64,000 nucleotides of DNA, taken from assembly GCA_003313425.1 (NCBI GenBank), contig NHZP01000014.1, positions 1,116,001-1,180,000 on the forward strand. The letters are read 5' to 3'. Numbering within the stretch: position 1 is the stretch's first letter; each line of letters begins with the position of its first letter. Below the pieces are notes generated by a model. The model was not told the DNA's origin, did not search any database, and worked only from the letters and a program-made list of their open reading frames with translations. The translations under genes and the position numbers were made by a program. This stretch comes from Pseudopyrenochaeta lycopersici (lineage: Eukaryota > Ascomycota > Dothideomycetes > Pleosporales > Pseudopyrenochaetaceae). Positions 1 to 64,000 of the stretch are shown here, piece after piece.

Positions 1-450
1 ACGGTTCGCGCGCTGCAACGGGTGACTGGGCTGCGAGGCTGAGCATGGCGTAAGGCAGCAATCAGCCAACTGCCATGATTGTTAATTTCCGACCTTCAGA
101 CCGCATCCGTAAATGGCCGGGAAACAAGCCTGGACATGGAGCACCAGGACAGAAATCGGGCTGCCTTTAGGCTGCTCCCTGTCAAACCACCACATCACCC
201 CGTGACTCGCAACCTCGAAATTAGCAGATCAAGGAGAAAACCCACAAGATTAATGTTGACATGTCATTTTTATCTACTGCACATCGTAAGCCTTTAAAAA
301 GGCGTGCACTATTACGAACCCAGATACCTATAGCGGTATGTTTTGCTCAACTACATGGGACATGCATGTCCTCCGTCATGATCATTCACTACAAGAAAGC
401 CCTATACCCTCGTAAATCTATCAAAACCTGCAAAATCATAAACCTGCCAT
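1..450. other. 3' flank of the UDP-glucose pyrophosphorylase gene
   Basis: This stretch lies past the stop codon of the minus-strand UGP gene and probably holds its 3' untranslated region. I see no convincing coding exon, RNA gene or repeat. Confidence 0.5.
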
Positions 451-2442
451 TTAGTGCTCGAGCAGTCTCAGCGAACCCTGAACAACAACATTCTCGAGAA
501 TGGACCCAGGAGGAATGTCGATGGTAGAGCCTTCTGTTGCAACAATGATCACAGTACCCTTCAGCGTGACGCCACGTCCAAGGTTGACGGGGCCAGTGAT
601 GGTAAGATGGTCAAGTTCAACAATCTTGGGGATAGATGGGATGCGCGACTGGAAGCTCGAGACCTTCTTGAAGTCGCTGCCGAGCTTGATCAGAGGTGCA
701 GGGCCGAAGCGGTTGGGGTCAATGACAAGCTGGCCGTGCTGAAGCGTGTACAGATCCGACTTGACGAGCATGAGGTCGGAGCATGTCTTGACGGGCAAGA
801 ACCGTCTCCTGGGAACGTTGACACCGTGTGCGTTCTTGAAGTGCTTGATGGCGGCACCGACAGCAGTCTCGAGCTGGAGGACTGAGATGTCGGCCTCGCC
901 CTTCTTATCGGCGGGAATCGACTTGCCGTTGGGAATAATCTCCATTGCGAGCTCGTTGGCCTCAACAACACGCTTGATGGCCCTGACGTTCATCCAGATG
1001 TTGTTGGTGTTGAAGTACTTGAACTTCTTGATAGACTTGAACTCGTTGACGTGCTCCTTGGGAACCTGGGCAATTTCGAGCAGACGAACAGAGCCCTCGT
1101 AGTCAATAATGGTTCCACCCTTGACATCAGCCTTGGTCTTGTCGGTCAACTCCATGATGTACTCGGCCTTGGAGTCAACCATGTGCTGCAAGATACGGAG
1201 ATCGACAACAGCACCCAAGTTATCAGCGTTGGAGAGGAAAATGTACTCAATGCCGCGGTCCAGGAGCTTGTCGAGCATACCAGTATTGTAGAGCGACTCA
1301 AAAACGTCACCATGGCCAGGGGGGTACCAGTTGGCAATATCAGACTGGTTCTCCTTGGGCGCGGGCAGAAGTGAGTCCTTGAGAATACGTGGGTACCTCG
1401 ACTGGTTGAATGTGAGAATGTCGATGTTGTGTCCCTCATACTTCTTGATGATGCTTGCAGTGTCGGTATCGGTGTTGAACGAGTTCATCAGGACGAAGGG
1501 CACGTTAACATCGTACGTCCGGTTGAGGTACTCAATCTGGCGCACTGACAAGTCCAAGAAGGACATGCCGTCACGAACTTCAATGACCGACTTGGGGCCG
1601 ACACAACCCATGGAGGTACCAAGACCGCCATTGAGCTTCACGACGGCCAACTTGTTCAAGTATTCGACGGCCTCGGAGTTGGCCAAATCATCGTAGGCAA
1701 CGACCTGCTCGGCTTTGGGTGGCGCGATGCGGTTCCAGTCAATGGCAGTGCCCTTGGCCTTGTCGTTCAAGTATCGTCGGAAGAGGGCGAAGAAGTTGTC
1801 CATTTCCGTCTCGAAGTACTGCAAAATTTTAGTACACGTTCCGATGACGTAATGCTGCTCTGCCTCAAAGGCGCAGATTGCTCGTGGAAGGCAATCGGCA
1901 GCTCATGTAGATTAAGACTGCCTGGGAATTGGGGTTATCGCACTCACCTTCTTCTCGGCAGGGTCCGAAACAGTGTCGGCGAGCTTGTTCAGGGCATTTC
2001 GCATTTGCGAGGCCGCAACGTTGGTGGATGTGTTTTCAAAAGCCTAGGGCGAAGGTATTCGATTAGCAAAGTTCCCATTGAATTCATCTGTTTGAACAGC
2101 AGCGAGATTGTAGAGACTAGAGTAACTCAGATACGAGGCATCACCTCGAAGTGGTGTTCGTAGACGATTCCGAATTGGCTGCTCAACGCTACTTCCCCGC
2201 AAATCGGAGCATGGCCAATTCCAAGAATGTGGCAGCTGAGCGCTGACACGAAAGGGAGCTCCACGGGCACAAAGCAGCTGCAGTTTGCGGAAAGCTGCAG
2301 TCCAAAAGCTGCAGGAACAGAAAAAGTAACTTACGACATGAGACTGGGATTTGCCATGATGGCGTTGGGAGGAGAAGCCACCCTCATCGCCGCCAGCCGC
2401 AGCGGACGGCTTCAGATGGGACGGGATTGCGCGAGATGCCAT
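451..2442 (-). CDS. ugp1: UTP-glucose-1-phosphate uridylyltransferase (UDP-glucose pyrophosphorylase)
   Basis: Makes UDP-glucose and pyrophosphate from UTP and glucose-1-phosphate in the cytosol, supplying glucan, glycogen and trehalose synthesis. Three exons are read at 2442-2335, 2043-1948 and 1818-451, all joined in phase 0 with GT-AG introns, giving 523 residues, the usual size of fungal UGPases. The nucleotide-binding signature [13 protein letters not shown] is present, followed by [16 protein letters not shown] and the C-terminal beta-helix ([17 protein letters not shown]). The small second exon (starting [11 protein letters not shown]) and the start [11 protein letters not shown] agree with the conserved fungal N-terminus, which is why the first ATG at 2442 was chosen. 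No lesions are seen. Identity is from recognised family motifs. Confidence 0.95.
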
Positions 2443-3521
2443 TGTGTATGTGTATGTGGCTGGAGAGAAGAAAGTGGGAGATGTGAAAAGCAGAGCAGGT
2501 TGAGGAAGCGGTCTGCTTAAAGGCGGGCTATCACGTCTGTGCGGTCAACGTGGGGCGAGTCGAGAGCGTGCCTGGGGCAACCAGAACTTATTCAAAAGTG
2601 AAGGGGTTTAGTGAAAGACCGGTGTGCGACTCCAGGGCATTGCGTCTTTATACGTGGCCCTTCCGACTAGCACAACGCCGCTCGAGACAAGAAAGGAAGC
2701 CTCAACCGCACCATCTTTTGGATGGCGATGACGATCCATGGGTAGGTTGCCCCTCCTGCCCTATTCTTCCCTACAGCATCCCGCCTCAAGCCTTCTTTTG
2801 ACCAAGATGCTGCATGATTCCCATCCAACACCGGCCAGGATGGCCGAAAAAGCTGCACAGAATCCAATTGAAGCCCTTGGCATGTTCACAACCTCACGAT
2901 ACAACTGTCTGTTGGGAATAAAACTCATATGGGAGCTATGGCCAAAATATCGAAAGCCCCTCGTTCTGGCCGCCACGCTAGCCTGGGGTGCGCTGTAACA
3001 TGACATAGCGCGCTCAACGACAGGCGGCGACACCCCGAAAATTCACCCAACAAACTACCCCGGAGCGAAAAAACTTAGAGAGTGGCAAACGTTGACTTTG
3101 GGCGCTCTTCTGAATGCGGAGAGGAAAGAGAAAATTGCTCGGAATCGATGCCGGAACTTGGACCCTGGGAATACGGCCTTTCATCGGAGCCAAGCGGGTC
3201 ATGTCGTGGCGCACCGCACCGCACGTTCACTCCCACGTCCGCAGGCACGTCGCTAATGGCACGTGGGGGGATCTACTAATACAAGCTGGGTATCCTCGAT
3301 AATTGTATATTCACCCCAAATCAAGCGACAATAGCTTCCCATGATTTCAATACTCGGCTGTGGCGGTCTAAGCTCTTCGAACCGCACCCTGATGTTGATC
3401 GTACACTTCACTGAGGACCATGAATATTGGACCTCAATTCAACCAGGCTACCTTGAGAACAGTCGCGCTGACATCGACTCCACCTCACCTTTATCGGAGA
3501 GGAAATGTGATGTTACTTTGC
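2443..3521. other. Intergenic region between UGP and the FolB-type gene
   Basis: About 1.1 kb that must hold the UGP promoter and the 3' flank of the FolB-type gene (both on the minus strand). Short open frames here have no recognisable protein. No repeat or RNA gene was seen. Confidence 0.4.
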
Positions 3522-4444
3522 CTAGTGTTGTCCGTTCGAATGTACAGGACGTGTTATTTCGACCGCTGGAGCATCTGCGAATGGTACGGCTAACGGCTTC
3601 TCGACCCTGAGTCTGATCCAGACATCTTGATCTTGCTCTCTCGTGAAGAACTTCTGTTTCAGCTCCTCTATTAGCCATGCGAGGAGACTCTCAATAGTTT
3701 GGAATGAGGATTCCGAAATCAGCTGTCGTACGTCAGTCTGCACCTAATGGCAATTGTCCACAAAATTACCTTGAATACAAGCGTTTCTAACTCCGCGTAA
3801 TCGTCGACTCGGTCCTCGGGCACATTCTCAAGCCATATATTGATCACAACAGGTTGCTTTTGCAGCCTTTCATTGGAATTGACGCCAATAACGCAGGGAA
3901 CGCGCAGGTTACGCAAGTATAGAACACTTGAGCGCACACCTGAATTCTCAATCGTAGAGTTGATGTAACTCACCCCGTCTCCAAACATGCTCCCTTTCAA
4001 ATAGCAGACATCTGTTTCGATGGCATAAATCGTTGTTGAGCCTGCCACTTCTCGCACACTCTGGGTAATGGAGGCTGAGAGCCCCACAGTGGATAGCCAT
4101 GCGGAATTAGCTTGAAGCTGGGCTTGTATCGCTTTGCTGAGAGTGCCATAGTGAACAGTGCTTTGATCGACCGAGTCCGTGGCCGATGCAGAGTTGAACT
4201 GTCCTCCGAGTGTCAGTGTAACACTGATAAATGTTCGTTGCTTCTTTTGACGGCCCCAGACGTCTTTTCCCGCGTTGACGACGACCTCAAGATTTCGTAT
4301 AATGATCTTGTCGTAGTGTCCACTTCGAGCAACCTCTGCATCCCACTGAGTTTGACGGACCGATTGGGGGGGCATAACGTTGGTACTCGCTGAAGTTATG
4401 ATATCTTGACCAGATACGTTTCTATTCCTGTGTGAATCCTTCAA
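3522..4444 (-). CDS. Dihydroneopterin aldolase/epimerase (FolB)-domain protein, two tandem domains
   Basis: Two exons, 4444-3770 and 3722-3522, joined in phase 0 to give 291 residues. The first half has the FolB start DKIIIRNLEVVVNAGKDVWG and the second half restarts with VLYLRNLRVPCVIGVNSNER, so the protein appears to be two FolB-type halves in tandem. FolB enzymes convert 7,8-dihydroneopterin in folate synthesis. In fungi that activity normally sits in a trifunctional protein with HPPK and DHPS domains; neither follows here, so this is a stand-alone FolB protein whose substrate is uncertain. The exact start is not proven; the ATG at 4444 was used because the domain begins about 45 residues later. 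Confidence 0.8.
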
Positions 4445-4837
4445 TAAATTGAGCTAAACACTGTCTTTAGTATATGGGCAAGAATGAAGCGCTACACACA
4501 TAATTAGCTTAAAAAACCAGCAATTGTAGGGTAATTTGGAAGTTTGGAAAATTACAAGGCATACACTACATTTCCAAGAAATCCATATATCGGCCGTGCA
4601 CGCGTCTTGGAAAGGGCTGAAGGGCAGGAGGGCACTCACCAAAGGTGCCGAAGGAGTCGTGCGGGGCTCGATTTGGAGGTGGGCTGTCGCCCTTCAGCTT
4701 CGACGCACGGACAAGCAATCGAAGTTTCTAGCTCCAAATGCCAAACATTTATGCTCCTCGCTACCCGTTGCCTGCTTGACATCAAGAGTCGCAGCTAATT
4801 TTCTGATACCCACCCCATTCACAATTTAGGTATCAAC
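4445..4837. other. Divergent promoter region between the FolB-type gene and STI1
   Basis: The FolB-type gene and STI1 point away from each other across about 390 bases, so both promoters must lie here. A candidate heat-shock element is listed separately. Nothing else was recognised. Confidence 0.5.
4719..4731 (+). promoter_or_regulatory. Candidate heat-shock element upstream of STI1
   Basis: The sequence contains GAAGTTTC, an inverted pair of nGAAn/nTTCn units, followed by a weak third unit, about 110 bases before the STI1 ATG. STI1 genes are classic targets of heat-shock factor, so the location fits. The match is short and could be chance. Confidence 0.35.
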
Positions 4838-6796
4838 ATGGCGGACGCACTAAAAGCGGAAGGCAACAAGCTCTTCGCCGCGAAGAAGTTCGAGGAGTCC
4901 ATGTAAGCTCCCCGCCGGTCCAACCTCAATGGAGAATATATTAACATAGCACAGCGAGAAATTCTCACAAGCTATCGAGCTTGACCCCTCGAATCACGTC
5001 CTCTACTCGAATCGCTCAGGCGCATATGCCTCACTGAAAGACTGGAAGAAGGCTTTGGAGGATGCGACCAAGACTACAGAAATCAAGCCTGATTGGGCAA
5101 AAGGCTGGGGACGCAAAGGCACAGCGCTGCATGGCGAGGGTGATTTGGGTATGTCATGAATAACTTCTGGTAAGATTTCGCGCTAACAGCGTACAGTGGG
5201 AGCCACAGATGCGTTTGAGGAAGCCCTCAAGCTAGACCCAAACAACGCTCAAGCGAAATCAGGCCTCGATGCCGTCAAGCGCGCCATAGAAGCCGAAGCT
5301 AATGAAGATGGATTCTCGAGTGACCCCTCAGCAGGTCTTGGTGGCATGTTCAGCGACCCGAACATGATCCAGAAGCTCGCCAGCAACCCAAAGACGGCTC
5401 CACTTCTTGCTGACGCTGAGTTCATGGGCAAGCTGCAGCAGCTAAAGACCAACCCGAACTTGGTCGGCCAGTTTATGCAAGATCCACGCTTCATGCAAGT
5501 CATGGGCGTCCTGCTAGGCATTGACATGCAATTTGGTGGTCCTGGTGCTGGAGGACCAAGCGGGGCACCGCCTAGGGAAGCCGAGGAGGACGTTGAAATG
5601 CCCGATGCACGACCGACACCAACAGAGCAGCCTAAGACACCGGAACCTGAGCCTGTACCAGAGCCGGTGGAGGAGACGGAGGAGGAGAAGGCCGCAAAAG
5701 AAGCCAAAGCCAAAGCAGACGAGCTGAAGAAGAAGGGCACAGAGTTTTACAAGAAGCGACAATTTGACGAGGCGATCGAGAATTACAGCAAGGCTTGGGA
5801 GCTTCACAAAGATATTGCCTATAAGACGAACCTCGGAGCGGCAAAATTTGAAAAGGGTGATTATCAAGGTTGCATTGAGGCATGCCAGGCGGCTGTTGAG
5901 TATGGTCGTGAGATTCTCGCCGACTTCAAGATTATTGCCAAGTAAGTGGCATCCGATACTTCGACGAACACGGTTGCTAACACAGTGCAGGGCATTCGCT
6001 CGAATCGGCACCGCATACGAGAAGCTAGGCGATCTTCCCAATGCCATTCTCTACTACCAGAAAGCCCAGACCGAGCACCGCACACCCGAAGTCCTTGCTA
6101 AGCTCCGAGCTGCTGAGAAGGCTAAGATCAAGCAAGAGAAGGAATCGTACATCAACCCCGAAGAGGCCGAAAAGGCACGCGAGCTTGGTAATGCAAAGTT
6201 CAAGGAGTCGGACTGGCCAGCTGCTGTCGAGGCATACTCCGAGATGATCAAGCGCGCACCAGATGACCCCCGAGGATACTCGAATCGTGCCGCCTGCTTC
6301 ATTAAGCTTCTTGAATTCCCTTCAGCAGTTCAGGATTGCGATGAAGCCATCAAGCGTGATCCCGGTTTTATCCGAGCTTATTTGCGCAAAGCTCAAGCAT
6401 ATTTCACCATGCGCGAGTACAACAAGTGTATCAATGTGTGCGCAGAGGCCCTGGAGCACGACAAGGACGGCAAGAACACCCGGGAGATCCAGCAGCAGGA
6501 GACCAAGGCTCTACAGGCACAGTATTCTGCACGTGAGGGTGAGACCGAGCAACAGACTATGGAGCGTATTCAGCGAGATCCAGAGGTAAGTACATATACT
6601 CTCTTTTTTTTAAATCAAGTGACTGTGCTAACATAAACTGTAGATTACGGGCATTCTACAAGATCCCATTATGCAAAGCATTTTGCAGCAAGCCAAGGAT
6701 GACCCAGCTGCTCTGCAAGAACATCTCAAGAACCCTGGTATTCGTTCGAAGATTCAGAAGCTGGTACATGCTGGTGTCATCCGCATGGGACGGTGA
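4838..6796 (+). CDS. sti1: Hsp70/Hsp90 co-chaperone STI1 (Hop)
   Basis: Adaptor that passes client proteins from Hsp70 to Hsp90. Five exons (4838-4902, 4955-5148, 5197-5941, 5991-6585, 6644-6796) join in phase to 583 residues, normal for fungal STI1. An N-terminal TPR block begins [23 protein letters not shown] domain follows with the [18 protein letters not shown] stretch, then an acidic proline-rich linker, two further TPR blocks and a C-terminal DP domain ending GVIRMGR just before TGA. That TGA overlaps a possible donor (GGTGAGT), but the protein end matches the family. The gene is divergent from the FolB-type gene and may be heat-inducible. Confidence 0.95.
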
Positions 6797-7439
6797 GTAG
6801 TGGACGAGTATACTAGATTTCTGAAACTTCCGCATATGCTGCCAATATCACTTTTTTTTTGGAGCAGATGAAGATGCCGTCATCAAAATATTTTACGACT
6901 CCAAGATCATGATAACCGCAAACTCAATTCCTTCTTTGTTAATAGTCGATTCTGCATAGCGTGTACGTAGTCCAATGACAATGTCGGTATTATCAGTCGT
7001 CAATTCTCCACTCTGTGAGGTGGTACAATCGAGCACTTAGACAATGTGCATGTTTGAAGACATCATTGTATTGGTTGGATGTCGTCTTAGTAACTCTGAA
7101 AGGCTATGCAGGGGTACAAAATTGCGTTATAATGTGTCGTGGCAAACACAGCTGCCTTCGGGGTGCAATGTGGCAAGAAGCTAATCTCGTGGCAAGAATA
7201 AGGCAGCGTAAGAAGGTGAATGGGTGAACGAAACACTTGAGGGGTTTCAAGCTTTTACGTCAGACCAATCAAGACTCGAGGCGGTCGATATGTCATCGCC
7301 AAGCTCTCACACCCGATGCTTCAGGTTTGCCGTCAGCTATTTGCTCCCGACTTCTCGAGCATGTTCTTCATGAACATTCAAATTGCCTCTGGGCTTCAAG
7401 GAAGACTCTGGTTTAATCCCGACACAGCACGCCTTGAAT
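6797..7439. other. Intergenic region between STI1 and the bZIP gene
   Basis: STI1 3' flank and bZIP upstream region. A T-rich tract lies near 6850. No gene or repeat is recognised. Confidence 0.4.
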
Positions 7440-8252
7440 ATGCCATCGTCAGTAACAACAAGCGCCTCACCGGCATCCACGTCATCTGAAGGTACATATG
7501 TACGTCGCAAATCACGCGTCTCAGCCGAGCACACGTTAAGCCGAGTACGGGAGAACCAAAGAAGACACCGCGCACGACAAAAAGACCACGTCGTATCTCT
7601 AGAACGGAAACTGGCTGAGACGGAAAAGCTACTTGCGGAGGCGAGGGTAGAGATCGCTGCGCTTAAGGCAGAGCAAGCAGCCGCAAATGCAATCTGTCGA
7701 CTTAATCAAATGACGGCATCAGAGGGGCTAGATTCAGAGGGGAGTCCGGGAAACAGCATGATAGATGCAGAAGGTGCAAGTGAAATGAAGCAGTCGGAGC
7801 TGGCATCTGTGCAACAAAACGGCGACCCACATTTGGACTACCCTCAAGTCGACATTCCCGACCTTTCCTTCCTAGGCGACGCCATCTCACCCACGTTCAT
7901 AGAAGCAATCACCAATGCACAACTGTCGCTTGCTCTCCCTCCAGAGACTGATCCACTCAACGGCCCACCACCGTGTTGCTCTGATCCCCCAAGCTCACCA
8001 CCCGCCGATGAGCCGACGGACCCGGAATGTTCAACATGCAAGATGAGGCCGCCGCCCGATCCATCTGAGAGCACGACACTTTGTGCGCAGGCGTATGTCA
8101 TGATCTCGCAACAGAATTTCCGCAACCTGGATCCGGAGACAATCAGGCTATGGTTGGCACAGGGGCTGAGAAGGGCCCAACGCGAAGGAGAAGGCTGCCG
8201 AGTCGAGAACGGGGCGCTGTTGAGATTGTTGGACTATATCAGCGGTTTGTGA
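7440..8252 (+). CDS. bZIP transcription factor with C-terminal cysteine cluster
   Basis: Single-exon model of 270 residues. The basic region is near residues 34-50 (RVRENQRRHRARQKDH, fungal AP-1/Yap-like RENQRR signature) and runs directly into a leucine-zipper heptad region (residues about 53-80). A proline-rich middle follows with CC and CSTC cysteines (bases about 7970-8050). The C-terminus (AYVMISQQNFRNLD onward) resembles the conserved tail of fungal bZIP regulators often found near metabolic clusters. The frame is open further upstream without another ATG, so the ATG at 7440 was used. It lies 476 bases before an arsenite methyltransferase on the same strand. DNA targets are unknown. Confidence 0.8.
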   Translation: MPSSVTTSASPASTSSEGTYVRRKSRVSAEHTLSRVRENQRRHRARQKDHVVSLERKLAETEKLLAEARVEIAALKAEQAAANAICRLNQMTASEGLDSEGSPGNSMIDAEGASEMKQSELASVQQNGDPHLDYPQVDIPDLSFLGDAISPTFIEAITNAQLSLALPPETDPLNGPPPCCSDPPSSPPADEPTDPECSTCKMRPPPDPSESTTLCAQAYVMISQQNFRNLDPETIRLWLAQGLRRAQREGEGCRVENGALLRLLDYISGL

Positions 8253-8728
8253 GAAGGGTCACGATCAAAATCGACGTACAGACTTTTGCTTTTTCGGCGT
8301 ATGAGACTATTGGGAGTCACTCAAACATATCTGCAGCACATTCCCTTTTCTTCTCTAGCCATACCCCATCATTTAGGATTTCAAGCGTTCAATAAATGAA
8401 TCCACAGATCAGCAATCCTGAACTTTAATAAAGATAATAGCGAACTTGAGCAGTGTAAATTATTCTCCTGTGACCCTTGCTCTGCCCGTTTTTACCCTCC
8501 CACCCGGCTTTACATGAATCTATAGTCTCTTCTTTTTTCCATCGTAATGCACGGCGAGATAAGCAATGATTGCGAATATTAATGCGGGGAAACTGCCATG
8601 CGGGGCTAAAGAGTGACATATCGAGCACTGCACTGTTGCCTTTTAACATCTGCTGATCAATTCGCTTAGCAGCCACCACTGCCTTTCGAATTGTTGATCT
8701 GGCTGTAGATATAACAGATAATCCTATA
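8253..8728. other. Intergenic region between the bZIP gene and arsM
   Basis: About 480 bases containing the bZIP 3' flank and the promoter of the methyltransferase gene. I see no further gene. Confidence 0.4.
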
Positions 8729-9725
8729 ATGGACTCAGCAACAATCTATGAGAATGTACGGTCTCGTTACAGCGCTACAGCACGTGCTGAAACATCTTCT
8801 CATTATGCGAAAGCCGTTGCGCAAGCATTTGGATACTCTGCCGACGAACTAGCCTCTATACCAAGCGACTCCAACCTTGGTCTCAGCTGTGGTAATCCAA
8901 TAGCACTTGCAAACTTGAAAGAAGGCGAAACTGTGATTGATTTAGGCTCTGGCGCGGGATTTGATGTATTCCTTGCAGCCAAAAAGGTCGGGGAGAGTGG
9001 AAGGGCAGTTGGCGTGGACATGAATGAAGTAGGTTCAAAGCATAACTAAGTCAGGTCGTAATAAAGTTGACCAGTTATTAGGATATGCTCAAGAAAGCCC
9101 GCCTCAATGCTTCTAAAACTGGTATCACCAATGTAGCTTTTATAGAGTCACGCATCACCGCAATTGACTTTCCTGCTTCATCAGCGGACGTCATCATTTC
9201 AAATTGTGTCATCAACCTCGTACCTCATGAAGAGAAGCATCTCGTCTTCAAAGAAATGCACCGCATACTCAAACCAGGTGGTAGAGTTGCCGTATCGGAT
9301 ATCCTCACCAAGAAACCACTCCCGGAGAATTTGAAGACAAACGTAGCGTTATACGTTGGCTGTGTGGCTGGTGCCAGTAGCAGGGAAGAATACGAAGAGT
9401 GGCTAAAGCAAGCCGGGTTTGAGGATGTGCTGGTCGTGGACGCAGGGAGCAATTTAAATGTGTACACGCAAGACGGAGCAAATATCGGATGCTGTTCAGA
9501 TGTCAAGGAACCTGCTGAGGTTGAGCCAGCGAAAATGCAGTCTTGTTGTGGTGGACAGCAGAATTCTGATGATGGAGTTGCTGAAGACATGAAGAGGGAT
9601 TTGCGCGACTTGAATCTAAATGAGTGGGCTGGTATGCGAACCCATCAAATTCTCCAAAGTATCTGATAGGCCGAGAAAGCTAACTTGTCTTAGGATCATT
9701 CAAAGTTTTCGCCATCAAAAATTGA
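8729..9725 (+). CDS. arsM: Arsenite S-adenosylmethionine methyltransferase
   Basis: Methylates arsenite with S-adenosylmethionine as part of arsenic detoxification. Three exons (8729-9028, 9082-9631, 9694-9725) give 293 residues. The last exon adds only the final residues (SFKVFAIKN), a usual end of this family. The SAM-binding motif DLGSGAGFD is near residue 71. The conserved cysteines lie in LGLSCGNP (C54), SNCVINL and GCVAGA, the arsenic-binding trio of ArsM/AS3MT enzymes. CC pairs occur near the C-terminus (GCCSD, SCCGG), as in many ArsM proteins. The first intron (9029-9081) separates VGVDMNE from DMLKKAR. Confidence 0.9.
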
Positions 9726-10122
9726 TGGTACTGCAACTGGGTGCTGCAACCAGCTGATGTTGAGTCATTTGGCCTTTTACAAAAGTGGTCTTTATGAACC
9801 GAAACGAAGTATACTTTAACAATTAAAACCTGTTTCCCCCATCTCAGAGGTTAAATGTCGACTCTATCATATAGAATGCTGGCAAAGCACGTGCGCATAT
9901 CCCTACTTACCCGTGTAGACTTCGGTGCACCCGACGGCACTGATAAACAAGTCCTTCAAAATGCCTTTACTCATTCACCATTCGAATTAATGTCTGTTAC
10001 CGCAGTTTATATACTCGCATTACGCTCATACCGAATCGTTATTCTCCAATATTGTGAACATTCCTCATTAGAGACTACGGATGTAGGCAATGTAAATACC
10101 GAAACTTACTGTTTGTCAGTAC
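9726..10122. other. Convergent 3' region between arsM and the lipase gene
   Basis: The two genes converge here, so this is shared 3' flank. Nothing else is recognised. Confidence 0.4.
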
Positions 10123-11553
10123 TTATGCTGCATATGACCTCAGCGCTGGCTCAGTCAACATCTTCTCCGGATACGAAAACAACAACACCGCTGCCACAGG
10201 AATTAGCCCACTCGTGGCAATGACATCATCTAAATCCAGTCCACGCGCTGCATACGAGTTGCATACACTAGGAACATCTATCCTGCTCAGACTTCCAGGG
10301 CCGTCATTATTTAGCGCGTCTACAATCAACGCATATGTAAGGGGATTGAACAGAACCCCTGCGTGCCCGTAAAATGCACCCCCAGGACGACCGGCACATC
10401 GGACTTGGACTTCATTATTCAATACGCCGACACCACGAGCGCCTTTAAGGAAAGCACTAGCCGCAGTGCCTTGTTGTGGTTCGACAATCTCATCAAAAAA
10501 GCCTGAGTAGAAGGTTGTTGTGGGTACGTATGCTGAATCACCGCCGTCGGCTCTCAGTCGGCTCACGTAGCGAGATGTAGCGTCTTGTTGCACAACGCTC
10601 GGGGCGCAAGCGTTGAGGCCTACGGCGCTGGTTGCAGGCAAACATAAAACGTTGGCAAGCACCGTACCCTTAAAGTCTGCGCTTACGGGTAGGAAGTCGG
10701 CCACTACTTTGCGAGTGGATGGCCAGTACTTGAAGACCCACTGTGTGTCAAGACTGCCTTGCGACCAGGAGATGATGGCGATATTTTCGCTATTCTTGGG
10801 TACAGCTGATATGTAATTGATGGCATACGCGATGTACTCGCTGTTCGTTTGGGCATCAGCTAGCATGGCTCCCGGAATGTTCAGCCATACCGGATCAGCA
10901 TAGCTCTTTCCTGTCAAAAGTTTCCGGATGTTGTTCCCGAAAACTGAGCCACCATATGAACCTGTTCCAGGAACGAAAATCACGGGCCTTTTGTCACCAT
11001 ATGTGAAGCCTGAGGGGATATAAATCGCTTTACGAAGAGCATCTTCAGATAGCGAGAATGGCGCATCGGCAGGATCTTTCGTGGGAAAAATCATTGACGA
11101 GGGCTTGGGATTATTGTTGTCGATGCTATTCTCACCAAATGGTAGGCCGCCGTTCAAAGCTGTGCTCAGTGTTCCATCGAGCACTAAACCATTGGCAACT
11201 TGTGTAGCAACAGCCTGAAAGAAATCCTCCGGCGTCGTTGGGCTGGCCCAGATGTTTGACTGTCGCGAGACACAGCCCGCGATGTCTGTTGGTCGTGATA
11301 CCGGCGTGATTTTAATCAATGCATTGGCAACAGCAATTGGATGTTTCGCCGCAACAGCAGCCTGTACATCTTGGAGAGAATCGTTGACTTTGCCGAGTAA
11401 GCCGGCGAGTAATTGTCGTTCTTTTATTAACTCTGCATTTTCGAGAGGAAGCGCACGTCCTGGTTCCGAGAGGCCTACGGGTGCGGGTGTCGGTACAGCG
11501 AAAGTAAGGGGGAGAAGACCCAAAAGGACTCGGGGAGGGATGGCAAAACGCAT
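10123..11553 (-). CDS. Secreted lipase B-like serine hydrolase (CalB family)
   Basis: One exon of 476 residues. A hydrophobic signal peptide spans residues 1 to about 20 (LLGLLPLTFA, likely cut near AVPTPAP), so the enzyme should be secreted and probably hydrolyses esters outside the cell. The oxyanion region VIFVPGTGSYGG, the nucleophile in SWSQGS (Ser264), the acid in GFFDEIVEPQ and the histidine in FYGHAGVLFNP match the Candida antarctica lipase B family. An extra N-terminal block of roughly 150 residues precedes the hydrolase core, as in filamentous-fungal members. Cysteines are present for disulfides. The natural substrate is not shown by the sequence. Confidence 0.85.
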   Translation of the reverse strand: MRFAIPPRVLLGLLPLTFAVPTPAPVGLSEPGRALPLENAELIKERQLLAGLLGKVNDSLQDVQAAVAAKHPIAVANALIKITPVSRPTDIAGCVSRQSNIWASPTTPEDFFQAVATQVANGLVLDGTLSTALNGGLPFGENSIDNNNPKPSSMIFPTKDPADAPFSLSEDALRKAIYIPSGFTYGDKRPVIFVPGTGSYGGSVFGNNIRKLLTGKSYADPVWLNIPGAMLADAQTNSEYIAYAINYISAVPKNSENIAIISWSQGSLDTQWVFKYWPSTRKVVADFLPVSADFKGTVLANVLCLPATSAVGLNACAPSVVQQDATSRYVSRLRADGGDSAYVPTTTFYSGFFDEIVEPQQGTAASAFLKGARGVGVLNNEVQVRCAGRPGGAFYGHAGVLFNPLTYALIVDALNNDGPGSLSRIDVPSVCNSYAARGLDLDDVIATSGLIPVAAVLLFSYPEKMLTEPALRSYAA

Positions 11554-12450
11554 GGTGAAGCAATGATAAGGAGCCTTTGGTGTTACGAATTACGTGCAAA
11601 TAGTAAAGTTAGATTCCATGTTCAAAATCATCGCAGACCCCTGTGGTTACAATGCCCGTAGAAAGACGAGGCTAACACACCCCCTTGCCATGCTATGCAG
11701 AGGGACAATTGTCGTGTTATTTTATCTCCTCGACATTTCCGCTGGTATCGTGAAAGTCATCCAACAACGCATGGCTAGTATTTATTGATCTGCAGTGAAT
11801 TGCAAATCTAGCTACAGGTATGGATTAAGGTTGCGCACCGTCCCTGTCGATGATCACTACTTTGGCTGTTGATCTTCAAAGGAGGCTAGTTACATCGTTG
11901 TTGGGTTAGGCAAAGGGAAAAAGCGGGGAAATGTCAATCCGTGTTTAGAGGTTTAGTAGGGGGTCATTTTGACTTTTAATCAACGTATACGACTGTAGTT
12001 CCAGTTCACTGGATATATCTAGGCACGATGGTTTGTCTACATTAATAGTTAGAGGCTTACACTAAGCCATGTGCAACTTATCAGTTTGTATAAGCTAAGC
12101 CCGTGTTGACTACTCGTTCCATTAAGTGACTTTCGCTTGCAGAGTTCTTGCCCGAAGGGCTTATCGTAGTCAGTTTTAATAAAATTTTAGTATTTACAAG
12201 GCACAGGCATATCGCCCATATTGGCATAAATCACATACCATCTTCAGTTAGGATTGTTACGAAGAAGGCGTCATGTAATGTACAAGGAATGTGGGACAGC
12301 GAGATCTGAACAACTGGTTGCTAATAACTAAGTTTATGCTCCCACAAATATCACAAGATCTGCGTTCTTCAGCCATAGGTTACCTCAGAAAGCTGTAATA
12401 AATTCAAAACTAAGACTGCAAAATGTCACATACAGCTAAGAAGCAATCAC
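11554..12450. other. Intergenic region upstream of the lipase gene
   Basis: About 900 bases of AT-leaning sequence holding the lipase promoter and the 3' flank of the UNC93-like gene. No coding exon, RNA gene or clear repeat is recognised. Confidence 0.4.
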
Positions 12451-14136
12451 TCAAACCTTCAAGTGGTTCACCTGCTCTGGTAAGTCGTAAATGCCTTTGT
12501 GACCAATAACGTCTTCCATAGTCTCGTCCGTAAATTTCAGATCTTCTTCGACTGGCACAGTGTCTTTGATCTTCAGAATGATAACCGGGAGTGCAATGAT
12601 CAGGCTACCTGTAAGTAGACCCCAGCACGAAGCAAACAGATGCATATAAGGGACCTTGGGTCCATCTTTGAACCCGTCTAAGCGCCACATTACCGCCGCG
12701 CCTGCCGACTGAATGCCTTTATAAAATCCAGCAAAGTTTGCCAATTTGCGGCTGTTGTTGCTGATAGCACCCATAAACCTGTTCAACGTCAGCGAGGTCA
12801 GGCACCACACTAACTCGACAATACTTGCCAGTACACACATGTCTGCCATGCTGCGTCATAGAATCCATAAACCATGTACAAAAACATTGGCCCAACATAG
12901 CCGCTCCAAGTCCAGTCATGTTTATCATTATCTTGCGGTTCAGGGGTTTGGCGAGTGTCTGTTCTTTGAAAGACGTACCCTCCCCCCCAGACAGCGACAG
13001 TCAGGACAAATATAGTGAGCCAAGCAAGCTTTGCTCTAGTAGTTCTCCTTATATTAGGAAAGTCAAGGGCATAGCCAAATACAAGAGCCCCAAACATCTG
13101 TGCCAGCCAGTAAAGTGTGTTGTTAAGTGCCCGAGTGCGAATATTGAATTGCGCCAGATTGACGTCGTTGAATTGGTATGTGTAGAACCAATTCGAAGCA
13201 AAGAACATGGGAAATAGAAGTATTATGTAAGGGTCACTTCAAATTGTTTCCCAGAGGCCCAAGCTCTCGGTCTTCCATGTTGGATTTTTCATGAGTATAA
13301 TTCTCGAGCCATCACGACGAACCACGTGCTTCGCGTCGACTAACGTCAAAGATAGGCAAGCCCCAAGAAATGTAAGGACCATGAAGCCAATGTAAGTCGC
13401 ATCGCTAACACCTTTGTCCCCGGATGGGTGGACGTTCAGGCCGAGTTGCACCTGGCGATGATTTAGCCTCCTATTCAGCCTTGAGTTGGATAATAGGAGC
13501 TTACTACACTGCCGATGACAGCGCCTAGATTAAAAATTATCCAAAACCAGGAGATGTATCGGCCTTTTAACTTCTCTGGCGGATAAGACATCATGATGGC
13601 GCCTTGGGCTGACCAAAGAATGCCTGCGCAGCATCCAAGCAACAAGCCGGAAAAGACGACATAGCCGAGATTTTTGGTGTGATTGAAGCATAGGTATGAG
13701 CTGACGTAGACACAATATCCAATAACACCGAATGAGAGGGCGATTTTGATACCAAGAGCGTTGACAACGGTGCCGGCGAAGAAACCGACTACAGCGAAAG
13801 CAGCGTAGAGCGCACAATTCGAGGAGTTTACTGCATATGCGTCGGCTTCGAGTTGTCCTCCACCACCAAGCCCGTTAAGAGCATTGAACATGCCTTCATG
13901 CAGTCAGTGTCCTAAGAAAAGAATTTATGTCGCATAGCCTTACCTGGGCACAAGAAGCACACGAATGACACCAAGATTAGCTGTGACTCGGGTGAAGCAT
14001 ACCAGGGGAGAGAGATAGGCCCAAGTTTCAGACTCCTGTACTTCCATCCAGCCGGTCTTTCCGTCTCGTGAGAATCGACATAGTGACTGAGTGACGGCGT
14101 GCTCGCGGCCGCTGAACTTCTCCAAGTGCCCGCCAT
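12451..14136 (-). pseudogene. UNC93-like major-facilitator membrane protein with an internal stop
   Basis: Four exons, 14136-13944, 13893-13505, 13451-12829 and 12778-12451, form a 511-codon frame. The motif CPGMFNALNGLGGGGQ spans the first splice and is the hallmark of fungal UNC93/DUF895 transporters; about ten hydrophobic segments follow. At 13241-13239 an in-frame TGA falls at codon 265, with family-like sequence on both sides (LWETI, then SDPYIILLFPMFFASNW), so no intron can remove it. The third intron (12828-12779) uses a GC donor (GCAAGT); the frame TAC-TG/G-TTT-ATG only closes with it. The gene is read as a recent pseudogene, or as an allele carrying a sequencing error. Substrate unknown. 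Confidence 0.75.
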
Positions 14137-15013
14137 TGACTATTGAGCTCGTAGTATAACAAGTGCTATTTGATCTATGATGATCGTTAGTGAATGATCC
14201 ACACCGCCCGCTAGGTATGCTCGTTGATCTATGATAATGTTCTTGAAATATCCGTGGTATAGAGTGAAGTGGAGAAGATTCGAGCGCGAGGTGAAGGCTG
14301 AACTCGTCAAGTATTCGTACTTTACCCTGAGTACAGCCAAGTAAGTCGGGGGCCAAAATCGCCAGCCCGCTTCCACCTCATGCATTATCAACATGACCAC
14401 AGGCTGTGCACAGTCTCAACAATGCAGGAAAACGCGGCCTGTTCCTTCCTTGTGTGGAAATCATTTACAGTGTTACCCAACGTATGGTTCCGCGTCTCGC
14501 GTAAGCTTATTCGAGTAGGGTATCGATAAACTCACTACGTCTGTGCAAATCTCATGGTCAAATTAAATGGATTCATGGAAAAGTAGATTGAGAGATATGA
14601 TCAATTATGTCTTGAAGGCTGCGCTGAAGGCTATACTGCTCTATTAGCTTCATATCTACCGTCGCCTAGAATTTCCATTCCTGGGCTGGATTTGCGTAAG
14701 CGTACCCGTGGCGTAACATGAACCAATTGAATGTGCATCCTACGCCCTTGAATCTGCACATGCGTGAACTTGGTTCCTAATCTGACGCTTCCAGCCTTCA
14801 GAAGGTCGTGTGTGGGGGGTGGTTCCAAGGGATGCTGAGACTGTGGCGGTACAATTTGACTCGAAAATTCTCTTGAGCTTCCTGCTCTCTCTTTCCATCG
14901 CATTCAGTGGCGAGCAAGTTCTGAGTTTCGTTTCTTGCGCCTTTTCATCTAGCTTATCCGCGTATCGTGGTGCACTTTGCCGCATTTAACCTGATCGCAA
15001 CCCCGCATGTCAG
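14137..15013. other. Intergenic region between divergent genes
   Basis: The UNC93-like gene (minus) and the TPR/ankyrin gene (plus) diverge from here. Short open frames show no recognisable protein and I see no repeat. Confidence 0.35.
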
Positions 15014-17661
15014 ATGGCAACCAGGATACTCAACTCGTTGACAACTGCAGATACAACCTCTGCCGTCCTAATACTGAGCAAGGCTGCTTGGAAGCTCGGA
15101 ATCTACCTCTCGAAGCTGAATCATGATGCCAAACTCGTCAATACCTGCGTGAAAGACCTAGCAGGAGATGTCAAGGCTCTAAGTGTTGAATGCGATCTCA
15201 TCTACGCTGAATTGGAAGGACCGGTGAGCAGGGGTGATACAGGGTCCACTTCACAATGTGGTGAGAATGACGGGATGTGGGATCATCTCGTAATACAATT
15301 GGAGGAGACAGGCCGGACATTGTAGGAGCTGGAGTTGCTTGTTCAAAGTCATAGAGAGGAAACGTCCAATCTTCATGATCAGGCCCATGGTCAAAGTAGG
15401 GTGGACAGATTTGAGGACCAAATTGCAAGTATTAAAGTGAGAGTGTGTAGGCACATCAACAATTTGCGTATTGCCCTACGAATGATCAATACGTGAGATT
15501 GATTTCTTCAATGGCCGACGAAGCTAAAATATCATGCAGAGAATTCACGCACCATACGCCTTATGGAGCTGATCGACAGCTTTCAATAGAATTCAACAAT
15601 TTATGGGAAATCATTGAGAAGATTCGGAGATCATCGAAAGTCGGCTCCAAGCTGCGATCGCATTTCTCTGACGCACCTGGTATCACTTTAGGAGACATGA
15701 CCACATTTGATGCAAGCGTAGCTTCAGAGCCCGTTACTATACATCACGGAGCAACGAATCATAATTTTCATGTTGCGGAATGGGTGCATAATCTGGAATA
15801 TCTACACCAGGAGTTGCTTTGTGCCGGGATTCCACACACAGTTTCCAAGAACCCTCCTGCTTCTTCTAGGTCGAATACGCATGCCATAACGACTAGCGCA
15901 AATTCTGGGCAGCAGGACCTGCGGGAATCCATGTCTACTGATACAGCTTCGGATGAAATTGAGGATGATTTCAATAAAGATCTTGCTAAAGCAGCCCTAG
16001 ACACTGGTGCAATCTCGTTTGAGGCGCAAGATTGGGATGAGGCCAACTCCCTTCTGCAAGAGGCTTTACGTGGGTTGCAGCAGCTTTCAATACAGCAGCG
16101 TACATTCTTCAATATTTTCAGTCTGCACTACAAGCTCGCTGTCTGTTCATATCGTTTGCAAGATTTGACAACTGCTGAAAAAGCTCTGATAATCCTCGTC
16201 CAACAGCCAGCGCACTCCAACGAACAACAAGGATACATTTGCGACGCTACACATCTCCTGTCACAGCTATATATCCGCATAGGACAGGTTGAGGGTGCAA
16301 AAATTCACTGCGAGAAAGCCTTACAAGCCCGTCGACGGTTACTGGGCAAGCAAAGCGATCCCGCCTTAGAGTCAACAGCGCTAATGGCACACATATATTT
16401 CTTGCTTAACAACCGAGCCCGAGCAAAATCGTGCCTTGCTATCATACCAGAGATGCGCCGAGAGGGTGTTATAAAAGTCGTTGAAGAGTCACTGGATATG
16501 AAGATGGAGCATGACTTTTCGTCACTCTTGATGAGATCAAACCCCGAGGACCTAAATGTAGCAACAAGGCGCTCTGACTACAGAAGCTCAGGATCTACAG
16601 CCAGCCATCCTATCGAAAATTGCAGTCCGGTTCCATTCTCTAACTGCTTTACTTCGTCAGCTGCTGGCCTTCGACAGTCACACCAACGCATTTCATCGCA
16701 TGCAACTGGCTTGGAAGATCGCCGACCGCATACAGTAACATCTCCCTCTTCATTACAGGCATTAAATGATAGTAGAGCCATGGGTAGTGATGGTTCAAGC
16801 ATGGATTACTCCCCAGACCCAAAAGCATTGGATGCCTCGGCTTGGAGCCCAAGCGACCCTCAAGGGACGACTTTGCCCTCCCCAAGTAGAATACTGTCTC
16901 GAAAGGAGATCCTGGAGAATATTGGATGCCAACCACGAGATCGCATCGAGGAGGCTGTTTGTGAAAGTGACCATCCAACTTTAGCTAGTCTTCTGAACAA
17001 GAAAAAGGATTCCTGGCGGTCCAAATTGCGCAAGAATGTCCGTACCGAACGCGTCACAGCATTACATTTCGCCGCGCTCTTTGGCGAGATCGATATGGCA
17101 CGGCGCCTAATAAAGTCAAATTTTAACCTAAATGCAGTTCCATTTGGATACTCAACAAGCATCACTCCTTTAAAATTCGCTATTGGCGCGCGGCAGGTAG
17201 AAATGGTTGAATTCCTGATCATCAATGGTGCAAGGCCGTCCGAGCCAGATACCTGGTCGACTTTGGCTGGGCAATTGATTAACCGCTCATGGTTGGCCAA
17301 AACCATGTCAGAGGTTGAGAAGGAGTTTGTTCCAAACCAAATAGTTGCGATTTTGGATATCTTGCTCAAGTACGGGTGGGACATTAATGCGCCGTTCGAA
17401 TCATCCGGAGCAACTGTTCTCCATCAGGCCGTCAATTTTTGGACAGGTTCATACAGATGGGATCTGGCTCTTCGTGCAGCAATAACCTCATTCCTGTGTG
17501 CACATGGAGCAGATCCTTTCTTAGTAAACAAGGAAGGGAAGTCGCCGTACGATGTGGCTTCAGCCTCTGGTCATCAGGATCTTTTGCTGATACTGGAACG
17601 ACGCACAACTGGGAAAGAGCCAAATAGTCGTCTCGCAGAAGCGATTGAACTTTCTGCTTGA
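15014..17661 (+). pseudogene. TPR and ankyrin-repeat protein with an in-frame stop near the N-terminus
   Basis: Two exons, 15014-15492 and 15540-17661, give an 867-codon frame. The N-terminal 150 residues are helical and coiled-coil-like, resembling the N-terminal domain of fungal NLR/ankyrin proteins. A TPR-like region lies near residues 310-480 (with AKIHCEKALQARRRLLG). Ankyrin repeats end the protein (TALHFAALFGEIDMARRLI, ITPLKFAIGARQVEMVEFL, TVLHQAVN). TAG at 15323-15325 interrupts codon 104 within LEETGRTL-stop-ELELLVQSHRE, where glutamine (CAG) would suit the helix. A GTGAGA...TTGTAG intron was tested and fails because it puts the frame out. If the stop is real, the downstream ATGs could still allow a shorter protein. 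Function unknown. Confidence 0.65.
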
Positions 17662-18389
17662 CAGTCGCGACATAGCCCTAGAGAATCGAAATAATCAGAA
17701 TACAGAGTTTGTATAAGCGCTATTATAGACCGACCAAGTCAAATAGTGGGGATACTTCGACTCTGCGAACTCCACTACGAGCCCTGGAGCGTGGAGTTGG
17801 GGCAAGCGGCTTGCGACACGCATATGAATATTCAGGTATGGATCAGAGGGATGAATGCTGATTGTGTGAACACTACTTGATTTTGCGACAAGTTACCAGA
17901 AGCGTTCGGCAAGATTGAAACCTTGCTATAATTTCTGTTCCACGTGAGGGAGGAGGGAATGGTGGCTATGAAGAGGAAGAATAAAGATGTCAATATGTTT
18001 TTGAACATGTAAAGAATGAAGAATGTAGAATAAACTGTACGTCAAAGCAAGATCTATGAACTAAGGGAGTAGCCTGACAGCCCATTTCGAAGTTAAGCAA
18101 TCTTGATTAGCCATTGCATAGCATAAGGCAATATGTTCATATGAAAAGCTAGCATGAAGGGAGAATAATGAGATTCACCCGGGTGTGTATTTTTTTTTCA
18201 TGTGAAATGGAAAGCATAAAGCAAGCCTTTGCTGCGAACTATAACTTGTCCGAGTAAATTCTTCCTCAGAGGTCCAGCGAACGGTAACATCGTGCCACCC
18301 CTAACGATACCATGTGTATCACTCGTTTCGCGCCTCCAAAGTTCATCATAACAATGAACAATGGTGAAAGCGTACGACAAAGTCACTTC
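17662..18389. other. Intergenic region downstream of the TPR/ankyrin gene
   Basis: About 730 bases between two convergent genes. It has a short T tract near 18190 and no recognisable gene. Confidence 0.35.
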
Positions 18390-18822
18390 CTAGTCCCCAG
18401 CAAGCCAACCAGTTGCAGTTGGCTGTGGAGGCTCAGTCCAACCGCAGCAACAACCATGTATGATGCAAGTGCAATGTCCTGAGAATCCCTGTAAGAGACT
18501 GTTAGTGCCGTAAACCTTTGGTTGTATGCCTGCCTATAATATGCGTAGGGATGTAAAAGAGGCAAAGTAGAACCCACATCGCAAGGGCACTCCACACAAA
18601 GGATTTGGACGGTCTTTGAGGGCTCGATATCATCATCGCCGCCCACAGTGACAACCTTAACAGCACGCTTGAGTGATACCTGAGACATATTTCAGCGATG
18701 TGTTGAAGTAATTGAAAGAAAGTAGAGTGTGAGTCAGTGGTAGCAAGACTTACAGCTCCTGGAGCAGCGATTGCGGTCATGACGAAAAGAGAGAGTGCAC
18801 CAATAACAGAAAGGGTCTTCAT
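18390..18822 (-). CDS. Small cysteine-rich secreted protein, effector candidate (89 residues)
   Basis: The gene is visible only after splicing: exons 18822-18754, 18679-18578 and 18488-18390, phase 0 at both joins, with GTAAGT...CTCAG and GTGGGT...TACAG borders. Exon 1 is exactly a signal peptide (MKTLSVIGALSLFVMTAIA, cut near APGA). The mature chain is about 68 residues, starts with a lysine- and acid-rich part, and ends with a dense cysteine region: CVECPCD across the second splice, then HCTCIIHGCCCGW, eight cysteines in all. No family is recognised. Size, secretion signal and cysteine density fit fungal effectors or small antimicrobial proteins. A 29-bp tandem repeat with stress-element cores lies about 145 bases upstream. 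Confidence 0.65.
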
Positions 18823-19294
18823 GACGAATGTCTGTCGGGCTGAAGATTGAAAGAGTTGAAATGCCTGTATTGAGCTTCTCACCCTCAACGTATCAAGTGT
18901 TGAGAGACCAGACTGATGATGGAGTTTCTGATTTTAGTATCTGAAGGAGTGAGGCAAAGCATTTTATACCCCTCAGAAGGCACAGTCTCCATGCATACCC
19001 CTCATGAGGCACAGTATCCAACATCGAAGCGATAATGCACTATGAATCCTCATTCCTGACTAGGAAAGTCGCTGTGCTTCAAAGCCTCCGGTCCTGATTC
19101 AGAATTGAGTAACTCAACTTTGTAAATGCTGGATCTCGAAGCAAGTGAGGTATAGAGCGTCATGAGATCGTATTATTTCATTCATAAGTTTGATATTCGA
19201 TAAATAGTAATAGCAGTATCTCCCATGACATAGCTCACATGGTAGCCATTAGCAACGCGAACATCTGGAAGGTATTTACATGATCTCCTAATGT
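18823..19294. other. Upstream region of the small secreted-protein gene
   Basis: About 470 bases holding the promoter of the cysteine-rich gene and the 3' flank of the next minus-strand gene. It contains the tandem repeat listed separately. Confidence 0.4.
18967..19024. repeat. Two tandem 29-bp units with CCCCT (STRE-like) cores
   Basis: Unit 1 (18967-18995) and unit 2 (18996-19024) share TACCCCTCA and GGCACAGT with a few differences. Each holds CCCCT, which read toward the small secreted-protein gene is AGGGG, the fungal stress-response element core. Unit 2 also has the palindrome CCTCATGAGG. Position (about 145-200 bases before the ATG) suggests a promoter role, but this is inference. Confidence 0.5.
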
Positions 19295-20494
19295 TTAGTC
19301 TCTTATCTTTCTAACTGTAACGAGATCTGGGTGCTCTAACTCAGACCTCCAACGCATTCTATCAACAGTAATTTCAAAGACGTGCCAACAATCCTGCTTC
19401 CTTCCATTCTTCAGTTGGTGAAGTTCGGTCAGAAGTTTTTCCCATTCTCGCCTTTTCAGCCACTTCTCGTTTTGTTCGGGTTCATTTAAATAAAAAACAC
19501 TGGTATACATGTGCATACGTATTTCGTTGAGAGCGGGCATGTTAGAAAAGAGGGAGAAAAGATGGAACCAAGCTCCAATTCGGATTCCTACTTCCTGAGA
19601 CCTAGTGTTAGGCATAAGTGGCGTCAGTTCTGAGTTTCGGATGGGGACACCGCCGGTATGTAAAGCATAGTACGACGCGGGTCCATGCAGGCTGAAGTGA
19701 TTGAGGTGGTCGCCCAGAGCATTGATGCCGCTGATCTCTGGACGGATAGCAGGAGGCTGATTGATACATATACTTTGAATAATTTGGAAACGTGAGGAGA
19801 GTATAGAACCTGTGAAGGTGAGGATGGAAGTATAGTCGTGAAACATGAATGTTGGGCGAGAGTAAAGGAGCGGGATTGTTTCGGTATAGCTGAATCAGTG
19901 TTAGCTACCGGACCTATTTCAAAATTTGAAGTGTGATGATGGCACAATTCAAAACTCTAATCAAGGTCTGCTACAACATTCAAAGTACTGTATAATAACG
20001 AACCGGATCGTGAGGTAGTAGCACGCTTCATGAATAGAGTCAGGTAAACTAGGAAAGTAAACTTACATAATCCTACAGCTCATAAGCAAGCCGATGACTC
20101 CAGATTTCAAATTGCTCCAATCATTTTTGGAGCCCTGTGACCAGCTTTCATTGCAGTAGTGATTCCAACACTGCGTGTGACGTGCAGGCATAGCAAGATC
20201 CGAAAACCATTGACACCGATAAGCGCGCAAGCGGCCTTCCCAGCACACGATATGTATTCCCTCTCTTTTCTTGAAAATCCCATCATAGATTTGACTTCGA
20301 AGTTCACCGGGTAGCCTGAAGAAAGGAGACTGCTGTTGCTGCAAAGTATTTTTGATATTCTTTCCTGAGACAGATAATGTTCTCTTTCTTCTAGTTAGCT
20401 TAGGAGGGGTAACCGCCTTCTTCTCTTCCTGGTATGCTATCCTTCTCTTGTATCCCTCGCTGTTATAATAAGTTTCAAGCAAGTTAAGAGGCAT
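19295..20494 (-). CDS. DUF7730/2EXR-type protein, intact copy
   Basis: Two exons, 20494-20067 and 19889-19295, join as AT/C (Ile) to give 340 residues. The N-terminal part is basic. Near residue 60 is SPFFRLPGELRSQIYDGIF, the F-box-like opening seen in a large family of Dothideomycete proteins (DUF7730, related to 2EXR). The next motif, LMSCRIIYTETIPLLYSRPTF, crosses the splice and is also typical. Molecular function is unknown for this family. A related, broken copy lies 325 bases upstream in the same orientation, which suggests a local duplication. The 177-base intron is longer than its neighbours, so an extra exon cannot be excluded. Confidence 0.7.
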
Positions 20495-20818
20495 GGCGAC
20501 GAAATGGATCCGTGCTCAAATGGGATTCAACGCAAGGCGCAAGACGATCTCAAAGCTCTGGCGTCGTTCCTCCAGCCTACACCATTGCTACTTCCAGAAG
20601 AGAACCGATATCCAAGTCAAAAAGGTTCTAACCTCGTTATTATAGTGATTGAGATGCACTGAAGAGACAAGGCGGCAGCGGAAGGCTGAGGTTGAGATCT
20701 CGCTTGGCCAGCTAGCCAGTCAAAATGAGAGCTAAAAATAGTTCACCGGCGGTGCTCCAGCTATTCCCCGTTGTTCAATTAATGCGTTCTGCTAAGAAAG
20801 GTACAATGGCCTCCCCAG
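20495..20818. other. Spacer between the two DUF7730-type genes
   Basis: About 320 bases containing the promoter of the intact copy. Nothing else is recognised. Confidence 0.35.
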
Positions 20819-21849
20819 TCAACACAGTACAAAGCGACGATTCCGCGCTGTGACAAACCCTAAAGTTCTCAAATACGCCATGGACTCGGAAACACTGTCC
20901 ACATTCACTACGAACCTGTCGCTGAAATCCTTAGCCTGGGAAAAAGCCTCCAATTCTGACCAAAACTGGTTGCTCCCACCTAGATAACAATACAAATTTT
21001 CAGCTGAAGCAACCGCATCAAGTCTGAAGGCTTTGAGACCTTGCATACTTGACAGTAGAGTACAAGAATGTTGCCATGCATCGTTTGGGGTTGACGGTTG
21101 CAACGCCGACACCTGAGGATTGGGAATGACAACAGGAAGTTGCCGAAGAGTGCTGTAAGATGCGACAGGCGGGAATTTCGTAGGGATAGGGTCGCCATAA
21201 CGAGGTGGATAGTTCTGGTCGAATCGGACGGATCAAACCGAGTGAAAGTGAGGAGGGAGAATAGATGCGCAGAAGGTCAGGAAGGAGTCATAGTCATCGA
21301 AGATGAAGGTGGGCCAGAAGTATAGTAGCTCTATCATTTCAGTGTAGCTATTTAACTTAGCGGCGTCCACAAGATGTGACTGATGGCCGAACGTTGAGAG
21401 TTTGGATGTGTTATTTTGAGAACGAAGAGATGATGGGGTAGGATTGCATACGCTTGTTTACAGCTGCGCAGGAAGCCCAATACACGAATACCGTGAGGTC
21501 TGTATGGCTGTATTGGGTTGAGCTCATGCACATGATTGCAATGTATCCAGCGATGCACAAATCCATAGTTTCCAGCTGGTTCCCTACATTTAGTTGAGTG
21601 CAATCTACCTTTCTCTGAGACAATGTGGACTCCATCATTGTCGCTCACGACTTCTTCATAGATTTTGTTGCGCAATTCACCGGGCAACTAGAACAATTTG
21701 GACTGAAGTTGATATGCCGACCCCTCTTTGACTCCTGACAGTGGACGCTTTCTGTGGACTGCGTCCGGCTTTATCAAGATACTATTCTTCTTTCCGTGTG
21801 GCTTTCTCCAGCTGCGGAGATAATCTGCCAGAAGATCGATAGGAGACAT
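20819..21849 (-). pseudogene. DUF7730/2EXR-type protein, broken paralogue with two in-frame stops
   Basis: Exons 21849-21452 and 21347-20819 join as GC/C (Ala) to a 309-codon frame starting MSPIDLLADYLRSWRKP. The family motifs LPGELRNKIYEEV and LRSCKQAYTEMIELLYFWPTF are intact, and the layout matches the neighbouring copy. TAG at 21690-21688 (codon 54, just before LPGEL) and TGA at 21235-21233 (codon 171) interrupt the frame, which is otherwise continuous. Both fit C-to-T change (CAG to TAG, CGA to TGA). A translation could start after the first stop at the motif itself, but the second would still truncate it. Read as a pseudogene of the adjacent gene's family. Confidence 0.65.
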
Positions 21850-22654
21850 GAAGAGAGAGAACAGGTTGAAAACAATGAAGAGCGTGTTTTCGACGAGTAT
21901 TCCCAGCTTCGTTCATCAATTCAATGCGCCGCTGGCCCAGATTCAATGGGAGAGAGGGGTTCAGGCCAACAGGCCCGGAGCACAGCCTCGTGCGGAAACT
22001 CAACTCGTACCTGCCGGCACAGCGCTAGCTTTATTTGTGCTTTACTACCTGCACATGATCCGATAGACGAGGCGGAGCAAGCCAAGTCGAGTTGGTACCG
22101 GTGAGCATGTTGCGAGTTGGTATTCTAGATCATCAGCGTGGTTCTGCAGCGACCCACAGGTGTGCAAGCGGATGATCTTTCAAGGCAACATACTAGCCTT
22201 GCGACGAATTCGAAGACCTGAGCCTTTCACTGCCAGCTGTGAAGATGTGGCTTGCTGAAGAATAGGATGTGTACGTGATTCGAAGTGTGCGGTGGGGGTG
22301 TCGGGGGTGGTACAACGGACACGATCCTGACGCCATAACACCTGCCATGCCCGGCTTGCTCTCTGAAGCCCCAATCGCACCACATCTCGCGCATCGCGCC
22401 TTCTTGACTCTTATTCAGCTTGAATTACTCCTGAGGCGCGACGATAAATCAACCACCCGGAGTCTTTCGCCTATTGTCCAGTACGGCTCACGATCGATAA
22501 GCTGGGGTGGGGCCGCCAACAAACGAGGTTCTGATGTCATCATACCGACAGACGCGACGCGCATTTTCATACTTCTGAACATATTAAAACCACGAGAGAA
22601 GCAGCCATCCTAGTTGAATACATAACGAAAGTTCACAACACTCACTGCCCCCTC
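21850..22654. other. Divergent intergenic region before the malic enzyme gene
   Basis: About 800 bases between divergently oriented genes, presumably holding the malic enzyme promoter. Open frames here are short and unrecognised. Confidence 0.35.
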
Positions 22655-24826
22655 ATGCTCCCTCGGCTGAGATCTTTGAGCCCACATCGAACACCAGTCC
22701 CATGTGCATATAATCATCGCAAACCAGCCGCTGCATGTCACCCCATCGCAAACATGTCGTGTAAGTCAAAACAACAGAAAAATTGCAAGTTTGGCCATCT
22801 GCCTCTTTCGACGTCTGGGCCTCAAGAAACAACATTGACTGTACGATCACACATGTCCGTTTTAGGAATCTCCTAATTTTGAAACTAGGGCAATGCGCTC
22901 CTCCGAACGCCATACTTCAATAAGGGCTCTGCTTTTACCAAAGAAGAACGTGACACATTCAAGCTCCATGGCCTCCTACCCACGAACATTCAGACCCTTG
23001 AGGAGCAAGTCAAGCGCGCATACGCTCAGTACAGCTCCCGTCCCAATGATCTGGCGAAGAACACCTTCATGACTAGCTTGAAGGAGCAGAACGATGTGCT
23101 ATACTATAGGGTATGAAGATGTGAGATTCCAAGTTAAGAAATGGGATAGCTGATCATCAGACTAGCTAATCCTCGACCACCTCAAGGAAATGTTCTCTGT
23201 CATTTACACACCAACTGAGGGCGACGCAATAGCAGACTACTCGAGACTTTTCCGACGGCCCGAAGGATGCTTCCTCAACATTGATGACGCACATCGAATA
23301 GAGGACGATATCAATCAGTGGGGCAACCCGGAGGACATCGATGTCATAGTCGTGAGCGACGGACAACAGATCCTAGGCATTGGAGACCAAGGTGTCGGGG
23401 CTATCTTGATCAGTGTAGCAAAGCTTGTCATATACACACTCTGTGCTGGTATTCATCCTTCGCGGACATTGCCTGTGGTGCTTGATTGCGGAACAGATGT
23501 AAGCAAGGAAGCCACCCTTTTTGTATTGTTTCCTTGCTGACCTTGCCTAGAACAAGAAGCTCCTTGAAGATGACTTATATCTTGGTTTGCGGAAAAATCG
23601 AGTCTATGGTGAAGAATACGACAATTTCATAGATAAGTTCGTTAGCGCTTGCAGGAAGCGATATCCGAAGGCATACATCCATTTCGAGGACTTTGGATTA
23701 AGTAATGCACGGAGAATTCTTGACAAATACACACCACAGATCGCTTGTTTTAATGACGATGTCCAAGGAACTGGCTGTGTAACGCTGGCTGCCGTAATGG
23801 CTGCTTTCAAGGTCAGTGGCGTAGCGTGGGATGAAGCTCGGTTTGTTATGTTCGGATCGGGTTCTGCGGGTATTGGTATTGCAGACCAGATCAAAGATGC
23901 CATCGTAGAGCATACAGATAAGTCAGCGGAGGAGGCTGGTAAACAAATTTGGTAAGATACCCGTACCGAAACCAGAAGTTTCTGAAGGCATTAACTTGTG
24001 TAGGTGTATTGATAAACCTGGTCTCTTGCTCAACGCCAAGAAGGATCAGCTCCACCCTGCTCAGCTACCTTATGCCCGTGATGACGAGGAGTGGGAAGGC
24101 AAGGAACACAGTGATCTTTTATCTGTTGTAAAGGAAGTCAAGCCGCACGTGTTGATCGGGACCTCCACAAAACCAGGAGCTTTCACGGAGGAGGTTGTTC
24201 GAGAGATGGCAAAGCATGTAGAGCGGCCCGCAATCCTCCCGCTTTCTAATCCAACACGACTGCATGAAGCAAAGCCGCAGGATCTTTACGATTGGACGGA
24301 TGGCAAAGCTTTAGTGGCCACTGGCTCCCCGTTCCCGCCAGTGAAGCATGATGGCAAGGAGTACGATATCTGTATGCTCACCTTCTCATATTTTTCAAAT
24401 AGCCACTAACGACTGTTAGCTGAATGTAACAACTCGGTTACGTTTCCAGGTATTGGGCTTGGCGCAGTCCTTAGCCGTACACGTCTCATGACACCTGGGC
24501 TTCTCGTCGCTGCCGTTAAAGCCCTTGCCTCTGCTGCGCCAGTTCTGAACGGCTCAGGAGCTGGCCTCCTGCCAGACGTCGAAGACGTACGAGAAATAAG
24601 TGTTCAAATAGCGAGGAACATTATCAAGAAGGCGATCGAAGATGATCTCGCGCAAGAGAAAGATATCCCCACTGATGATGCAGACCTTGAAGAGTGGATC
24701 CGCGAGCAGATGTGGAATGCCGAGTATCGGCAGTTGCAGTTGGTAGAGGAGCATACAGCAGATGCACATGCTAAGGGCGAGGCTGGCACGGGTTCGGGAC
24801 GAAGGGAAGCAAGATTTGAGCACTGA
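22655..24826 (+). CDS. mae1: NAD-dependent malic enzyme, probably mitochondrial
   Basis: Oxidatively decarboxylates malate to pyruvate. Six exons (22655-22840, 22889-23110, 23166-23498, 23551-23951, 24004-24371, 24420-24826) give 638 residues. The first 33 residues are rich in Arg, Ser and Pro with no acidic residue, which fits a mitochondrial presequence; this favours the ATG at 22655 over the one at 22754. Conserved parts: HLPLSTSGP, YFNKGSAFT, MFSVIYTPTEGDA with the catalytic tyrosine, LFRRPEGCF, GIGDQGVGAI, FEDFGLSNA with metal-binding acids, FNDDVQGTG, and the dinucleotide-binding GSGSAGIGIAD. The C-terminus has the usual LSRTRLMTPG. No break was seen. Confidence 0.93.
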
Positions 24827-26082
24827 TCTACGGGCAGCCATAACCATCGCAAGCCTTTACTTGTTCCCTTTGAACTACAAATATCACCTCATTATGTTTT
24901 TTTGTGTTCCCTTAAAAGGGTTTCACCTTTGTCTGCTTAGTTCTTAACTCCGCATCACGAGATGTTGATTGCATTCTTTGTTGCGCGTGGCTTTACATTG
25001 CCTGTTAGAACTATGGGAATAGACCCTCGCAACAGAAAACACAATCCTACCTCTTCTTTTGCCTCAAGATTGTCTTGGAATCTTCGCATATCATGCCTGT
25101 TCTATCTGCCTATTATACGCGCAGCCAAGCGCAGAGGAACCCTAACAGATACGAAAGTATTGACAGCTCTCGACGGATTTCGTTCCTGGATCAGTGGCAC
25201 TTCTATAATGACAATGCTACAAATACAGCTGCGAAGCAGAGGCAGCACATTAGAAGTGCAGCACCTAAAACGTTCGATCTTGAGTCTAACTCAAAAGACC
25301 ACCACCAAGTCAAACATGAGACTGAACAGAAATGGAAGGAGAACCTGGTATATTCTCAACTCTTTAGCACCCATCCTAGCCATTAATGCTTCGTAGATAC
25401 TCGCAACAGCCATCTTCTCGTCCATCTTATTCTTCGCTCAAGCGCCGTTCCTCCTCGCATTCATAGTTTCTGTGCCGTTCGTTGTCAGGAACATGCGCCC
25501 GGTTCGATCTGCACAGGCTCTCGCAACCTCCATTCCGGCTCGACCAGCAATGAGACGTCACTACCCTAGAGTCCTCAGAAAGAGCTCAGGTGGGTTCGAT
25601 TCTACGAGGAAAGACGGACTTGAGTGTGCAGACAGGAAGGCTTCTCGCGGTACGCTTAGGCTCCTAGCGAGCAACAAACCTGACCTCGTTGGTACAATCT
25701 GTAATAACTAATATTCACACAGTGTACCGAGATAAATCCTTGCATGGCCCGATGCCTGGCCGTGGCCTAATCGAGTGGTTCGGCTATCGCACCCACGTTG
25801 CTGCCGTTTACAAGGACGCTCTACTTAAAAGTGTGATTTGGATAGAACAAAAAGGCCGCGTTTTCCAAGAAAAAATGGCTATTATTCTATTTCGTGTGTA
25901 CCGATACTGTATCAAGAGCTCGAAGCAGGCTGCGTACTTACTGTTGCACTTGGTAAAACTCCGAATACAGTGGAAATTGGCCCTTTCAGGGATTCAATTT
26001 ATCAACACGTTATTGCAGGGTAAAGTGCTCCAATTTTTGTGGCTACCACGCCCCCTTCTCTCCTTGACAGAGCTTAAAGATC

Positions 26083-26084
26083 TA
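26083..26084. repeat. Target-site duplication TA, left
   Basis: TA immediately before the terminal ACATCCC of the element; repeated at 31262-31263. TA duplication is typical of Tc1/mariner-type insertion. Confidence 0.7.
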
Positions 26085-26729
26085 ACATCCCTCACTACGT
26101 AGCGAGAACCACACCGTAGCGAGAAAACCAACAGGTACTTAGACTTCAACACATCAGAAACTCTTCCTATGTCTAGCTATCTATATTTTACTAATTAGAT
26201 AGTATAACTTAGCTATTCCTAGACATCTTAAACCCTTTTAATCTAAAAATTACGTTACGTATCGTCGCCTTTACGCCTAATTCGTAGAGAGCCTTATTCT
26301 TTAGTAAAACAGCGTTCCTTCCCTATAGCACTACTATTAAGCTCTTACTACTCTATAATGCTTATAATAGTGCTATCTAAGCCTTAGAACCTTACTATAA
26401 TACTTAGGAGTTATTACTAGCCTTATATCTGCTGTCGCACGCAAATTTATGTTAGGGTCGCTACCCTAATTAGTACCTCTAACCGGAACGATTACCAGTC
26501 CTAGCTAGTGCAAAACAGCCACATAATTATCACAGTAGCTGCTAGGCCTGTGGCGGTGTGAAGTCTTGGCAAGCGGGCCGACCTTAGCCCCGCAGCCTTG
26601 CGATCCAACTCAACCTTGGCCATGCCTCCAGTCAACCAACTCACCTCTTACAGAATTCGCCACCTCACAAGAGCCTATCCAGAGCGGGTCGACCGTCCTC
26701 CCTGCTAGCGTAATCGAGGCGTTCGTCTG
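26085..26729 (+). repeat. Left 645-bp terminal inverted repeat
   Basis: Matches 30617-31261 in reverse complement with no net length change. The outer two thirds is very rich in TA and poor in CA/TG, whereas the inner part (about 26541-26729) is GC-rich with normal CA/TG content. Differences between arms in the stretches compared were all transitions. Confidence 0.9.
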
Positions 26730-27087
26730 ATTCTCATGTTATAATCATATTTCAGTTTGGCTCCTTGCAAAAATCGCCTTCCGCTAAGGTCTGACCCCGC
26801 ATATATGCTTTTCACGCCACACTTTAGGCTTAAACTTACAAGTCTAAGGACGGCGGAACTAGGTTATAGTACTCTCGACCTGTCTTGCTTTCAGATGCGA
26901 TCCTTAGGTATAGCTCGGCGTCCCTGTTTTCCAGTATGCCACTCTAACCCCGATAGTTAGGACTAGCACCCTCAGCAGACGAGTGGGTTGCCGTGCTCGT
27001 CTCTTGACTTAGGCTGCTGCGTTTGAACCTTATATCAAAGACCTTCCATCAGCACTAACGCAAGCTTACTTCTAAAGGCCCGGTATC
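26730..27087. other. Element interior upstream of the HET gene
   Basis: About 360 bases between the left inverted repeat and the HET-gene ATG; the likely promoter of the cargo gene. No coding exon is recognised. Confidence 0.4.
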
Positions 27088-30000
27088 ATGCCGCAATATC
27101 GTTATTCTCCACTCTCGGAAAAGCCCAACATCATTCGCTTGCTTCGACTACTACCAAGCAAAGATAAACCAAAAAATTTGCGATGTAAACTTTTTGAGTA
27201 TACCATACGAGAGTCAGATATAGCAAATCATCCATACGAAGCACTATCGTATGTTTGGGGTAGTGAGGACAAACCACAGTCTATTATTATAGACGATCAA
27301 GAGTTGGCAATTACGCAAAACCTTTATATGGCCCTGTTACGTCTGCGTGATCGAGAAACTTCTCGAATTATCTGGGTGGATGCTGTTTGCATAAACCAAG
27401 AAGATGAAATGGAGAAAGGCCATCAGATCCAGCTCATGGCAGCGATCTACGCCAAAGCAAGCCACGTGATCGTTTGGCTTGGAGAAGCCCAAGATGATGG
27501 CGATCGAGCGCTTGAGTTAATACGTATTGCAGGAAAAAATTCTGCAAACTCTTTGAATAGAGAGCCATTCGATCAAGCCATTCTGCAGCTACTTAAACGA
27601 CCATGGTTTCGCCGTATCTGGGTAAGTAAAAAGTGTATAATGTTAGTAAGAGTGACTAAATGCCGTTCTAGATTCTACAAGAAGTGGCTGCAGCTCGGCA
27701 TGTTATTATCAAGTGTGGTACTGCGGAGATTGATGGACATGCCTTTTGCTTAGGTTTACAATTTTTGAAACCAACCTTGGAAGACTCCATGTGTCTAGTG
27801 ACCTCTTTAATACGAGGAGCAATATTCCGGTCTGGACATATATTAAGGAAGCAGGAGAGACTCTCGCTGGATATATGTTCTCTACGCGAGCTAGTCGATA
27901 CGTATCATGCACATAAGGCCAAGAAACTACACGACAAGGTATATGCCTTACTTGGCATGAGCTCGGATGATCTTAGCGTAACTCGCTTAAAGCCTGACTA
28001 CAATGTTGATTGGAAAGAGCTTATGCAGAATCTCGTGGAGTTCCTTATTGGTGCTCAAGCCTCTGTTAATACTTGGAACGACAAGGAGATAGCAGTTATC
28101 AGGAGCAGAGGATGTATCCTTGGCGAGGTCTCTACGGGAAAGAGCAATAGTGATTCGGTTAGTAGACAGAACGTGGAAGCCGTAATCAAAAACATGTCGC
28201 AGCAATCGGGATGTATAAGATACGGGAGCGCTCGCTGGACTCTCCAGACCTCGGCAAAACCTATCCAAAACGGAGACTTCCTCTGCCTCCTTCAAGGAGC
28301 CTCAAAGCCTTCGATCATCAGATTACGCAAGGATCATTTCGCTATCATTGTAATAGCAGCTGATCCTCCGGAGGACATACAAACCACGAGTGGAGATGTG
28401 AAATGGGTAGAACTGTTACGATCGGTAACTTTCACTCGCAATTTCCTACTTATCTGGGACTGGGAAATCTCCTCAGAAAACTTGCAAGATTTAGGAAAAT
28501 ATGATACTTTGACCCTAAGATCATTCGAAACGGAGTTGGAGGGCCAGTTGGACGATCCAACCAGAATATGGGATATTGCACTGATATTGGGAGATTTGGG
28601 AGAGTATGAAAAGGCAGAAGAGAGGCTTCGAGAAGCAATAAAAGGATATAAGAGAGCGCTTGGCGAAGAGCATCCACACACGCTGGAAAGCCAATACGGT
28701 TTGACGCCGCTATCGTTGGCCGCTAGAAACGGGTATAACAATGTAGTAAGCCAACTACTCACGAAAGATGAAGTCAATTTGGACTTGAAGGACTGGCACG
28801 GCCGAACACCGCTCTGGTGGGCCGCCAAGAGTGGGCACGAGGCCGTGGTCAAGCAGCTGCTCGCTACAGGCAAGGTCGATGTCGAGGTAAAGGACAAGGA
28901 CGATCGGACGCCGCTGTGGTGGGCGGCGGAAGGAGGCCACCTCGCCGTCGTAGAGCGGCTGCTCCAAGAGAAGGCAGAGGTCAATGCAGCAGCAGAATAT
29001 AGTGGACGAACAGCACTCCAGGCGGCGGCGGGAGGAGGCCACCTCGCCGTCGTAGAGCGGCTGCTCCAAGAGAAGGCAGAGGTCAATGCAGCAGCAGCAG
29101 GATCCAATGGACGAACAGCACTCCAGGCGGCGGCAGAAGGAGGCCACCTCGCCGTCGTAGAGCGGCTGCTCCAAGAGAAGGCAGAGGTCAATGCAGCAGC
29201 AGCAAGATCCAATGGAGGACGAACAGCACTCCAGGCGGCGGCAGGAGGAGGCCACCTCGCCGTCGTAGAGCGGCTGCTCCAAGAGAAGGCAGAGGTCAAT
29301 GCAGCAGCAGCAAGATCCAATGGACGAACAGCACTCCAGGCGGCGGCGGAAGGAGGCCAACAGCACTCCAGGCGGCGGCAGGAGGAGGCCACCTCGCCGT
29401 CGTAGAGCGGCTGCTCCAAGAGAAGGCAGAGGTCAATGCAGCAGCAGCAAGATCCAATGGAGGACGAACAGCACTCCAGGCGGCGGCAGGAGGAGGCCAC
29501 CTCGCCGTCGTAGAGCGGCTGCTCCAAGAGAAGGCAGAGGTCAATGCAGCAGCAGCAGAATTCGGAGGACGAACAGCACTCCAGGCGGCGGCGGGAGGAG
29601 GCCACCTCGCCGTCGTAGAGCGGCTGCTCCAAGAGAAGGCAGAGGTCAATGCAGCAGCAGCAAGATCCGGAGGACGAACAGCACTCCAGGCGGCGGCAGG
29701 AGGAGGCCACCTCGCCGTCGTAGAGCGGCTGCTCCAAGAGAAGGCAGAGGTCAATGCAGCAGCAGCAAGATCCGGAGGACGAACAGCACTCCAGGCGGCG
29801 GCAGGAGGAGGCCACCTCGCCGTCGTAGAGCGGCTGCTCCAAGAGAAGGCAGAGGTCAATGCAGCAGCAGCAAGATCCGGAGGACGAACAGCACTCCAGG
29901 CGGCGGCAGGAGGAGGCCACCTCGCCGTCGTAGAGCGGCTGCTCCAAGAGAAGGCAGAGGTCAATGCAGCAGCAGGATACGACCGTCCAACAGCACTCCA

Positions 30001-30172
30001 GGCGGCGGCAGGAGGAGGCCACCTCGCCGTCGTAGAGCGGCTGCTCCAAGAGAAGGCAGAGGTCAATGCAGCAGCAGCAGGATTCGGAGGACGAACAGCA
30101 CTCCAGGCGGCGGCGGAAGGAGGCCACCTCGCCGTCGTAGAATGCCTTCGTCACGCAGGTGCTATAAAATAA
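27088..30172 (+). CDS. HET-domain protein with TPR-like segment and ankyrin array, frameshifted
   Basis: Exons 27088-27621 and 27672-29405 give 755 residues before a stop. The N-terminal HET domain, linked in fungi to heterokaryon incompatibility and programmed cell death, is clear: YEALSYVWGSEDK, IIWVDAVCINQED, IYAKASHVIVWLGEA and RPWFRRIW/ILQEVAAARH across the splice. A TPR-like segment (GDLGEYEKAEERLREAI, residues about 490-520) precedes ankyrin repeats that start GLTPLSLAARNGYNNVV. From 28900 the repeats become nearly identical. At about 29358 part of one unit is lost and the frame shifts, reading QQHSRRRQEE before TAG at 29403-29405. The ankyrin frame stays open beyond this, through HLAVVERLLQEKAEV units, to TAA at 30170-30172. 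The gene is the cargo of the TIR element. Confidence 0.8.
28900..30155 (+). repeat. Minisatellite-like ankyrin array, about 102-bp unit, twelve near-identical copies plus a truncated one
   Basis: The core GGCCACCTCGCCGTCGTAGA recurs near 28936, 29036, 29141, 29248, 29387, 29497, 29600, 29706, 29808, 29911, 30017 and 30121. Spacing varies around 102 bases (34 codons) because of one- or two-codon differences in the linker after the AAA run. A truncated unit lies at about 29340-29360. Copies differ at very few bases, mainly in the linker, which implies recent expansion or ongoing homogenisation. Confidence 0.9.
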
Positions 30173-30616
30173 TACTGCTGCATTCTTGTATATCCGCAAA
30201 TTTCTTAGCGATTGAAATACTAGCGGCTAGAAAGGTTGTAATTTCTAGAAGCTGATGCTTAAGCTCTAGTAGCTTTCTATATAACTAATTGTTTCTTTAA
30301 TCTCTATTTTATAGAGGGTCAAGAGGAGAATGTATGCCGGATTTAAAAGGACTCTGGGAAATAATGGATGGGGTATGGATATGCAAAGTTGAGCTTAACG
30401 AGCTTAACACATTCTAAGTCTAGAGCATCTATATCATGATTACTTACTATACTATATTTATTATTCTCTCTATTTCATAGAGGACTGGGGATCAGCATAA
30501 ACATATAGCTAGCCAATTTGCCACAGCGAAGCTTCGAGCATACTCTAGATCAAGTGACAAGATATCCACGTGCGGAATTACGTGTTAAATGTTTGCCACT
30601 TGAGTCTGGCCGGGAA
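30173..30616. other. Element interior downstream of the HET gene
   Basis: About 440 AT-rich bases between the cargo gene's final stop and the right inverted repeat. No gene is recognised. Confidence 0.4.
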
Positions 30617-31261
30617 CAGACGAACGCCTTGATCACACTAGCAGGGAGGACGGTCGACCCGCTCTGGATAGGCTCTTGTGAGGTGGCGAATTCTGTAAGA
30701 GGTGAGTTGGTTGACTGGAGGCATGGCCAAGGTTGAGTTGGATCGCAAGGCTGCGGGGCTAAGGTCGGCCCGCTTGCCAAGACTTCACACCGCCACAGGC
30801 CTAGCAGCCACTGTGATAATTATGTGGCTGTTTTGCACTAGCTAGGACTAGTAATCGTTCTAGTTAGAGGTACTAATTAGGGTGGCAACCCTAACATAAA
30901 TTTACGTGCGACAGCAGATATAAGGCTAGTAATAACTCCTAAGTATCGTAGTAAGGTTCTAAGACTTAGATAGCACTATTATAAGCATTATAGAGTAGTA
31001 AGAGCTTAATAGTAGTGCTATAGGGAAGGAACGCTGTTTTACTAAAGAATAAGGCTCTCTACAAATTAGGCGCGAAGGCGACGATGCGTAACGTAATTTT
31101 TAGATTAAAGGGGTTTAAGATGTCTAGGAATAGCTAAGTTATACTATCTAATTAGTAAAATATAGATAGCTAGACATAGGAAGAGTTTCTGATGTGTTGA
31201 AGTCTAAGTACCTGTTGGTTTTCTCGCTACGGTGTGGTTCTCGCTACGTAGTGGGGGATGT
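30617..31261 (-). repeat. Right 645-bp terminal inverted repeat
   Basis: Reverse complement of 26085-26729, again 645 bases. Ends in GATGT, which is ACATC in reverse, followed by TA. Short open frames in its GC-rich inner part are not recognised as a transposase. Confidence 0.9.
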
Positions 31262-31263
31262 TA
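31262..31263. repeat. Target-site duplication TA, right
   Basis: Second copy of the TA found at 26083-26084. The interrupted gene resumes in frame at 31264. Confidence 0.7.
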
Positions 31264-31452
31264 CTCAAAACCGACTGGAGCAATCTCATTTGGAAACAAA
31301 TCCCTACAATTTTTGACTTCTGGTGGGGATGGATCTACGGCCTTTCTCATCTATTCCTCTGGGTTCTTCCGAGGGAGCTAGGCAAAGCAATTTATTATAT
31401 CTCAATCAAAAAGCTGTGGCACCTGAAAAGTAGATTGAAGGAAGCATGGTAG

Positions 31453-33050
31453 CGGGAAACCTCAATCATGCGTATGAGAATGGGAGACGCGCTGCTACGT
31501 AGGAAACAGTTTGAAATTTATACATGAGATGGCAGCGGTGAGGGCTTAAGTAGCCAAACTATTTTTGAAGCCAAGAATTTATTTCTTTGAGTTCTAGTCG
31601 CGATTTGATTGTTCGGAAATGGCCGGTTCGATTTCTGCGCATATTTGATTGGTATTCTGTGCTTTGCAAATTTTGAAATTTGTGACGTAAATAGTCATTG
31701 AGCCACCTGTTTCCTTCTCCTTACAAATATCACTATAAAAATGATGTCTTTAGACATTGTTTAGAATGCGGTAGGGAGGATCCCACCTCGTGAGGCCAAT
31801 CACATATAAAGTTGTTCTTTCCCCAGAAGCTCCTCTTGTGTATCAATAGAAACCACTGCAACAGCCACGTCGTTCAAAAGGACGCACTGATTATATAGTC
31901 CTTAACACCCTTCTGGGAATTGGATTGATGAAATTACCTACCTCTGGTATCTCTAGCTCGATTGTAAATGACAAGCTACACATATATACCACCCAGTAAA
32001 CTCATAAGCTGGTGGTTTGATGGAACTCATGTTCAGCAGTAATCAGCACTCATGTAGAAATAATGTCAAACTAGTAGCCAAAATAGTTTTGCAGAATATG
32101 GTTCTATATATCCCTTTAATGAGGACGCCAATCTGCCGCCGATATTGCAGTAAAAGGGCAATTTTGATGACTCTGAAGGTGTTCTTAACACTCTTGTTTT
32201 TCGGATATTTTTAAATTAGATTGAGAATTTAGGGAGAGATGCATAAACATGGGTTGAGACTTGAATGCATGGAACGTGGTCGACATTGGATGGTTTGGTG
32301 TGATTGTACAGCTGGGAGGCAAGGTGGACATCTGCTTTCGATATCGCGATGAAGTAGGAAGATCATCCTAAATATGCTCGAAACCTATTAATACAAAATA
32401 TAAAGAAATGCCAATTAGTTTTTAATATTGGGTAGAGCTAGAGGCATTCTTGAGTCACATACCTTTATGTTCACAGGTCATGCTTGCCAAGCCGGTGCTG
32501 CTCCCTATTCTCCGTCTCAGCCCAAATACACCCCTGTCACCAGTCAGAAATGGATTACAAATGGAGAATACGAACTTGCTTACTAGGTGATCAGAGTATG
32601 CCAGCATTCTGGTAGACTGGAGATGAACAGCGAATGTCTCGACATCTTGTCCAGTTCAGCGATCCGTCCACCCTTTGGCAGCCCTTTCGTACCATAAAAT
32701 GACTGAACGTTAAATAGTGCAAGGGGTTCCTCAATTAAACCAGACTTAATTCTAGTAACTCTAGATATCTGACAATACTGCAGTCTGAACTTCAGAATAC
32801 TGTATCTCCGTTGTTCACGCTAAGCTGCAAGCGGTAGAGATGACCAATAAGGCGGATATAAAGGTAGGAGAAAGGTGTTATCCGCTCACGTCATATGAAA
32901 GAGATAGCATAAGAGGTTCTAAAGCTGTCCACGGAAAGACGGTTCTCAGGCATCAAGAACATCCTCCTCGCAACTCAGCCGTCGAAGTTCAGTCGAGATT
33001 GTTATCCTGAAAATTTTAAATCATCATAAATTCACACATTGTCCGATATA
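31453..33050. other. AT-rich gene-poor stretch
   Basis: About 1.6 kb with many stops in all frames. No gene, RNA or clear repeat is recognised; it could hold decayed sequence. Confidence 0.35.
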
Positions 33051-33784
33051 ATGCCAGTCTACTTCGTCACCGGCTCAGCACGCGGCATCGGTCTCGAGCT
33101 CGTCCGCCAACTTGCGCTACACCCAGAGAACCTCATCATAGCCGCAGTGCGCAGAATCTCATCGGACCTTTTCAACCTGCAGCATGAGTATCGCAACATA
33201 CACATCTTACTTTGTGATGTGTCATCTGAAGCTTCCATTGCGTCGCTGAGTACCGCCGTACCCGATATCCTTGGGCATAGTGCGAATATTGACATCTTAC
33301 TCAACAACGCAGCTGTTGTTGCTGGTCCAGAAACCCGTGGCCTTTCTGTAACAGCTGAAGCGCTGAACGAAAACATTAAAACAAATGTTCTCGGTCCCGC
33401 TTTGGTCGTCAGCACACTCGAACCTTTCCTTGCACCAAACGCATTGGTAGTGAACTTGACGTCTGGCATTGGCTCTCTCACACTCGTCTCTAATGCACCA
33501 TTGCCGCAAGAGTAACGGCTTACAGCATTTCAAAGTCCGCACTCAACATGTTGACCGTGCATCAAGCACAAGCGCTTAAAGGAAAGGCGAGGATGGTGTG
33601 TCTGGACCCAGGGCATGTGAAAACAGAAATGGGCGGAGAAAATGCTGTGGTAGAGATTGCAGATAGTGCGACGGGAATTAGGGCTGTGCTGGATAAGCTG
33701 AAAGTTGGTGACGAAGTGGCAGTGGACCGAGAGAGTGGGAGGGCAAGGTTCTATAACTTTTTGGGAAACGAGGTGCCGTGGTGA
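33051..33784 (+). pseudogene. Short-chain dehydrogenase/reductase with a single-base frameshift
   Basis: The frame starts MPVYFVTGSARGIGLELV with the NAD(P)-binding TGxxxGIG motif, followed by LLCDVSSE, DILLNNAAVV and VVNLTSGIGS. It hits TAA at 33513-33515 after NAPLPQE. One base further the continuation is clearly the same protein: TAYSISKSALNMLTVHQAQAL, which holds the catalytic YxxxK, then the C-terminal half ending NFLGNEVPW at 33784. The 734-base length is one short of a multiple of three, so one base appears to be missing near 33513 (GAGTAACG instead of GAAGTAACG or similar). No donor site lies there to explain it by splicing. Either a pseudogene or an assembly error. Substrate unknown. 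Confidence 0.75.
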
Positions 33785-34242
33785 TATGAGGATGATATTT
33801 TCTGAGCGAGGCACAGTAGCCGTAGATAATGGAGTAATAATTATGTGAGTCCAGAAGCTTGAGATGGATTACAACACGTTTGGCGTTTATCAGCTCGAAA
33901 GCGTGGCTGTGCAACCCCCTGTATCTGGTGTTATAACTAGAATATGATTCTGCAAAGCTATGTGGGAGTTGTTAGCCGACTAGCCGCTGAGGCATTCCGG
34001 TATCAGGGCCACAGATGTAGTGGACGAACATTCAATTGGCCATCAGTATATCCGCCATGTGTCGAAGGTGAGCAGAATCCTCTGGCGTCGGACATCTTGG
34101 CGATCTTCAATTCCGTGCTCCTATCGATTGCCGAAACGGCGTCTCGTTGACTCCAGTGGTACGCCTAAAAGAGCGTAAAAGAAACGTAGCGCGCTGTCTA
34201 TTGTGAATGTAAGTCATCATTTTTAATTGATAGTTCGACATC
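33785..34242. other. Intergenic region before the esterase gene
   Basis: About 460 bases; 3' flank of the dehydrogenase and promoter of the esterase. Nothing recognised. Confidence 0.35.
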
Positions 34243-35444
34243 ATGTCGGAAAAGCCAGAGGCGACTCAAGTCGGGTTCTTGGGTGTCGCGCCGTTACTCG
34301 GGCGCATGGGTCTCTGCTAAACCGACCCACTGTGAAGAACAAATAGCTAACACGACGAATAGCATTGGCCGCACTCTCGAGGTTTCTCACATACCCCTTC
34401 CGCACTGTTCGTTCAACGGCTCTCTACCAAGATGTGCTCTATGGTGCCATTCGTTGTATGCTTGAGGGCATTACCATATCACAATCACGGTACCTGAATG
34501 CAAGCACAACTGCACGTTATATCGCACATTGCAGAAAGAGGAACATCGAACCGAGGACCCTCCAAGTCGACGGCGAAGATGGAATAATTGCTGCGCATTG
34601 GTTAGGCAGCCCTGATGCCGAGACCGTCGTGCTGTACCTCCATGGTGGCGGTTATACACAATCTGCAAATCCAGGCAACTTCCAATACATGGAGAGACTG
34701 GTCCAAGACCTGAATAACGCAAAATCATGCAGATCTGTTGCTGTGCTGATCCTTGCATACACGCTGGCACCTGAAGCGACTCACCCTACCCAGCTACGGG
34801 AAGCTGCGACGGTCCTATCCCACCTGCTCACCAAAACTGGCCGGGGCCCAGCTAACATCTTCATCTCTGGTGACTCGGCCGGTGGTAATCTCGCCTTAGC
34901 AGTACTCTCGCACCTGCTGCATCCATGTGCAGGTGTTCTTCCTCTCCAGCTGCAGCAGCCGCTTGGCGGGACGCTATTGTACAGTCCTTGGGCAGGCTTC
35001 CGGACCGACTACCCCAGCTTCCACAACAATGAGACACTAGACATGCTGTCGCCGCTCTCCCTCCGAAAGTGGTCTGCTATATTTCTCAACAAAGCCAACC
35101 CCATAAATCCGGAAGCGGACCCTGGCCGAATCTCAGGTGATGCCTGGACAGAAGCTTGTTTGAACCCTGCATCATGGTGGAATGGTTTACATCAAGTGGT
35201 CAACGACGTCTTCGTCTCTTACGGCAGTTATGAGGTCCTCGCAGACCCTATCAAGGACTTAGAGAAGGCGCTGAGAAAAGGCTGGGCAGATGGCGGCGGT
35301 GATGAGAGTCGCCTGACTTTTCTTGAGGCTGCAAAGGAGGCGCATATCGCTCCAATTGTGGATATCATGACACCTGGAAGATCTGTTAAGAGTGATACTC
35401 AGGTCGCTATCGAAGAATGGTACAAGGTGGGCTTGCAAAAATGA
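34243..35444 (+). CDS. Alpha/beta hydrolase fold-3 esterase (HSL-like)
   Basis: Two exons, 34243-34309 and 34363-35444, give 382 residues. The hormone-sensitive-lipase hallmarks are present: LYLHGGGYTQSA with the HGGG oxyanion motif, then ISGDSAGGNLALAV with the nucleophile serine. The acid is likely in YEVLADP and the histidine in AKEAHIAPIVD. No signal peptide is evident, so it is probably intracellular; it should hydrolyse a small ester or acetyl group. The donor of the first intron (GTCTCT) is weak, so the first 22 residues are the least certain part. It stands between two accessory genes with no clear pathway context. Confidence 0.8.
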
Positions 35445-36298
35445 AAGAAAAATTATCGGCACGCCGTTCAGTCAAGCTTCACCGCTACTGCCAAGCTCCC
35501 AAAGCTCTTGCTTGTCTGCTGAAGCAGATTTGGCGCCCTTACAACATGCAATAAGAGTACTTCAACATATCGTCACTTTGGACCTCTTTTTTCTCAATCT
35601 AGGTCTAATTTTACAATCGGCTTTTGATGGTCTTCATTCTCTGGCTCTTGATAGACGATGTCCCGTTTTCCATTCGTCAGTTTTGCCGACTTAATTTTCG
35701 ATGCACGGTTCCTGATAAACGCTACAACCCACCATATGAGAGAAGCCGAAACCCAGGTCATTGGCATCAGGGTTTGCATCTCTGGGCATGGTGGCGAGCT
35801 CCTTCAACAATCTGAGTACTCGACGGCGCTTGAGTCACCGCTTTTTGGGTCGCCACAACCCCGCGGCACGAACAACCGCCATCACACCAACCGCCGATGG
35901 CCAAATGGGTCCTCACAAATGAAGCGGAGTGTCTTCCACAAAGTGCCCAAAATACAGCTGTAGCCGATTGCCGCTTCTTCGGCCAAATGTTAATTGATCG
36001 GCAGGGTAAGAGTTCGAGTATGGTAATTCACCTCCGAGACAACCACTTGAGTCAAGACCGAGTTTGGGCTGGTTTGTACATGACGTGGGATGCGGCATTT
36101 TACCCCTCGGATCTTCACAAATTCAAGGCACATCGATCCAAGATCTGTTACACAGCCCCCTTCTTGGCATGTCCAAAGCTACACGGTGGTGGTCGCCGCC
36201 AAGACCTCATCCAGTGGGCCTTCAAATGCTCGCCCTTGTGTTCTTACTCACCTATATTTCACTTCCACGCCGAGCCGAGGCGGCCCTTACAACGCCCA
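35445..36298. other. Region upstream of the phosphoribosyltransferase gene
   Basis: About 850 bases. The frame of the next gene is open from 35897 but its translation here looks unlike a folded domain. A 101-codon frame at 35658-35963 (starting MSRFPFVSFADLIFDARF) might be an exon of an unrecognised gene. I could not support either. Confidence 0.3.
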
Positions 36299-37159
36299 AT
36301 GGTTCAAGATGTCTTCTCTCTTCACAAAATTGCTGGAGGGAACAACGTAACCTTTCCGTTCAATATCAAAGACTATCAGCGCTATGTTTTTGGCGATGAC
36401 AAACTAGCGCACCGTTTTGGCACGGACCTCGCTAAGGCCTTCATCACCCATGGCCCTGCGTTTGGGGCCGCACAACCTACTCAACCTAGCAACATCACGA
36501 CAAGCAATCAGAGACCGACGAACGACCTTGCGGTTGCCGTTCTATCCGAATATGTTCCCACGGCCACTCACAGTCTGCGAAACTACTTTGTCGCTTATCT
36601 GAATCGACACTTGGTCTCGATCTCTGCGAAGCCCGCCTCTAAGATTGATATCCACAATGCCGGGAAAGACTCACAGGTGCGGCACGGTCCGCAGACGAAC
36701 GATCCGAAAACGTATCATATCGATCGTGCGCGTGTAGAGGACAGAGCTATCATTGTACTGGCCGATATTCGCATATGCCCGGATCGAGAGGCTCAGTTCA
36801 CAGAGTCTATCAATAAGCTCAATATGAGCAACTCAGTTATATTCGTGTACCTGGCCTCGCTTGATGGGTCAGCAAACACTGCCGCACTCTCGCCAATCTT
36901 GTCATTCGTCGTCAGTCCGTCTCTCAAGGATGTTGAGAGTATCGCCCAGGCGAGCACCTTCACGATGAACGAATGCTTTGTTCGATTTGCTCTCGGTCAG
37001 GATTACACTGAATTCTGCCAATTTATCAGGCGTCAGGATGATTGTCCTGCGCGGCTACTACTGGACTACGCAATCGGAGGAGGGTACTACGATGACGATC
37101 TTTATAAGCAAAATGTAAAGTTTCTATTATGGGAGATTGGCGCGAGGGAGAGCTTGTGA
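36299..37159 (+). CDS. Phosphoribosyltransferase-like protein of the Ter-cluster type
   Basis: The ATG at 36299 gives 286 residues starting MVQDVFSLHKIAGGNN. The layout resembles the phosphoribosyltransferase (PRTase) found in bacterial tellurite-resistance (Ter) and stress-response clusters. An N-terminal YQRYVFGDDKLAHRFGTDLA is followed by AVAVLSEYVPTATHSLRNYF, then YHIDRARVEDRAIIVLADIRI in place of the usual DDI-x-x-TG PRPP loop, IFVYLASLDG, and a C-terminal DYAIGGGYYDDDLYKQN. The loop reads ADIRICPDRE, so the first acid and the TG are changed, which may alter or abolish PRPP binding. Neighbours are an esterase and a HET gene, not Ter genes. The assignment rests on remembered family pattern, so moderate confidence. 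Confidence 0.6.
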   Translation: MVQDVFSLHKIAGGNNVTFPFNIKDYQRYVFGDDKLAHRFGTDLAKAFITHGPAFGAAQPTQPSNITTSNQRPTNDLAVAVLSEYVPTATHSLRNYFVAYLNRHLVSISAKPASKIDIHNAGKDSQVRHGPQTNDPKTYHIDRARVEDRAIIVLADIRICPDREAQFTESINKLNMSNSVIFVYLASLDGSANTAALSPILSFVVSPSLKDVESIAQASTFTMNECFVRFALGQDYTEFCQFIRRQDDCPARLLLDYAIGGGYYDDDLYKQNVKFLLWEIGARESL

Positions 37160-37494
37160 TTGAGCCAACCAAAGCGGTGGCACGAACAACAGCAAAAATA
37201 CTACAATCAACAGTACTATAATTTTGGCACACTTCTCACCATGATACACCTCTATACTGTGAATGAAGGTCGCGCAGATCAATTCGTTCTTCATGCCTTT
37301 GAGCAAGTTAGAGTTACATGAGCGGATTCAATGTGGCTGTCAAGCGCGGCGCAATATGTTTGCTATTTCTCCTTCATGAAGCAATAAGATGGAATCCATC
37401 AGCTGCCTGAATTGCCATGTAACCGTTTAGTACGATCGTTTCCCAGATCTAACCATCGTTCCTTCCTCCTAGGCTTGTTCTACTAATATCCAAT
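37160..37494. other. Convergent 3' region
   Basis: About 330 bases between the phosphoribosyltransferase and the second HET gene, which converge. Nothing recognised. Confidence 0.4.
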
Positions 37495-40198
37495 CTAAAT
37501 TTTCATCTTTTTCTTATATACTCTGATGCCATCAAGTATCAAGTATGAATTTAGACACGGCTCACAAAGATGCTTCAGCCACTCCGTATAGATGCCAGAA
37601 GGAAAATTGGCAAGGAAAGCGTCAACAACGTAGTCGTACTTGTGTGCTTTTGCAATTTCGCAGAGACTAGTATTTTCAATCATTGGTTCAAGAACCACAA
37701 TATTTTCGCGGACAAAAGCACTTATCCAGTATGATTTTGATTTCAGTGTTCGATGCGATACAGCTTGGGAGATATAGCCGAGTTGAACCGAATCTGTATC
37801 ATAATCTGGGTTGTCGACCAACTCCGCTTTTTGCAGGTTTACCAGGACAGCCGCAGCGAGGATGTTATAGATCAGTTGAACATCTCCAAAGCACTTTCTG
37901 AGTAAGAAGGACAGGGCTTGTGGTGCCTCTGGTCGCGACGCAATAGCTTTCAGCGTTTCTTTAGAAAGCGGCGGGATACCACCGGTTTCCTCGGATATCA
38001 AAACCAGACTTGGAAAGATGTTGTACTCATGTGAAGCCCCATTGAGTTCAATTGAGTAATTGGAGCGCTTGTTTGAAGGGTGCGTATGCGATCCGTAGGG
38101 CCAGAGGTGTTTCTGAGCGAGCATGTATCTGAGTATGAACCTGTCATTCCAGTGTTGTGTATTGTCGCTCACCGCCCCATTAGAAGTTACTTTAAAGTCG
38201 GGGACAACTGCGATGAGGAATTCCTTGAGCTCAGGGTGCCCAATGAGAGAACTCACTACTTTAGATTCGGAAGCTGCTGTCATCACTGGCTTCGGATGGG
38301 AACCAAGTAGCGCCGCAATTCGTAATACATCGTGGGGCATAGGGCCTTCGCTTTTCCAAAAATCTGCAACGCGAGTGACGACTTGGCCTCGTTGCGGTAG
38401 AGATGTTTCGAGGGTCCAGATACACCATCTCAAGTCTTCAATGCGACTCTTCAACCACGTGTAGGAATCCCAATATTTGCGGATGAGGTGAAGAAGATGT
38501 AAATGTTGTTGTAGCTCTGGATCAAGTGGAGAAACAAAGTCCTGTGGCAGCAGCACTTGGAGATTCTCTCGATCGCGAAGATCATCGAAAATTCGTCCGC
38601 AAGCCCTAACCCGTGACAAGTATGAAACATGACCAGAGTTGGATCCTGAATCAACCTCTATTAACAAGCGATGGTCATCCGAACTTTGATGAGCCATTGG
38701 CAGCCAATCCCAAACCAGGACAATCTGCCGGTCATCATTTTGCATTGCACTCAGAAAAGTCCCCCAGTCAATAATGGAGCATTCTGAGCCAATATTCACT
38801 TCCACCTTTTGTAGATTCACAGAAATCATGATGATGTCAAAATGGTCTCTGCAAAATCGAATAATGCTGGGAAACGCAGCCCCTTTCATCTGCCACAAGA
38901 TGTCACCAGGACTGATAATCTTACAATAAGTATTAGGTTTCCGAGGCAGTTTGCAGCTGCTCTGAAGCCCATGCGGCCCCGAAAAGTGTTGTCCCTGAAT
39001 GGTAAACGTTTCGGAATTCATCTCGGTCACGACACCGAGAGCATGTCCGTAACCTGTGATAGCCGCACGCTCTTGTTCATCACATGTTGTTACTAAGACC
39101 GAAGACCCAAGGAGGTATTTGATCAGAGCTTCAAAGACCATCGACCAACTTTTCTTGTAGTCAGGTTGCAAAGGAGGATCAAGATAGTCAGATGCACGAT
39201 TCATTCCGAGCAAGGCGAAAACCTTGTCACGTCGATCGCTGGCTTCGTGGAGGTGAAATGATTCCAGAAGCTCGCCCAGTGGCAAGACACCAAGAGTGCC
39301 TGATAAGTTGTCGGGATGAGCCTGAGAAGGGAAGGATTCATGTTTCAAAGAACAGCCCTCCCACGACATCATGTCCAGTACCGAAGAGCTTAATGAGCGC
39401 AACTCGGAATTGGCCATATATCGTGCCAAGAGATGCTTCGTTCCACGAGTAAAGGCCGATCCGGTGATTTCTGCCTCGCCACATATGACTGCGAGGTGTT
39501 TTGCTGCTGCAGCTTCTTGTAAAACCTGGTCATACACTTAGTCTGACAGTTGAATTAGGGAGATGAGCTAGTTAACAAACCCAAACTCGGCGAAACCAGG
39601 AACGCCCCAACAAGGCGATGAGTGAGTCCACTAAGAGTTCTTCACCAGCATTGCCAATCCATCTGCGGAAACCAGTCCAGGTCATGCCACCGGTGGTGTC
39701 TTCACGGGATCGCATAAGGTTGGTTGCCACATTCTCTATGCTGGCCAAGACTTCCGTGCTGCCATCGGCCTCTCCACCCAGCCAGATGACGACACGACTC
39801 GCATGCGAATAGATTGTTGCCATGAATTGTACTTGACTTCCACGCTCCTCAAGAGTTGTTTGATCAATGCAGACGGCATCGACCCACACAATGCGCGGGA
39901 AAAAAGGGTCACGAAGACGGCGGAGCGCAAGCTGAAGATTTGCTGTGACGTCCAAGTAGCAGAATTCATCAGCACAAGGGCTGAACCCATTGGAATCCTG
40001 CACGTATATCTTTTCTCGCTCGTCGGCATTTCCCCACACGTACGACAGCGCCTCGTAAAGCGCAAGCCCTCGCGTCTGCTGGATAGTATAGTCGAGGATC
40101 TGGCAAAACACGTCCTCTCCATCAGTGCCTGGCAAGATACGTAACAAGCGTATGCTGTTCAGTTCAGCCTGAAGTGGTCGGTAGACGTAGCGTTCCAT
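37495..40198 (-). CDS. HET-domain protein with an unrecognised C-terminal region
   Basis: Two exons, 40198-39581 and 39525-37495, give 882 residues. The HET domain is clear: LYEALSYVWGNADE, IVWVDAVCIDQTTLEERG, SHASRVVIWLGGE and RSWFRRVW/VLQEAAAAKH across the splice. After RRDKVFALLGM and a CDEQERAAITGYGHALG motif, as in other HET proteins, the last 450 residues are mostly helical and show no ankyrin, WD40 or NACHT signature. They may be a diverged ankyrin-like solenoid (DVLRIAALLGSHPKPVMTAA, SLCEIAKAHKYDYVVDAFL). The intron position is the same as in the HET gene inside the TIR element. HET proteins trigger incompatibility or cell death; the partner is unknown. Confidence 0.85.
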
Positions 40199-41069
40199 AG
40201 TCAGGCCGCCAAGAACACTAACTGGGCAGGAAAAGAGCAGCTTTCTGCAGATCTTGTAGCTGCTCGTTCAATACTTGGAAATTCGAGTGCTCTTAGCGCT
40301 GTAGGGAGTTAGACCTTTTCCATCTCGATGTAGTGACGAGGCTAGGCGCAGGCGAGGGATGACTGAAGGCAAGAGCAAAGCATAGCCCCGCATTAAGCTG
40401 CAATAGAAACCAGCGACATGACTGGCAAGGCTGAAGTCTTATACGCGTGGATGAGAAATGAAGGATTCAAAGGGAGTTTCTACAGCGTGAAAGTACTAAT
40501 AAGTCGCGAAAAAGACGGCGAGGCTCAAAGGTATTGCAGGCTAGGCCTACCAGTCATAATAAGTTGTGCACACAACTATGGCGCATGCTGACTACCTTTA
40601 TATATTGCTAGCTCTATATCGCCCACTTCATCATGCCTTGATATTGCAACCATGGCTAAATTGTGTTCGCCGAAGTACTGAGCTTCAGCTAGCTAGGCTC
40701 TTAGGTCGCCTTCTAACACTTACTAGGTCATATATACTATCGTTCACACAATGCAGGATGACATCAAGTTAGTTGAAACAGTCTCGTCAACTATGCATGC
40801 AAACGTCTGTCGCAATATTAATTCAACTCCTTTTACTAAAACCTCATGGGTTTACTTACAAGGGATATGTCAACGCCCGACCTGCCGCACAGAAGCGGCA
40901 GGCCGGGAGGCTTGATTCATCGTACTAGAAGCCTGCCATGACCAGGCAATCCGCAATTCCCATCTTTCAACGTGATCTTGCTCTCGATAATCCTGAAGGC
41001 GATTTTTACGGCGAGCAAGGCCCTTTCAAGAGTGTCGGCCCAGAAACAAATGTGATAAGCCGTCAGGCT
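40199..41069. other. Intergenic region with a strong GC hairpin
   Basis: About 870 bases between the second HET gene (its promoter side) and the 3' end of the Y14 gene. The only clear structure is the hairpin listed separately. Confidence 0.4.
40876..40907. repeat. GC-rich hairpin in the 3' flank of the Y14 gene
   Basis: The arms 40876-40888 and 40895-40907 pair over 13 positions with one mismatch around a six-base loop. It stands out in an AT-rich context about 165 bases past the Y14 stop, so it could be a 3' UTR or termination structure, or a remnant of a small inverted repeat. Confidence 0.5.
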
Positions 41070-41640
41070 TCAGTCTTCCATGTCTTCACCATCGCGGCCA
41101 GGACTCCTGCTCCTCGCCCTTCCAGCGCCACGTCCGCTTTGTCGCCTGTCGTGGTCGCGCGCACGCCCTTTGCTTGCGGGAGGCGGTCGCACGAAAGCGA
41201 AATCCACGGTAATCTTCTGCTCGAGGAGCTCCTCGTTGTTTGCGCCCTTGATTGCAGCCTTGGCTTCATCGAGTGTGGGGTATTCGATGAGGACGTATCC
41301 CTACTCAACATCAGCTCGCATGCTCTTATCAACCTTTCAGTTTCCAGGGCAAAGCCACGCTCCAACTGTATTTCTTGAATGGATTGATGCGCACCTTCAC
41401 GTAGCCTGTCCTCCGATCCAGATTCATGTGCAGGTTCTTGATGGCGCCGAATTCGCCAAACATGTCCTGCAAGTCCTCTTCGGTCGCCTCCTCGTGCACA
41501 TTCGTGACGATGATGATCCAGCCCTCGATGGAGCGGACAGCAGTTGCGCCAGCCACGGTGCGCGCGTCGCTGGCCTTGGGGTCAGAAGACGTGGGCTCCC
41601 GCTGCTCGGGCTGATCAATGTCCATTTCTGCGTCGGCCAT
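41070..41640 (-). CDS. RNA-binding protein Y14/RBM8A, exon junction complex core
   Basis: Two exons, 41640-41395 and 41300-41070, give 158 residues. A short acidic N-terminus leads into one [23 protein letters not shown] (RNP2 region), then [18 protein letters not shown] (RNP1) spanning the splice, and [11 protein letters not shown]. The C-terminal tail is RS-like ([17 protein letters not shown]). This is the layout of Y14, the MAGOH partner in the exon junction complex, which marks spliced mRNA in the nucleus. Intact Y14 fits a genome rich in introns. The neighbouring 6PGDH-like gene is divergent. Confidence 0.93.
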
Positions 41641-42071
41641 TGTTGCAGAGCTGTATGATTTGAGTAGGCGGGGGAGACTGACGGGGGGCTGCTGGGTATC
41701 GCTGAACGATGTGAATCTGTGTCGCCGGCGGTAGAGAAAGTCGCGAAAAGTTGCCGTGGAGGTGGCTGTGCGCTAAGCTGGGGTGGCGTGCAGCCTCACC
41801 ACTCCAACCCAGCGTCCGCTCCACACTACCTGCGAGCTTAGGATTCACCTAGACGTCACACAACGCCTGCTACTCCGGCGCTACTGTATTGGCTGCAATG
41901 GCTTACTCAACGCTTTGCGTCCGTTTCCTTCGCTCACTGGAACATTTAAACGCTCCAGATCGTGGCCTGCAAAAGCTGCAACATCCCTCCCGCCCCGCCG
42001 ACGTCACTCTGAGGTTGTCACTTGTAACAATTGTAAATTTTTGATCTAATCTGAGACATCTATCATTCATC
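41641..42071. other. Divergent promoter region between Y14 and the 6PGDH-like gene
   Basis: About 430 bases shared by two divergent promoters. No specific site is claimed. Confidence 0.4.
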
Positions 42072-42224
42072 ATGCTTCAATTCCTTGACAGTCTCGTTTA
42101 CTACGCAGATCCAACTCTTCCTGCATTTTCTTCCCTCGCATACCTCTACATTCTTATCCTAGCCTCCTCGCTCCTAATATCATTCCGTTCACGGCAACAT
42201 CTACAAGAGAATAGTGCGCTGTAA
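42072..42224 (+). CDS. 50-codon upstream ORF with a membrane-like segment
   Basis: ATG at 42072 to TAA at 42222-42224, only four bases before the next gene's ATG at 42229. The peptide has one strongly hydrophobic stretch (LAYLYILILASSLLISF) followed by a basic, polar tail, like a small single-pass membrane protein. It could be a regulatory upstream ORF on the 6PGDH-like mRNA or an independent microprotein. I recognise no family. Confidence 0.4.
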   Translation: MLQFLDSLVYYADPTLPAFSSLAYLYILILASSLLISFRSRQHLQENSAL

Positions 42225-42228
42225 CAAG

Positions 42229-43973
42229 ATGTCAAACTTCACCTCAGTATGTATCCTCATATATCACGAACGATACGGTTCTGACCTTGAAAGATTGCCA
42301 TGATTGGGTGTGGAAGCATGGGCGGTGGAATGGCGCTGCTTTTTGCAGAGGATGGCGTTCATGTTCAGCTCTCGGACCCCTCCGAAGAAGCAATGGACGC
42401 AGTGATTGAAAAGGCTGAGAAATCTGGCTACAATGGCAAGGTTAAGAAGCACAATGGTACATTGACAAGCCAATTGCAGGGAGAAGTTCCGTGATTTTGG
42501 TTGCTGAGAAGATCGTAGACTACGATTCGCTTTGCAAGTCCCTATCATTGCCACGACTGCTCGTATTTTCTCTGCCACACGGCAAAGTCGGAGATAAAGT
42601 TCTTGAAGGGCTGGAGCCACATTTGTCTCGTAACGACATTATTCTCGACTGCGGAAACGAGCATTTCGCGAACACCGAACGTCGACAAGAGAAGGCCAAA
42701 GACACTGGCATACGGTACATCGGCTGTGGAGTCAGTGGAGGCTACCAGGCTGCAAGAGCAGGACCGTCGATGTGTCCCGGAGGCGATCGATCTGCGATCA
42801 AGGAAATTCTACCATTGTTGGAGAAGATTGCGGCGAAAGACAAGGAGGAGAAGCCTTGTGTTGGCATCATCGGAAAGGGTGGGTCAGGGCACTACGTCAA
42901 AATGATACATAACGGCATTGAACATGGCATGATGAGTGCTATTTGTGAAGCCTGGGGTATCATGCGAAAGATGGGCATGGAGTATGAGGAGATTGGCGAG
43001 GTCTTTTCGCATTGGAATTCAGAAGGCGAGCTGGTAAGCAAAGAATTCACAATATTCTACAGATCTTTGAGAGCAGCGCCAGTAACAAACCAATCTATAG
43101 GGTGGTACATTTCTCATTTCAATTGGTGCTGACCTCTCACACAAGCGCGCACCCGACCAGACATCTGATAGCAGGTCAGGAAACCACCCAAATCAGCATC
43201 CTCTCGTCATCTCAGAAGTCTTAGATAAGGTGGTGCAAGACGTGACAGGTGAAGAAGGTACAGGTGTTTGGTCCAATACTGAAGCCATCGAGTTGCATGT
43301 TCCAGCCCTAACACTCAACGTCGCTCACGCATTGCGTCTCGCATCTGCATTCCGTGGTGATCGAGAGAAGGCATCTAAAGCCATGAATGGTGGCTTTCCC
43401 CCAGCTCAATTATCTATTCAAGATAAGAATGCTTTCATCGAAGACCTGCGAAAAGCTACATACGCAGCCTGCTTGGCCAGCTACATTCAGGGCCTCAATA
43501 TCATTGGTCGAGCAGATCAAGAACACAAATGGGAAATTGATTATTCTCAGGTCTGGCAGATTTGGCGCGCGGGTTGCATCATCCAAGCCGACTACATTTC
43601 CAACGAAATCCTCGCCTCGATCCTCAAGTCGAAGCCGTCATCTGAGGATCTGAATCTCAACGTTTCGCCTCGCGTTGCCGAAGACGTGCGGAATTGCTTC
43701 CCGGCACTCCGTCGTGTTGTCAGGAAAGCAGTCGAGACTGATCAAGTCGTACCAGCTATTAGCGCGACTTTAGAGTATGTTAAAGTCGTCAGTGGTACAG
43801 ATCTACCAACGAACTTCTACGAGGCGGAGCTGGATTACTTTGGAAGTCACATGTTCGATAAGCGGGGTGACACAGATCAGGAAGTTAAGAAGCCAATGGA
43901 GGGGAAGCACCATTTTGAGTGGAAACCAGCCACAAGTCAAAAAGAGGTGTATGGGAAGGCATACAAGCTTTGA
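42229..43973 (+). CDS. 6-phosphogluconate dehydrogenase (decarboxylating)-like protein, divergent paralogue
   Basis: Four exons (42229-42246, 42294-42456, 42519-43033, 43101-43973) give 522 residues. The NADP-binding site IAMIGCGSMGGGMALLF, NEHFANTERRQEKAK, the GCGVSGGYQAARAGPSMCPGG loop and GGSGHYVKMIHNGIEHGMM with the catalytic lysine match 6PGDH of the pentose phosphate pathway. The C-terminal domain has the family's GTGVWSNTEAIEL, AIRMGGF-type and QRDYFGSH-type regions in diverged form (LDYFGSHMFDK). Several normally fixed residues differ, and an 11-residue polar insert lies after GADLSHKRAPD, so it may be a paralogue rather than the main enzyme. The first exon is very short (six codons), a known arrangement in fungal 6PGDH genes. 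Confidence 0.8.
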
Positions 43974-44363
43974 GGTAAGAACACATGATACATGTTCCGT
44001 TTGTTCATAGCATACAAGGACTGCTCACTCAATACCTTCCGCGAATCAATTGCACTATTATCCTTACTCAACTGCCTTTCGCACACATACATCATCATTC
44101 CAGGACTCGCCCAACGAAGTCGCTGCGCCGTGTAGCCAACCCTCTATTGAAGTCTTGACAGAACTCAGTTGTAGCTTTATACTTTACTTGAAGGGTTGGA
44201 ACTCGATAAAGCTCCGCTACGTATCAATTTCCACGTTATCGTAGCGAATGGATAAGGATGGATAGACATCGATTGCCGTTTTCGTTGATGCTGATCTAAT
44301 TTCCAGAACTAAACTGCGCACTTTAAGCTTGCAAAAACACCCCCATTGAACAAAGAATACAGA
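43974..44363. other. Intergenic region
   Basis: About 390 bases with no recognised gene. Confidence 0.35.
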
Positions 44364-44632
44364 ATGGCTGCCACGGCTGGATTAAAGACACCACCTCCTT
44401 CTCAATGTCCTTGGGCTCCTGGGGTTTCCTTTCGGAGCCACAGCATTTTATTTGGAAGCTGCCAAATACACACATCGCATCGCAGTACCCTTTGCGATTT
44501 CAGAGTACCTATCGCTTATGCTCTCATCACTTCCTCTCGCGCAGCATGAAAGTCCTGTATCGACCATGACAGGTAAGTTTGGATTCACCATAGACGCTAA
44601 TGAATGTTACAGTATGTTTGCTGAGCGGCTGA
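44364..44632 (+). pseudogene. Possible small protein gene with a G-run frameshift
   Basis: From ATG at 44364 the frame reads MAATAGLKTPPPSQCPWAPG up to a run of four G at 44421-44424. If one G is ignored, the downstream frame continues as a smooth helical stretch (FPFGATAFYLEAAKYTHRIA, then a hydrophobic segment) to a donor at 44573. A 40-base intron follows and a seven-codon last exon ends at 44632. No family is recognised. The frame break may be real or a homopolymer error. Confidence 0.3.
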
Positions 44633-45523
44633 AGTAGGTTACCTCTCAAGAACCAGACAGCTTCATACGTTGATCCTGGTATAGGTCACCGTATTCATCT
44701 TGGTTTGAATTTTATTGAGTTTTGCTTGATCATTACCGACTGGCTTGAGAAGGTCAGATAAGGATACGTTTTTGTGTCTGGTAGGATGCAGTGTCCTATG
44801 TTTTAACGTTGATCGGTATTTGTGTCACCTGTTCCTCTTCAGCCATAACGTATTCTTAGCTCAGACTTGGTCAGTCCTCTATCAGTTCACGGTGCTTTTA
44901 TGATAAGAGACCTCAGATAATGTCAATATGTCATCGATTCAGAAAGAGCAGCCAGAGGTATCAGCAACGTGGTGCGAAAATGCAACATCGTCAGCAGAAT
45001 ATGTGACAGAGGTCCAAGGTAAGTTCTTGTTGAGTGAAGATGCGGAGGGAGCAGTCGTCCGTCGACGGCTGAATGATATTGCGATAGAGCCGATTGGCCG
45101 CCGCATATACCCATGATCGAAAGGCGGGTAGGTCGAATGTCAGCATCCCAATATTGAAGCATGATACTCCTGCATCACTTTATCCATCATAGCTTCGATA
45201 ATGCCAATTTCATTTCCCCGCGTAGGATCGGCAACCTAGTTGTTCGAGCTCGCAAGCAAGCACTGCGCTCAAAAAGCTTGAGGCGCGCCACCATCAACGT
45301 TCCCGCACCTGCCGATCTTCAAGTCTCCTTCTGCTTCGAGTATAGGCGGGTGTTGTAGTACCGAACTACTTTATCCACCTTCCGTAACGATGGAGCTACC
45401 CTTGTTGACCGAGTAGCTATCGTCATCGTCATACGAGGTGAACCTGGACGGTGGATAGGTATTTAGTGAGTGGGTTGTTGTGCACGACGGCTCTCGGAGT
45501 CGTGCTTCGTTGTCGCCGCCGTC
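44633..45523. other. Intergenic region before the S28 peptidase
   Basis: About 890 bases. A 62-codon frame at 44928-45116 and a few others have no recognisable content. The peptidase promoter should lie at the right end. Confidence 0.35.
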
Positions 45524-47416
45524 ATGCGTCTCTCAATTGCTGTCACAGCTCTTTTGTACGGCCTTGAGGCCGCTGCTTTGCGTACTCCACCGAGAAATGC
45601 GGCGGAAAGAGATAGCTTGGTACGTGCTGAATGATAATTTCATCTCATTGTTGGCTACGATCAGCTGCTGTTCAATCACGAACCTGCGCGACTTTCTGAC
45701 CTAATTGCGCTCTCAGCCTCACACGTGAATTGAAAATTGCGGCCTAATACGATGATTAAACCATCAACACGCAACAAAACAACAGAATGCAGCGAGCGCT
45801 AACGAACTCAGGTCGAAGCCTCAAGATCACACCGCAGTCTCCTCAAACGAGCAGATGACTTTGATCTCACACTCTTATACCCGGAGCGCAATCTCTCGGT
45901 GCCTATCGACTTCTTCCACAATGAGACCAAATATGAGCCGCACAGCAACGGGTCTTTCAACCTGAGGTACTGGTTCGACGCCACTTATTACAAGCCTGGT
46001 GGCCCAGTCTTTGTTCTTCTGGGCGGGGAGACAGACGGAGAGGGTCGTTTGCCATTTCTGCAAAAGGGCATCGTCCATCAAGTCATTAAAGCTACCAACG
46101 GCCTGGGTGTTATTCTTGAGCACCGTTACTATGGCAAAAGTTTCCCAACGCCTGATCTAACAACTGAGAACTTGCGATTCTTAACGACCGAGCAGTCGCT
46201 AGCAGAGATCGACTATTTCGCAAGAAACGTACAGTTTGAGGGTATTGATACGGACTTGACTGCTCCGAATACACCATGGATTGTTTACGGTGGCTCTTAT
46301 GCCGGTGCTCAGGCTGCATTTGTCAGAGTCGTGTACCCTGAAACTTTCTGGGGAGCAATCTCTTCGTCCGGAGTCACAGTCGCAATCTACGACTATTGGG
46401 AGTACTTTGAGCCCATTAGAATCTTTGGACCCCCAGATTGTATCAAGAATACTCAGCTGCTGATTGATGTCGTTGACAAGATTCTCCTAAATGAAAAGAA
46501 TGGAGACAAGGTCCAGCCACTCAAGGAGGTGTTTGGTCTGGGCAACATCACCGACAATCGAGACTTTGCAAATCAACTGACTGGAATTTACGGTTGGCAA
46601 AGCACGAACTGGGATCCTGAAATCACTGGATCATCTTTCTTCAACTATTGCAACAACATCACCAACAGTCAACCGTTGGGTGAAAATCTTCGTCCAGCAG
46701 TTGCAGATCTCGTCTCAGCAGCAGGCTACGATTCTCACACGCTCGCCCAGAACGTTATTCTCAATGCTGTCAGCTGGCTCAACATTACTAGTCTTGCCGG
46801 CTGGAGACGGTCTGGGAAAACTCAAGATTCGTACTTCACATCGCTCAATGCCACAGCCCTACAGCAGTACACCTCCATCGAGGACTACGGTGCCACTAGC
46901 TGGTCCTACCAGGTCTGCACCGAATGGGGCTATATCCAGACTGGCAATACGCCACCAGAGATTCAGCCCTTGATCTCGCGAACTCTCGACCTTGAATACC
47001 TGACTTTCTTCTGCGAAGCACAGTTCAACATCACCGAACCACCAGATATCTGGCAGGTTAACAAGTACGGAAATTTCAGCGTTGATTATCCACGGCTCGC
47101 ACACATCGGAGGCAATGCAGACCCATGGAGACCAGCGACTCCACTTTGGTATCCAGACCACAAAGAGAGCTCGACAGAGCAGCCCTGGTTGCTAATTAGC
47201 CACGGCGTACATCACTGGGAGGAGAATGGCATCTTTGAGAATGAAACGACTCCGACGTCACCACCTCCGCAAGTTGTTTATGCGCAACAATTCTTGAAGA
47301 ATTTTGTTATTGATTGGCTGGAAGGTATGTTTTTTTTTGTTCGGAAATCCAAATGCTATCCGAAACGCTAACCATTTACAGAGTTCGACGACCAGAAGGG
47401 GCAGTATGAGCTCTAA
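45524..47416 (+). CDS. Secreted serine peptidase of family S28 (prolyl/lysosomal Pro-X type)
   Basis: Three exons (45524-45619, 45812-47324, 47382-47416) give 547 residues. Exon 1 encodes a signal peptide (MRLSIAVTALLYGLEAAAL). The catalytic serine is in VYGGSYAGAQAAF (about residue 194), the acid in GGNADPWRPATP and the histidine in HGVHHWEENGIF. YWFDATYYKPGGPVFVLLGG and LEHRYYGKSFP are also typical of S28. These enzymes cleave after proline, usually from the N-terminal or C-terminal end of peptides, at acidic pH. Numerous N-x-S/T sites fit a secreted glycoprotein. The last exon adds only EFDDQKGQYEL. It begins a run of three secreted-protein genes. Confidence 0.9.
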
Positions 47417-48023
47417 GCTTAGGCTCTTTACACTGGCCGTACCCTATATCTGAATTGCGACATAGATCGAAGGTTCAATAACGTACTACATAGTCCATAC
47501 CTATCTGTAAATGCCGCCTCTAATCCACTTGGGGTTTTCATGCGAGACCGTGCCGCTTTTTCATCAAATTCAGGAAATCTCCCTTCGCAAGGTGATACTA
47601 ACAATCATCTTTAATGTGTGGTCTAGTGTGCCAGATATCATCTCTTTTTCGTACCTACCAACTTCGAACCCACTTATGTGTAGGCTAATATTACTACTTT
47701 AAAGAGCGGCAACTTGCTTGGCGATCGATCCGGCTATCTTCTCGGTATTGTTCTCATCTTGCAATCGCCAAATATTTATTCACGGTAATATGAATCACCT
47801 AGCATGATTCGTACTTTTTATAACGATTGCGTACTTCCATTAGCGCGATATGATCGTGCGTCAACCTGCAATATTTTCGTAGACAACCTGTGAAATCTTT
47901 CGCTGCATAGAAAAGTTGAGATCCATCATTCTGGGAGCCAGGTATATCTCAATGTGTGTCTCGGAATTCGCATAACTACACTCAACGATTCTAAAACTTC
48001 TTTAACGACTGTTTTGAACGACT
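47417..48023. other. Intergenic region between two secreted-hydrolase genes
   Basis: About 610 bases of 3' flank and promoter. Nothing recognised. Confidence 0.35.
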
Positions 48024-49071
48024 ATGAAGTCTTCCTTCGTGCAACTCGCCTTTGCTGGGTTAGCTTTCGCACATAGCATTTTCACAAATGCACCACAGGG
48101 TACTGCTGTACGCTCACTTCCTTTGCATACTCCTCTTCCTCATTAACGTGTACTAGGCTGGCTCTGGCCCTTACCCAGCCGTATGTATAGCCCTCCCTAA
48201 GCCACTGCCATTGTCTGAAAAAACTGGGGAGCATCCAACTTAATGCTACCCAGTCCTATTACACCGAACCTGTTTTGACAAACCATACTATCTTTGCTCC
48301 TACCTCCGCACCTTCCTCCCTCAAGCTACCTATTCTCATTTGGGGCCAAACTGGTTGCTCCTACAATTCTCTTCATTTTGAAGCCTTCCTCTCAGAGATT
48401 GCCTCTCACGGCATTCTTGTTATCGCGAACGGCACCCCTAATGGAAAGGGCAATCCCAATGGCATCGTTGAAACAAATAACCCTAGTGGGGCACTTCATC
48501 AGGCAGCTTTGAACTGGATCAGCAAGGAGGCAGGAGTGAAGGGAGGCAAGTATGAGAATGTGGTTAAAGAGAGGGTTGCGGTTGCGGGACAAAGTTGTGG
48601 AGGGATGCAGGCTTTTCAGCTCTTTGATGACGAGAGGGTCACTACGATTGGGATTTTCAATTCAGGCGAGGTGAAAGTCACGGAAAAGCCGACAAAGGTC
48701 ACAAAACCAATCTTTTACTTTCTCGGTGGGGGTACGGATATCGCGTATACAAATGTGAGTAGCATTCCTTTCCACATCAGAATGACTATATGCTCATAAA
48801 AACCAAGGGAGAAAGGGACTACTCGCTGCTCCCCACTACAACACCCCGATGGAAGGGCAATCTAGCGCTTGGCCACATGGGCGACTACGAAAAGACAAAC
48901 GGCGGCAAGTTTGGTGTTGCGGCTGTTGCGTGGGTCAAGTATTTGTTGCGCGGCGATAGCACCGTTGCGACTTTCTTCACGGGAAGTGGTGTGGGAACTG
49001 CGAAGGGAGACGGATGGACGACTGTAAGTGGAAGCTTGGATAGTATTAAAGTCACACCGTTGGTAGTATGA
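48024..49071 (+). CDS. Secreted alpha/beta hydrolase with GQSCGG nucleophile motif
   Basis: Four exons, 48024-48107, 48157-48180, 48254-48754 and 48808-49071, all in phase 0, give 290 residues. Exon 1 is a signal peptide (MKSSFVQLAFAGLAFAHS), and exon 2 is a 24-base microexon encoding AGSGPYPA. The core has LPILIWGQTGCSYNS (oxyanion region), the nucleophile in VAGQSCGGMQAFQL, and a late GNLALGHMGDY region that could give the histidine. It resembles dienelactone-hydrolase or chlorophyllase-like secreted fungal proteins of unknown substrate. The exon 3 donor GTGAGT is good; the acceptor AACCAAG is weaker. Confidence 0.75.
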
Positions 49072-49196
49072 AAATATGATATATGGAGAGGTTTTCATTA
49101 GACCACTATTCGAACCGTGCTCGCTTTCGTTTGCTATTGTACAATATGAAATACATTAGAACACGATTTCAGGGTACCTCTAATAGCCCCGTGGTT

Positions 49197-49682
49197 CTAG
49201 CAGCTCCCATTCTCGATCCATCCTTGCCCCTGGCTCTTCACTGCCTCATCTCCAGTCTCTTCCCCAATCTTAACCGTGACATTGAACCCCGTGACGGTGG
49301 GGCCGCCACTCGCTCCGTATAAGCTGTGCACGCCCGCACTCAACACAACTTCCTTGCCATTCCAACTTTCACTCGCCAGACCGGCCGGTACGGTTGCTGA
49401 GATCGTAACATTCTCAAGAGTGTTGGACTTGCTGGGACCGAGGTACGCCGAGTCAGAGAAGGAACCTAATGTGTACGGGTATCCAGTGGGATTGGCGGTG
49501 GTGGGCAGCTGGAAACCCCAGGCTACGGAGATGTCGGCGACAGTTTGGATATAATTTTCAGTAAGGAGGGTAAGGGTGAATGTGGTATTCGGTGCAAGAG
49601 TCGATGGCGCTGCTATGCCGATGATGCGTGCAGATGCCAGGGAAGTGGTGGTTAAGGCTGCGGCGAGGGCTGAGACGCGCAT
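49197..49682 (-). CDS. NIS1-like secreted effector (necrosis-inducing secreted protein 1 family)
   Basis: Single exon, 161 residues. A signal peptide (about residues 1-18, ending LASA) is followed by RIIGIAAPSTLAPNT, LTLLTENYIQTVADISVAWG, YLGPSKSNTL and SLYGASGGP. These match the pattern of NIS1, a widely conserved fungal effector first described in Colletotrichum. NIS1 proteins are known to interfere with the plant immune kinases BAK1 and BIK1 and to induce cell death when expressed in leaves. The gene is convergent with the secreted hydrolase and shows no break. Function in this organism is inferred from the family only. Confidence 0.85.
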   Translation of the reverse strand: MRVSALAAALTTTSLASARIIGIAAPSTLAPNTTFTLTLLTENYIQTVADISVAWGFQLPTTANPTGYPYTLGSFSDSAYLGPSKSNTLENVTISATVPAGLASESWNGKEVVLSAGVHSLYGASGGPTVTGFNVTVKIGEETGDEAVKSQGQGWIENGSC

Positions 49683-51649
49683 TGTGTTGTGAGATATTAC
49701 TTAGTAGATTCGATTATTTGTGATGAGCGTGGTTTTCCTTGTAGAAATGGGTCTTGCTTGCGATACTGATGCAACTGGTCTTTGGCGTTGAAGTTAACCT
49801 GGGAGAACTGAATGGTAAATCTTGCTTTTGTTGGCCCCCTTATTTGAAGAGACCCATAATTACACATGTTCCCCTCATTTACAACAGGAACGGTAACATC
49901 GTGGAGCGCTGAATACGACCGATCATCCGCAGGTTGCCGTCAGAATTGTCAATCTTCTGGCGCAGCCACACCGGCACCTATCATATGTGATTGCGGAGTT
50001 CACTGCTCCAAGTTTAGACCCTCGTTATTCTTTATATGGATAAGTACTATCGGAGATTTATTGGATCAACATGAAAAGTGGCCGAATGGGCCGATTGTCA
50101 AGGGTGTTGTCGTCCAATGATGCTGCGTACGTCATTCTCGGTGCTTAGACGGAAAATAACGTCATCTAGTGCTACCACTTCGGGACTTCTCTGAATGCAA
50201 CTGTGCAATTCTTGAGTCTGTTGCATAATAATTAGTAGAGCTAGAGGTGCACCAAGTACTAGCGATATGATTACAGCGATGCTTATGACCGTTTGATGAA
50301 GACTTTGAATGCAACAGGTAGCCCAACAATTTCGCCGCTGTCAATCAAACGAAGTACAGGCCCTTTAGCATATTCTTTCGGGTATTCGGCTACATTAGAA
50401 CATAGAGAAGATAATACCACTTGGTGACAATCTTCTTGCCCGAGATGAACCTCCATTGCATACCATCGTAGAATATCAATCCGCAAACGAAGCCTTCGCC
50501 AACGACCTTGTAGTGCGTACTCATTTCTCCTTCGTCTTTGTGGGTCCATACTCTCTTACAGGCAGTGTGTTTGTATTTCCTTAGATTACATGGTACATTT
50601 TCCCCCAGAATGATGCACGTCGTATCGCCTTTGCTCATGTTCCACTGACCTTGCATCCCTCATCAGTTTTTGAATAATCTAGGCAAGCAATCAATTAGAC
50701 AAATGGGCCAGGATTTCGCGGTCATGATGCCATTGAGATTTCTTTTGGTCCAAAATTCCTTGATTCATTTGAACAATCCTAATTGAAGTTGTGTGTTCGA
50801 ATAGCGTCGAGTAGACATAAGAATTACTTGAGAGTATCCACTTCTATAGCCCTGGAAATGTCCAATAAACAGGGTCTATATTCAAGCTAAGGCCTGCGAA
50901 CACATGAAGAAATAAAATGACAGCCAAATCCCTTATTGCAAATACAAGGATAAGAGCAGTATAAGTACGAATGGGATGAGAGGTACCGCGAGGAAGAGAA
51001 GATCAAAATATTAACAACGTTTCAAGTAGATGTATGACAGTCAGGTTATATATCTGGAGGTAGATGGGCCGAAGGGGTATGTTGGCAATCGTTTCAGACT
51101 GGACAGTCTAACAACCATTCGGAAAGCACTTAATAAACGTGGGAAATAAGATGCCGGAAATGCTGGATACACTGATTCTGTCCTAAATGAATTGGTTAGA
51201 GGAAAGTGCTGAACGGTAACTTGTGCAAAACGCCCTTGCCGCGTTTCAGATGATGCTACACTTTGTTGGAACTGAAGCTTTCTACAATTTCAAGGCTTCA
51301 AGGGAGTGATAAAATGAATTTGAAAGGAAATGGCTGTGGAGGAATAGGGACTACGAGTGGCCATGCGAGGCTGAGTGCTAACCCGGACCCCACCTTGCGC
51401 CCAGACGAACACGACTGTCTATATCATTATGACGCTTGAATGGCAGACGCCCTAGTAAGTACAGCAACTTGAAATACGACAACATCGGAGTGAGGTTGGA
51501 TCATGAAAGAAAATTAGGATACCATAAAGTGGCGTAACTCCGAAATGGGTTAGGAGGGTAAGATTAGGGATGGCTGTGTTCCCATACCCTACCGATTTAC
51601 ATACTCAAATACAATTTTCCCATAATACCGCAAAAAGCCAAACTCAAGC
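49683..51649. other. Gene-poor region between the NIS1-like gene and UCH
   Basis: About 2 kb. An 88-codon minus-strand frame at 50390-50656 contains several cysteines but lacks a signal peptide or convincing splice partner. The rest shows no gene, RNA or repeat. The NIS1 promoter lies at its left end and the UCH promoter at its right. Confidence 0.35.
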
Positions 51650-52430
51650 ATGTCTTCAGCCGTGCAGATATATCGGAGGCACTTTATTCCCCTTGAATCA
51701 AATCCAGACGTTTTCACTGAGCTCATACACAAACTAGGCTTACCAGACTCTCTTTGTTTCCAGGACGTACTTTCGTTAGACGACCCAGAGCTACTCGCAT
51801 TCCTTCCACGACCAGCTTATGCTCTCATACTGGTGTTTCCAACGACAGAAACCTACGAGAAAAAGGTCGAGGGAGAGGATGCCAGACTCGTGCAGTGGAA
51901 ACAGAGTGCTTCGGATTCAGACATTGTTTTCTTTAAGCAGACAATCAATAACGCTTGTGGTTTGTACGCGATTTTGCATGCTGTCTGTAATGGAGAAGCG
52001 AGAAGCAAGATGGGTATGGAAACCAGAAATACCGTCCCAAGATTGACACTAATGCGAGATAGGAAGCGGCTCACTCATGTTCGAGCTCCTCCAGAACTGG
52101 TTACCACTGACAGAAGATGAGCTCGCTCAGGCTTTAGAAGACAGCGCAGAACTTGAACATGGGTATGCTGAAGTAGCAAGGAAGGGTGACACACAAGCGC
52201 CTGACAACGCTGAAGACGAGGTTGACTACCACTACATTTGCTTTGTCAAGTCATGCAAAGATGGCCATCTGTACCAACTGGACGGTGATCGGAAGCGACC
52301 CATCGACCTTGGTCCATTGGCAGCAGGCGAAGACGTCCTATCCAACAAATGCTTGGACGTTATCCGTGGCATGATGCAGATGGAGGCGGACAATGTAAAC
52401 TTCAGCCTTATGGCTCTTGTCGAAGAATGA
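51650..52430 (+). CDS. Ubiquitin carboxyl-terminal hydrolase, UCH (peptidase C12) family
   Basis: Two exons, 51650-52013 and 52063-52430, join as ATG-G/GA to give 243 residues, typical of UCH-L3/Yuh1. The catalytic cysteine lies in QTINNACGLYAILHAV (Cys103). The crossover loop begins LPLTEDELAQALEDSAELE. The histidine is in DYHYICFVK and the acid in LYQLDGDRKRPIDLG. UCH enzymes remove small adducts from the C-terminus of ubiquitin. The N-terminus IPLESNPDVFTELIHKLG also matches the family. No signal peptide; cytosolic. Confidence 0.92.
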
Positions 52431-52965
52431 GATATGTAGGTGGCCAAGGAGTCACACTCTTCGTGGGAGAAGTCTCCGAAGAGCGAGGAAGTGTGAACTA
52501 TGAAGGACCTTTGATTTGCTCTTGCAACTAAGAAAGCACGAACTGGAGTACAGCCGCATACACCAAATCGACGCAAGACGCGAGGACGTGGGATGCTCCC
52601 CGAAGGGACCTGTCGAGGTGTCGGAGACCAAGTGGCTGGCGTGCGGGTTGCTTCATGTGTACAGTTTAGCACTAGCACCTAATTGAGATGCTGCAGTGTT
52701 CCTCTCCAGCGAACAACTATCACTGTTCGCCATTGTATTGTGATGAAAGAGTTACGGCGGAGTTGGCGCGGAGGAAAGTTCAGATGGCCGCCAAGGCGAA
52801 ACCACGCTAAGGGGACCTCTCCCGCTTTGGAAATCGCGAGCTTCAACCTACCTGGACATGCTCGACCGTCATTGAGACCAACACCAGCCTTCGACCCCGC
52901 AGGACTCGCATACACGCCGTCGCTGGACACGAATTTCCTCAAGCCACCACGTTCCGACCGCCGCG
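52431..52965. other. Intergenic region between UCH and the zinc-finger gene
   Basis: About 535 bases. An open frame in the region just before the ATG is in another frame and unrecognised; this is probably 5' UTR and promoter. Confidence 0.4.
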
Positions 52966-54008
52966 ATGACGAAGAAGCGCAAGAGATACCCCGACCTGAA
53001 CCAGAAGCTGGAGCGGCCATGGTGCTACTACTGCGAGCGCGACTTTGACGACCTGAAGATTCTCATCTCTCACCAAAAAGCCAAACACTTCAAATGCGAC
53101 CGTTGTGGGCGACGATTAAACACGGCTGGAGGTACACACCCCCATTTCGGACACCTCCCTTAAGCCCACCATCGCGCTCCTGTCCCTCTACATGTGCTAA
53201 CACTGCCTTCTCAGGTCTCTCTGTGCACATGAACCAAGTTCACAAAGAGAATCTAACCCATGTCGAAAATGCAAACCCCGGCCGCCAGGGCCTTGAGATC
53301 GAAATCTTCGGCATGGAAGGTGTGCCCGCCGAAATAATAGATCAGCACAACCAGCAAGTCACACAGGCACATTTTGCAGAGGAACAAGAGCGTGCGCGGA
53401 TAACAGGTAATCCTATCCGTGGGTTATATGTAAACGGACAAGCGCCGCCGAACAAGAGGCCAAAGGTGACTGAGAGCCTGGAGGAGATTGAGGAAAGGGC
53501 GGGCAAGTATAGGGTGGACAGGAAGAACGGTGTATTACCGGCCGCAGTCGCGGAGGCGCAGAATCCTGTATGTACAATTTGGGCTATAATATATGGGATA
53601 GAGGAGCTGACTGTGCTACAGACACCACCAGTTGCACAACCACCTTATGGCGCTCCGCCCCTGGGCGCCCCATCAGGCTTCCCACCCGCTTACCCACCTC
53701 AAGGCCTTCCACAGCCATTCTCGCCCACGAACGGCGCGCGACCAGGCAGCGTCCCAGGTCAACCAGGCGCGCTACCACCGCGTCCAGGCTTCGGCGCTCC
53801 TCCAGGTGCTTTCGCGCCAGGCCAGAACGGCGCAGATCTATCAACATCCATTGATGACCTGATTGGCGAGGTGACAAAGGAGGCTACGCCAGTGGAGAAG
53901 AAGAGCAAGAAGGACAAGAATATGAAGCTGATTTTCTTCGACGAGAACACGAGTCCCGAGGAGAAGATGGCTGCACTGCCGCGGTTTGCAGAGTTTATGA
54001 GGACGTAA
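52966..54008 (+). CDS. ZNF207/BuGZ-like C2H2 zinc-finger protein
   Basis: Three exons (52966-53131, 53215-53567, 53622-54008) give 301 residues. The start, [20 protein letters not shown], leads into two zinc fingers: [22 protein letters not shown], and [26 protein letters not shown] across the first splice. The next motif, [18 protein letters not shown], is the conserved ZNF207/BuGZ extension. The rest is Pro/Gly-rich and low-complexity, ending [19 protein letters not shown]. BuGZ binds Bub3 and helps spindle assembly in animals; fungal members are little studied. The second intron (54 bases) keeps the frame open, so it could be retained. Confidence 0.85.
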
Positions 54009-54342
54009 CATGGCACGACTCAAGTGGAGCTGGGTTATCATGATCAAACGCAATTCGTCCATTTTTGGGAACATTGGATTCGATGGACAATCTGCCGGTG
54101 TCCGTTCAAGCAGCAACACTGTGCGATTTAAGACCGGGAAAGCCGCATCATGGGAGTCTGAGGGCTGGAGGGAGGGTTACGCCGGGTCCTGCATAGCACT
54201 ATCTAGGCGCAGACATGTCACGAAATGATCATCAAGCGATGTTAGTCCAAGGGTGCAAGTGAAGGTTGATGTCGTTACAGAGCATTGGGGATGCTCAAAG
54301 GTTTATTACAAGGGCTTTTGTATTACATCCAACCACAATCTA
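54009..54342. other. Convergent 3' region between the zinc-finger gene and PEX2
   Basis: About 330 bases of shared 3' flank. Nothing recognised. Confidence 0.4.
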
Positions 54343-55938
54343 TCATTGATCGTAGTCGAACTCTGAGCCTCCACCCAACTCTTCACCTTCCTCTTCCTCG
54401 TCCTCGTCGTACTCTTCACTCTGCTCATCCTCGTCACTTGTACTCTGCTCCTCGCTCGCGCGAGCCCACTCGGAGCTTTCCGTGAACAGCGACTCTCCCA
54501 GGTCGAGGCCGCGAGAGTGCTCGACTCCGAGTCTGCCTTCCTCGCTTGCCGTGGAACCTGAAATGTCTTCTTGCTCGGGGACGGGGTCGACTTCTCGCAG
54601 CAAGGCCTTTTCATCGGCGGGCTCGGCGCCGCTAGTAGCGAAGCCGACTGATTTGCCGTTGTTGTGGCGGTCTGAGGATGAGTGGGAGTAGGCTCTTCGT
54701 TTCTCCTCGATGATGTCGCCGTTCCATGGCTGGCATTCCTTGACCGTCTCTCCACATCTCAAACACGTCCAGCCCTCGCCTTCCTCGTTGGCGATGCGCT
54801 GTGCAATGCAGGCGAAGCAGTATATGCATCCGCACGGTACTGCCTCGTACGGATTCGTTACGTCGGTGGCTGCAGAGCCTACGACACCACCTCCACCTGC
54901 CGAGGACGCCATGATGTCTGCTTCACTAGCTGTAGTGGGGTTCTGGTCGCGATAGCAGATTGCGCATGTGCGTTCAGGGAGGAAGCCCAATTCGCCTCCT
55001 TTGCCAGCTTCCTCGTCGTCTCCATCGTCTGTGGATTTGGAGGAGCGGCCAAGCAGCGAGAAGAAAGCGGCCCTGAGCTTTCGCCATGTGCGTCCCAGAA
55101 TGCGCCGCCATTTCGAGATGCCGACGAGAGGAAGGAGGAAGAGGAGGAACTCGGTGAAGGCGTGCCATACGAGTTGGCGGTTCAGGTACTCGAACGAGAC
55201 CTCCCGGGATGTCGAGTGGGAGGTTGGTGTGAGGCGGAGACGCAGCACTCGGTCTGTGATAGTCCTATACCGTCCATTGACGAGGAAGACTAGGAAGGAA
55301 GCAAGTGACGCAACATCGTGCACCGAGCCTGCCAATTCACTCAGTCGACTCAGGAGCTGGAGTTTTGGCGATTCAGGGACGGTGTAGTCCTCTGAGGCCG
55401 ACAGCAGATAATCCTCCCACTTTGTCCACGCATACCTGCCCCCGACGGTAACTGCGCCGTATGCGATTTTCTGCCACGGCTTGGGCGGCGGCCGGTTCGG
55501 TGCTGTGCTCCTCGCATCGGTGTACCGCAGCCCCTGTAAATGCGCGCCGTAGCTCGCGTTTTGGTCCCAGATGCTCAATTTGAACAGCACCAGCCTCAAT
55601 CCCAGTAGGATCTCGGCGCCATACAAATCCGTGATGTGTGTGCCGAAATACTTTAATCCTTCTCCTACCTGCTCTTTGAGGAGGGAAAGAAGTTCTTCGT
55701 CGAGCAGTTCGGCGTCGACTTGACCGACGCGGAACTCTGGCCGTGTGCCGCTGCGGCCTTTGATGGCGTCCCAGGGGCTGAAGCCTGCTGTGCTCAGGCT
55801 GCCAAGAGGGAAGGGTAATCGAGATAGAGCGCGCGCCGGAGTTCGCGGGGAATCATGGTTGGCGCGTTGGTGAGCTGCGCGCTGGGCGCGACGGGCTGCT
55901 ATGCGTTCTTGGGCGGCGGCGAAGTCTGCGGCGGGCAT
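54343..55938 (-). CDS. pex2: Peroxin 2, RING-type E3 ubiquitin ligase of the peroxisomal import machinery
   Basis: Single exon. The frame is open further upstream, but the ATG at 55938 (MPAADFAAAQERIAARR) gives a sensible 531-residue PEX2. The Pex2/Pex12 N-terminal domain holds the membrane segments (LLDEELLSLLKEQVGEGLKY, then hydrophobic parts near LASLASFLVFLVNG and FTEFLLFLLPLVG). The C-terminal RING reads CAICYRD, later VPCGCIYCFACIAQRI, then WTCLRCGE. PEX2 with PEX10 and PEX12 ubiquitinates PEX5 so that it can be recycled. The tail after the RING is unusually long (about 120 residues) and ends in an acidic run (EYDEDEEEEGEEL). Confidence 0.88.
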   Translation of the reverse strand: MPAADFAAAQERIAARRAQRAAHQRANHDSPRTPARALSRLPFPLGSLSTAGFSPWDAIKGRSGTRPEFRVGQVDAELLDEELLSLLKEQVGEGLKYFGTHITDLYGAEILLGLRLVLFKLSIWDQNASYGAHLQGLRYTDARSTAPNRPPPKPWQKIAYGAVTVGGRYAWTKWEDYLLSASEDYTVPESPKLQLLSRLSELAGSVHDVASLASFLVFLVNGRYRTITDRVLRLRLTPTSHSTSREVSFEYLNRQLVWHAFTEFLLFLLPLVGISKWRRILGRTWRKLRAAFFSLLGRSSKSTDDGDDEEAGKGGELGFLPERTCAICYRDQNPTTASEADIMASSAGGGGVVGSAATDVTNPYEAVPCGCIYCFACIAQRIANEEGEGWTCLRCGETVKECQPWNGDIIEEKRRAYSHSSSDRHNNGKSVGFATSGAEPADEKALLREVDPVPEQEDISGSTASEEGRLGVEHSRGLDLGESLFTESSEWARASEEQSTSDEDEQSEEYDEDEEEEGEELGGGSEFDYDQ

Positions 55939-56542
55939 CGGGGAGCATTGGTGTTGTGGTTTGTGATGGGAGGGTAGTCTGGGCAGAGGGGGCTGGCGAG
56001 GGTATATGCGACTGTTATGAGGAGATATCTGATGTTTGCTGAACGTGATAGCGTGATGGGGTGAGTTGCGGAGATGGGCCGAGGTTCGATGGCGTGGAAG
56101 CGTCACCGTAGCCGGGGAGCCTGGGAGGGCATGTTTAGGCGAGCATGTCAGAATTAATGCTCGTCGTATTGCATTCTTCTACAGTTTGGAAATGGTCGTA
56201 ACTGAGCTAATTCACTGCACACTTGCTCTACGCCGCTTGCGTCTAGGAGGCATGCAGCCTCGAATCAATATGCCGGCGTCGACTGTCGGCCAATCGGAGG
56301 GCAGAGCTGTGACGCGGGGAGCTTTCTTCGAATTTACCAGTCTGGATACTAAACAGGCAATCTCCAACACTTTCTGCATCAAGTTGTATGCAGCCTGGGT
56401 GAAGTAGATTCTTCTTCACGGTGAAGTTTGGTGCAACCCTCGGTAATATCATGACCATCACAAGCCCATGAGAATCAGACTCGCTCGCCGCTGCCCCACC
56501 TCTGCCGTGCTGTTGCCCCAGCGCCTTTGACACGCCTACACG
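55939..56542. other. Divergent promoter region between PEX2 and the karyopherin gene
   Basis: About 600 bases shared by divergent genes. An upstream continuation of the PEX2 frame to 56106 is probably untranslated. Confidence 0.4.
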
Positions 56543-59500
56543 ATGAATCTCGAGTTCAGCGCCATAGAGGTGCCTGGAGAGGCCAATCCGCTCACCGAGG
56601 GTATTCTGTACCACGTATTACGCTCAGCATCCTCGGCCGATTCCCAGCAAGTGCAGACAGGCACCAAGCAGCTGCAAGAGTGGGAAAAGGCCCAAGGCTT
56701 CTACCCAAAGCTACAAGTACACAACCCCTTGATGCTGTGTCTTGAGGAGTGGCTGATGCTTTCTAGTCCGTCTTCCTCGACAGGTCGCTCCCGCTTGAGG
56801 TCCGCTATCTCGCTATCATCCAGCTCAAAAACGGCATCGACAAGTACTGGCGCAAGACAGCCACCAAGTACGTCCCAGTCCTCCCGTAGGATTACTTGAA
56901 GCCTGACAATGGTAGTGCTGTGGCCAAGGAGGACAAAGCCACTATTCGAGCGCGGCTACTGGAGAGTGCAGTCAACGAGGCCGACCACCGCCTGGCATTG
57001 CAGAACGCTCTCGTAGTTGCGAAGATAGTCCGCTTCGAGTATCCAAATGATTGGTGAGTAGATAAACTTGTCTTCCTACCCCTCGCTGACCATCCTCCAG
57101 GCCAGACCTCTTCCAGCAACTACTCCAAATCCTCCGCGCCTCGACAGATCCAAATGCATATAGGCTACAGCTCCCTCGAGCCCTCCTCGTGCTGCTCTAC
57201 ATAGTCAAGGAACTGTCGACAGGGCGACTACTGCGAACCCGCCAGAGCCTACAGACTGTTGCGCCTGAAATCTTTAGTGTGCTAGGCACCATTTACGTGA
57301 ACAAGGTACAAGCCTGGCAGGCTTTCTTCCGCGACGGTGGAGAAGATGAGGGCGGTGCCATTGAGAGCATCGAGAACAGCTTGCTGGCTATCAAGGTCAT
57401 TAGACGACTAATCATTGCAGGTTATGATTTCCCTGCAAGGGAGAAGGACGTTCAAGGATTCTGGACACTAACCCGCACTCACTTTGGAGAGTTTCTCCAC
57501 TATGTCACGTCTGAAGACTCACCCCTCGCAGACTCCGTGCGGAGTTTAATCGAGAAGCACTTGATGCAGCTCTCGAAGCTCCATTTGAATATGGCAACCA
57601 CCCACCCTGCAGACTTTGTGCTCTTGCCTAATTCCCTAGATCTTGCGCGCGATTATTGGACGCTTATCTCAAGGCTGGGCGAGACCTGGGGCTCCAAGTC
57701 TATAGACGGCGCCAAAATCGGCACAGACGGCGATGCCGAAGATGATACCCCCATCCTTGAGCGTCTCGCCTTGAAAGGCCTGCTGCTCATACGTGCATGC
57801 GTGAAGATGGTCTTTTACCCTTCACAAAGTTTCCGCTACAAGCAACAACAGGAGAAAGATGAGAAGAGTCAGGCGACCCAGATGGTCAAGTCTAATCTTC
57901 TGACTGACCATCTCGTTCGCGAAATGATTTCAGCCCTTGTGACACGCTTCTTCGTCTTCAGACCCAGCGACCTCCGCACGTGGGAGGAAGAGCCCGACGA
58001 GTGGGAGAAGATGGACGAAGGCGCGGAGGATTGGGAATTTTCCATCCGCCCTTGTGCTGAGAAGCTGTTCCTAGATCTCGCAAAGAATTTCAAAGATTTG
58101 ATCATTCAGCCACTACTACAAGTCTTCTATACTGTTGCAAGTGAGTACTCACAATGAGCAGTGAAGGATGCGTTTGCTAACACCCTGCAGCTCCCGATAA
58201 CGAGGATATTTTGTTCAAGGACTCAGTCTACACTGCCATTGGCCTCGCCGCCGACATACTCCACGATCAATTAGACTTTGATTCCTTCATCACAAACACC
58301 CTAGTTGTCGAAGTAGCCAAGCAAAAGCCCGGATACAACATCATTCGTCGGCGCATTGCCATCATCATTTCTCAATGGATAGCCATCAAAATCTCGACAG
58401 AGAAGAAGCCAATCGTATACCAAATCTTTCAACACCTACTCGACAAAAATGATCCACTCAATGACCAAGTCGTACGAGTCACTGCAGGGAGAAAGTTCAA
58501 AGACGTTGCGGATGAGTGGGAATTTCAAGCCGATAGCTTCTTACCGTATGCACCAATTACGCTGGACAGGCTGATGGCATTGGTGCAGGAGGTTGAGCTT
58601 CCAGAAACGAAAATGGCGCTGCTTAACACAATTAGCATCATAGTTGAGAGGCTGGAGCATCATGTAAGTCAAACGAGCATACCTTGAATTGCTATGCTGA
58701 CTCAAGTAGATCACACCTTACGCAAATACCATCATCTCCCTATTGCCGCCTTTGTGGGAACAGTCTGGCGAGGAACACTTGATGAAGCAGGCTATTCTCA
58801 CTGTTCTCGCCCGTCTAACCAACGCCATGAAAGCTGAATCGCGCTCTTTCCACGTCTCATTTCTTCCCATTATCCAAAGCGCTATTGAGCCGGGCTCTGA
58901 AACACAAGTCTACCTGCTTGAGGATGCACTTGATCTGTGGGCATCGATTCTGGCGCAGACTCCTTCCGCGCCTGAGCCCACCCCTCCTGAACTGCTCAAC
59001 CTACTCCAGTATCTCCTTCCACTGTTCAGCATGGACAACGAAACGCTCAGAAAAGCTATTGAGATTACAGAAGCATACCTCCTGCTCGCCCCCGCTGCCG
59101 TTCTGGCCGACAACTTTCGCCCTGCAATCCTCCAGGCCCTCACTGAGCTGCTCGGCAGCCTCAAACCCGAAGCAAATGGCATAATGACACACCTTGTTCA
59201 ATGCGTAATCCGCGGCGCCGAAGGTGTAGGAGGAGAAAACGCTGTTAAAGTACTGACGGGCGATTTGGTCTCCACCGGCTTCCTCGCTAAAGTCCTTGAA
59301 GGCCTACACGGTGCATGGACACACCATCAATCCCATGGTCCGTACCGCGAGTTACCTTCTCGAGCAGTAGACGGTGTCGTCGAAACAGACTACTTCACGG
59401 TGCTTGCGCGTATAGGTCTCGCTTCACCCACTGTCTTACTCGAAGCCCTATCTTCAATCGGAAATGAGGGACTAGAGAAGACGCTCGATTGGCTGCTGGA

Positions 59501-59989
59501 AGAATGGTTTAGCCATATTGAGAATATTGGCGACACGCCGAATAAAAAACTGATGACACTTGTGCTTACCAGGTTTTTGGAGACGGGTCAGCCGTGGGTC
59601 CTGGGCCGTCTCCAGAACTTGTTTGTCGTCTGGACGGATGTCCTCGGAGAGCTGCTCGATGGGATGGATGATCGCAGTCAAGAGTATGTTCTATTTCTTT
59701 CTTCTCTACTGACTGCCTTAATAATGGATATTGACACTATACAAATAGCTCTCTTTATTGGCCCCCCGAACCGTACCACCCCACCGAACCGGAGGCACCC
59801 GAAGATGTCCGCAAGCGCGAGCTCATCTACTCAGATCCTGTACACCGTCTCAACCTCGTCGCTTTCATCCGAGAGCATCTCCAACAAGTCATTCAGGCAG
59901 CGGGTGGCGAAGCAAGGTTCCAAGAGGAATGGCTGAGTAGAGTAGATAAGGATATCTTGAAAGGATTTGGGGAGCTAGGGATCATGTGA
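56543..59989 (+). CDS. kap120: Importin-beta family karyopherin, Kap120/importin-11 type
   Basis: Seven exons (56543-56716, 56767-56867, 56916-57053, 57101-58140, 58191-58663, 58710-59683, 59749-59989) give 1,046 residues. The N-terminal importin domain shows TGTKQLQEWEKAQGFYPKLQ/SVFLDRSLPLEVRYLAIIQ and LKNGIDKYWRKTATN, the usual first HEAT repeats. FEYPNDW/PDLFQQLLQIL and LPRALLVLLYIVKELSTGRL follow, then HEAT repeats to the end. The closing SLYWPPEPYHPTEPEAPEDV lies in the last exon. Kap120/importin-11 carries ribosome-assembly factors and ubiquitin enzymes through nuclear pores with Ran. All splice phases agree and no break is seen. Confidence 0.92.
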
Positions 59990-60543
59990 GGATATTGAAA
60001 GCTGCGCAATGGGTTGGAGTGTGGGCATGCATCTAGTTTTCGGCTCTTTAAATGAAGTAAAGAGACGAAAGGTAGAGGAAACTAAGGTCAGTATCTAAGC
60101 TCAAAGATGACGCATCCCATGCACTTTACAACGCAGAAGTGTGTACTGAATAGAATTCATGAATTGAATCGACCGACTCAGAATCTAAACCATGACCTCG
60201 ATACCTGCTACGTAGTTCCCTTCTCAAAGCATACCGAACCACAAGTATATGACGAAAAAGAGCGCAGCAGGCTATGCCACCATCCTTGGCTTCTGCTCGT
60301 CATCCTCATCCGCGGCTGAAATGTAGAACAGCAAAGACAGCGATACATGCCTACTCCTCGTTAACATGAAAACCGCGCAAACATATCCATATACATCTCT
60401 TGATCCAACATATACGCCTGCCCCTCCTATCCTAATCTTCCCGAGCCCCATATTCCCAATCAGCAAGAAGCAATCAATATAGCGCCAAATGTCAGGCGCA
60501 ATCTGTAGAAGCAATTCGCGCCAGTGCATTATCATCGAGGAAC
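59990..60543. other. Convergent 3' region between the karyopherin and GH76 genes
   Basis: About 550 bases of shared 3' flank. Nothing recognised. Confidence 0.4.
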
Positions 60544-62557
60544 TCACACTTCAGACCCCACACCTCGCTCCGTCCATCTAAGAAATTCCCACATGGCCCT
60601 CACAACCGCCAGTCCGCTGCCCTGTGTCTCTACTGTCCTCCCTCTGCCGCGATCATTCAAATCGCCTGTTGCGACTTTCTTGGCAGTAGGGTCGACAACG
60701 TACCGGCCGGAGGGCGCTTTGTTCTCGTCGTCTGCATACGTTCCATCCGGGTCGGTGGGTGTGTTGCGGTAATCCGTTGCTCTCTGCAGTAACCGCTCTT
60801 CATACGTAGAACGTGGTGATGCCTTGTCCGGCGGGGACTGGGGAGAAGGTGAGGTCGAGGTCGAAGATGAATCCGGAGCGCCCCACCAGCCTCCAAATCG
60901 GCCTTCGGAGTCTCGTGTAGAGAGCGCGGCTTGCGCGTTGTGGACAACCCATGCTGTGTACTCTTTGCAGCTGTTTCCATGGAGTCTTGCCACTGCCTTG
61001 GTCGCTGCGTGCGTCCTGCCTGGGCGGGCGGCGCGCACTGGCAACGGAGCGCAGAAGGTGGTCAGGTGGTGGAAGAATATGCCCTTGAAGGTTTGCCCGT
61101 CCTGGTTGCAGCCGCTGGATGGGTCGCAGAGTTCTGTTAGGATGCCGTTACTGCCTAAACCGTTCCAATCAGATGGCAATTCGCTCGGCTCTTTTGCAGT
61201 ATCTCTGCCATCCTTCTTCACCCGCTGTTGTTGTGTAGTGAAGGGAGGTGTGAAAATATCTGTTTTCGTCCAGCCAGTAGCCCTGATGACATTCCGAACC
61301 AACTCATGTCCGTCTTCTAGATATGCAACGCTCCCAGTAGCTTCCCACAGCCCTCTCAGTCCCGAAAGGATGACGCCTTGGTTGTAGGTGTATACCATTT
61401 CGTTCCGTTCATCGCACGTGGTCTTGCTACGATTCTGGCGGTACCCGCTGATATGGAAACCATCAGTATACAGCCCTTGATTGTTCGTCATGCCGCTATT
61501 CTTCAGCCACTTGTACCCGTTGATCGCACTAGCTAGGTACACTGGATCAAAACGTCCTCGGAGATCCTCGTCACATTGGTCATAGAGCTCGTCTATGTGA
61601 AGATAGCCTTTATCATGTTGCGAGAGGAAGGGCGAACAATTTTCGTCACCAGGAAAATGAAGATACATCCCTACGCTTGCGGATATGAAGAGCTGGTTCG
61701 TGATCGCGTTCTTGTATGGCAAGAGTCGCGGATTCCACGTCATACCTCCACCACAAAGACCCCAATCCCAGCCCTGTTCTGCCAGCTCGTAGAAGACACG
61801 TGCGCGGTGTGCGAAGGCTGGAATGAATTGGCGTGCATGCCATGCTTCGTCGCGTGCAGTACTTGGCGAGTAATGGCTTCCAGAATGCTCCTCAATGAAC
61901 TGCGTGGCTTCCAGCCATCCCAAGACAACCCACAGCATGTCATCAAACGCCTGCATTCTTATCGCAAAATGGTCTTCCCCAAAATAATAACTAGTACTCT
62001 GTGCAAAGTACTTGTTTATCTCGTTTTCCACCATCTGCGCCTCCACGTCGAGTTTCCTGCTTTTATCAAATGAACCCGGCATCTTGTAGTCGATTGAGCG
62101 TGAAAGGGATGAAAGAGTTGCAGAGATGTAGGTGCCCATTACAGCGCCGGTCCAGTCTATTGCGGTAGTCCATTTGCCGAGCCAGAGGGAAAAGTAGTGG
62201 TCTTGCATGGTGGAGAGTGCGGTGTGAAGATCGCGCAGAACATTGGATTCAGTTGGAGAAGCGCCCGGTACGGAGGGCGGTGGAGAGTCGCCTGGCCGTT
62301 CATGGGAGTGTCCTTTGGGTGATTCAGAGGGGTGTGAGGATGGTAAGCGGATGACATCTTCATGTTTGATCTCATAGACCAAATTCTGGGATTCTATATA
62401 AGCTTAGTGGAGATCGATTGAAGTTTCAGGAATCGAGCGTACCCGTTGAATCGTGCTGTACTTTTTCAACGGCGATAGCGAAGGGTATGAGGGCAGCGAA
62501 GCAGAGGGAGAATATGACGCAAGCTCGCGTGAGCGATGCGGGTTGCAAAGGTCTCAT
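60544..62557 (-). CDS. Secreted glycoside hydrolase family 76 protein (alpha-1,6-mannanase type)
   Basis: Two exons, 62557-62443 and 62393-60544, join as ACG-G/AA to give 654 residues. Exon 1 encodes a signal peptide (hydrophobic CVIFSLCFAALIPFAIA). The GH76 core follows: a double-aspartate motif in MQAFDDMLWVVLGWLEA, then WDWGLCGGGMTWNP, KNAITNQLFISASVGMYL, and YTYNQGVILSGLRGLWEATG. GH76 enzymes act on alpha-1,6-mannose chains; Dfg5/Dcw1 members help attach GPI proteins to the wall. No C-terminal hydrophobic GPI signal is seen here, so a secreted enzyme is more likely. A Ser/Thr/Pro-rich insert occurs near residues 540-570. Confidence 0.87.
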
Positions 62558-63163
62558 TGTGGACACTCAATAACTTGTGTACTCTTAACTGAACGAAAGT
62601 AGCATATGAATATTCGAGAACTGCTGTACAGTCCACGAGCTAAGTGGGAGGGCCGCTCTTCACGAGAGCGGCGGTGACTAATATTTCATGTACAGGACAT
62701 GAAATGAATAAAAAGGACATAGAAAAGTGGTTCGTTCATTGAGGGAAGATCATGGCGGAGGAGTGATCAGCTGGATATCTGTAAGGCATTCCAGAGCTCG
62801 GCCAAGCTCACCTTCCCGTATGGGAATACGCAGTCACTTTCCTCCACTTTCCTCCAATTCAAGATTAAAGAAGTCACACCCCATGACGACAACGCTTTCA
62901 CACAGCCAAGAAGCTCTACTGATCGTAGCTAAAAGCTGAGAAAGAAGGAAAGTTTTGTTCCGAGCTTGTTGTTCTCGTTCAATGTAATGTCGAATGGGAG
63001 CTTTGACACCGCCAAGCATGGACCCTGGTTTTTGTGCTTGCACCGCTCTCGCGTGCCCCTGCCCGCACAGACTTTCGTCTGAAGTCGCAAAAATTTGCGA
63101 TGACAGTTGAACGCCTTTGAGAGACATACCACCCACGCGTATACCATGGAGACAAAAAGATAT
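62558..63163. other. Intergenic region upstream of the GH76 gene
   Basis: About 600 bases holding the GH76 promoter. Short duplicated TTTCCTCCA motifs near 62840-62855 are trivial. No gene recognised. Confidence 0.35.
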
Positions 63164-63244
63164 TGATGAGAGTGGGACTCGAACCCACGCAACTTTCGTT
63201 ACTAGCACCTGAAGCTAGCGCCTTAACCGCTCGGCCATCTCACC
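63164..63244 (-). tRNA. tRNA-Leu, anticodon CAG
   Basis: Read on the minus strand from 63244. The acceptor GGTGAGA pairs with TCTCATC at the 3' end (one G-T pair), with discriminator A at 63164. The D arm has GGCCGAGCGGTTAAGGC. The anticodon stem CTAGC/GCTAG closes a loop TTCAGGT with CAG in the centre. A long variable arm (TAACGAAAGTTGCG) is typical of leucine tRNA, and the T arm GTGGG-TTCGAGT-CCCAC is perfect. No intron is present. Confidence 0.93.
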
Positions 63245-64000
63245 TGATTGTTGATGTAACTTCAACCACTACAAAACAATATATACCCTTGTTTGATGGC
63301 ATAAATTGTATCCAGAGCACCTCGTGGTAATGAGGAACACCAAAGTCGAAGAGAATCCCAAGTCTGGCTATTCATGGAATGAATGACGTGTACGAAGCAT
63401 GATTGGTGAATGCGAGTGGGGTAGCTTGTGCTAGCGGTGGGAAGCCTTACTCTTCAGCCTCCAGACAGCGCCGACTTCAGCCATCTTTTTAATTAGGACG
63501 CTGAGTGATGCCTCACGGATGCATTCCAAGTCTTACGATTCGAAGGTAATACTTTCACTGACGAGCTGGATATCCATGGATAGTGCTGTACGACAGCAGA
63601 GATATTCGATTTGGCAATAATTAATCGCCCCGGAATCGTACGTGGTTCCCACGCAGCAATTTTTCCAAGAGCAGCACAACGTCCAGTCTCTTGGTGCTCT
63701 ATTCGATCATTGGACCCGCGTTAAAATACTAAATCTTCCTCTTCAAATTTGTTTTACCTAGCATTCTTGCAAAGTTCACTCGAACGTATGGCCTTGAAAT
63801 ATTAACATATCTACAATATGTTTTAATAGACTACAAATATACGCTGAAGGCATCCCAGTGACCATAGACGGACTGGATTCTGTAAATATGAATATGTATC
63901 TAACTTAACGAGACTTCAATTTGATGTTGAATCACTCTCTGATCTTGAATTCGGCCATTGGCCCATCCCTTCCAAACCCAAACGCATCCCACAGCTGGAA
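63245..64000. other. Right end of the window, no gene seen
   Basis: About 755 AT-leaning bases after the tRNA. I see no coding exon, RNA gene or repeat. Confidence 0.4.

What the first reader, a model, noticed from the sequence alone, without database searches (positions are those of the whole stretch)
26085..31261. A TIR element with long arms carries a HET-domain/ankyrin gene as cargo
Two 645-bp inverted arms of identical length, both starting ACATCCC and flanked by TA, enclose a HET-ankyrin gene and no visible transposase. HET genes are self/non-self recognition genes that evolve quickly. A mobile, apparently non-autonomous Tc1/mariner-like unit that moves one would be a direct way to spread or reshuffle incompatibility genes. 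I know of no described element of this form, though absence from memory is weak evidence.
Basis: partly seen in the sequence, partly recalled or inferred. Interest (0 to 1): 0.9.

Follow-up and report, generated by a model that had tools for sequence, protein, structure and literature searches.

The report
Jumping DNA frames carrying self-recognition genes
In a genome matching a tomato-root fungus, genes of the kinds used to tell self from non-self (HET) or to sense invaders (NACHT) sit inside transposon-like DNA units with long mirrored ends, one of these units interrupts a sequence found uninterrupted at six other places, and one gene block recurs almost unchanged at two places with different surroundings; an enzyme encoded by a related element likely moves the units, which would give the fungus a way to spread and reshuffle such genes.

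Summary
In detail: two 645-bp arms, 97% complementary and flanked by TA, enclose a HET-TPR-ankyrin gene. It is not a one-off. The arm has 45 matches in this genome, many in inverted pairs; the TA-plus-outer-end pattern has 38 hits (reversed control 0). Seven of ten two-ended units carry HET genes. The joined flanks of one HET unit (C43) match six empty sites end to end, gapless with a single TA in the one read. A 6.6-kb relative with the same ends carries an open DDE_1 (DD35D) pogo/Fot1-type transposase, the likely mover. Beyond the finding: arms end inside in a 29-bp module (110 copies, control 0). Among the 100 listed, neighbours form 25 convergent pairs, 7 divergent, none co-oriented; 15 of 25 enclose HET or NACHT (shifted control mean 0.7, maximum 5). 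One 2,856-bp HET block is near-identical at two loci with different outer flanks; two loci share 99.4% identical arms but differ just inside the module. So HET/NLR cassettes appear to swap among TIR frames. The genome matches Pyrenochaeta lycopersici ER1518; its paper reports HET expansion and HET-repeat proximity, but in the parts I read no such element. Trans-mobilisation, the swap mechanism and biological effect are inferred. The window copy itself has no detected empty site.

The parts
26083..31263 (.). Whole unit with the flanking TA on each side
26083..26084 (.). Left TA (presumed target-site duplication)
26085..26729 (+). Left arm, 645 nt, outer end ACATCCC
26682..26710 (+). Left inner module, 29 nt, 0 mismatches to the module pattern
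   Evidence: C14:1142682-1142710
26684..30679 (+). Cassette: stretch shared with the arm-less copy on C25 (with insertions in that copy)
27088..27621 (+). HET gene exon 1 (HET domain PF06985, 2.7e-35); exon ends judged from frame and splice letters
27622..27671 (+). Predicted 50-nt intron (GTAAGT...TAG)
   Evidence: reading of the sequence
27672..29405 (+). HET gene exon 2: TPR then ankyrin repeats; stops where the frame breaks in the array
28881..30172 (+). Array of near-identical ~105-nt ankyrin repeat units, partly in another frame
30636..30664 (-). Right inner module, 29 nt, 1 mismatch
   Evidence: C14:1146636-1146664
30617..31261 (-). Right arm, 645 nt, 97% complementary to the left arm
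31262..31263 (.). Right TA (presumed target-site duplication)

Best explanation
This is one copy of a family of long-armed, TA-flanked DNA elements without a transposase of their own that carry HET and NACHT-type recognition genes and are likely moved in trans by a pogo/Fot1-type transposase encoded by a related element with the same ends. Each unit has two layers. The outer frame (arms of about 590 to over 1,000 bp) carries the TA-flanked ends that the transposase would cut. The inner cassette is bounded by an inverted 29-bp module and holds the gene. Cassettes and frames occur in different combinations at different loci, likely through recombination at or next to the inner module, so a recognition gene could be handed to a frame that is still mobile. 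Shown: the family; TA at its ends; six empty sites for one HET-bearing unit; HET/NACHT enrichment between modules; one cassette with different outer flanks; one frame type around different interiors; a transposase gene between the same ends. Inferred: movement in trans, the swap mechanism, any effect on incompatibility.
For: 45 arm matches, many in inverted pairs; 38 hits of TA plus outer end, reversed control 0; 24 of 24 ends that begin ACATCCC follow TA, of 27 ends printed; six places match the joined C43 flanks end to end, 156 of 157 bases gapless with one TA in the one read; for the transposase carrier, seven places at 96-99% match its left flank and run 12-15 bases across its junction, 93 of 94 gapless in the one read; HET in 7 of 10 two-ended units; 6 listed HET places in 82.9 kb where 0.198 are expected, 0 of 20,000 same-contig placements reach 6; 15 of 25 module pairs hold a listed HET or NACHT, shifted control mean 0.72, maximum 5; same outer ends around an open DDE_1 ORF with DD35D spacing; C54/C1 cassette near-identical over 2,856 bp with different outer flanks; C51 arms identical over 1,085 bp, C37 left arm 99.4% identical to them, interiors different after the module.
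Against: No transposition was observed. The HET units have 590-1,000-bp arms while the transposase carrier has a 44-bp TIR and shares only the outer 43-65 bp. A 99% copy of that transposase (L052) lacks these ends. At least 150 DDE_1 places exist, so another transposase could act. The window copy and six other elements gave no empty site. 10 of 25 module pairs hold neither a listed HET nor NACHT. Several units are one-sided or composite (C34, C25, C54b, C54c, C68).
Confidence: 0.8

Rival explanations
1. The inner cassette is itself the moving transposon, with its own short inverted ends (CACAA, a short variable stretch, then the module). The outer arms belong to a second element family around it.
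For: Modules come as inverted pairs. The C25 copy has both modules and no outer arms. C54c and C54b have a module border next to non-arm sequence on the left. The variable stretch goes with the cassette.
Against: I saw no direct target duplication beside the arm-less borders, no second transposase tied to the modules, and whole TA-flanked units with arms are what the C43 empty sites show inserted.
Confidence: 0.25
2. The units are ordinary TIR elements, but another TA-specific transposase, not the L051 type, moves them; the L051 element only resembles them at the ends.
For: At least 150 DDE_1 places in the genome; a 99% copy of the L051 transposase lies between other sequences; TIR lengths differ.
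Against: L051 carries the same end sequence on both sides, and its own flanks also have partial empty-site matches with one TA; one related transposase (C5:1928110, 66%) also has an ACATCCC end (23 of 25) about 630 bp upstream.
Confidence: 0.2
3. The arrangement is not mobile: a host HET gene happens to lie between two oppositely oriented repeats or in an inverted duplication.
For: C42 is a 3.4-kb palindrome that includes its flanks; HET genes are very numerous here; the window copy has no detected empty site.
Against: 24 of 24 ends beginning ACATCCC follow TA, six empty sites for C43, strictly inverted pairing of module neighbours, enrichment above local and random controls.
Confidence: 0.05

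Closest known systems
pogo/Fot1-type elements of the Tc1/mariner superfamily
   Same: TA at the ends; a relative with the same ends carries a DDE_1 transposase with DD35D spacing
   Different: Arms of 590 to over 1,000 bp against a 44-bp TIR in the carrier; no transposase inside; HET/NACHT cargo; inner module and cassette exchange
Pack-TYPE / Pack-MULE elements (plants; listing and abstract start only)
   Same: Non-autonomous TIR elements that carry host-type genes
   Different: Cargo is not general: HET/NACHT in 15 of 25 module pairs; whole multi-domain genes; a defined inner module; pogo-type ends
Starships (fungal giant cargo elements; listings and abstract starts only)
   Same: Fungal mobile elements with cargo genes
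   Different: 4-20 kb, TIR and TA ends; no tyrosine-recombinase family among 30 ORFs scanned
HET genes near repeats in P. lycopersici ER1518 (PMC6034849; abstract, passages, sections 13 and 16 read)
   Same: Very probably the same genome (188 unitigs, 62.7 Mb); 231 HET modules; 42 HET genes near repeats
   Different: Those parts speak of proximity; no TIR element carrying HET genes and no cassette exchange is described there

Membership tests
Tc1/mariner, pogo/Fot1 group | TA target-site duplication | tested here: met
   24 of 24 ends beginning ACATCCC follow TA, of 27 ends printed; single TA at the C43 empty site read
Tc1/mariner, pogo/Fot1 group | DDE/D transposase of the family between the ends | tested here: inconclusive
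   Absent from the HET units; present in one relative with the same ends (DDE_1 1.1e-30, spacing 35)
Tc1/mariner, pogo/Fot1 group | Short terminal inverted repeats | tested here: not met
   645-bp arms here and over 1,000 bp in C51; the transposase carrier has 44 bp. So I call it moved-like, not a typical member
Tc1/mariner, pogo/Fot1 group | Cut-and-paste movement by that transposase | not testable with these tools
   needs an assay or isolate comparison
Pack-TYPE elements | Cargo copied from a host gene that exists outside the element | tested here: inconclusive
   C25 copy 97-98% identical, without arms but still between two inner modules
Starship | Tyrosine-recombinase captain gene (recalled feature) | tested here: not met
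   No such family listed for 30 ORFs from these loci, two of them from the window unit
HET (PF06985) proteins | HET domain above the curated cut-off | tested here: met
   122.3 bits against 22.5

The most novel reading that the evidence does not exclude
A two-layer mobile repertoire of recognition genes in a eukaryote: HET and NLR cassettes with conserved inverted end modules are exchanged among several interchangeable families of pogo-type TIR frames, so that this fungus reshuffles its self/non-self receptors by transposition and cassette swapping, in place of sexual recombination.
Probability: 0.5. Interest if true: 0.92.

Novelty: new variant of a known kind. Interest (0 to 1): 0.85.

Why it matters
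How fungi keep and diversify large sets of HET and NLR genes, above all where sex is rare, is an open question. The paper on what is very probably this genome suggested an alternative to sexual reassortment (PMC6034849, abstract) and, in the parts I read, named no element. A transposon family that packages such genes, with near-identical cassettes in different surroundings, would be a concrete mechanism that resequencing of isolates can test directly.

Tried and rejected
C68 (884-aa ORF) looked like an autonomous copy, but its transposase is hAT (Dimer_Tnp_hAT), so probably nested. PF01359 rang in no genome, controls included: uninformative. C42 is a palindrome with its flanks: its two ends are not independent; it stays in the counts. 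C34-left, C25-right and C42 share a flank over at least 396 identical bases, so they are not independent insertions either. C34 (20 kb) is probably composite (MULE-type ORF). RIP as the cause of arm divergence: all 19 arm differences are transitions, but the neighbouring-base context is mixed; undecided. First I took the joined-flank search as showing empty sites for C43 alone; on checking, the transposase carrier also has partial ones.

Limits of the counts: HET list 150 scored of 520 candidates; NACHT 86 hits, 87 scored of 146; modules 100 listed of 110; joined flanks 40 scored of 301; arm search 40 scored of 102. The shifted control may run past contig ends. Rows kept out of the TA count: right end of C68 and both ends of the diverged C14 pair (its left end, ACGTCCC, does follow TA).

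Print searches: (open-licence PMC only; one search failed). None of the titles or abstract starts listed showed a HET-carrying TIR element; apart from PMC6034849 I saw only listings. That Fot1 is DD35D and that Starships use a tyrosine recombinase is recalled.
Full report
OBSERVATION. The window holds two arms, 26085-26729 and 30617-31261, 645 nt each and 97% complementary, with TA outside both. It is the only inverted repeat in the 64 kb at E<=1e-4. The interior encodes a two-exon HET protein with TPR and ankyrin repeats (HET 2.7e-35; Ank_2 6.8e-58). The frame breaks within the repeat array. No transposase ORF is seen between the arms.

GENOME. The window is C14:1116001-1180000 of an assembly of 62,731,430 bases in 188 contigs. 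For a neighbouring S28 peptidase the nearest named hit is Cucurbitaria berberidis (85%); an unnamed metagenome protein is at 96%. Size, contig number and largest contig fit P. lycopersici ER1518 (62,731,747 bp, 188 unitigs, largest 2,540 kb; PMC6034849, passages; C1 has 2,540,042 bp). Of that paper I read the abstract, passages and sections 13 and 16. It reports 231 HET modules, expanded NACHT, NB-ARC, ANK and TPR domains, and 42 HET genes near repeats. The parts read do not describe an element that carries them.

FAMILY. The arm has 45 matches (40 of 102 candidates scored). The 28-nt pattern TA plus outer end has 38 hits at up to 3 mismatches and none when read backwards. Of 27 ends printed, 24 begin ACATCCC and all 24 follow TA; the rest are the right end of C68 and both ends of a diverged C14 pair, whose left end also follows TA. 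Ten units have both outer ends: window, C46, C54a, C13, C34, C42, C43, C5a, C5b and C54:160470. HET is found in seven: window, C46, C54a, C13, C43, C5a, C5b; C46 holds two. The other three are C42 (C2H2-ankyrin), C34 (ankyrin, TPR and MULE-type ORFs) and the transposase carrier. Two diverged arm pairs hold HET as well: C14:185264-192154 (HET, NB-ARC, TPR) and C45 (HET, NPHP3_N, ankyrin).

EMPTY SITES. I joined 80-base flanks of nine elements, keeping one TA, and searched the genome (40 of 301 candidates scored). The C43 junction is matched end to end at six places (98, 98, 92, 91, 91 and 84%). In the one I read (C88), 156 of 157 bases agree without a gap, with a single TA. So C43, arms and HET gene together, is an insertion. 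For the transposase carrier, seven places at 96-99% match the left flank and continue 12-15 bases across the junction; in the one I read (C37), 93 of 94 bases agree without a gap and then the sequences part. The other seven elements, the window among them, gave no match across the junction.

ENRICHMENT. With the 150 listed HET places, the ten frames (82.9 kb) hold 6 where 0.198 are expected; 20,000 random placements on the same contigs gave a mean of 0.42 and at most 5. As a control, 55 pogo-type transposase places of other lineages (37% identity or less) have a listed HET within a 6-kb window in 0 cases and a NACHT in 1.

TRANSPOSASE. C54:160470-167065 (in L051) has the same ends: 44-bp TIR at 95%, and 65 and 43 bp matching the window arm at 89 and 91%. 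It holds an open 649-aa DDE_1 ORF (1.1e-30) with acidic residues spaced 110 and 35. By identity its relatives fall into a group at 47% or more and the rest at 37% or less, apart from fragments; I built no tree. I read beside seven relatives (L052-L058). One (L056, 66% piece) has an ACATCCC end (23 of 25 bases) about 630 bp upstream. L055 and L058 have TAACGTACATCCC-type sequences upstream (17 of 25), L052 one downstream (18 of 25). L053, L054 and L057 gave 14-15 of 25, which is near the chance best. L052, a 99% transposase copy, lacks the L051 ends. Movement in trans is therefore inferred from shared ends, not shown.

MODULES. Aligned arms end inside with CACAA, a short variable stretch and a conserved module. 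Among the seven elements with both arms in the alignment, the variable stretch is the same in both arms of six and differs by one base in C54a, although the C43 arms are only 87% alike. C54b and the C25 copy have different stretches at their two borders. The module has 110 hits at up to 3 mismatches and none when read backwards. Of the 100 listed, neighbours within 15 kb form 25 convergent pairs, 7 divergent and none in the same orientation. Nine pairs hold a listed HET and six others a NACHT, 15 of 25; expected are 0.31 and 0.18, and shifting the pairs by 15-60 kb gives a mean of 0.72 and at most 5. Ten pairs hold neither in these lists; their content was mostly not read.

SWAPS. (a) C54:236301-239156 and C1:1808903-1811758 agree at 100% as rounded by the search over 2,856 bp; there is at least one mismatch, near the right border. 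On C54 the left border is unrelated sequence then CACAA; the right border lies in a stretch of about 16 nt common to both flanks. Outside it the right flanks differ: an ACATCCC arm on C54, a sequence starting TAAGGTCC on C1. I did not read C1's left flank. (b) The C51 arms are identical to each other over 1,085 bp; the C37 left arm is 99.4% identical to them up to the module, and the 52 bases after it differ. C51 holds a listed HET, C37 neither HET nor NACHT in the lists. (c) The window cassette is 97-98% identical to a C25 copy that keeps the inner 46-63 bp of both arms (the right module with a one-base gap) but shows no outer arm. In the part compared these two differ by 10 silent and 16 amino-acid-changing codons, with no stop in the C25 copy; non-coding sites differ at 18 of 453. 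(d) C43 has arms of two subfamilies: its right arm is 94%, its left 83% like the C54c arm. So frames and cassettes occur in different combinations. Whether homologous recombination, template switching or an inner transposon causes this is open.

RELATIVES. The HET protein's nearest relatives are 91% (a metagenome contig) and 88% (Phaeosphaeriaceae sp.). Their surroundings could not be read, so spread beyond this genome is unknown.

VERDICT. A specialist would be surprised that most of the module pairs tested carry HET or NACHT genes and that near-identical cassettes sit in different surroundings. It stays a variant of known kinds (TIR transposons with cargo), hence the novelty grade.

Noticed in passing
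window 37498-40057 (-): A second HET gene in the window (HET at 39575-40057, long ORF at 37498-39537), outside the unit; no inverted repeat found around it.
   Followed up: partly
L039 (C42:357903-367399): A 3.4-kb palindrome (99.94%) that includes the frame, a C2H2-ankyrin gene between, and at least 900 identical bases outside each end; real inverted duplication or assembly effect.
   Followed up: partly
L051 and L052: A 5.7-kb stretch with transposase and other ORFs (C2H2 zinc finger) is shared at 98.8% but lies between different outer sequences, as if the interior of the transposase carrier is exchanged as well.
   Followed up: no
G000 C57:77000 and 80544; C66:185103 and 180702: A further end type (TAATATCCC) lies 3.5-4 kb from NACHT places of equal score and ORF length on two contigs: possibly two copies of one NLR-bearing unit.
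   Followed up: no
L031/L032 (C46:88916-100077): One 11.2-kb unit carries two different HET genes, one nearer each arm, like a fused double cassette.
   Followed up: partly
L043/L044 (C68:49606-60912): A unit with an intact left end, degenerate right end, and an 884-aa hAT-type transposase ORF inside, probably a nested element.
   Followed up: no
window 28881-30172: Ankyrin units of about 105 nt are near-identical to each other, and the frame breaks within the array; the C25 copy's ORF also ends in the array.
   Followed up: partly
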